A stretch of DNA of 35,270 nt. Source: Flavobacteriales bacterium (GTDB lineage Bacteria > Bacteroidota > Bacteroidia > Flavobacteriales_D > Parvicellaceae). The stretch covers positions 1 through 35,270 of the forward strand of contig JAQWQH010000162.1 in NCBI GenBank assembly GCA_029244805.1, read 5' to 3'. Below, one piece after another: positions 1 to 35,270 of the stretch; the first letter of the stretch is position 1, and each line of letters starts with the position of its first letter. The position numbers and the translations under genes were made by a program. The notes under the pieces are model-generated. The model had not been told where the DNA came from. It ran no database searches and saw nothing but the letters and a program-made list of their open reading frames with translations.

Positions 1-1919
1 TTTAAACTCTGATAATGTTTCAACGAGAATTTAAACTTATAATACTCAAACCACTTAAACTTTTCTTCAGTAGATAAGTTTAGCGCCTGTGTTTCTGTAT
101 ATCTTGAATAAGGTGGCAAACTTGATATAATAGATGTTTCAATTCTATTTCCACTTGTGGGAAATACGCCTCCCGAAGTGGTGTTTTTTAGCATTCCCAC
201 TTGCAAAGTCAAGGAGTTGAACTTCCCTGAAGTTTCTCCAAAAATGTCGAAATTATCTACGTTATAGATTTTGTAACCTAAAGAATAATTGAAGTAAGTA
301 AATAGATCATTCTTGAATGGTTGATGTGAAAGGGTAGAGCGTATATTGAATATCCCTAAATTACCCGAGCTGTCATTAATCGATGCAAAACTTGTATTAA
401 AAGCTAAACCGATTGGCTTTCCTTTTAACCAAGGTTCATAGATATTGAATGAACCACCATAATAACCGACCCCATCAGTTTGACCTTTTAATGAAAGGTG
501 CTGTCCTCCTCCGGCGGGAAGCGGATTCCATCGAGTTCCTTTTTTAAACAAATCGTTTCCAGAAAAATTTTTAAAATCAAAACCAACGGTGCCAACTAAC
601 CTCGTTCCATAGCCTCCACTAATATACAACTTATCGCTTATCTTCTCCTTAACTATATATTCTATCCCTACAATTTTAGATGCTGTGTCAGTATTCATTT
701 TTACATCCATTTCAGCATTTTTAAAATAATCTAACTGCGCAAGTTTTTGTTGAGATAAAATTATTTGAGAGCGCGTAAATATTTCTCCAGGTATCGTCAG
801 TACTTCACGCAACAAAACAAATTCCTTTGTTCGGATATTGCCAGAAAAAGAAATGTTTCCAAAACGCATAATCTCCCCTTCATCTATATGAGTAATGACA
901 TCAACCATACCGGTTTCCTCATTCGGCACTAATTGATGATATAAGCGCATCGCTGCATACCCCTTTTCATAATATAAAGAGCTTACATCATTATAACTAT
1001 TTGAAAAGTAAAGTAATTCATTAATTAAATCAACATTATAAATAGACCCCTTTAATTTTTTTGCCAATTTATTTAACACCGTGTCATCAATAAACTCATT
1101 ACCCTCCCATTTAAACTCACCAAATTTGTAATGTATTGACTCATTAAAAAAATAGGATAAGCTTACTTTTTGCTTAACGAAATCAAGTTTTAACGAATCA
1201 ATTTCAGCATATGGATAACCATTTATTTTAGCAATATTTTCGATGTTTTCAATTTCATACCCACCGTTATTTTGGTATAAACTGCCAGGCCATACAAAAA
1301 CGGAAGCCCGAATTTTGTCTAAAGACTTATTAAATTGCCTATTGGATATGTATTCTGTGTTTAGATAATCAATATTATCTACTCTAAATCGCTGTCCTTT
1401 TATTACTTTGTAAACAAGTGAAACTGATCCATTATTGGTTATAACAGAATCTAAAGAAAACTTGTTTTCAATATGGCCTTTACCATTTAAGTAATTATTT
1501 AATTGGCTTTCAATCACTTTTAATGATTGTGGATTATAAGCGATTCTCTTTTTTATAAACAAATTTTCAGTCATCCTACGTTGTTCACTTTTTGTCAACC
1601 CTGAATAACGAATACTTCCAAGTTGAAAATATTCCTCAACTTTAATAATTAATTCTATTCCTCTCGGAACATTAACCCTTATAATCTCTACCGATTTATA
1701 ATCTCCCGTTTGCCAAAGCGCCTTCATTGCATGAATAGTTTGTGTTCCAGGGACACTTATCCAACTATCAATTTTTAATCGGGAACGTATAATTATAGCA
1801 TCCTCATGTGTTCTTTTATTTCCTTCAACACGGACATCAACAATATGAAATATTGAGTCATTTTGAGAAACTCCAATACTGGAAATTAAAATGAATAAAA
1901 TGAAAAGTGCTCGACTCAT
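1..1919 (-). CDS. bamA: BamA-like Omp85 outer-membrane assembly protein (partial, 3' end outside window)
   Basis: My reading of the reverse strand gives an open frame of about 639 codons running off the window start, so it is missing from the ORF track. It begins MSRALFILFILISSIGVSQ, a signal peptide, followed by POTRA-type repeats (for example VDVRVEGNKRTHEDAIIIRS, then IRYSGLTKSEQRRM, and ISFSGNIRTKEFVLLREVL near residue 350) and then the start of a surface-antigen beta-barrel (VGFDFKNFSGNDLFKKG). This order is that of BamA, which folds beta-barrel proteins into the outer membrane; a BamA paralogue is possible because Bacteroidota carry several Omp85 proteins. The usual length is 800-900 residues, so roughly 200 are outside. 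It lies 56 bases downstream of topB on the same strand, with no terminator visible between. Confidence 0.85.
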   Translation of the reverse strand, partial: MSRALFILFILISSIGVSQNDSIFHIVDVRVEGNKRTHEDAIIIRSRLKIDSWISVPGTQTIHAMKALWQTGDYKSVEIIRVNVPRGIELIIKVEEYFQLGSIRYSGLTKSEQRRMTENLFIKKRIAYNPQSLKVIESQLNNYLNGKGHIENKFSLDSVITNNGSVSLVYKVIKGQRFRVDNIDYLNTEYISNRQFNKSLDKIRASVFVWPGSLYQNNGGYEIENIENIAKINGYPYAEIDSLKLDFVKQKVSLSYFFNESIHYKFGEFKWEGNEFIDDTVLNKLAKKLKGSIYNVDLINELLYFSNSYNDVSSLYYEKGYAAMRLYHQLVPNEETGMVDVITHIDEGEIMRFGNISFSGNIRTKEFVLLREVLTIPGEIFTRSQIILSQQKLAQLDYFKNAEMDVKMNTDTASKIVGIEYIVKEKISDKLYISGGYGTRLVGTVGFDFKNFSGNDLFKKGTRWNPLPAGGGQHLSLKGQTDGVGYYGGSFNIYEPWLKGKPIGLAFNTSFASINDSSGNLGIFNIRSTLSHQPFKNDLFTYFNYSLGYKIYNVDNFDIFGETSGKFNSLTLQVGMLKNTTSGGVFPTSGNRIETSIISSLPPYSRYTETQALNLSTEEKFKWFEYYKFKFSLKHYQSL

Positions 1920-1975
1920 TACGGCAAATAACGCTAGATTACAGATTGGATTGTACAAGAGTTGTCAATTTAATT

Positions 1976-4006
1976 CTACCAGCCTAACTTTAGCTTCTTG
2001 TTTAAAGTTACTTTTACCAACTCCTCTTTATTATTCAGTATACGTTTGAAACGATAATACGACTCTCCTTCTTCAATTAAAGACTTCATGTCTTTATCGG
2101 AAAAGGTAATTTCTTTAAATTTGAATGGTAGTGTGAATTTACACCCAATTTCCCAATCAGAACATCCCCAAGCAGAACGCCCCCTAATCATATGTCCTTT
2201 CTTACACTTAGGACAGCCTATTTTCTTAGGTTCTGCCTTTTGGTATTTCACTTGATGCACCAGCTCATTTACCATATCAAAAAGCTCTGTTTTAAACTTT
2301 TCAACAGCGTACTCTCCTCTTTCTATATCTCTGATTTTCTTTTCCCATTGCCCCGTTAGCTCCGCGGATTTTAAAATATCATTCTCAATTAAGGAAATCA
2401 AGTGCTGCCCCGTCTGAGTAGCTACAATTCTCTTTTTTTGACGAGCGATGTAATTTCTTTTAAAAAGTGTTTCGATAATATTAGCTCTGGTGGAAGGTCT
2501 TCCGATACCATTCTCCTTCATAATATCACGTAACTCGTCATCATCCACTTGTTTACCTGCAGATTCCATTGCGCGCAGCAGCGTTGCCTCAGAATAATAA
2601 CTTGGAGGCTTAGTATGTTTCTCTTGAAAATCTGGGGTGTGCGAGCCTTTTTCACCTTTTACAAATACGGGCATTACTTGCTCCTCTTTTTGAAGTTGAT
2701 TGGATTGCTCCTCTGAGGGAATATCTGCATATACTGCTCTCCAACCCATTTCAAGAATCTGTTTACCTGTCGCTTTAAATTTGACTTCTTTTACAAACCC
2801 CAAAACTGTGGAATTGCTCACCTTACAATCTGGATAGAAAACTGAAATAAAGCGTTTTGTAATCAGATCATACACTTTTTGATGTTGTGCAGAAATTCCG
2901 CTTGGAGATACACCTGTAGGTATAATGGCATGGTGATCCGTTACTTTCTTATCATCAAATACTTTTTTAGATTTTCTGATTTTCTTCCCTTTCAACTTAT
3001 CTGTAAATCGCTTATAAAATTTCAACTTATCCAATATACCCGGAACTTTTGGATAAACATCATTAGGCAAATAAGTAGTATCAACCCTAGGGTACGTGGT
3101 TAATTTCTGTTCGTATAGATTTTGAATGAGGTTCAACGTTTCTTCAGCAGAAAACCCAAATTTTCTGTTACAATCTACTTGTAAAGAAGTTAAATCAAAT
3201 AATCGTGGTGGTTGCTCCTTACCTTCTTTTTGAGCAAAAGATTCGATTTCGAATTCTTCTGAATCAATTTCTTGCAATATTCCCTCGCCTTCTTCTTTAG
3301 ATTTAAATTTCCCTTTCGTACTCGAAAAAACAACATCTCTATAAGTTGTTTTTAACTCATAATATGTTTCCGAAACAAAATTATCAATTTGAATTTGTCT
3401 TTCTACAATAAGAGCTAAAGTAGGGGTTTGGACTCTTCCTATGGATAGAACTTGCTTTTTATCTGCAAATCGAAGTGTAAATAGTCGTGTGGCATTCATG
3501 CCTAACATCCAATCACCTATTGCACGAGCTGCACCAGCTGCATATAAATTATCGTATTTAGCGCCTTCTTCTAATTTTTCAAAACCTTCTTTAATAGCTT
3601 CTTCTGTCAAAGAGGATATCCACAAACGTTTTAAAGGCTTATTTAGCTTAGCCTTAGCCAATACCCATCTTTGAATTAACTCTCCCTCTTGACCTGCATC
3701 ACCGCAGTTGATAACCTCATCGCATTTAGCCACTAAATCAGCAATTGCATTGAACTGTTTTTCAACTCCAGTATTCTGAATAAGTTTAATTCCAAATTTA
3801 GAGGGTAGCATAGGAAGCGTGTTTAAGTCCCACCATTTCCATTTTTCTGCATAATCCGCAGGCTCCTTTAAAGTGCAGAGGTGTCCAAAAGTCCATGAAA
3901 CCCAATAACCATTACCCTCCCAGTAACCATTTTTCATGGTAGTTGCGCCTAACACTTTTGCAATATCTTTAGCTACACTTGGTTTCTCGGCAATACAGAG
4001 TTTCAT
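1976..4006 (-). CDS. topB: DNA topoisomerase III (type IA)
   Basis: A 676-residue type IA topoisomerase, which relaxes and decatenates DNA by passing one strand through a transient single-strand break. The Toprim start is visible (MKLCIAEKPSVAKDIAKVLG). The catalytic tyrosine sits in TTYPRVDTTYLP (about Tyr305), and a C-terminal zinc-ribbon-like segment has CPKC (about 608-611) and C-x6-C in GCSDWEIGCKF. The acidic Toprim motif reads GDAGQEGE (102-109), so the usual DxDxE is DxGxE, a form I associate with the TopB branch rather than TopA. The length fits TopB. The start at 4006 follows a TAAATTTG -7 box with a short leader. It looks chromosomal rather than part of a conjugative element, since no transfer genes are nearby. 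Confidence 0.95.
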   Translation of the reverse strand: MKLCIAEKPSVAKDIAKVLGATTMKNGYWEGNGYWVSWTFGHLCTLKEPADYAEKWKWWDLNTLPMLPSKFGIKLIQNTGVEKQFNAIADLVAKCDEVINCGDAGQEGELIQRWVLAKAKLNKPLKRLWISSLTEEAIKEGFEKLEEGAKYDNLYAAGAARAIGDWMLGMNATRLFTLRFADKKQVLSIGRVQTPTLALIVERQIQIDNFVSETYYELKTTYRDVVFSSTKGKFKSKEEGEGILQEIDSEEFEIESFAQKEGKEQPPRLFDLTSLQVDCNRKFGFSAEETLNLIQNLYEQKLTTYPRVDTTYLPNDVYPKVPGILDKLKFYKRFTDKLKGKKIRKSKKVFDDKKVTDHHAIIPTGVSPSGISAQHQKVYDLITKRFISVFYPDCKVSNSTVLGFVKEVKFKATGKQILEMGWRAVYADIPSEEQSNQLQKEEQVMPVFVKGEKGSHTPDFQEKHTKPPSYYSEATLLRAMESAGKQVDDDELRDIMKENGIGRPSTRANIIETLFKRNYIARQKKRIVATQTGQHLISLIENDILKSAELTGQWEKKIRDIERGEYAVEKFKTELFDMVNELVHQVKYQKAEPKKIGCPKCKKGHMIRGRSAWGCSDWEIGCKFTLPFKFKEITFSDKDMKSLIEEGESYYRFKRILNNKEELVKVTLNKKLKLGW

Positions 4007-4029
4007 CTAAATACGCGATTGGTTGTACT

Positions 4030-4037
4030 CAAATTTA
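4030..4037 (-). promoter_or_regulatory. Predicted Bacteroidota -7 promoter box for topB
   Basis: The reverse strand reads TAAATTTG, a perfect match to the TAnnTTTG -7 consensus of Bacteroidota primary sigma factor. It ends 23 bases before the topB start. I see no matching TTG -33 box at the usual 17-20 base spacing. Confidence 0.5.
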
Positions 4038-4090
4038 AACTATACAATTGAAAATATTGGAAAATGTATATAAGTTGGAGGAATTGTGGA

Positions 4091-5965
4091 TTACTCCTTA
4101 ATCACAGTATAATCTTCATAGCGAATCATAAATACATTCTTATTTTCATAACCGCCGTTTAGATCAACTTTTTCAAATAATGAATTTGTGTTAAATCCTA
4201 TATTATTTAGATATGAGTAGTGATTTGAAAAGTCTGTACCATAAATTAAAATTCCTTTGAGGTTAATAAAAGCAGCATCGAACCCAATAAATGAAAAGCG
4301 ACCAGGATCAGTAGAATATTTTGCTCTATAATTACGAATAAATTCCACAACCTTGGAATCCTCGTATTCCACATAACCACTTGTTACCAGACTTAATTTA
4401 AACTTGTTCTTGTACTTTTCGTCAATTGTAGGAAAATCATTCCAATCTTCTAAACCAAAAACTTGCAGTGAATACTTCCTATAAGGGTTGGAGTTAGTCG
4501 TAGAACTCAACTTGGTGAAGAAATCACTAACATGACCTACACTTTGCGAAGGAACAACAATTAGATTATTCTTATCTAACACCATTTTGGATTCAACAGC
4601 GGAAAGCCTACTGCCTTTAGAATTTATATACGTTTCTTTAGCTGAGTCTAAGTAACGATTTGGATATTTCTTTAATTCTTCTAAAAAAGCTTTCTTGAAT
4701 GTTCTGTAATAATATTCATCCTTATCATTTTTCTGATTACGGACAATAATAACATTTTGATCGTGGTATTTTCTAGCTATCTCTTGCGCCATAAACTTAA
4801 TTTGTGTCGGTGTAGATGCTGTCATCTTCGTTACAAAAGGATTATTAAATAATGCCTTATTTGACACCGGTATTGGACAAATGAGTTGAATGCTATTTGT
4901 TTTAGCGAACTCTCTTACCAATTTAATTTGATTGGCATAAAATGGACCTATTATTAAATCAATTTCAGAAAATTCTGACTTATTTAAGATTCCTCTAACA
5001 ACGGCAGTATCATGCTTTGTATCATACACACGTACGACGACATTTAAGCCTGCACGCTTAAGCGAATCAATTGCCAGCATAACACCATGGTGAAAATCCA
5101 ATGCATTTAATGTATGCGAATATATTGGACAATCTCCAATAGGCGGACATCTCTCCATTCTAGCATTATTTTCATCAAAAAAGAAAGGAATCATAACCGC
5201 TATTTCGTAAACTTCTTGTGCCGAAGAAGGATGGAAATTTGAGGAATCCAACGATATATCAGTTAGCGTATCTCGTAAAATATCATCTACCTCACTACTT
5301 ATTTTTTTCTTAAGCGGTATTCTCAACTTCATTCCCTTATTCAACCCATCTAACAATCCTTCATTTGCAGCTGTAATTTCTTCAATTGAAACATTGTAAA
5401 GTTTAGAAAGGCTATACATGGTTTCATTCTTCTTCACCTTGTGCAATATGATACTATCTCCTGGATCTGCAGTTGGATTAATTGGGTCTTTAACGATTGG
5501 CACAATCACATCATCCTTGACAACATTATTTAGCGGGACTTTCACCATAGAACCTAGTGCTAAGTTACCAGATGGATTTGCTGAAATCACGTCTTTTGCA
5601 GGGACTCCGTATTTTCGTGCTATAGAATACAATGTTTCCCCATTTTCAACAATATGCATGATACTATTTTCATCACTTATCGTATCTATTGCACTAGCTT
5701 CCTCCTTTACAACCTTTTCCTTAACTGGGAAATATAATTTCTGTCCAATACTCAGTCCCTGCTGTGCTTCAGGGTTATTTTCATAAAGTTCATTCAAACT
5801 AATGTTATATAGACGACTAATACCATATGCTGTTTGAGACTTAGCAACAGTGTGAACATAAACCTTTTTTCCATCTTTTGTTTCTACCGGAACTTCTCCA
5901 GGTTGAGCAAAAAAGCCAATAGAAAAAAGTACTCCGACCCAAACTAATATTATTCTATTCAACAT
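4091..5965 (-). CDS. LysM-repeat protein with type I periplasmic-binding (amino-acid-receptor-like) domain
   Basis: An exported protein. Numbering from the ORF-track start, there are three LysM repeats (about 45-91, 112-155 and 183-227; e.g. HIVENGETLYSIARKYGVP) and then, from about 265 to the end, a two-lobed type I periplasmic-binding fold related to ABC amino-acid receptors (EIAVMIPFFFDENNARMERC, DLIIGPFYANQIKLV, FIGFDAAFINLKGIL). LysM domains bind peptidoglycan, so it is likely a periplasmic wall-associated protein; its ligand is unknown and no transporter is adjacent. I place the start at Met11 of the track ORF (MLNRIILVWVGVLFSIGFFAQ, a clear signal peptide); the upstream in-frame start at 5995 would overlap guaA and put charged residues before the signal. 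It lies 20 bases after guaA and is probably cotranscribed. Confidence 0.85.
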   Translation of the reverse strand: MLNRIILVWVGVLFSIGFFAQPGEVPVETKDGKKVYVHTVAKSQTAYGISRLYNISLNELYENNPEAQQGLSIGQKLYFPVKEKVVKEEASAIDTISDENSIMHIVENGETLYSIARKYGVPAKDVISANPSGNLALGSMVKVPLNNVVKDDVIVPIVKDPINPTADPGDSIILHKVKKNETMYSLSKLYNVSIEEITAANEGLLDGLNKGMKLRIPLKKKISSEVDDILRDTLTDISLDSSNFHPSSAQEVYEIAVMIPFFFDENNARMERCPPIGDCPIYSHTLNALDFHHGVMLAIDSLKRAGLNVVVRVYDTKHDTAVVRGILNKSEFSEIDLIIGPFYANQIKLVREFAKTNSIQLICPIPVSNKALFNNPFVTKMTASTPTQIKFMAQEIARKYHDQNVIIVRNQKNDKDEYYYRTFKKAFLEELKKYPNRYLDSAKETYINSKGSRLSAVESKMVLDKNNLIVVPSQSVGHVSDFFTKLSSTTNSNPYRKYSLQVFGLEDWNDFPTIDEKYKNKFKLSLVTSGYVEYEDSKVVEFIRNYRAKYSTDPGRFSFIGFDAAFINLKGILIYGTDFSNHYSYLNNIGFNTNSLFEKVDLNGGYENKNVFMIRYEDYTVIKE

Positions 5966-5985
5966 ATTTGTCGTTTTAAAATGAT

Positions 5986-7518
5986 CTATTCCCATTCTAT
6001 GGTAGCAGGCGGCTTAGAACTGATATCATAAGTCACTCTATTTATTCCTTTTACTTTATTGATAATATCATTTGATACTTTTGCTAAAAAGTCATGAGGT
6101 AAATGACACCAATCGGCTGTCATACCATCTGTGGAGGAGACAGCTCTCAAGGCTACTGCATTTTCGTAGGTCCTTTCATCTCCCATTACTCCAACACTTT
6201 GCACAGGCAATAACATTACTCCTGCTTGCCAAACGTCATCATATAATCCATTTGTTTTCAACCCTTCAATAAAAATATGATCCACCTCTTGCAAAATGCG
6301 TACCTTTTCTTCAGTCACATCTCCTAAAATACGAATTCCTAAACCAGGACAAGGAAAAGGATGGCGATTTAGAATATTAGATGAAATCCCTAAAGATTTA
6401 CCAACTCTTCTTACCTCATCCTTGAATAAAGACCTAAGTGGTTCAACTATATCTAGTTTCATATAATCAGGCAAACCTCCCACATTATGGTGAGATTTAA
6501 TTGTTTGGGAAGCACCACCATTAACTGATATGGATTCAATTACATCTGGATATATAGTTCCTTGTCCTAACCATTTTACATTATCTAACTTATTAGATTC
6601 TTCATCAAAAACATCGATAAACACTTTTCCAATCGCCTTTCTTTTCAATTCAGGGTCAGAAACTCCAGCTAACTCAGAATAAAATTTTTCCTTGGCATCA
6701 ACTCCAGTAATATTTAGCCCCATGGAAATATAACTATCAAGAACACTTTCAAATTCATCTTTTCTTAAAAGTCCATTATCTACAAAAACACAATGCAAAT
6801 TATCTCCAATCGCTTTTTGTAATAAAACAGCAGCAACTGATGAATCAACACCTCCTGACAAACCCAGTACTACTTTATCATTGCCTAATTTCTCTTTTAA
6901 TTCTAGTACTGTTTTCTCAGCAAATGAATCAGGAGTCCAAGATTGTGAGCATTTACAAATTCCAACTACAAAATTCTTCAGTAATTGTGGCCCGTCCGTT
7001 GAATGATAAACCTCTGGATGAAACTGAATACCATAAGTTTCTTCACCATTTATGTGATATCCAGCCATCTCTACATCTTCTGTACTCGCAATTACTTGAA
7101 ATGATTCTGGAATATTCTGTATAGTATCCCCATGGCTCATCCAAACTTGAGATAGGTTACTCACCCCTTTCATTAATTCGTGGCTATTATCAACATAAGA
7201 GAGTTTGGCTCTACCATATTCTCTAATATCCGAGGGCACAACTGAACCACCATTGCTGTTAACAATAAATTGCGCTCCATAACAAACTCCTAACAAAGGA
7301 AATTTCCTACGGTAATTCGATAAATCTGGGTTTGGCGCTTCCGGGTCATGAACCGAATAGGGACTACCAGAAAGAATAACTCCTTTGATAGTGTTTTCAA
7401 TTTCAGGTATATTATCGTAAGGATGTATCTCACAATAGACATTTAACTCTCTCACTCTTCTGGCTATCAACTGCGTGTACTGCGAACCAAAATCCAATAT
7501 CAATATCATTTCTTGCAT
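5986..7518 (-). CDS. guaA: GMP synthase (glutamine-hydrolysing)
   Basis: Converts XMP to GMP using ATP and glutamine, the last step of guanine nucleotide synthesis. The N-terminal class I amidotransferase has nucleophile Cys79 in GVCYGAQF and His167/Glu169 in QFHPE. The ATP-pyrophosphatase domain has the PP-loop LSGGVDSS (220-227), and the C-terminal dimerisation domain ends in [14 protein letters not shown], the family hallmark. The length of 510 is typical. Met1 (7518) lies only 4 bases after a perfect -7 box, so either the mRNA is leaderless or translation starts at Met4 (7509), which gives [14 protein letters not shown] and aligns with the usual N-terminus. It heads a probable two-gene transcript with the LysM protein. 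Confidence 0.97.
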
Positions 7519-7522
7519 CGCG

Positions 7523-7551
7523 CAAAGATAAAAAGTTACCTCTCAATACAA
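7523..7551 (-). promoter_or_regulatory. Predicted promoter of guaA (TTG-N18-TATCTTTG)
   Basis: The reverse strand has TATCTTTG (7530 to 7523), a perfect TAnnTTTG box, with TTG 18 bases upstream (7551 to 7549), matching the Bacteroidota -33/-7 architecture. Only CGCG separates the box from the annotated ATG. Confidence 0.7.
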
Positions 7552-7685
7552 CTTTTTCAATCCAATATTTATTAACTTTTACAAGCTAGATATTAACCAT
7601 TACCAATTTTACACTATTTGGATTAAATCAAAAAGCTAAACAGAATTAAAAAGATTAAGTTCTAAGAGAGTTCGATTCCTTTTCA

Positions 7686-7693
7686 TTTCTTTG
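7686..7693 (+). promoter_or_regulatory. Candidate -7 box of miaA
   Basis: TTTCTTTG matches TAnnTTTG at five of six fixed positions and ends 5 bases before the miaA ATG. No clear TTG -33 element is seen. If real, the transcript would be leaderless or nearly so. Confidence 0.4.
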
Positions 7694-7698
7694 TATCA

Positions 7699-8595
7699 AT
7701 GAAAAACCTAATCGTAATAGTTGGTCCTACCGGGATTGGTAAAACTAGTCTATCCATTGAAATAGCTAAACATTTTAAGTGCGATATAATTTCAGCAGAT
7801 AGTCGTCAGTTTTTTAAAGAAATGGCAATCGGCACCGCTAAACCAACAACAACCGAATTAGCAGAAGCTACACATCATTTTATAAGTAATATCTCCATTA
7901 ACCAAAAATATTCTGCTGGCACTTTTGAAATTGAAGCGATTGCAAAATTGAGAGAACTGCACAAAACGAATGATGTGGCTATACTTGTTGGTGGTTCCGG
8001 CCTATATATAGATGCTGTCTGCTCAGGGATTGATGAAATTCCATTTGATTTAGAAATAAGAGAACAACTAAACAAAGAAATGGAAGAATATGGACCCAAA
8101 GCACTTAGAGAGGAATTAAAAGAAAAAGATCCCGAACATTATGCAAGGATGAACATTAAAAATCCACAGCGGTTAATTCGGGCCATCGAGGTATGCAGAA
8201 TAACGGGAAAAACATATTCATCCTTTCGAAAAAATACAGTTAAAAAACGTGACTTCAACATTATAAAAATTGGCTTAAACGCGGATAGAGAAGTTGTATA
8301 CAACAGAATTAACCAACGTGTGGATTTGATGATGAAGGAAGGCTTACTGGATGAAGTTAAATCATTAGAAAAAAGCAAAGACTTAAATGCTTTAAAAACG
8401 GTAGGATACAAAGAACTCTTTTCTTATTTAGACAACGAAAACAACTTAGAGGATGCAGTAAATCTCATTAAACAACACACGCGAAATTTTGCAAAAAGAC
8501 AGCTAACATGGTTCAAAAAAGATCGGACTACGAAATGGTTTGGGCCAAATAAATTAAGCGATATAATTAATTACTTGGACAAGGAAATAAATTGA
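7699..8595 (+). CDS. miaA: tRNA dimethylallyltransferase
   Basis: Transfers a dimethylallyl group to N6 of A37 in tRNAs reading codons that begin with U, stabilising codon pairing. It has the P-loop GPTGIGKT (9-16), the DSRQ motif (34-37), the substrate segment GGSGLYIDAV, and the tRNA-contacting QRLIRAIEV and KQHTRNFAKRQLTWF. The length of 298 is normal. It shares a TTGA junction with the following MFS gene, so the two are likely translationally coupled. Confidence 0.96.
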   Translation: MKNLIVIVGPTGIGKTSLSIEIAKHFKCDIISADSRQFFKEMAIGTAKPTTTELAEATHHFISNISINQKYSAGTFEIEAIAKLRELHKTNDVAILVGGSGLYIDAVCSGIDEIPFDLEIREQLNKEMEEYGPKALREELKEKDPEHYARMNIKNPQRLIRAIEVCRITGKTYSSFRKNTVKKRDFNIIKIGLNADREVVYNRINQRVDLMMKEGLLDEVKSLEKSKDLNALKTVGYKELFSYLDNENNLEDAVNLIKQHTRNFAKRQLTWFKKDRTTKWFGPNKLSDIINYLDKEIN

Positions 8596-9815
8596 TCTTC
8601 TCCTTAAAAAGATATCGAAACTTAGAAAAGAACTCTTTAAACTTAATATTATCGGAATCTTTTTTACAGCTAATCAATGGCTGTTTAATGCTCATTCTAT
8701 TCTTATACATGGGAGAATTAGGTTATTCAAATTCAGAAAAGGCTTTTTATTTCGTATTTCGGTTTACCAGTGTCCTTTTTTTTTCATTCCCTTTTGGACT
8801 CTGGATTAAAGGGAAAAAACTACTTCCATTTTTCAAAATTAGTGCCTTCACATTACCCATTATAACATTGCTTATGGTATATGCTATTCATGAAAATATT
8901 GATTGGCTGATTATCCTTACCTTCTTTTTATGGGGACTTTCTTTTAGTTTCTCTCAAATTTGCAAATTTCCATTTGTATTGCGGCATTGTCCGAAAGACC
9001 AAATTACTGAAGGAATAACATTATCATATGCTACCTGGAGCTTTGGAAATGTTCTGGGAGGGACATTAATTTTCACCTTGAGTAATTTATTTCCAACTGT
9101 TTTTACATCGCAAAACTGTATTATTTTCATTGCAATTTTTAGCTATTTTTCTCTTTACTTTTTGTACAAAGTCGATCCTAACGAAAAGCTAGGAAACCTT
9201 AGACATACCAACAATAATCTTGAACTAAAAAATTATGATTGGAAACTCATTTTTCAAGGACTCTTCCCTACTTTGCTTATCGCAATTGGCGCAGGAATGA
9301 GCATTCCTTTTATGAACATATACTTTGAGCAAACATTTGATATGAGTTATGACAACTACGCTGCTCTTGGTTTTGTAACTCATTGTTTCGTTTTCTTTAT
9401 GATTTTACAATCTCCTAATATCAAAAATAAATTTGGGTACAAAAAGGCTATTCCAATCACGCAAACCTTATCCGTATTATCTTTAATTGCATTGGGTCTT
9501 TTTGAAAGTTATAGTTCAATACCATTTATCTTCTACTTTGCGATTTTCTTTTTTATTATTAGACAGCCATTAATGAACATAGCACAACCTATGACCACAG
9601 ACATTATAATGAAATATGTCGGAGAGAAAAACCATGAGATTGTCAGTGCTTTATTTGCTTTAATATGGAATGGCAGCTTTGTTATTAGCGGTTTATTATT
9701 CGCTTACTTAAGCGCTCTCAATCTCCCATTTATGTACATATTTGCTTATACAGCTATCTTCTATTTTGTTGCAATTATTTGGTATATTTGGTTGATTCAG
9801 AAAATCGAGAAGTAG
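8592..9815 (+). CDS. Major facilitator superfamily transporter
   Basis: A 407-residue hydrophobic protein with about 12 predicted membrane helices in two halves separated by a polar loop (about residues 195-215, PNEKLGNLRHTNNNLELKNY), the MFS layout. I cannot name the substrate; no classic drug or sugar signature stands out. The start is a TTG overlapping the miaA stop (TTGA); the next ATG is inside the first helix, so the TTG is preferred. The GNAT gene begins 5 bases after its stop, placing it in the middle of a miaA-MFS-GNAT transcript. Confidence 0.85.
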   Translation: MIFSLKRYRNLEKNSLNLILSESFLQLINGCLMLILFLYMGELGYSNSEKAFYFVFRFTSVLFFSFPFGLWIKGKKLLPFFKISAFTLPIITLLMVYAIHENIDWLIILTFFLWGLSFSFSQICKFPFVLRHCPKDQITEGITLSYATWSFGNVLGGTLIFTLSNLFPTVFTSQNCIIFIAIFSYFSLYFLYKVDPNEKLGNLRHTNNNLELKNYDWKLIFQGLFPTLLIAIGAGMSIPFMNIYFEQTFDMSYDNYAALGFVTHCFVFFMILQSPNIKNKFGYKKAIPITQTLSVLSLIALGLFESYSSIPFIFYFAIFFFIIRQPLMNIAQPMTTDIIMKYVGEKNHEIVSALFALIWNGSFVISGLLFAYLSALNLPFMYIFAYTAIFYFVAIIWYIWLIQKIEK

Positions 9816-9820
9816 CTATT

Positions 9821-10363
9821 ATGGGTATCATTGAAACTTTATCGACAAAACACCTTAATGCTTGCATTTCAATATCAAATGACTTATTCGGAATAAATTA
9901 TCACGATAAAGTATATTTTGAAACGACTATTGAACAAAAGCAAGGAATCGTTTTAATAATAGAAACTAAAGTTATTGGATTTCTAACTTTTAAGGTTATT
10001 TCTCCGGAGTGCAGCATCAAAACATATGGTATTGACATAAACGAAAGTGCAGGGCATATTGATGCTATTTGCGTGGCTAGTTCCTTCCAGAGAAAAGGCT
10101 ATGGAAGCCATTTGATACGGAAAGCAATTTCTATTTTGGAAAGAGATTACTCCTCGATTTACACATTAGCTTGGGAATATAAAGGTGTCATCAACCTAGA
10201 AAAAATACTGAATAAATATGAATTTCATAACGTGAACCATTTCGGTTTCAGTTGGAAGAAAGAATGTGAAAACAATGTATTCAACTGTCCAGCTAAAGAA
10301 AATATTTGCATCTGCTCTGGTATTGTCTATAAATTAAATCTCAAAAAAAATAACGATTGTTAA
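9821..10363 (+). CDS. GNAT-family N-acetyltransferase with Cys-rich tail
   Basis: A 180-residue GCN5-related acetyltransferase. The acetyl-CoA pyrophosphate-binding motif is VASSFQRKGYGSHLIRKAI (QRKGYG at 90-95), after the beta-strand HIDAICV. The substrate is unknown. The C-terminus carries a cluster CENNVFNCPAKENICIC (Cys149, 156, 163, 165), resembling the small zinc-ribbon-like tail of some GNATs, although the spacing is imperfect. I chose the ATG at 9821, 5 bases after the MFS stop, instead of the TTG at 9779 in the track, which would overlap the MFS gene. Confidence 0.85.
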   Translation: MGIIETLSTKHLNACISISNDLFGINYHDKVYFETTIEQKQGIVLIIETKVIGFLTFKVISPECSIKTYGIDINESAGHIDAICVASSFQRKGYGSHLIRKAISILERDYSSIYTLAWEYKGVINLEKILNKYEFHNVNHFGFSWKKECENNVFNCPAKENICICSGIVYKLNLKKNNDC

Positions 10364-10395
10364 TTACTTTTATAATGCTACTTCGATAAACGTTT

Positions 10396-10403
10396 TATTT
10401 TTG
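10396..10403 (+). promoter_or_regulatory. Predicted -7 box upstream of the transaldolase gene
   Basis: TATTTTTG is a perfect TAnnTTTG match, ending 29 bases before the ATG at 10433. No exact TTG is seen at the -33 spacing. It likely drives a transaldolase/YciO/amidotransferase transcript. Confidence 0.55.
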
Positions 10404-10432
10404 CACAAAATATTAACGTAACAATCAAACGC

Positions 10433-11089
10433 ATGAAGTTTTTTATCGATACAGCAAATCTAGAGCAAATAAAAGAAGCACAAGACTTAGGAATACTTGA
10501 TGGTGTAACTACCAATCCATCTTTGATGGCAAAGGAAGGTATATCTGGAGAGGAAAACATTATTCAACATTATATTGACATCTGCAATATTGTTGATGGA
10601 GACGTTAGTGCAGAAGTCATCTCGACAGATTTTGAAGGTATGGTTGCTGAAGGTGAAAAACTAGCTAATTTACACGATAATATCGTTGTAAAAGTACCTA
10701 TGATTCCTGAAGGAATTAAGGCCATTAAATATTTCTCAGACAAAGGAATAAGAACAAACTGCACATTAATATTCTCTGCTGGGCAAGCATTATTAGCTGC
10801 TAAAGCTGGAGCAACTTATGTGTCTCCTTTTATTGGTAGATTAGATGATATTTCTACAAGTGGCGTTGATTTGATTGCCCAGATTCGTCTGATATATGAT
10901 AACTATATGTACACGACAGAAATTTTAGCAGCATCCGTAAGACACCCAATGCATATTATTGAATGTGCTGAAATTGGTGCTGACATAATGACCGGTCCAT
11001 TAAGCGCAATTACTGCGTTGGCAAAACACCCATTAACTGATAGTGGGTTGGCAACTTTCTTAGCTGATTATAAAAAAGTAAACGCTTAA
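10433..11089 (+). CDS. tal: Transaldolase / fructose-6-phosphate aldolase family protein (short TalC/FSA type)
   Basis: A 218-residue member of the short transaldolase subfamily ([30 protein letters not shown]). The Schiff-base lysine is Lys87 in VVKVPM. The family contains true transaldolases, which move a dihydroxyacetone unit in the pentose phosphate pathway, and fructose-6-phosphate aldolases. In E. coli FSA a tyrosine (Tyr131) marks aldolase activity, while transaldolases have phenylalanine there; this protein has Phe133 in [11 protein letters not shown], so I favour transaldolase even though databases often label such genes fsa. It has its own promoter and is followed after 35 bases by the YciO-like gene. 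Confidence 0.92.
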
Positions 11090-11124
11090 GAAGCATTAGC
11101 TCGTAAGAGTTTCAAATACAAGCA

Positions 11125-11742
11125 ATGATTATAGAATTGTTTAATAACAATCCTGACCAACGCAAAGTTTCTAAAATAGTAGAAGTATTGGAAAAAGGAG
11201 GTATTGTTGTTTTCCCTACGGATACAGTTTACAGCTTCGGATGCAGTCTTAAGAATAAAAAAGGTCTTGAAAAACTGGCAAGACTGAAAGGTGAGAAGCT
11301 TTCGAAAGCAAATTTCTCCTTGATTTGCTATGACCTGAGCAATATTTCAGATTATACCAAACCAATGGAACGAAAAGTATTCAAAGCTATAAACAAGGCA
11401 TTACCTGGTCCTTACACCTTTATTTTAAATGCTAGTAATGAAGTTCCAAAATTATTTGGAAATAAAAAGAAAGAGATTGGAATTAGAATTCCTAATAACA
11501 ATATTACCAGACAAATTGTATTGAAACTAGGCAATCCTTTAGCTGTTGCCTCTGTGCATGATGAGGATGAAATTGTGGATTATACTACCGATCCTGCAGC
11601 AATATTTGAAAAACATGAAAATGATGTAGACATTGTTATTGCTGCTGGATATGGAAATAATGTTCCGTCTACAATATTGGATTGTACTTCCGGTGATATT
11701 GAAATTATTCGTGAAGGAGTTGGTGATATTGATTTTATATAA
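11125..11742 (+). CDS. YciO/Sua5/YrdC-family protein
   Basis: A 205-residue protein with the YrdC fold (GGIVVFPTDTVYSFGCSL, LPGPYTFILNAS, EIGIRIPNNN, EIIREGVGDIDFI). The family includes threonylcarbamoyl-AMP synthases (TsaC, Sua5), which supply t6A37 in tRNA. This one resembles E. coli YciO more than TsaC: the segment where TsaC has KRP reads RLKGEKLSKANFSLICYDLS, close to the YciO style. Whether YciO proteins serve t6A synthesis is debated, so I leave the activity open. It sits between the transaldolase and a GATase gene that starts 11 bases downstream. Confidence 0.85.
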   Translation: MIIELFNNNPDQRKVSKIVEVLEKGGIVVFPTDTVYSFGCSLKNKKGLEKLARLKGEKLSKANFSLICYDLSNISDYTKPMERKVFKAINKALPGPYTFILNASNEVPKLFGNKKKEIGIRIPNNNITRQIVLKLGNPLAVASVHDEDEIVDYTTDPAAIFEKHENDVDIVIAAGYGNNVPSTILDCTSGDIEIIREGVGDIDFI

Positions 11743-11753
11743 ATAGATACAAA

Positions 11754-12320
11754 GTGAGATCATCCATCCTAATAATTGACTGCGGTAGCAGCAAAGTTAT
11801 TGATATCGAGCAGCAGCTAGAAGCAATCAACATCACCTTTAAAACCAAAAAATGGAATAGTTTAATCTCCGGAGAATTTGATGATTTCGGTGGAATCATA
11901 ATTAGTGGAGCCCCTATTCTCTTGACTGAAACAAATCCAAAACCTTACATAAAGGCACTAAATTTCCTGAAAACCTATAAAAACCCGGTGCTAGGTATTT
12001 GCTTCGGACACCAACTTTTGGGCCTTCTCCATGGAGGTCAAATATCTCTTTGTAATGAAGATCGAAACTGGCAAGAAATAATAATAGAGGAATCTTCTAC
12101 ACTTTTCAACTATATAAGAAAGCCCTATAGAATGGTTGAAGATCATACTGAAGAAGTAACCCTCCCCAAAGACTTCAAACTTTTAGCAACGTCCAAAGTT
12201 TGTAAGAATGAAGCTATGCAACATAAGATAAAGCCACTGTTTGGTGTTCAGTTTCACCCAGAGATAAGTGAAAGAGCCGGATTGCAATTGTTGAAAAACT
12301 TCTGTAAAACTTGTTTCTAA
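11754..12320 (+). CDS. Stand-alone class I glutamine amidotransferase
   Basis: A 188-residue triad amidotransferase releasing ammonia from glutamine. The nucleophile is Cys83 in GICFGHQLLG, with His168 and Glu170 in GVQFHPE. There is no synthetase domain; the size and layout (SGAPILL oxyanion strand, terminal LQLLKNF) resemble the separate GuaA amidotransferase subunit of archaea, but a full-length guaA is already present at 6-7.5 kb, so this likely serves another acceptor or is a GATase-like protein of unknown role. The start is GTG at 11754; no better in-frame ATG precedes the first beta-strand SILIIDCG. It is probably cotranscribed with the YciO-like gene. Confidence 0.85.
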   Translation: MRSSILIIDCGSSKVIDIEQQLEAINITFKTKKWNSLISGEFDDFGGIIISGAPILLTETNPKPYIKALNFLKTYKNPVLGICFGHQLLGLLHGGQISLCNEDRNWQEIIIEESSTLFNYIRKPYRMVEDHTEEVTLPKDFKLLATSKVCKNEAMQHKIKPLFGVQFHPEISERAGLQLLKNFCKTCF

Positions 12321-12373
12321 CTACTCAATATACCTTCTTTATTTATAGCATCTTAGCGCCAAGCTTAAAGTAA

Positions 12374-13957
12374 ATGGTTCTAAATTACATATGGATTGCG
12401 TTTTTCTTGGTTGCTTTTATAGTGGCAATCGTTAAAACTTTTATGGGAGACATGAATGTATTTGCAGCCATGGTGCAGAGTACATTTGACATGGCTGAAG
12501 TTTCATTTGAAATCTCGATTGGACTAACAGGTGTTTTATGTCTTTGGTTAGGAATTATGAAGATTGGAGAAAACGGTGGTTCTGTGCAGGCCTTATCAAG
12601 GCTTGTGGGTCCTTTTTTCAGTAAACTATTCCCTGATGTTCCAGCAGACCATCCAGCAAGAGGATCCATGCTTATGAACTTTTCTGCGAATATGCTAGGA
12701 TTAGATAATGCGGCTACACCAATGGGCCTGAAAGCAATGAATGAATTGCAAGAGTTAAACCCAGATAAAAATACAGCTTCAAATGCGCAAATAATGTTTT
12801 TGGTTTTGAATACCTCAGGCCTTACGCTAATTCCTATAACAGTAATGAATTATAGGAGTCAATATGGAGCTGAGGATCCTTCTGATGTTTTTTTACCAAT
12901 ATTAATTGCGACTTTTTTCGCCTCTCTCGTTGGACTAATAACAGTTGCTATTTACCAAAAAATAAATTTATTTAATAAAGTAATTCTTGCTTATCTAGGA
13001 GGATTAACAGCATTTATTATTGGTGCTATATTTTATTTCAAATCACTATCTCCACAAGACTTACAAGCCCAATCAAGCCTAATAAGTAGTGTTGTTTTAT
13101 ATGGAATTATATGTCTCTTTATTATAATGGCACTGAGAAAAAAAGTGAATGTTTACGACTCTTTTATTGAAGGTGCGAAAGACGGTTTTGGTGTTGCAAT
13201 AAAAATAATCCCATACCTAGTTGCTATTATAGTATCCATTGGTGTTTTTAGAGCTTCTGGTTCAATGGACATACTCATTTCAGGTATTGGATGGTTTTTC
13301 TCTTTCATATTTAGCGACATTGCTTTTGTAGATGGTTTACCCACAGCTTTAATGAAACCGTTAAGTGGATCAGGTGCAAGAGGACTTATGTTGGAATCAT
13401 TTAGCCACCACGGAGTAGACAGTTTTGTAGGTAAACTTACTTCAACACTCCAAGGAGCAACAGATACCACTTTTTATATAATCGCTGTCTATTTTGGATC
13501 AGTAGGAATTCGTAATACCAGATATGCTATCAAAGCCGGACTTTTGGCAGATTTTGCAGGAATTGTAGCAGGAATTATTGTGGCATATATGTTTTTTGGG
13601 AGTACAATAGCCGGATTAACAAATAAACAAACCTTGGAAGAATTTACCAGTTATATGTCTAATGGAGACATCGAGCACGCAAGTGAATACCTAGATGATA
13701 ACATCATTATATTCAATAATTCGTTTGATACAATTTGTAATGACAAAAATGGGGCATTGGCTGATTTTTTCATACCTACTTCAACAACAGCTACTTTAAT
13801 AAAAGAACTTGATGAAGATGATAAACCTTTATTAATTAAGACGAATAAGGAAATCGGCTCTGAAATTGAATATAGAAATTATAAGGCAAAGGTTAAAAAT
13901 GGAAAAATAACCTCCATTGAGGTTCTTACATTTTTTGAGAATCATTCAACTTATTAA
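12374..13957 (+). CDS. Gate-domain (SpmA-SpmB-like fusion) membrane protein with soluble C-terminal domain
   Basis: A 527-residue membrane protein. The N-terminal half matches SpmA/nucleoside-recognition Gate domains (LWLGIMKIGENGGS, MNFSANMLGLDNAATPMGLKAM); the second half matches SpmB (ALMKPLSGSGARGLMLESF, STLQGATDTTFYIIAVYFGSVGI). Such fusions occur in non-sporulating Bacteroidota, where the transported substrate is unknown. About 110 extra residues follow the last helix (from about 415, TNKQTLEEFTSYMSNGDIEHASEYLDDNIIIFNN); the pattern looks NTF2/SnoaL-like, which is a weak inference. The gene's last 32 bases overlap the 3' end of coaE on the other strand. Confidence 0.85.
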   Translation: MVLNYIWIAFFLVAFIVAIVKTFMGDMNVFAAMVQSTFDMAEVSFEISIGLTGVLCLWLGIMKIGENGGSVQALSRLVGPFFSKLFPDVPADHPARGSMLMNFSANMLGLDNAATPMGLKAMNELQELNPDKNTASNAQIMFLVLNTSGLTLIPITVMNYRSQYGAEDPSDVFLPILIATFFASLVGLITVAIYQKINLFNKVILAYLGGLTAFIIGAIFYFKSLSPQDLQAQSSLISSVVLYGIICLFIIMALRKKVNVYDSFIEGAKDGFGVAIKIIPYLVAIIVSIGVFRASGSMDILISGIGWFFSFIFSDIAFVDGLPTALMKPLSGSGARGLMLESFSHHGVDSFVGKLTSTLQGATDTTFYIIAVYFGSVGIRNTRYAIKAGLLADFAGIVAGIIVAYMFFGSTIAGLTNKQTLEEFTSYMSNGDIEHASEYLDDNIIIFNNSFDTICNDKNGALADFFIPTSTTATLIKELDEDDKPLLIKTNKEIGSEIEYRNYKAKVKNGKITSIEVLTFFENHSTY

Positions 13958-14516
13958 AAACCTCTTTCACCTGAGAAATTAGCATTTGTATTCCATCATT
14001 ATCAATAATGAAATCAGCATATTGTAGCCTTTCAGAATCTGTCATTTGATTATTTATTCTATCCCTGACTTCACTCGCCTTCACTCCATCTCGTTCCATT
14101 ACACGTTCCATTCGGACATTTTCTGAGGCCGTGACTACGATTATTTTATCCAATCCTTTGTAAGCTCCAGATTCAATTAATATTGCCGCTTCTTTTAAAA
14201 CGAAAGGAGCTGATTGATTCTTACACCATAATGCAAAATCATTTCCTACCACAGGGTGAACTATGCTATTCAACTTTTGTAGTTTTGACTTATCCGAAAA
14301 AACTTGTTCAGATAGATATAATCTATTCAAGCCTTCACTTCTATAAGATTCTTCTCCGAAGTATTGGATAATAGCAACTCTTAATGAAGAGTCATTCTCC
14401 ATTAGGTATTTTGCCCTTTTATCAGAATTGTAAACAGGGATCCCTAAAGAATGAAACACTTCCGATACGGTAGTTTTTCCGCTACCAATCCCCCCCGTAA
14501 GACCTACCTTTAGCAT
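13926..14516 (-). CDS. coaE: Dephospho-CoA kinase
   Basis: Phosphorylates the ribose 3'-hydroxyl of dephospho-CoA, the last step of CoA synthesis. It has the P-loop GLTGGIGSGKTTV, the CoaE motif IPVYNSDKRAKYLM, and IVVTASENVRMERVMERDG in the lid region. I use the ATG at 14516 (MLKVGLTGG) instead of the TTG at 14528 in the track, giving 196 residues, normal for the family. It is the last gene of the leucine dehydrogenase-nusB-DUF1573-yajC-coaE operon, 29 bases after yajC, and its 3' end overlaps the convergent Gate permease by 32 bases. Confidence 0.95.
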   Translation of the reverse strand: MLKVGLTGGIGSGKTTVSEVFHSLGIPVYNSDKRAKYLMENDSSLRVAIIQYFGEESYRSEGLNRLYLSEQVFSDKSKLQKLNSIVHPVVGNDFALWCKNQSAPFVLKEAAILIESGAYKGLDKIIVVTASENVRMERVMERDGVKASEVRDRINNQMTDSERLQYADFIIDNDGIQMLISQVKEVFNKLNDSQKM

Positions 14517-14545
14517 AACTAATGTCAACTAAAAAATGAAGAGAT

Positions 14546-14875
14546 TTAAGTTGCTTGCTTAACAGATTCTTCCGTCATTTGCATAGAAGCATCCATTGAA
14601 ACAGCACTTTTCTCCATCTCAATCTTCATACCTCCTTCAACAACAATTACTACTGTCGTATCTTTTAAACTATCTACTTTTCCGTGAATCCCTCCAATTG
14701 TTACTATTTTATCCCCTTTTTGGATGTTTTCTCTGTAAGCCTGAGCTTCTTTCCTTTTTTTATTTTGCGGCCTAAGCATAAACCAATACATAACGAAAAT
14801 AACTGCACCCATCATTAGGTAAAAACTCATAGGGTTAGCTTGCCCCGCAGAATCAAGAATTGTAATATTATTCAT
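14546..14875 (-). CDS. yajC: Preprotein translocase accessory subunit YajC
   Basis: A 109-residue single-pass inner-membrane protein associated with SecDF in the Sec machinery. One N-terminal helix (about 17-34, SFYLMMGAVIFVMYWFML) is followed by the family hallmark RPQNKKRKEAQ and the cytosolic domain IQKGDKIVTIGGIHGKV. Length and layout are typical. It lies in an operon, 16 bases after the DUF1573 gene. Confidence 0.95.
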   Translation of the reverse strand: MNNITILDSAGQANPMSFYLMMGAVIFVMYWFMLRPQNKKRKEAQAYRENIQKGDKIVTIGGIHGKVDSLKDTTVVIVVEGGMKIEMEKSAVSMDASMQMTEESVKQAT

Positions 14876-14891
14876 TTTTTTTATTTTTAAT

Positions 14892-15311
14892 TTATTCGGG
14901 GCCTATTGCCTTTCCTATTAAGTAAACTTTTGTAATTGAGGGTCTTGTATTCGCTATTATCGAAACGTATTTTTTCTGACTTCCTGGATATTTAGCAGTA
15001 AAAACGACTGGAATTGCTGCCGACTCTCCTGGCAATATAGCCTCTTTTGGCCAATCCTTAAGTACAGTGCAACCACACGCAGCTTTAACGGACTGAATAA
15101 TTAATGGAGACTCGCCTGTATTTTTGAATTTGAATGAAAATTCGACAGAACTTCCCAATGATATTTCTCCAAAATCATACTCCGGATCTTCAAATTCAAT
15201 AGTAGTAGGATTCTCTAACATAGCAGATGTTATTTCCCTATCTTTATTCTTATCGGTAATCTGACAACCTGCAATACTTAGTGATATAAAAATTATTATG
15301 AATCCTCTCAT
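14892..15311 (-). CDS. DUF1573 lipoprotein
   Basis: A 139-residue protein with a lipoprotein signal (MRGFIIIFISLSIAGC, lipobox SIAGC, acylated Cys16). The body is DUF1573, an Ig-like ASPM/SPD-2/Hydin-type fold (FEDPEYDFGEISLGSSVEFSFKFKNTGESPLIIQSVKAACGCTV) with the conserved CGC. The function is unknown; it is likely held in the periplasmic face of a membrane. It is located 8 bases after nusB, an arrangement often seen in Bacteroidota. Confidence 0.9.
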   Translation of the reverse strand: MRGFIIIFISLSIAGCQITDKNKDREITSAMLENPTTIEFEDPEYDFGEISLGSSVEFSFKFKNTGESPLIIQSVKAACGCTVLKDWPKEAILPGESAAIPVVFTAKYPGSQKKYVSIIANTRPSITKVYLIGKAIGPE

Positions 15312-15319
15312 TTTTGTTA

Positions 15320-16267
15320 TTATTCCATTAAACCTCTTCCAACCTTCTTAATTGCCCCATCGTTTTTTAGCTCAATAAACACTTTATCCAGCACTCCATT
15401 AATAAAGCCATTACTTTTCGGCGTACTGTAAAATTTAGAAATTTCTATGTATTCGTTTAATGTCACTTTTAGAGGAATAGAAGAAAACTCTTTTGCTTCT
15501 GTAATGGCTAAATTCATTAATAAAATATCCATTTTAGCCAAACGATCTGAATCCCAATTTTTTGTGTAGGAATTAATCATTTTCAAATTTTCACTCTCTA
15601 ATTTTATTGATTTATGAAACAACTGAATGATGTAGTCTTTTTCATCATCTTTATACAAATCTGATATTGAGTGAAACTCGTCCGTATCTTCCTCAAATGA
15701 CTTTAGTGTTTTGAGCACCATTGAACAAATATGATCCATATCATCTTGCCAGTAAATACTTCTATCTTCAAAGAAATTATGCAGCAATTCGAAGTTGCAA
15801 ATTTCTTTTTTAAATAACTGAACAATGAAATTTTTATCCGATTTATAATCAGAAGACTCTTTCTGCATATAATCTAGAAATATATCCGTCTCACTTAAAT
15901 AAATGAACATTTTCTTAAGCATATCCTGCTCTATATCTCCTATCCAATTGGCGGATGCTTTCTCAGATGCTTTTTTCAAAGAACTATTTACACTAAGTTG
16001 TGCTATTAACTTATTGTCAACAAATCGCATGTTTGGATTTAAATTTTCTTTTGTTGGGATTCTTTTTCTTTTGGCCTCTTCTATTCGAAGATTGGCAAAA
16101 TTTGAAAGATCATCGAATATTAATAAAAAGTAGATATACATATCATACATCTTACTAACACTGTGCAATAATTCTTTTTCCCCAGCAACTGAATTTTCAT
16201 TTTTCGATAATGAAAATGCATACAACGCTTGTAGTACTTTAATTCTTAAATGTCTTCTGTTTAACAT
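15320..16267 (-). CDS. nusB: Transcription antitermination factor NusB (long Bacteroidota form)
   Basis: NusB binds boxA RNA with NusE (S10) to promote antitermination in rRNA operons. The N-terminus MLNRRHLRIKVLQALYAFSLSKN carries the RNA-binding Arg-rich start, and the C-terminus DILLMNLAITEAKEFSSIPLKVTLNEYIEISKFYSTPKSNGFINGVLDKV is the classical NusB helix bundle. At 315 residues it is over twice the E. coli length (139); the extra middle helical section is characteristic of Bacteroidota NusB. The start codon overlaps the stop of the upstream dehydrogenase as TAATG, pointing to translational coupling. Confidence 0.93.
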   Translation of the reverse strand: MLNRRHLRIKVLQALYAFSLSKNENSVAGEKELLHSVSKMYDMYIYFLLIFDDLSNFANLRIEEAKRKRIPTKENLNPNMRFVDNKLIAQLSVNSSLKKASEKASANWIGDIEQDMLKKMFIYLSETDIFLDYMQKESSDYKSDKNFIVQLFKKEICNFELLHNFFEDRSIYWQDDMDHICSMVLKTLKSFEEDTDEFHSISDLYKDDEKDYIIQLFHKSIKLESENLKMINSYTKNWDSDRLAKMDILLMNLAITEAKEFSSIPLKVTLNEYIEISKFYSTPKSNGFINGVLDKVFIELKNDGAIKKVGRGLME

Positions 16268-17355
16268 TATTTCTTATCCTTTTTCAAGCTTGCTATTCTC
16301 TCTTCCGCCATTTTATTAGCCGCCAAATATGATGGTATTCCTTCTTCCCTTGACTTTGTAATAATCGCCAACGTTGTATTGTAAATATTTTCAGCCATTG
16401 ACATTACTTTGTCATTATCTATATTATACACTTCACCTGCGCAATTCATTACCCCACCGGCATTAATTAAATAATCAGGCGCGTAAATTATTCCCTTTTC
16501 AATAACCATCTCTCCATGAACGAGTTCATTTGCCAATTGATTATTGGCAGCTCCAGCTATAATTGAACATTTCAACCTTCGCAAAGTATCATCATTTACA
16601 GTTGCGCCTAAAGCACAAGGAGCATAAATATCCATGTCTATGTCATAAATAGCATCCAACCCAACTACACTAGCGCCATATTCTTTTGATACTCTATTTA
16701 ATGTTTCATCATGAATATCTGATATAAATATCTCAGCACCTTCTTTCTGTAAATATCCTACTAAATATTCTCCTACATGACCTACTCCCTGAACAGCAAC
16801 TTTCCTTCCTGCTAAAGAGTCAGATCCAAATTGAACTTTAGCACTAGCTTTCATACCCATGTATACTCCATATGCAGTAACTGGAGATGGATCCCCACTC
16901 TTTCCTGGCAAACCAGCAACATGCTTTGTTTCCATCGAGACCCAAGACATATCTTGCGGAGAAATACCAACATCTTCTGCAGTAATATATTTTCCACCAA
17001 GTGAATCAACAAATTGACCAAATCTTCTCATTAAAGCCTCGGATTTGTCTTTTCGCGAATCACCAATTATTACTGCTTTTCCACCTCCTAAATCAAGACC
17101 AGATATTGCATTTTTATAAGTCATACCCCTAGAGAGTCGAAGAACATCTTCAATAGCTTCATCATCAGAAGCGTAATTCCACATTCTTGTACCTCCTAGA
17201 GAGGGACCACATACAGTATTATGAACAGCAATTATTGCTTTTAATCCAACTTCCTTGTCCTGACAAAATAATACTTGTTCATGCCCCATGCTGCCCATTT
17301 GTGACAATACACCGGAACTCGCTGGCATCACACCTGAAATATCTTTCACTTCCAT
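16267..17355 (-). CDS. Leucine/branched-chain amino-acid dehydrogenase (Glu/Leu/Phe/Val family)
   Basis: NAD-dependent oxidative deamination of an aliphatic amino acid, most likely leucine or valine, to the 2-oxo acid and ammonia. The substrate domain has GPSLGGTRMWNY, catalytic-site lysines in MTYKNAISGLDLGGGKAV (Lys81, Lys93), and the Rossmann glycine motif GVGHVG with an acidic residue after the second strand (FISDIHD), which favours NAD over NADP. The length of 362 matches leucine dehydrogenase, well short of glutamate dehydrogenase. Substrate choice between Leu, Val and Phe cannot be settled by eye. It is the first gene of the nusB operon; a TATTTTTG box lies 55 bases upstream. Confidence 0.9.
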   Translation of the reverse strand: MEVKDISGVMPASSGVLSQMGSMGHEQVLFCQDKEVGLKAIIAVHNTVCGPSLGGTRMWNYASDDEAIEDVLRLSRGMTYKNAISGLDLGGGKAVIIGDSRKDKSEALMRRFGQFVDSLGGKYITAEDVGISPQDMSWVSMETKHVAGLPGKSGDPSPVTAYGVYMGMKASAKVQFGSDSLAGRKVAVQGVGHVGEYLVGYLQKEGAEIFISDIHDETLNRVSKEYGASVVGLDAIYDIDMDIYAPCALGATVNDDTLRRLKCSIIAGAANNQLANELVHGEMVIEKGIIYAPDYLINAGGVMNCAGEVYNIDNDKVMSMAENIYNTTLAIITKSREEGIPSYLAANKMAEERIASLKKDKK

Positions 17356-17410
17356 TTTGCTTATATTACGCTATGAATAATTACTTTTGTTCCTCAAAAT
17401 TTAGGAAAGA

Positions 17411-17418
17411 CAAAAATA
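17411..17418 (-). promoter_or_regulatory. Predicted -7 box for the dehydrogenase-nusB operon
   Basis: The reverse strand reads TATTTTTG, a perfect TAnnTTTG match, 55 bases before the dehydrogenase ATG. The -33 element is not clear. Confidence 0.5.
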
Positions 17419-17529
17419 GCATAAACAAGTGAAAGAAACCATTTGTTTTATTAAAATATTAAGTTACTATTTTTTCATTTTTTGTCTACAAAAAAAAGGG
17501 ATTTAACCATTGAATTAGAGTTGAGTTAA

Positions 17530-19296
17530 ATGAGAGAATTATCTTACTTAAATAAGTATCTGGTCAAATATAAAGGACGACTGCTTTTGGGCACTCTTTT
17601 TATTATTGTCTCTAACATTTTTAAGGTGCTGATGCCTGAAATATTAAAAAACGCTACTAATTCAATTAAATATGTTTTAGACAACATTGAACAACATACT
17701 TCTGAAGACATTGCATCAATAGCAATTAGCCTAGGACTCCTATTCATGCTATACGCTCTATTAAATGGAATATTTCTATTCTTAACTAGACAGACGATAA
17801 TTATCATGTCACGATTAATTGAATATGATTTAAAAAATGAAATCTACGATAAATACCAACAACTCAGCATGTCTTTTTACAAGCGAAATAACACTGGCGA
17901 TCTGATGAACAGAATAAGCGAAGATGTTAGTAAAGTTAGAATGTACCTTGGGCAAGCTATTATGTATACAATTAATGTTGCTGTATTAATTGTTATGGTT
18001 ATTTCATTCATGATAAAAATCAGTCCTTTATTAACTCTATATGTTTTGATTCCTTTACCAATTATGTCTATTCTGGTTTACAAGGTAAGTTACAGAATCA
18101 ATAAAAAAAGTGAAATAACACAAGTTCAGCAGTCAAAATTATCCACTTTCGTTCAAGAAACTTTCTCAGGAATTAGGGTTCTTAAGGCCTATAACAGGGA
18201 AAGTTTTTTCAAAAATGAATTTGACCAAGAGAGTGAAAATTATAAAACGGCTTCTTTAAACCTAGCTAAAACCAACGCCTTTTTTATCCCTGTAATAGTT
18301 TCTCTGATCGGATTAAGTACAGTGATTATTGTTTATTTTGGAGGCTTAAAGTCTATAAATAATGAATTGAGCATCGGTGAAATTTTACAATTTATTTTCT
18401 ACATTAACATGCTTACTTGGCCAATTGCATCAATAGGATGGGTAACATCTTTGATACAGCGCGCTGCTGCTTCGCAAAAAAGAGTGAATGAATTTCTTCA
18501 AGAAAATCCGGAAATTACCGATGGAAAGAATTCTGTTAAATTCAAAAATGGAAAAATTGTTTTCAATAATGTTAGTTTCGCATATTCCAACACCAATAAA
18601 GAAGTATTAAAAAATATATCGTTTGAAATAGAAAAAGGTAAGACCCTTGCTATTACGGGAAAAACAGGCTCAGGAAAATCTACCTTGGCTAACCTTATTT
18701 GTCGCTTATTTGACGCTAATACTGGAGAAGTGTCTATTAATGGAATGAACGTCAAACAAATTCAAAAAAAATCGCTTCGAACCAACATAGGTTACGTTCC
18801 GCAGGAAGTTTTTCTTTTTTCTGATACAATAGCTAGCAATATAGCTTTTGGAAATAAATCAGGGAAATCGAACAATAAAGAAGTCCAAGATGCCGCCAAA
18901 CAAGCTGCAGTCCATGATAACATTGTTCAATTCAAGAACGGTTTTGACACAGTTATTGGTGAACGTGGAATTACATTGTCAGGCGGCCAAAAGCAACGTA
19001 TTTCGATTGCACGAGCAATAATCAACAATCCTGAAATTTTAATTTTTGATGACTGTTTATCAGCAGTAGATACAAAGACGGAAGAAGCGATACTCTCAAA
19101 TTTGAAAGGTCTAATGAATAAGAAAACCTCCATAATTATAAGTCATCGAATTTCTTCTATTAAAAATGCTGATTACATAATTGTGTTAGACAAAGGATTG
19201 ATTTCTGAAAAAGGCACACATTCTGAACTCATTAACAACAAAGGGTATTATTCAACGACGTTTGAAAAACAACTCCTTGAAGAGAAAATGAATTAA
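17530..19296 (+). CDS. ABC exporter, fused permease and ATPase
   Basis: A 588-residue type IV exporter half-transporter: six membrane helices (about 1-315), then an ATPase with Walker A GKTGSGKST (377-385), Q-loop Gln425, signature LSGGQ (483-487), Walker B ILIFDD (503-508) and H-loop His539. The residue after the Walker B aspartate is Asp508 where most exporters have the catalytic Glu, a feature of the degenerate site in heterodimeric exporters (MdlA-like). No partner gene is adjacent. The substrate (lipid, drug or peptide) is unknown. It is transcribed divergently from the dehydrogenase operon. Confidence 0.9.
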   Translation: MRELSYLNKYLVKYKGRLLLGTLFIIVSNIFKVLMPEILKNATNSIKYVLDNIEQHTSEDIASIAISLGLLFMLYALLNGIFLFLTRQTIIIMSRLIEYDLKNEIYDKYQQLSMSFYKRNNTGDLMNRISEDVSKVRMYLGQAIMYTINVAVLIVMVISFMIKISPLLTLYVLIPLPIMSILVYKVSYRINKKSEITQVQQSKLSTFVQETFSGIRVLKAYNRESFFKNEFDQESENYKTASLNLAKTNAFFIPVIVSLIGLSTVIIVYFGGLKSINNELSIGEILQFIFYINMLTWPIASIGWVTSLIQRAAASQKRVNEFLQENPEITDGKNSVKFKNGKIVFNNVSFAYSNTNKEVLKNISFEIEKGKTLAITGKTGSGKSTLANLICRLFDANTGEVSINGMNVKQIQKKSLRTNIGYVPQEVFLFSDTIASNIAFGNKSGKSNNKEVQDAAKQAAVHDNIVQFKNGFDTVIGERGITLSGGQKQRISIARAIINNPEILIFDDCLSAVDTKTEEAILSNLKGLMNKKTSIIISHRISSIKNADYIIVLDKGLISEKGTHSELINNKGYYSTTFEKQLLEEKMN

Positions 19297-19369
19297 GATA
19301 TTGCTTCGACAAATGTCCCTTATTCAACGCTAAAACACTATATAATCACGCATTAATATTGGTTTATTT

Positions 19370-19399
19370 TTTGATGCTAAACAAATAAGTTTAATTTTG
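19370..19399 (+). promoter_or_regulatory. Predicted promoter of the DUF3276 gene (TTTG-N18-TAATTTTG)
   Basis: TTTG at 19370-19373 and a perfect TAATTTTG at 19392-19399 with an 18-base spacer fit the Bacteroidota -33/-7 consensus. The ATG follows 28 bases later. This shows the gene starts at 19428, well upstream of the ORF-track line. Confidence 0.75.
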
Positions 19400-19427
19400 T
19401 TAGTATGAACTCACTTAGCATTCAATA

Positions 19428-19803
19428 ATGGAAGAAGGAAATGAACAAGAAAATTACAGGGATGAAATATTTTCAAAATCTGTAAGGGCAGGGAAAAGAA
19501 CTTATTTTTTTTGATGTAAAATCTACAAAGGGAAAAGACCTTTATTTGACCATTACAGAAAGTAAAAAAAGGTTTAATGATGATGGTAAATTCTTTTTTG
19601 AAAAACATAAGCTGTTTTTGTACAAAGAAGATTTTGACAAGTTCGAAGAAGGTTTTAGAGAAGCACTGGAAGCTATTTCAAAGCTTAAAGAATCTGGAGA
19701 ATATCCTGATTTGAAAAGTGATAGCTTTAATGAGAAAAATGAAGAAATAAAGACTGAAAAAGGTGGTGAAGGATATACTGATGTTAATTTTGACGATTTA
19801 TAA
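19428..19803 (+). CDS. DUF3276 / PUR-like nucleic-acid-binding protein, interrupted by +1 T in a T8 run
   Basis: From the ATG at 19428 the frame encodes MEEGNEQENYRDEIFSKSVRAGKRTYFF and then hits TGA (19512-19514). Removing one T from the T8 run at 19505-19512 joins it to the track ORF: RTYFF-DVKSTKGKDLYLTITESKKRF, then DGKFFFEKHKLFLYKEDFDKFEEGF. This is the continuous DUF3276 sequence of Bacteroidota, a PUR-repeat single-stranded nucleic-acid-binding protein related to Borrelia BpuR. The intact product would be about 124 residues. The promoter, codon use and intact 3' frame argue for a functional gene, so the extra T is a sequencing error, a fresh mutation, or a site restored by transcriptional slippage. 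The track ORF at 19546 starts at an internal TTG and is only the downstream fragment. Confidence 0.85.
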
Positions 19804-19819
19804 TTAATCCAAATCAGAT

Positions 19820-19856
19820 AAAAAAAAATGGAGGGTAATGCCCTCCATTTTTTTTT
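19820..19856. terminator. Bidirectional rho-independent terminator
   Basis: A9 (19820-19828), then TGGAGGG, loop TAATG, CCCTCCA (19841-19847) and T9. The A and T tracts extend the stem and provide a U-run on both strands, so it can end the DUF3276 transcript (plus) and the FMN reductase/small protein transcript (minus) that converge here. Confidence 0.93.
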
Positions 19857-19866
19857 ATATGATTGT

Positions 19867-20340
19867 TTAGACCGGCCAAACTATCGTATCCTCGTTTTTG
19901 AATAAAGGCCAGAACTGAATTTCAGTTAAAATCCCATCTTCAAACCACATATTAATACTACTATCTTCAAAACCAAGAACACTTATCTCGCCTTCCTCTA
20001 ATTCAGACATCTCTTCATGAAAGGACTCCCCTAGATGCATACCTTTAATTTGTCCTTCAACAAAATCAAGGTCTTTTCCAATCAAACTAACACCTTCTAA
20101 CAAATATGACTCATCGCTTACAGCAATAGTAACCAATCTTGAATCAGCATCAAAAGACATAGACATATCATAATCATCATAGTGCCAGTTTTCGCCTTCA
20201 TCTTCGTTTTTTTCAGCTTCTGATGGGTTTCCCAATTCCTCTTCCACATCAGTTGTGTAGATTCCAAATTTCAGATTTCCTAAACCAACTCCTTTGTGTA
20301 TATTTTTCATTTGCAATAATTTCGATTTTACGATTTTCAT
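19867..20340 (-). CDS. Small acidic hypothetical protein with two similar halves
   Basis: 157 residues, very acidic, no signal peptide or membrane segment, so probably cytosolic. I do not recognise the family. Two halves look alike: GNLKFGIYTTDVEEELG...YDDYDMSMSFDADSRLVTIAV and GKDLDFVEGQIKG...FEDSSINMWFEDGILTEIQFW, which suggests a tandem beta-rich domain. The first half has a BamE-like LG-P turn (EELGNPSE), but this is too little for a call. The start at 20340 is one base after the stop of the FMN reductase gene, so they are coupled; Met11 (MKNIHKG) is an alternative start. Confidence 0.75.
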   Translation of the reverse strand: MKIVKSKLLQMKNIHKGVGLGNLKFGIYTTDVEEELGNPSEAEKNEDEGENWHYDDYDMSMSFDADSRLVTIAVSDESYLLEGVSLIGKDLDFVEGQIKGMHLGESFHEEMSELEEGEISVLGFEDSSINMWFEDGILTEIQFWPLFKNEDTIVWPV

Positions 20341-20341
20341 A

Positions 20342-20860
20342 TTAATACTTCAAAAATGTTTTTACATGTTCTGACAATCTCTTCAACGCATCGGCATCAT
20401 TCATTTTATCCGCATCTAACAAAGCCTCTATAGAAGATAATTTTGGTTTATTCGAAAACACCTCAACCTTAAGATAATGCAATACATTTGTAAATTGATC
20501 TAATGGACGTAAAGCACCTGAATGTCCCGATGAAACTCCTACTAAAGCTGCTTTTTTATAATAAAATTCTACTGGAGGAACAGAATCAATAAATGATTTT
20601 AGCACACCTGGAAAACCTCCATTGTATTCTGGAATGACAAAAACAAAACGATTTGCTACTTTAATTTTATTTTCAATAACGAACTTAAATTCATTTGATT
20701 TAGCACCGTTGATTTCATCATAAGCAAAACTTTTAGGTAAATCTTTTAAATAAAGAACAGTTACTTGTTCTCCTTCTTTTTTTATTAATTCTTCATATAC
20801 CTTTGAAATAATAGCACTATTACTATTCTCTCTATTTGTTCCGCAAATTACAGTAGTCAT
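20342..20860 (-). CDS. NAD(P)H-dependent FMN reductase / flavodoxin-like oxidoreductase
   Basis: A flavodoxin-fold protein of the NADPH-dependent FMN reductase family. The FMN phosphate loop is GTNRENSNSAI near the N-terminus, followed by the family motif PEYNGGFPGVLKSFIDSV and the flavin-contacting GVSSGHSGALRPLDQ. It probably reduces FMN or quinone-like substrates in the cytosol. The ATG at 20860 (MTTVICGTNRENS) is chosen over the TTG at 20881 because the first beta-strand follows it directly, giving 172 residues. It is divergent from parA and upstream of the small acidic protein gene in one transcript. Confidence 0.92.
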   Translation of the reverse strand: MTTVICGTNRENSNSAIISKVYEELIKKEGEQVTVLYLKDLPKSFAYDEINGAKSNEFKFVIENKIKVANRFVFVIPEYNGGFPGVLKSFIDSVPPVEFYYKKAALVGVSSGHSGALRPLDQFTNVLHYLKVEVFSNKPKLSSIEALLDADKMNDADALKRLSEHVKTFLKY

Positions 20861-21025
20861 TATGTTTTTATTTATTAACAATACAACACCTCATTTTAAA
20901 TTCACTAATCTCTTAGTTTATTTGATATTGATTGCAGTTAAGTGCGCAAATCTAATTCAAAAATGTTTATAACCGAACAGACTGACTACCAATAAACAGA
21001 AAAGTGTGTATAAAACTATTAAGAC

Positions 21026-21060
21026 TTTGGTAAATATTATTGGTATCCTTTTTATTTTTA
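21026..21060 (+). promoter_or_regulatory. Candidate parA promoter (TTTG-N23-TATTTTTA)
   Basis: TTTG at 21026-21029 and TATTTTTA at 21053-21060 (five of six fixed positions of TAnnTTTG), with a long spacer. The 231-base intergenic region between the FMN reductase and parA holds nothing else that I can identify; no parS or DnaA box is seen. Confidence 0.35.
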
Positions 21061-21112
21061 CAATGACATCTAAACAATAGGTGTTTAATCATACATTATA
21101 AGAATTTAGTTA

Positions 21113-21922
21113 ATGGGAAAAGTTATTGCAATAGCAAATCAAAAAGGTGGAGTAGGAAAAACCACAACGGCAATTAACCTTGCTGCTTGTTTAGGAGTGC
21201 TTGATAAAAAAACATTAATAATAGATGCTGATCCTCAGGCAAATTCTACTTCAGGAGTTGGCATAGGAATCCAGAGCGTAAATAGTAGTATTTATAATTG
21301 CTTGATTAATGGCGAAGATCCTACCGGATTGATTAGTAAAACAAACAGTCCAAATTTGGACATACTTCCTGCCCACATTGATTTAGTTGGAGCAGAAATC
21401 GAAATGATAAACCTTCCTGAACGAGAGTATATCATGAAAAATGCTATTGCCGGTATTAAGGAAGAATATGATTATATTATCATTGACTGCTCGCCTTCTT
21501 TAGGATTAATTACGCTAAATGCATTAACTGCTGCGGATTCAATGATTATACCAGTACAATGTGAATATTTTGCATTAGAAGGATTGGGAAAACTATTAAA
21601 TACAATTAAGATTGTTCAAACAAGACTGAATCCGGAACTAGACATTGAAGGTATTTTACTAACGATGTACGACACGCGTTTACGATTAGCTAATCAGGTT
21701 GTTGAAGAAGTTAAAATGCATTTTCAACAATTAGTTTTCAACACGCTGATTCATAGAAACACGACGCTTGGAGAAGCTCCTAGCCATGGTGAAACGATAA
21801 TCATGCACGATGTCAGCAGCAAAGGAGCAATAAACTATCTAAATCTAGCGAAAGAAATTTTATTAAAAAACACACTTTCTCAGTTAATGGAAGTAGAAAA
21901 AACTGCTGCAGATGAACACTAA
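21113..21922 (+). CDS. parA: Chromosome-partitioning ATPase ParA (Soj)
   Basis: A 269-residue deviant Walker A ATPase. KGGVGKTT (about 11-18) follows the first strand VIAIANQ, and [13 protein letters not shown] and [18 protein letters not shown] are the switch motifs. There is no N-terminal HTH, so this is the short chromosomal Soj type. Together with ParB it segregates and organises the replication-origin region; it binds DNA as an ATP dimer. The stop overlaps the parB start by 11 bases, giving translational coupling. Confidence 0.97.
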
Positions 21923-22799
21923 AAAACCAGCTCTAGGTCGAGGTTTAAGCGCATTATTAGAAAATGCAAATACAGACATAACTTCATCAAGAAGTGATGA
22001 TTCGGTTAACCTTCCTTCAGTTGGATCTATTGCATCCATTTTAATTCACCAAGTAGAAGCCAATCCTTTTCAACCCAGAACGCATTTCGAAAAAGAAGCT
22101 TTAGTGGAGTTAACCAATTCTATTAAAGAGCATGGTATTATACAGCCCATTACTGTTCGAAAAATTGGATATGACAAATACCAAATAATATCGGGAGAGA
22201 GAAGATTCAAGGCTTCTCAAATTGCAGGTCTAAAAGAAATTCCTGTATATGTTAGAATTGCTAATGATCAAACCATGTTGGAGATGGCTATTGTTGAAAA
22301 TATTCAGCGTAAAGACCTCAACCCTATTGAAATATCCTTAAGCTATCAGCGATTAATTGATGAATGTAATCTTACACAAGAAAAATTAAGCGAACGCATT
22401 GGTAAAAGCAGATCAGCTGTAACAAATTTCCTTCGCTTATTAAACCTTCCAAGTGCAGTTCAAGCAGGTTTACGAGATGCTAAAATTACAATGGGACACG
22501 CGAAGGCACTTCTCTCTTTTAAAACAGAAGCAGAAGTATTAGCAGCTTACAAAGATGTCTTAGATAACAAACTTTCGGTTAGAGGGATTGAAGAAAAAAC
22601 AAAGGCTACTAAATCTGTCGCGTCAAAAAAATCAAGCAATTCGAACCTCTCTTTATCGGAAAAGAAGGCCCAAGAAGATTTATCATTTCATTTTAGTAGT
22701 CAGATAAAAATAGCGAAAAGCAATATTGGAAAAGGGAAAATCGTTATACCTTTTGATGATGATGAACATCTTAAACGTATTTTAGACCTTTTAGACTAA
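21912..22799 (+). CDS. parB: Chromosome-partitioning protein ParB (Spo0J), CTPase
   Basis: A 295-residue parS-binding clamp. The N-terminus [13 protein letters not shown] is the usual ParA-interacting segment. The CTP-binding motif is GERRFK (95-100; usual form GERRxR), followed by [12 protein letters not shown] (129-140) and a helix-turn-helix with [22 protein letters not shown] (about 156-177). A low-complexity linker precedes a short C-terminal dimerisation domain. No parS sequence was recognised in this window. Confidence 0.97.
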
Positions 22800-22835
22800 T
22801 AAATCCTTTTAAAGTCATAATAATTAAGCTATAAC

Positions 22836-23438
22836 GTGAATCGATTTGTCTATATAGCAATTGTTGTGCTTTTTCCTATGTTAATTCATAGCCAAAAAGA
22901 CAGCACGAATATCAGTATTGACTCTAGCCATTCTCCAAAAACGGCTACTATGATGTCTATAGCGCTGCCTGGCTTGGGACAAATCTATAATGAGATAAAA
23001 AAACCTGAAGGGTTTAAATCTAGGATCTGGTGGAAATTACCTTTAATCTACGGAGGTATTGGGACCAGTATATACTTTGCAATTCAAAATCAAAAATCCT
23101 ACACGTTTTATCGAAATGAACGACTTGAATTACAAACTGATTTAAATAGTTTATATAGTGTTAGTGGATATTCAGACTCTCAATTAAAATCCATTACCGA
23201 CCAATACTCTAGATGGAGGGATCTATCAATTGTTGCAGTACTTGGGGTTTATCTGATAAATATTGTGGATGCGAATGTATCAGGTAATCTACTTCATTTT
23301 GACAGTAGTAATAATCTATCAATTATTGTTCAGCCAAAGGTATTTTATGTTAATCAATCATCCGTAACCGGTGCAACATTATCCTTTCATTTTAAGAATA
23401 AAGGGGTAAGAAACGATTATGTACCAAATAATTTTTAA
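22836..23438 (+). CDS. DUF5683 membrane protein
   Basis: A 200-residue protein with an N-terminal signal (MNRFVYIAIVVLFPMLIHSQ) and the DUF5683 core ATMMSIALPGLGQIYNEIKKPEGFKSRIWWKLPLIYGGIGTSIYFAIQNQKSYTFYRNE, containing about three hydrophobic segments. The function is unknown, but it commonly follows parB in Bacteroidota. The start is GTG at 22836; the signal peptide follows at once, which supports it. It lies 36 bases after parB with no terminator between, so it is likely cotranscribed. Confidence 0.85.
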   Translation: MNRFVYIAIVVLFPMLIHSQKDSTNISIDSSHSPKTATMMSIALPGLGQIYNEIKKPEGFKSRIWWKLPLIYGGIGTSIYFAIQNQKSYTFYRNERLELQTDLNSLYSVSGYSDSQLKSITDQYSRWRDLSIVAVLGVYLINIVDANVSGNLLHFDSSNNLSIIVQPKVFYVNQSSVTGATLSFHFKNKGVRNDYVPNNF

Positions 23439-23470
23439 TTTGGTCATCTTAATAATGAGCACGTAGCTTT

Positions 23471-24964
23471 ATGGAAAAATACGATTTATGTGTAATAGGT
23501 GCAGGACCAGCAGGATATGCTTCTGCAATGCGTGCAATTGATTTTGGAAAGAAAGTTATTCTTATCGAAAAACAAAAGGCCGGTGGTGCCGGACTTTATA
23601 AAGGAGCTCTTTCATCCAAGACTTTATGGGAACTTTCTCAAAAGGTAAAAGCAGTTAATGAAAGTATTGTCTCAGTTGGTAGAAAGAAACTGGAAGTTAC
23701 CTGGGAAGAAATCAATAAGACTGTTAACGAAGCAATTTTTGATAGAAAATTTCAATATTCCTGCCACATAAAATTATTGGAAGCAGAATCCATGAACAAA
23801 ACCTTTAAATACGAAAGAGGTATTGGATCATTTGTAGACAATCATGTGATAGAAATTTCTAAAGAAAATGGCAAGAAGAAACAGATATATGCTGAAAACA
23901 CTATAATAGCAATTGGTAGCAAGCCGCGTTTATTGAAAGGTGTAGACGTTGATGAAAAAATTATCATGACAAGTGATGGTATTCATGAAATTGAAGATTT
24001 TCCAAAAAGTTTAGTTATCGTTGGTGCAGGAGTAATAGGGTGTGAATTTGCAACTATTTTTTCGAATTTCGGGAAAACAAAAGTTCACTTAATAGACAGA
24101 GCTGATAAAGTACTTCCATTTGAAGATGATGATATTTCTGGAATGATTGAAAACAACTTGGCCAAAAATGGTGTTATTGTTCATCATCGAGCTACTTTGG
24201 AGAGACTTGAAAAAAAAGATGGTGAAGTAGAATATGAACTTTCATACCCAGATGGGAAAAGAGAAGTTATTCGCGTAGAGAAAGCTTTACTGTCAGTAGG
24301 TAGGGTTTTAAATTCAGATGCTCTTCAAATGGAAAATGCTGGCGTATCCATGAGCAAAAGAGGGGTTCATATTGGAGATGATGATACCCAGACTAATGTA
24401 CCAAACATTTACGCTTGTGGCGATGCAAGCGGTCATCTTGCATTATACAATATTGCAGAACTTGAAGGAAGACATGCGGTAGAAAGAATATTCGATGGCA
24501 AAAAAGTACCTCTTTCTTACGATAATGTGAGTACAATAATGTTTCTACAACCTGAAGTAGCGTCTGTTGGAATGAATGAAAAGCAATGTATAGAGAACAA
24601 TATTGATGTAAAAGTTGTGAAAATTGATTACTCCTGTATTGCAAGAGCTATTGCCATGCGGAAAACAGAAGGGTTCTTTAAAATAATTGTTACCAATGAT
24701 AAGGAAATGAAAATACTTGGAATGCGTGCCATCGGAGAACATGCATCTAGCGCGATTCAGGCGGTAGCTTTATTGATGAAGATGGACAAGGGTATTGAGG
24801 AGCTAGCAGAAATGATCTATCCTCATCCTTCTATTGTTGAAGGAATTCAAGAATGTGTTAGAATGCTCTTAAATAAATCTATCTTTAAATCATCTGTATT
24901 TAAAGATAAATTAAAATGCTATAGCTGTGTAGATGGAGTATGCACTCCCCTTCAGAGACTTTAA
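23471..24964 (+). CDS. Dihydrolipoamide-dehydrogenase-like flavoprotein lacking the redox disulfide
   Basis: A 497-residue class I pyridine-nucleotide-disulfide oxidoreductase fold: FAD site GAGPAG (10-15), NAD site VIVGAGVIGCEFA, FAD ribityl contact YACGDASG, and dimer-interface His-Glu pair IYPHPSIVEGIQE. However, where Lpd has GGTCLNVGCIPSK this protein reads GGAGLYKGALSSK (38-50), so both redox-active cysteines are absent and it cannot work as an ordinary dihydrolipoamide dehydrogenase. A C-terminal tail of CYSCVDGVC (Cys483, 486, 491) is extra. It may be a transhydrogenase-like or NAD(P)H:acceptor enzyme, or the tail may supply an alternative redox centre. It is likely in the parAB-DUF5683 transcript or just after it. 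Confidence 0.85.
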   Translation: MEKYDLCVIGAGPAGYASAMRAIDFGKKVILIEKQKAGGAGLYKGALSSKTLWELSQKVKAVNESIVSVGRKKLEVTWEEINKTVNEAIFDRKFQYSCHIKLLEAESMNKTFKYERGIGSFVDNHVIEISKENGKKKQIYAENTIIAIGSKPRLLKGVDVDEKIIMTSDGIHEIEDFPKSLVIVGAGVIGCEFATIFSNFGKTKVHLIDRADKVLPFEDDDISGMIENNLAKNGVIVHHRATLERLEKKDGEVEYELSYPDGKREVIRVEKALLSVGRVLNSDALQMENAGVSMSKRGVHIGDDDTQTNVPNIYACGDASGHLALYNIAELEGRHAVERIFDGKKVPLSYDNVSTIMFLQPEVASVGMNEKQCIENNIDVKVVKIDYSCIARAIAMRKTEGFFKIIVTNDKEMKILGMRAIGEHASSAIQAVALLMKMDKGIEELAEMIYPHPSIVEGIQECVRMLLNKSIFKSSVFKDKLKCYSCVDGVCTPLQRL

Positions 24965-24971
24965 GCGACTT

Positions 24972-24999
24972 CTTAAAAAAATACCGCAAGTATTTTAAG
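24972..24999. terminator. Weak A/T-rich hairpin between convergent genes
   Basis: AAAATAC, loop CGCAA, GTATTTT, extendable to CTTAAAATAC/GTATTTTAAG if three A's bulge. It lies 14 bases after the Lpd-like stop and could end that transcript, but the stem is weak. Confidence 0.4.
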
Positions 25000-25059
25000 T
25001 TAAAGTAAGTTGATCAAAAAATAATTTATTTCCATCAATTGAACCTACTGAGAAAAAAT

Positions 25060-25530
25060 CTAAGGAGTTGTGCTGGCCTGACTAGTTGCTTCTCCTTTTG
25101 AACATCGAACCACAGTTTTTACATCTCCTATTCCAAAAAACTTTACGTTATTGTGATTTGTGGATAATATCATTTCTTTCATGTCAACCAATTCAATAAA
25201 GAACGTTCCTTCAACGTAATCATCTAATTCAATATATATACTATCATGCGACAGTAAGTCCCAAGTACCTGTAACAAAATAATTCAATGTATCGTATACA
25301 TAGTATTCACCTCTTGAAAGTCCATTATCCAACATATAAATTTTATAATACCCAGCACCATCGGCATAATCTGGAAGAATACCATTCATAAAATTAGTCG
25401 ATCCACCGTCTAATTCTAAAGCATTTAAATACCATTCTGTTTTTACAATATAATTATGGTGAACCTTATAACAAGACGTTGCGCCAAAAAATAAAACTGA
25501 AACCATTATGATGGATAAAAACCTACGCAT
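25060..25530 (-). CDS. Hypothetical lipoprotein, possibly lipocalin-like
   Basis: 156 residues with a lipoprotein signal (MRRFLSIIMVSVLFFGATSC, lipobox ATSC, acylated Cys20). The mature part is rich in short beta-strand-like segments (TEWYLNALELDGG, GYYKIYMLDNG, GTWDLLSHDSIYIELDD), an arrangement seen in the small lipocalin-like lipoproteins of Bacteroidota; I cannot confirm the family. A Thr/Ser-rich tail (GEATSQASTTP) ends it. It is divergent from the DUF445 gene, with a TATCTTCG -7-like box about 19 bases upstream of its ATG. Confidence 0.75.
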   Translation of the reverse strand: MRRFLSIIMVSVLFFGATSCYKVHHNYIVKTEWYLNALELDGGSTNFMNGILPDYADGAGYYKIYMLDNGLSRGEYYVYDTLNYFVTGTWDLLSHDSIYIELDDYVEGTFFIELVDMKEMILSTNHNNVKFFGIGDVKTVVRCSKGEATSQASTTP

Positions 25531-25589
25531 ATAAATGAATTATTTTCTCGAAGATACTAAAATAAACTTTCGTATTACGGTTAGTATGC

Positions 25590-25597
25590 TTCTTTTG
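25590..25597 (+). promoter_or_regulatory. Candidate -7 box of the DUF445 gene
   Basis: TTCTTTTG fits TAnnTTTG at five of six fixed positions and ends 7 bases before the ATG at 25605, giving a near-leaderless transcript if used. Confidence 0.4.
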
Positions 25598-25604
25598 TAA
25601 ATTA

Positions 25605-26828
25605 ATGCTTGAGTTTTTTGAACAATATAAAGAGATATTTCTCTACCTTTCTATTCCGCTAACAAGTGCAATTGTTGGGTGGGGAACAAATATTCTTGCT
25701 TTGAAAATGACATTTTACCCAATTGAATTTATTGGAATAAAGCCTTTCGGTTGGCAAGGAATTATTCCAAGTAAGGCAAGAAAAATGTCCGTAATATCGG
25801 TTGATTTATGGACAACCAAACTAATTGATGTTAAGGAATTATTTTCACAAATTGATCCTGAAATTATTGCTGAAGAAATGCGTCCAGAATTTGATAAATT
25901 ATCCAAAGAGATAATGGATGAAATAATGGTAGATCAATCTCCAGAAGTTTGGAAAAGAATACCTGAGTCTGCTAAAAAAGTGGTTTATGCGCGCATCTCG
26001 AGAGATATGCCAGACGTTGTGAAGGGAATAATGGAAGATGTGAAGGAAAACATAGAAGATGTTTTTGACATAAAAGATATGGTTGTTAAAAGACTAACAC
26101 AGGACAAACAACTTATGAACGACATCTTTTTAAATTGCGGAAAAGATGAATTTAAATTCATTGAACGTTCTGGCCTATACTTTGGTTTTACTTTTGGTCT
26201 GATACAAATGGCTGTATGGTATTTTTTTCAACAATGGTGGTTATTACCTTTATTTGGATTAATTGTTGGCTATGCTACCAATTGGTTAGCTTTAAAATTA
26301 ATTTTCGAACCAATTCATCCCAAGAAATTTTTAGGCATGAAATTTCAAGGCCTCTTTATTACGCGACAAAATGAAGTTTCTGCAGAATATGCACAAATGT
26401 TGGCCAATGAAATATTTACTTTTGATCGAATATTTGCTGCAATCATTAGTGGACCAACCAAAGAAAGGTTCGTAACTATGATTGCTGGTCATGCCAATAA
26501 AGCCATAGATGACGGCGTTGGTATATCTAAACCACTAATTACGATCGTTTCGGGTAAAAGAAATTATGATAAAATGAAAAACATAATTGTAGATAAAACC
26601 ATTCGTAATATGCCCACGTCGGTCCGACCAGCTTTTGGGTATGCCGAAGAAGCTATGGGGCTTGAAAAAATATTTAGAACAAAAATGCAAGCTCTCTCAC
26701 CCGGCGAGTTTGTGGATTTTTTACGACCTGTCTTTCAGGAAGATGAACTAAAACTCATACTTATTGGTGCTTTCTTGGGAATGGCTGCAGGATTTGGTCA
26801 GTTGTTCTTTGTATTTGGAGGGTTTTAA
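25605..26828 (+). CDS. DUF445 family membrane protein
   Basis: A 407-residue protein with membrane helices near the N-terminus, mid-protein and at the C-terminus (GAFLGMAAGFGQLFFVFGGF), and a long charged helical section between. Two copies of a motif are visible: GWGTNILALKMTFYPIEFIGIKPFGWQGIIPSK (about 25-57) and GYATNWLALKLIFEPIHPKKFLGMKFQGLFITRQ (about 223-256), the internal duplication of DUF445/YheB-type proteins. The function is unknown; it is presumably in the inner membrane. It is the only gene of its transcript as far as I can see. Confidence 0.88.
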   Translation: MLEFFEQYKEIFLYLSIPLTSAIVGWGTNILALKMTFYPIEFIGIKPFGWQGIIPSKARKMSVISVDLWTTKLIDVKELFSQIDPEIIAEEMRPEFDKLSKEIMDEIMVDQSPEVWKRIPESAKKVVYARISRDMPDVVKGIMEDVKENIEDVFDIKDMVVKRLTQDKQLMNDIFLNCGKDEFKFIERSGLYFGFTFGLIQMAVWYFFQQWWLLPLFGLIVGYATNWLALKLIFEPIHPKKFLGMKFQGLFITRQNEVSAEYAQMLANEIFTFDRIFAAIISGPTKERFVTMIAGHANKAIDDGVGISKPLITIVSGKRNYDKMKNIIVDKTIRNMPTSVRPAFGYAEEAMGLEKIFRTKMQALSPGEFVDFLRPVFQEDELKLILIGAFLGMAAGFGQLFFVFGGF

Positions 26829-26895
26829 TGAATACCTCCCTACTCTAGCAACTTACTTAACTATCCAATAAACCCTATCATAAATTTTTACTTTC

Positions 26896-26923
26896 GCTAT
26901 TTGATAAAGCCTTATCAAATAGC
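26896..26923. repeat. Perfect 12-bp inverted repeat
   Basis: GCTATTTGATAA, loop AGCC, TTATCAAATAGC. It lies 68 bases after the DUF445 stop and is followed by TTTAAATCTTCTCTCTC, so it may be a terminator with a poor U-tract. A TACTTTCG box sits directly before it (26889-26896), so it could also be the start of a short transcript or a protein-binding palindrome. Confidence 0.7.
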
Positions 26924-27027
26924 TTTAAATCTTCTCTCTCTTACAAATGAACTGTTTTTTCCAATTGAATCATAAAAAACGATATCTTCACGCTTGATGT
27001 AATAAAGACTATTTTAGGTTATTGACA

Positions 27028-27342
27028 ATGGAAAGACTAAAGAGACGCTGGGGAATAGAATCAAACATTCAAATTATTTTGATATGTATTGTGTTTGCTA
27101 TCAACGGCTCTTTTGCCGCTTGGGTAGCCAAACCTATTACACTTTTTTTAGGTCTTAGCCCTGAAACTATGAACCCATTTCTATACTGGACATTCAGGGT
27201 GTTTTTAATTTTTCCAATATACCAATTGACACTGCCAATTGTCGGGTTTGTTTTTGGACAATTTAAATTCTTTTGGAATTTTGAAAAGAAGTTCTTAAGT
27301 CGAATCGGATTGGGATTTCTTTTTAAGAAGGAGAAGAAATAA
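27028..27342 (+). CDS. Small two-helix membrane protein (DUF6787-like)
   Basis: About 104 residues (MERLKRRWGIESNIQIILICIVFAINGSFAAWVAKP), with two hydrophobic helices (about 14-36 and 50-80) and a Lys-rich end (FLFKKEKK). It resembles the small Bacteroidota family annotated DUF6787; the function is unknown. The ATG at 27028 is preferred over the TTG at 27022 in the track. It is flanked by untranslated regions of about 200 bases on each side and looks monocistronic. Confidence 0.75.
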   Translation: MERLKRRWGIESNIQIILICIVFAINGSFAAWVAKPITLFLGLSPETMNPFLYWTFRVFLIFPIYQLTLPIVGFVFGQFKFFWNFEKKFLSRIGLGFLFKKEKK

Positions 27343-27547
27343 ATCATGCAATTAATAATTCACTCGGTCTTGCGCTTGTAATTTTCGAATTTTAACCAAA
27401 ATATATTCGTTAATCCATTAAATCCAAACTAATTTTTATTCCGACAGAATTTAGAACTAAAAACACTGATGTTTAAGATGTAAAAACAATCAGTTCTTTA
27501 AACCTATTTATATAAAGATCCTTTTGTTACTTTTACACTTCGGAAAA

Positions 27548-28000
27548 ATGAGTAACGCGATTAACATAAAAAATAAAAAAGCCAAGTTTGAATATCAATT
27601 TATTGACAAGTACACAGCTGGTATCCAACTAACAGGAACAGAAATCAAATCAATTCGTCTGGGCAAAGCCAGCATTATGGAGTCTTATGGTGTTTTTGAA
27701 AAAGGTGAAATATTTCTTAGGAATATGTATATCCAAGAATATGAAAACGGAACACATTACAATCATTCTCCGAAAAGAGATAGGAAGCTTTTATTGAATA
27801 GAACAGAAATTAATAAAATTGAGAAGAAGCTAAAGAACAAAGGTCTTACATTGGTGGCAATCAACCTTTTTATCAATGAAAAAGGGAAAGCAAAATTAAA
27901 TATTGCTGTTGCACAAGGAAAGAAATTACATGATAAGCGCGAAGACATGAAAAATAAAGATGCTAAACGTGAAATGGACCGATTAAAAAAAGACTATTAA
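27548..28000 (+). CDS. smpB: SsrA-binding protein
   Basis: SmpB escorts tmRNA to stalled ribosomes in trans-translation. The core motifs are KKAKFEYQFIDKYTAGIQLTGTEIKSIRLGKASI and the EYENGTHYNHSPKRDRKLLLNR segment; the C-terminal tail (KREDMKNKDAKREMDRLKKDY) is the basic helix that enters the mRNA channel. The real start is the ATG at 27548, giving 150 residues; the track start at 27524 is an upstream TTG lying over the likely -7 box TACTTTTA (27528-27535). Its stop overlaps the convergent sulfurtransferase stop by 4 bases. The ssrA gene is not in the window. Confidence 0.96.
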   Translation: MSNAINIKNKKAKFEYQFIDKYTAGIQLTGTEIKSIRLGKASIMESYGVFEKGEIFLRNMYIQEYENGTHYNHSPKRDRKLLLNRTEINKIEKKLKNKGLTLVAINLFINEKGKAKLNIAVAQGKKLHDKREDMKNKDAKREMDRLKKDY

Positions 28001-28800
28001 TTCTCTAATTGCGCCCATTCAGTCCAAGAACCGTCGTAAATAGACTTACTTCCCTTAAAAACTAATTCTGTAGCTAACAAAACTACACAGGCTGTAATAC
28101 CGGAACCACAGCTAAACACTAGCGATTTATTCTCACTAATAATTTCTTTAAATAAAAGTGTTAATTTTTCGACTGATTGAAACTTTCCATTTGCAAGAGT
28201 ATCCTGAAAAGGAATATTTATCGAGTTAGGAATGTTTCCTCTTCTTAAATCTGCTCGTGGCTCAGGAACTAAAGCATTAAATCGATCAGCAGATCTTGCA
28301 TCAATAATTAACCACTCATTGCTATCTAAGTTTTCTTTAACGAAATCAATGCTTCGAATCATTTCTGATTGAAACGCAGCTTTGAAGTTCCCACGTGAGT
28401 ATTTCCTTTCCACTATTGGTTCTGTATCAAAACCCTTAGCCACCCATTCTGGCAAACCTCCATCTAATACTGCTATATCTCTGTGCCCCATAGCCTTAAA
28501 CATCCACCATACGCGAGGACTTGAATAAACTCCTAAAGAATCAAAAACGATAATTTTGCTTGAAGAGTTAATGCCTAATTCTTGACAGCTTTCTTCAAAT
28601 TGATTTTTCGAGGGAAAAGTATTAGGAAAGGAACTTGACTTATCACTAAAAACATCTTTAATGTCAAAAGGTCTGGCTCCTATTATTTGGTGCCTAGTAG
28701 ATTTTGACTCACCACTAGCTTGACTAGCATCCAAAACTACCAAATCAGGATTATTAATATTATCACTTAACCATTTTGGAGAAACAATAGTTGAATTCAT
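27997..28800 (-). CDS. 3-mercaptopyruvate-type sulfurtransferase (tandem rhodanese)
   Basis: 267 residues, two rhodanese domains (about 1-130 and 145-267). The active-site loop in the second domain is SCGSGITAC (Cys231), the CGSGVTA type of 3-mercaptopyruvate sulfurtransferases (SseA), unlike the CRKGVT loop of thiosulfate sulfurtransferases. It transfers sulfur from mercaptopyruvate to acceptors such as cyanide or thioredoxin. There is no signal peptide, so it is probably cytosolic. The start lies 9 bases after the upstream beta-barrel gene on the minus strand; the 3' end overlaps smpB by 4 bases. Confidence 0.92.
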   Translation of the reverse strand: MNSTIVSPKWLSDNINNPDLVVLDASQASGESKSTRHQIIGARPFDIKDVFSDKSSSFPNTFPSKNQFEESCQELGINSSSKIIVFDSLGVYSSPRVWWMFKAMGHRDIAVLDGGLPEWVAKGFDTEPIVERKYSRGNFKAAFQSEMIRSIDFVKENLDSNEWLIIDARSADRFNALVPEPRADLRRGNIPNSINIPFQDTLANGKFQSVEKLTLLFKEIISENKSLVFSCGSGITACVVLLATELVFKGSKSIYDGSWTEWAQLEN

Positions 28801-28809
28801 TCTAAAAGA

Positions 28810-29481
28810 TTAAAACCTCCATCCAACTTTTATCATACCAACATTAGCAACTCCAAATGTCTTGGTCTTGACAGAAGCAATACTTGTTATAATCTCCGGT
28901 TCAGTTAGTGAACTCTCGTCTGTAATTTTATACTCTCCTGTCTTGAAATAAATACTAGAAAACAAAATTCCAAGTTCTGTACCTACATATAAATTATCAA
29001 ACACATAAAAATCAACACCTGAAAAAACGTGCACACCAAACTGGCTTATTGGTTTTTTTATTGAATAATTGTAATCAGCTATAAATATTATAGAATCTGT
29101 TCGAGAACCATATTCTTCATTTTTTCCGAATCCAAATTGTAATTCAACACCCAAATACGGCGAAACATTGTTTTTTCTAAAATGCTTTTCAAATCCAATG
29201 TTAAACGCAAACAGGTCGTTTAATTTCTCGACAGTTCCAACGCCATCTCCATCTACCTCTTTTATTTCTCTTAATATACTAGAGTATTGGTAAGCCAATC
29301 CAACTCTCAATGCACTATTATCAGCAAAGAAATAACGTATATTGAGATTGGGCACATATGCACTATCCTGTCGAAGTTGGTAGCGTGTTTCAAAAGATAA
29401 TTTACCGATACTGTCTTGAGAAAAAGACTGAATCAACATTCCGAAAGAAATGAATATTAGTAAATATTTAATGTTTTTCAT
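28810..29481 (-). CDS. Outer-membrane beta-barrel protein, unknown role
   Basis: 223 residues with a signal peptide (MKNIKYLLIFISFGMLIQSFSQ). The mature chain alternates short amphipathic strands (GKLSFETRYQLRQD, NSALRVGLAYQYSS, VSPYLGVELQFGFGK, GVHVFSGVDFYVFDNLYVGTELGILFSS) and ends on Phe (MIKVGWRF), the C-terminal signal for Bam-dependent outer-membrane insertion. It is an 8-stranded OmpW/OmpX-like barrel by appearance; specific family not identified. It is placed between pcm and the sulfurtransferase gene in one minus-strand run. Confidence 0.82.
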   Translation of the reverse strand: MKNIKYLLIFISFGMLIQSFSQDSIGKLSFETRYQLRQDSAYVPNLNIRYFFADNSALRVGLAYQYSSILREIKEVDGDGVGTVEKLNDLFAFNIGFEKHFRKNNVSPYLGVELQFGFGKNEEYGSRTDSIIFIADYNYSIKKPISQFGVHVFSGVDFYVFDNLYVGTELGILFSSIYFKTGEYKITDESSLTEPEIITSIASVKTKTFGVANVGMIKVGWRF

Positions 29482-29522
29482 AATTATGTTTTATCTTATA
29501 AATTCTTAACGAGTCGAGTAAG

Positions 29523-30173
29523 TTAATATTGCTTATCATTTAACATTGGAACAAAACTAAAACTTCCATGCTCTGTTTTTATAATCTCTCCATTTTCAGA
29601 TTTCTCGACAAGAACCATAGTTTGGTTAACTCCCTCACCAACAGGAACTACCATTATCCCATTAGGAGCCAATTGATTTATCAGTTCTTTTGGAACGAAC
29701 GGTGCTCCGCATGTTACTATTATTCGATCGAATGGTGCAAAAGCTTCTTTCCCGATATAACCATCTCCAAAAAACAAATTAGCCCTGTAATTCAATTTTG
29801 AAAGATTAGCTTTAGCCGAATGGAACAATTCTCTTTGGCGTTCTATGGAATAAACTTTAGCACCCATCTCTATTAAAACAGCAGTTTGATAACCCGATCC
29901 TGTACCAACCTCCAAGACCTTCATTCCTTTTTTTACTTTCAGTAATGAAGATTGTGTAGCAACTGTATATGGTTGCGATATTGTTTGGCCTGCTCCAATC
30001 GGAAAAGCAACGTCTTTGTAAGCAAAATTATCATGAAATACTTTATCGAAAAATAAATGCCTAGGAACGTTACCGATAGCTTTTAATACATTGGTATTAT
30101 TGATTCCTTTCTTCTCTTGTAACTCTTGAACGAGCAAATTCCTCTTCCCCTGGTCTCTTAGCGTGTCTTTCAT
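29523..30173 (-). CDS. pcm: Protein-L-isoaspartate O-methyltransferase
   Basis: Methylates isoaspartyl residues with S-adenosylmethionine to repair aged proteins. Visible motifs: FPIGAGQTISQPYTVATQSSLL (substrate loop), VLEVGTGSGYQTAVL (SAM motif I), VYSIERQREL (motif II) and IMVVPVGEG. The length of 216 and the MKDT...QGKRNLLV N-terminus fit the Bacteroidota form. A strong promoter box ends only 4 bases before the ATG, so the mRNA is probably leaderless. It is the first gene of a pcm-barrel-sulfurtransferase run. Confidence 0.96.
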   Translation of the reverse strand: MKDTLRDQGKRNLLVQELQEKKGINNTNVLKAIGNVPRHLFFDKVFHDNFAYKDVAFPIGAGQTISQPYTVATQSSLLKVKKGMKVLEVGTGSGYQTAVLIEMGAKVYSIERQRELFHSAKANLSKLNYRANLFFGDGYIGKEAFAPFDRIIVTCGAPFVPKELINQLAPNGIMVVPVGEGVNQTMVLVEKSENGEIIKTEHGSFSFVPMLNDKQY

Positions 30174-30177
30174 TATT

Positions 30178-30206
30178 CAAAAATAATACGCTAATTCAAA
30201 AAACAA
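30178..30206 (-). promoter_or_regulatory. Predicted promoter of pcm (TTG-N18-TATTTTTG)
   Basis: The reverse strand carries TTG (30206 to 30204), an 18-base spacer, and a perfect TATTTTTG (30185 to 30178). Only AATA separates it from the ATG. Confidence 0.7.
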
Positions 30207-30285
30207 GAATTAAAAGCATTCATTTTATAAAACAAGCGTGTTGATAATTACATTAGTTCTTCTGCATAACAGTTATCATAAGTAT

Positions 30286-30293
30286 TAGTTTTG
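30286..30293 (+). promoter_or_regulatory. Predicted -7 box for the Gfo/Idh/MocA gene
   Basis: TAGTTTTG is a perfect TAnnTTTG match, ending 19 bases before the ATG at 30313. The -33 element is not clear. Confidence 0.5.
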
Positions 30294-30312
30294 GTTCAGA
30301 TAAATAATTATT

Positions 30313-31269
30313 ATGTTAAAAATTGGAGTTATTGGTGCAGGACACTTAGGGAAAATTCATCTCAGAATTCTACAAAGTGCAAATTTTGTGGAGTTAATTG
30401 GTTTTTTTGATCAAAGTGAAGAGGTTCGAAATAAAGTTAAAGAAGAAATGGATATAATACCTTTTGCTTCCGTTGAGAGTTTAATCGAAGCTTGCGACAT
30501 TATAGACATTGTAACACCAACAATAACTCACTTTGATTGCGCCGCTGCTGCTGTGCGTTCATTCAAACACGTGTTTATCGAAAAACCTATCACGAATACG
30601 CTTGAGGAAGCTAAAGCCTTGATTAGTTTATCAGAGGAGGCAAATGTGCAGGTTCAAATTGGACATGTTGAAAGGTTCAATCCTGCATTTATGGCCAGTG
30701 TTAAACATTTACAAAACCCAATGTTTATTGAAACACATCGGTTAGCTCAATTCAATCCAAGAGGAACAGATGTTTCTGTTGTTCTAGATTTAATGATTCA
30801 TGATTTAGATATTGTTTTAAGCGTGGTTGATTCTGAAATTAAATCAATCAGTGCCAGTGGGGTATCCGTCTTAAGTGACACTCCTGATATTGCGAATGCA
30901 AGAATAGAGTTCGACAATGGCTGTGTTGCGAACCTAACTGCTAGTAGAATATCTATGAAAAATATGCGTAAATCTAGATTTTTCCAGCAAGATGCTTATG
31001 TATCTGTAGACTTTTTAGAAAAGAAAAATGAAGTAATTCAAATGCATGATGTTACAAAAGAGGATCCATTCGCAGTAACTATTGATTTGGGTGAAAAAGG
31101 TAAAAAACAAATAGATATTCTTTCAGAAGATATTGAACCAAACAATGCAATAGAAGATGAATTAAGATCCTTTGTGTTTGCTATCGAAAATGAAATAACA
31201 CCTTCAGTTTCAATTTATGCTGGTTACAAGGCTTTAAAAGCTGCCCATGAAATAATGAAAAAATTATAA
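30313..31269 (+). CDS. Gfo/Idh/MocA family NAD(P)-dependent oxidoreductase
   Basis: 318 residues. The N-terminal Rossmann fold has GVIGAGHLGKIHLRIL, and the family EKP motif is HVFIEKPITNTLEEA with VGHVERFNPAF (read as VQIGHVERFNPAF) downstream, the hallmark of sugar or sugar-nucleotide dehydrogenases. The C-terminal substrate domain includes DLMIHDLDIVLSV. The substrate is unknown. In Bacteroidota such genes often work on surface sugars, which would agree with the sugar transferase gene 1 kb downstream, but that link is only suggestive. Confidence 0.93.
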   Translation: MLKIGVIGAGHLGKIHLRILQSANFVELIGFFDQSEEVRNKVKEEMDIIPFASVESLIEACDIIDIVTPTITHFDCAAAAVRSFKHVFIEKPITNTLEEAKALISLSEEANVQVQIGHVERFNPAFMASVKHLQNPMFIETHRLAQFNPRGTDVSVVLDLMIHDLDIVLSVVDSEIKSISASGVSVLSDTPDIANARIEFDNGCVANLTASRISMKNMRKSRFFQQDAYVSVDFLEKKNEVIQMHDVTKEDPFAVTIDLGEKGKKQIDILSEDIEPNNAIEDELRSFVFAIENEITPSVSIYAGYKALKAAHEIMKKL

Positions 31270-31343
31270 TCCTATATAATCGTTGAACGTTTATAAAAAT
31301 GGTAATTCAATCTATTAATTACTTCTGTAAACAATAATAACGC

Positions 31344-31351
31344 TACTTTTG
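31344..31351 (+). promoter_or_regulatory. Predicted -7 box for the lipoprotein-sugar transferase pair
   Basis: TACTTTTG is a perfect TAnnTTTG match, ending 18 bases before the ATG at 31370. It overlaps the track start (TTG 31349), which shows that the ATG at 31370 is the right start. Confidence 0.6.
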
Positions 31352-31369
31352 CGTTCAAATTTATTGTAC

Positions 31370-32263
31370 ATGAAGTCAACTGTATTCATACAACTTTTAA
31401 TCCTATTGGGACTTCTAAACAGCTGTCAAATTATTGATAAGCCTGAAGAAATACCTTCATTCATTTATGTAGATAGTTTTTATTTTCAATCATCTACTAA
31501 TCAGGGTTCTAGCAGCAACAAAATTACAGATGTATGGGTTTATGTAGATGATAACTTAGCCGGTATGTGGGAACTTCCTGCTACGATCCCATTGCACTAT
31601 AAAGGAAGCCATAAAGTAAGTTTGTATCCTGGGATTAAAAAAAATGGAGCATCTGGCTTTCGAGTTATTTACCCTTTTTACACTGTGCATGAGGCCAACA
31701 TGGAGCTTATTCAAGATTCAATTATTCCAGTTAATCCATCTATTGAATATAAAAGTGGTCTTAGTATCTGGGTTGAAGACTTCGAAGATCCAGGAATTAA
31801 ATTATTCAATCATTCAACGAGTGACACCTCCATGATTGTTGTATCAAGCCCTCCATACACTGACCTTATTGAAGGAAATGCCGGCGCAATTTTTATGGAT
31901 GCAGACAATTTCTCTTCTGAAATGAGAACAAATGAATTGAACTTTAATAATTTTCCAAAACAATTAGACATTCCAGCATACATAGAGTTTGATTACAAAT
32001 GTAACCACGAATTCTACATTGGATTGCTGCATAAGGACAACTCTGTTCCAAGTTACCAATCGATGCCGCTAGTCACATTTTACCCTACTGATGATGATAA
32101 TGGCATTTCACAATGGAATAAAACATATGTTTATATACCGGATGGAACGAATTTCTTTCCATCCGCAACAGACTTTGACCTCTATATTCAGGCACTGAAT
32201 CCGGATGCTAAAGATGGGATTGAAATCTTCATAGACAATATTAAAGTTATTTACAATCAATAA
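31370..32263 (+). CDS. Hypothetical lipoprotein coupled to sugar transferase
   Basis: 297 residues, starting MKSTVFIQLLILLGLLNSC, a lipoprotein signal with acylated cysteine at residue 19 (lipobox LNSC). The mature protein is beta-rich and acidic-neutral, with segments such as DNLAGMWELPATIPLHYKGSHKVSLYPGIKKNG and a C-terminal jelly-roll-looking part (PAYIEFDYKCNHEFYIGLLHKDN...EIFIDNIKVIYN). I do not recognise the family. The stop and the next gene's start share TAATG, so it is translationally coupled to the sugar transferase and probably acts with it or on the surface glycan. Confidence 0.8.
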   Translation: MKSTVFIQLLILLGLLNSCQIIDKPEEIPSFIYVDSFYFQSSTNQGSSSNKITDVWVYVDDNLAGMWELPATIPLHYKGSHKVSLYPGIKKNGASGFRVIYPFYTVHEANMELIQDSIIPVNPSIEYKSGLSIWVEDFEDPGIKLFNHSTSDTSMIVVSSPPYTDLIEGNAGAIFMDADNFSSEMRTNELNFNNFPKQLDIPAYIEFDYKCNHEFYIGLLHKDNSVPSYQSMPLVTFYPTDDDNGISQWNKTYVYIPDGTNFFPSATDFDLYIQALNPDAKDGIEIFIDNIKVIYNQ

Positions 32264-33660
32264 TGAATAGAAAGCTACAGGTAACAAAGTATATCCTTTC
32301 CGACATTTTTATGTCCTTGTTAGCTTGGGTAGCATTTTATTATTTTCGTAAAACAAGCATTGAACAATCTGTATTTACAACTAGTGATAATTTTTATTAT
32401 GGATTAGTAATGGTGCCTACTTATTGGATTATTCTTTATGCATCTATAGGTAGTTACAAAAATATATTCAGAAAATACCGTTTGAAGGAAACCGGACAAA
32501 CTCTAATGATATCTGCTATCGGATGCTTAATCTTGTTTTTTGTTTTACTTCTTGATGATGAAATTAACCAATACAAAGATTACTACAAGTTGTTGATTGC
32601 ACTTTTTGGGTTTCATTTTACCTGCACATTGCTGCCTCGGTTAATCATTACTTCTGCTACCGTGCGAAAAATACATTATGGAAAAATTGGATTCCCTACC
32701 TTGATAGTTGGTGGCAATGAAAATGCACTTGGGATTTATAATGAAATTAAATCGCTTAGAGCAAATCCTGGTTATGACTTTAAGGGTTTCGTAAGCACCA
32801 ATGGCATTGACAGAGTCTTATTAGATACTCCCATTAACTATTTCGGTAAATATGAAAATATCAAGGCCGTCATCAAAGCGGAACAAATTGAAGAGGTAAT
32901 TGTAGCAATCGAATCTTCAGAGCATGAAAACTTGAAACGAATTATAGACGATTTGAGTGACTGTAATGTTTCAATAAAATTAATTCCTGATACATATAAT
33001 ATTCTTACAGGATCCGTTAAAATGACAGCTTTATTTGGAGCCTTATTAATTGAAGTCAACCAAGAAATAATGCCGCAATGGCAAATAACATTAAAACGTT
33101 TGATGGATTTATCTGCCTCAATCATTGCATTAATTCTCTTAAGTCCAATTTTAATTATTTTATCCATCCTAGTAAAGACTTCTTCCAAAGGACCAATAAT
33201 ATTTAAACAAGAAAGAATAGGAATAGATGGGCTACCATTTTATATATATAAATTCAGATCAATGTACTCGGACTCTGAAAAAAATGGACCTCAACTTTCT
33301 AGTTCAAGTGATTCTAGAATAACTCCTATTGGCAGGTTTTTAAGAAAATCTCGATTGGATGAAGTCCCACAGTTTTTCAATGTCCTAAAAGGAGATATGG
33401 CAATAGTAGGACCCCGACCTGAACGACAATTCTACATTGATAAAATAATGGAAGTTGCTCCGCACTATAAACATTTGCAAAAAGTAAAACCAGGAATTAC
33501 TTCTTGGGGACAGGTTAAGTATGGTTACGCTGAAAATGTAGATCAGATGGTTGACCGACTAAAGTACGATGTACTTTACATAGAAAACATGTCGCTTGCA
33601 CTAGATTTCAAAATACTGATTTACACCGTACTAACAGTGTTAAAAGGAGCTGGAAAGTAG
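32263..33660 (+). CDS. Polyprenyl-phosphate sugar-1-phosphate transferase (WbaP-type initiating transferase)
   Basis: 465 residues. The N-terminus has about four membrane helices and a CoA-binding-like domain (PTLIVGGNENALGIYNEIKSL, about 145-245). Then comes the bacterial sugar transferase domain: KRLMDLSASIIALILLSPILIILSILVKTSSKGPIIFKQERIG, YKFRSMYSDSE, RKSRLDEVPQFFNVLKGDMAIVGPRPE. It transfers a sugar-1-phosphate to undecaprenyl phosphate, starting an exopolysaccharide or O-glycan chain at the inner membrane. The sugar is unknown. No glycosyltransferases follow, so the remaining pathway must be elsewhere. Confidence 0.94.
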   Translation: MNRKLQVTKYILSDIFMSLLAWVAFYYFRKTSIEQSVFTTSDNFYYGLVMVPTYWIILYASIGSYKNIFRKYRLKETGQTLMISAIGCLILFFVLLLDDEINQYKDYYKLLIALFGFHFTCTLLPRLIITSATVRKIHYGKIGFPTLIVGGNENALGIYNEIKSLRANPGYDFKGFVSTNGIDRVLLDTPINYFGKYENIKAVIKAEQIEEVIVAIESSEHENLKRIIDDLSDCNVSIKLIPDTYNILTGSVKMTALFGALLIEVNQEIMPQWQITLKRLMDLSASIIALILLSPILIILSILVKTSSKGPIIFKQERIGIDGLPFYIYKFRSMYSDSEKNGPQLSSSSDSRITPIGRFLRKSRLDEVPQFFNVLKGDMAIVGPRPERQFYIDKIMEVAPHYKHLQKVKPGITSWGQVKYGYAENVDQMVDRLKYDVLYIENMSLALDFKILIYTVLTVLKGAGK

Positions 33661-33735
33661 AAGTTTATTATTCATCTAATTGTATATTAAACGAATTAAT
33701 GTAACCCTAATTATATTTCAATCCTACCAATTCCC

Positions 33736-33743
33736 TATCTTAG
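33736..33743 (+). promoter_or_regulatory. Candidate -7 box for the hydroxyacyl-CoA dehydrogenase gene
   Basis: TATCTTAG resembles TAnnTTTG with one mismatch, 26 bases before the ATG at 33770. Confidence 0.3.
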
Positions 33744-33769
33744 CCAATCTAAAATTTAAATTAATTTTC

Positions 33770-34660
33770 ATGAAAAATATAACAGTCATTGGAGCTGGAA
33801 CAATGGGCAATGGAATTGCGCATGTATTTGCTCAAAATAATTATTCGGTTTCATTAGTTGATGTAGCGCAAGATTCTTTGGATAGAGCTATTACTACTAT
33901 TACAAAAAACCTTGATCGAATGGTTAAAAGAGAAAAAATCTCAGAGGAAGATAAAACTTCTACACTTAATAATATTACTACATACACAAGTATTGAAACA
34001 GGTGTAAAAAATGCAGATCTAGTCGTTGAAGCAGCTACGGAAAATGTGGATTTGAAATTAAAAATATTCAAAGAAATGGATCAATATGCTCCGGAGGATG
34101 CAATTTTATCTACAAACACATCTTCCATTTCTATTACTAAAATTGCGGCTGTAACTTCTCGCCCTGATAAAGTTATTGGAATGCACTTTATGAACCCTGT
34201 TCCGGTAATGAAATTGGTAGAAATAATTAGAGGATACTCTACCTCAGATGATGTAACCAACACTATCATGGAGACTTCTAAAAGCTTAAAAAAGCTTCCT
34301 ACCGAAGTCAATGATTACCCCGGGTTTGTTGCCAATAAAATCTTAATGCCAATGATTAACGAAGCTATCATAACTTTGCATGAAGGAACTGCTGGAGTTG
34401 AAGAAATAGACACTGTCATGAAATTAGGAATGGCTCACCCAATGGGACCATTGCAATTAGCTGACTTTATTGGTTTAGATGTTTGTTTAGCAATTCTTAA
34501 AGTATTGCAAGATGGATATGGAAATTCTAAATACGCACCATGCCCATTACTAGTAAATATGGTTACTGCAGGGAAATTAGGAGTCAAATCTGGTGAAGGT
34601 TTTTATTCTTGGGGACACGGCACCAAAGACCTAATTGTAGCTGGTAATTTTAAAAAATAA
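33770..34660 (+). CDS. 3-hydroxyacyl-CoA (3-hydroxybutyryl-CoA) dehydrogenase
   Basis: 296 residues. The start is Met31 of the track ORF (MKNITVIGAGTMGNGIAHVF), because the upstream extension is an unrelated hydrophobic stretch overlapping the promoter region. The NAD site is GAGTMG (8-13), the catalytic dyad is His139/Glu151 in GMHFMNPVPVMKLVE, with NTSS nearby, and the C-terminal domain has AHPMGPLQLADFIGLD. The length fits the monofunctional Hbd/PaaH group, interconverting 3-hydroxyacyl-CoA and 3-oxoacyl-CoA in fatty-acid oxidation or butyrate-type pathways. Confidence 0.95.
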   Translation: MKNITVIGAGTMGNGIAHVFAQNNYSVSLVDVAQDSLDRAITTITKNLDRMVKREKISEEDKTSTLNNITTYTSIETGVKNADLVVEAATENVDLKLKIFKEMDQYAPEDAILSTNTSSISITKIAAVTSRPDKVIGMHFMNPVPVMKLVEIIRGYSTSDDVTNTIMETSKSLKKLPTEVNDYPGFVANKILMPMINEAIITLHEGTAGVEEIDTVMKLGMAHPMGPLQLADFIGLDVCLAILKVLQDGYGNSKYAPCPLLVNMVTAGKLGVKSGEGFYSWGHGTKDLIVAGNFKK

Positions 34661-34678
34661 AATTCTATAAATTTTTTA

Positions 34679-34715
34679 AAGCCCTGCTTCAATAACTTGT
34701 TGTGGGGTTTTATGT
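34679..34715 (+). terminator. Possible terminator after the dehydrogenase gene
   Basis: AAAGCCC ... GGGGTTTT with one mismatch and a long A/T-rich loop, 18 bases after the stop. The U-run is short, so this is tentative. Confidence 0.35.
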
Positions 34716-34730
34716 TTTATAGAGATAATC

Positions 34731-34738
34731 TAATATTG
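34731..34738 (+). promoter_or_regulatory. Candidate -7 box of the MoxR gene
   Basis: TAATATTG fits TAnnTTTG with one mismatch and ends 2 bases before the ATG at 34741, implying a leaderless or start-codon-proximal transcript. Confidence 0.35.
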
Positions 34739-34740
34739 TT

Positions 34741-35270
34741 ATGAATTTTAAAAGCACAAATACTTACATTGCCTCTGACGGATTAAAAATTGCGGTTAAC
34801 GCTTCCATAGCTTTACAAAAGCCCCTAATTGTTAAAGGAGAACCCGGAACAGGAAAAACTTTATTAGCAGAAGAAATAGCCGAATCGTTAGATAAAAAGT
34901 TAATTTCTTGGAATGTAAAATCTACCACAACTGCCCAACAAGGTTTATACGAATATGATGCTGTTTCTAGATTACGAGATTCTCAATTAGGCGATGAAAA
35001 AGTAAATGACATCAAAAACTATATCGTTAAAGGTAAACTTTGGAAAGCATTCGAAAGTGAGGAGCAAGTAATCTTGTTAATTGATGAGATAGATAAAGCT
35101 GACATTGAGTTTCCGAATGATTTATTGCAAGAATTGGATAAAATGGAATTCTATTGTTATGAACTAAAAAAGACAATAAAAGCGAAAGTACGCCCAATAA
35201 TAATTATTACATCAAACAATGAAAAAGAACTACCGGATGCGTTTTTAAGAAGATGTTTGTTTCATTATAT
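34741..35270 (+). CDS. MoxR-family AAA+ ATPase (partial, 3' end outside window)
   Basis: The open frame runs off the window end after about 176 codons, so it is not in the ORF track. It begins MNFKSTNTYIASDGLKIAVNASIALQKPLIVKGEPGTGKT, with Walker A GEPGTGKT (about 37-44), Walker B VILLIDEIDKAD (about 115-126), and sensor 1 IIITSNNEKELPDAFLRRC. This is the MoxR pattern: AAA+ chaperone-like ATPases that usually act with VWA-domain partners in cofactor or complex assembly. In Bacteroidota a VWA-containing gene commonly follows; it would lie outside this window. Confidence 0.9.
   Translation, partial: MNFKSTNTYIASDGLKIAVNASIALQKPLIVKGEPGTGKTLLAEEIAESLDKKLISWNVKSTTTAQQGLYEYDAVSRLRDSQLGDEKVNDIKNYIVKGKLWKAFESEEQVILLIDEIDKADIEFPNDLLQELDKMEFYCYELKKTIKAKVRPIIIITSNNEKELPDAFLRRCLFHY

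Follow-up and report, generated by a model that had tools for sequence, protein, structure and literature searches.

Complete loss of both cysteines of the redox disulfide is already known for the lipoamide dehydrogenase (Lpd) fold, in Irc15p of Saccharomyces cerevisiae, reported to have arisen by duplication of LPD1 (PMC6296175). Irc15p keeps the His-Glu dyad and is rapidly reduced by NADH. It does not reduce lipoate, glutathione or cystine, whereas ferricyanide, DCPIP, MTT and menadione are all accepted as substrates (PMC6296175). In LpdA (Rv3303c) of Mycobacterium tuberculosis the disulfide is incomplete, and the work cited on it in PMC6296175 describes a protein with no disulfide reductase activity that reduces quinones. 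The soluble transhydrogenases (STHs; SthA/UdhA) also have no complete disulfide and are recognised by the signatures CxxxxT and YxxxxE (PMC9460512). High-Mr thioredoxin reductases and thioredoxin-glutathione reductases keep the N-terminal CxxxxC relay and add a C-terminal extension with a conserved Cys/Sec pair.

The flavoprotein analysed here is comparable to each of these systems in part. With Irc15p it shares the Lpd fold, the loss of both cysteines and the His-Glu dyad; since Irc15p is a duplicate of yeast LPD1, the two losses were independent. LpdA differs from it in keeping one of the cysteines and in having no His-Glu dyad. With Lpd (E3, TIGR01350) it has in common the fold, both FAD motifs, an NAD motif with an acidic residue and the dyad, but both disulfide cysteines are gone and a hairpin tail of 30 residues is added. 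It resembles the STHs in the missing disulfide and in the string GAGVIGCEYA, whereas these enzymes have Thr in CxxxxT, Tyr in place of the dyad His, Asn at the position of Asp209 and no tail. Its Cys-containing C-terminal extension is reminiscent of the high-Mr thioredoxin reductases, but it has no N-terminal relay and the cysteines of its tail are not conserved as a set.

A lipoamide dehydrogenase-like flavoprotein without the redox disulfide

The window (the whole stretch of 35,270 nucleotides that was analysed) encodes a Cys-less, Lpd-like FAD flavoprotein of 497 residues at 23471-24964, with an ATG start; the gene and all of its features described below are on the plus strand. The Pfam domains Pyr_redox_2 and Pyr_redox_dim both scored over their cut-offs, as for a complete oxidoreductase with its dimerisation domain. 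The AlphaFold model built on a 110-sequence alignment (mean pLDDT 94.5) has the full Lpd fold, and a Foldseek search placed it closest to the solved structure 6uzi (TM-score 0.94), in agreement with the assignment to the flavoprotein disulfide reductase fold; an earlier model from 13 close homologues, with a mean pLDDT of 63, was discarded. Among the NCBIfam models, the best was dihydrolipoyl dehydrogenase (TIGR01350), at 368.8 bits and thus below its cut-off of 408.8, followed by the Si-specific transhydrogenase (NF003585; 301 against 465 bits). The scores against PRK07845, the NAD(P)H-quinone dehydrogenase model of LpdA (265 bits, cut-off 479), and the high-Mr thioredoxin reductase TIGR01438 (176 bits, cut-off 476) were lower. 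The reading frame is a real gene, as many genomes carry orthologues with 57-98% identity and as Ala46 and the absence of the cysteines are invariant across 118 distinct family members.

The initial annotation had described both active-site cysteines as replaced, with the FAD, NAD and His-Glu motifs remaining, and both statements agree with the translation and with the family as a whole. The disulfide site is occupied by GGAGLYKGALSSK (residues 38-50; 23582-23620), and residues 36-54 are free of cysteine in all 118 members. Residue 46 is Ala throughout, and residue 41 is Gly or Ala with few exceptions. The FAD motif GAGPAG of the GxGxxG type lies at residues 10-15 (23498-23515), where G10 and G12 are invariant and P13 and G15 are conserved at 90% or more in alignment A2; in the second FAD motif, TNVPNIYACGD (residues 308-318; 24392-24424), G317 and D318 are invariant in the same alignment. 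The NAD motif GAGVIG is followed by C191 (residues 185-191; 24023-24043). The dyad His452-Glu457, in the Lpd-type context H-P-S-I-V-E (24824-24841), is kept in the family, and five residues past Glu457 a further cysteine, Cys462 (24854-24856), is near-invariant (113/116).

Lys50 was retained in 110/110 sequences of alignment A2, and Lys50 and Glu192, like the key residues of the FAD motifs, stayed the same in every sequence after canonical Lpds and STHs had been added to the alignment. Lys50 and Glu192 are the Lys-Glu pair near the flavin N5 in this fold. Asp209 (24095-24097), which closes the second strand of the NAD domain, is invariant in alignment A1; at this position the Escherichia coli references have Glu (Lpd), Asn (SthA) and Arg (Gor). 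On the basis of this one residue position, the acidic side chain predicts a preference for NADH over NADPH. As Lys50, Glu192, Asp209 and the His-Glu dyad are all kept and the disulfide cysteines are gone, the half reaction from NADH to FAD appears to be preserved, and from the sequence we infer that the disulfide half reaction would be impossible.

Phylogeny, distribution and gene neighbourhood

In a maximum-likelihood tree that sampled the family, Lpds, enzymes similar to glutathione reductase and MerA, STHs, and Lpd, SthA and Gor of E. coli, the Cys-less proteins formed one clade (100/100 support) on a long stem of 1.34. This clade fell outside the Lpd, glutathione reductase and soluble transhydrogenase groups, and its sister group had no firm placement. 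The flavoprotein is thus a member of an unnamed, uncharacterised, Bacteroidota-centred subfamily in which the CxxxxC disulfide has been permanently lost. The suggestion of a distinct enzyme class is borne out to the extent of this separate subfamily; a class defined by a redox or metal site in the tail is not supported (see below).

Family members are present throughout the taxonomic family of the window's genome and in much of its order (113 of the 246 sampled genomes at E 1e-100); occurrence elsewhere in the phylum was sporadic (8/393, the window's own included). Carriers named in a general genome scan were Flavobacteriales, such as Fluviicola, Crocinitomix and Crocinitomicaceae MAGs. The occurrence is patchy, as a genome of the same genus (G002; 94% complete) has no family member, and a search of plasmids at E 1e-80 returned none carrying the flavoprotein. 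With dihydrolipoyl dehydrogenase as the best, though sub-threshold, model, automatic pipelines could easily mislabel this clade, and its separation avoids false E3 calls in Bacteroidota genomes for proteins that have no residues for the E3 reaction. The clade also provides a natural and conserved enzyme of the disulfide reductase fold without its disulfide, a useful system in which to study where the electrons of the reduced flavin go.

The gene neighbourhood changes between lineages. In the window's lineage the gene comes after parA, parB and a DUF5683 gene (Pfam assignments; the clusters occur at 14 loci). In many other Flavobacteriales (42 loci) it is divergent from a neighbouring gene for a CxxCxxCC protein (PF03692), and carriers further removed have yet other neighbours. 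Operon inference across lineages therefore identified no neighbour pointing to a substrate or acceptor, in keeping with the earlier remark that the parAB surroundings do not explain the gene. Scans for promoters and terminators gave matches at chance level. The adjacency to the PF03692 gene is conserved: its product is of a metal-chelating type and is encoded on the strand opposite to the flavoprotein gene, at L039:6364-6891 and at 41 other loci.

The C-terminal extension

The protein ends in an extension of about 30 residues (468-497; 24872-24961), modelled as a beta-hairpin with strands at 481-487 and 490-493. The tail alone had no relative in the PDB. Its three cysteines are at positions 483 (24917-24919), 486 and 491 (24926-24943), exactly where the initial annotation placed them, and on these it had based the proposal of a CxxC-x4-C swinging redox or metal site comparable to that of high-Mr thioredoxin reductases. 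It had also asked whether loss of the active-site cysteines and gain of the triad coincide among homologues. They do not: all members are without the active-site cysteines, and the triad is missing in 95 of the 116 members with a readable tail.

The 21 sequences with all three cysteines include the window's genome and its nearest relatives (L010 and L011). Taken singly, Cys483 is present in 111/116 members, Cys486 in 31/116 and Cys491 in 27/116, the last two together in 26/116. Most members have Cys483 alone; the commonest form of the tail is C-Y-S-L-V-D-G-V-K, and positions 486 and 491, mostly Leu and Lys, are among the most variable of the tail (pairs seen: L/K, R/V, C/C and C/K). When the tail was left out of tree building, at least 8 state changes were needed for the triad and only 1 for Cys483. 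The single lineage with Ala483 (5 rows) has both Cys486 and Cys491; these sequences, L021, L022, L025, L026 and L035, belong to one genus and run on for roughly another 10-25 residues at the C-terminus.

Sequence conservation over the final 30 residues equals that of the rest of the protein (mean entropy 1.03 versus 0.99 bits), from which it follows that the tail matters, but not as a CxxC-x4-C motif. Judged from the DSSP string of the model, residue 486 should face residue 491 across the hairpin, with 483 on the other face of the strand, and this arrangement, together with the variability of 486 and 491, speaks against both a CxxC redox or metal centre and a swinging arm of the high-Mr thioredoxin reductase type. 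In 6 independent comparisons of supported branches that differ in Cys486, Cys491 went the same way in 3.5 and the opposite way in 0 (p 0.125), so that co-variation of the two is no more than suggested. The conserved hairpin most probably serves as a structural cap or in dimer contact. Cys486 and Cys491 would then be a lineage-specific cross-strand pair, possibly joined by a local disulfide, rather than a catalytic centre. A chemical role is conceivable for Cys483 and Cys462, which are both near-invariant. The tail is also a caution, as the striking Cys motif of one genome proved to be mostly lineage variation.

Probable function and alternative explanations

We consider these proteins to be probably NADH-dependent flavin reductases of the quinone or diaphorase type, comparable to Irc15p and forming an uncharacterised Bacteroidota subfamily in which the hairpin would be structural (estimated probability about 0.55). 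NADH would reduce the FAD in the usual manner, as the conserved residues suggest, and with no disulfide relay the reduced flavin would deliver electrons to a small acceptor without an intermediate. The acceptor would most likely be a quinone or a similar compound, although its type is a guess, and it would occupy the room left by the Gly/Ala replacements, where His452-Glu457 may still supply or shape protons. Direct reduction of a quinone-like acceptor is favoured from Irc15p, the nearest characterised analogue, and from the quinone reductase activity of LpdA; LpdA and the STHs illustrate that losing the disulfide can have other outcomes. The flavoprotein has the sequence features on which Irc15p-like chemistry depends, so that an NADH/quinone activity is predicted for it; in proteins of this kind, diaphorase turnover may be incidental rather than the biological function. 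A role as an E3 subunit was rejected, since two canonical CxxxxC Lpd genes are present elsewhere in the same genome (contigs C217 and C5). Of the characters of a dihydrolipoyl dehydrogenase, the His-Glu dyad is present; the CxxxxC site is replaced, the TIGR01350 score is below the cut-off and the protein is outside the Lpd clade.

A shuttling of hydride between NADH and NADP+ through the flavin, as in the soluble transhydrogenases, appears unlikely. The second-best NCBIfam model, the missing disulfide and the shared string GAGVIGCEYAT all point towards it, and none of the 246 genomes of the order has a protein over the STH cut-off, which leaves room for a substitute; the matches of about 390 bits in that search appear to be canonical Lpds (one, L235 in G054, has CxxxxC), and the search is therefore uninformative on a substitute role. 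The score is far under the 465-bit cut-off, however, and the clade is placed outside that of the STHs. Where STHs have CxxxxT and YxxxxE, the flavoprotein has GxxxxA and HxxxxE, with Ala in place of Thr and the dyad His in place of Tyr (PMC9460512). The acidic Asp209 disfavours NADPH, and in SthA the C45A replacement alone lowers transhydrogenation about 10-fold (PMC9460512). We would also give only a small chance to a non-enzymatic or moonlighting Lpd relative that acts as a scaffold or regulator, with FAD and NADH bound for structural reasons or as sensed ligands. Irc15p, itself a disulfide-free Lpd paralogue, is microtubule-associated and its structure responds to oxidation (PMC6296175), and the gene context here is non-metabolic and differs among lineages; the strong selection on the residues for flavin reduction and the conserved NAD motif speak against such a role.

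Two further explanations assign the chemistry to the tail, and both are very improbable. If the three tail cysteines took electrons from the partner flavin and passed them on to a metal or a thioredoxin-like substrate, in the manner of high-Mr thioredoxin reductases, their presence in the window protein and its nearest relatives, the conserved and ordered tail and the tendency of changes at 486 and 491 to pair would be accounted for. The scarcity of the triad (21/116), the lineage that has Ala483 with both other cysteines, the opposite faces predicted for 483 and 486 and the want of an N-terminal CxxxxC relay to feed such an arm make this the least probable explanation of all. Nearly as improbable is a replacement of the disulfide by Cys483, perhaps with Cys462, in which the hairpin would set this residue beside its own or the partner flavin as a one-cysteine flavin-thiol centre; if true, this would be a type not described for the Lpd fold. 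The preferred reading remains direct electron transfer from the flavin to a small acceptor.

Canonical Lpds and other disulfide-free relatives

The canonical Lpd on contig C217 (L051, GGTCLNVGCIPSK; G000:C217:3205-4587) contains one in-frame TAA, between TNKH and ETNVSG, which is absent from the match in the relative G001 and is either a MAG error or a recent lesion. The STH-like proteins of Bacteroidota have GGANTHKGTIPSK, with neither cysteine; in the SthA clade, L242, L243, L244 and L246 have GG[AS]NTHKGTIPSK or GGNSTRKGTIPSK, again with neither cysteine, and thus depart from the STH signature CxxxxT. A very divergent disulfide-free relative, L250:85-1425, has GGRAAMSSLLPSK and lies outside the clade of the window's flavoprotein on a very long branch (3.13).
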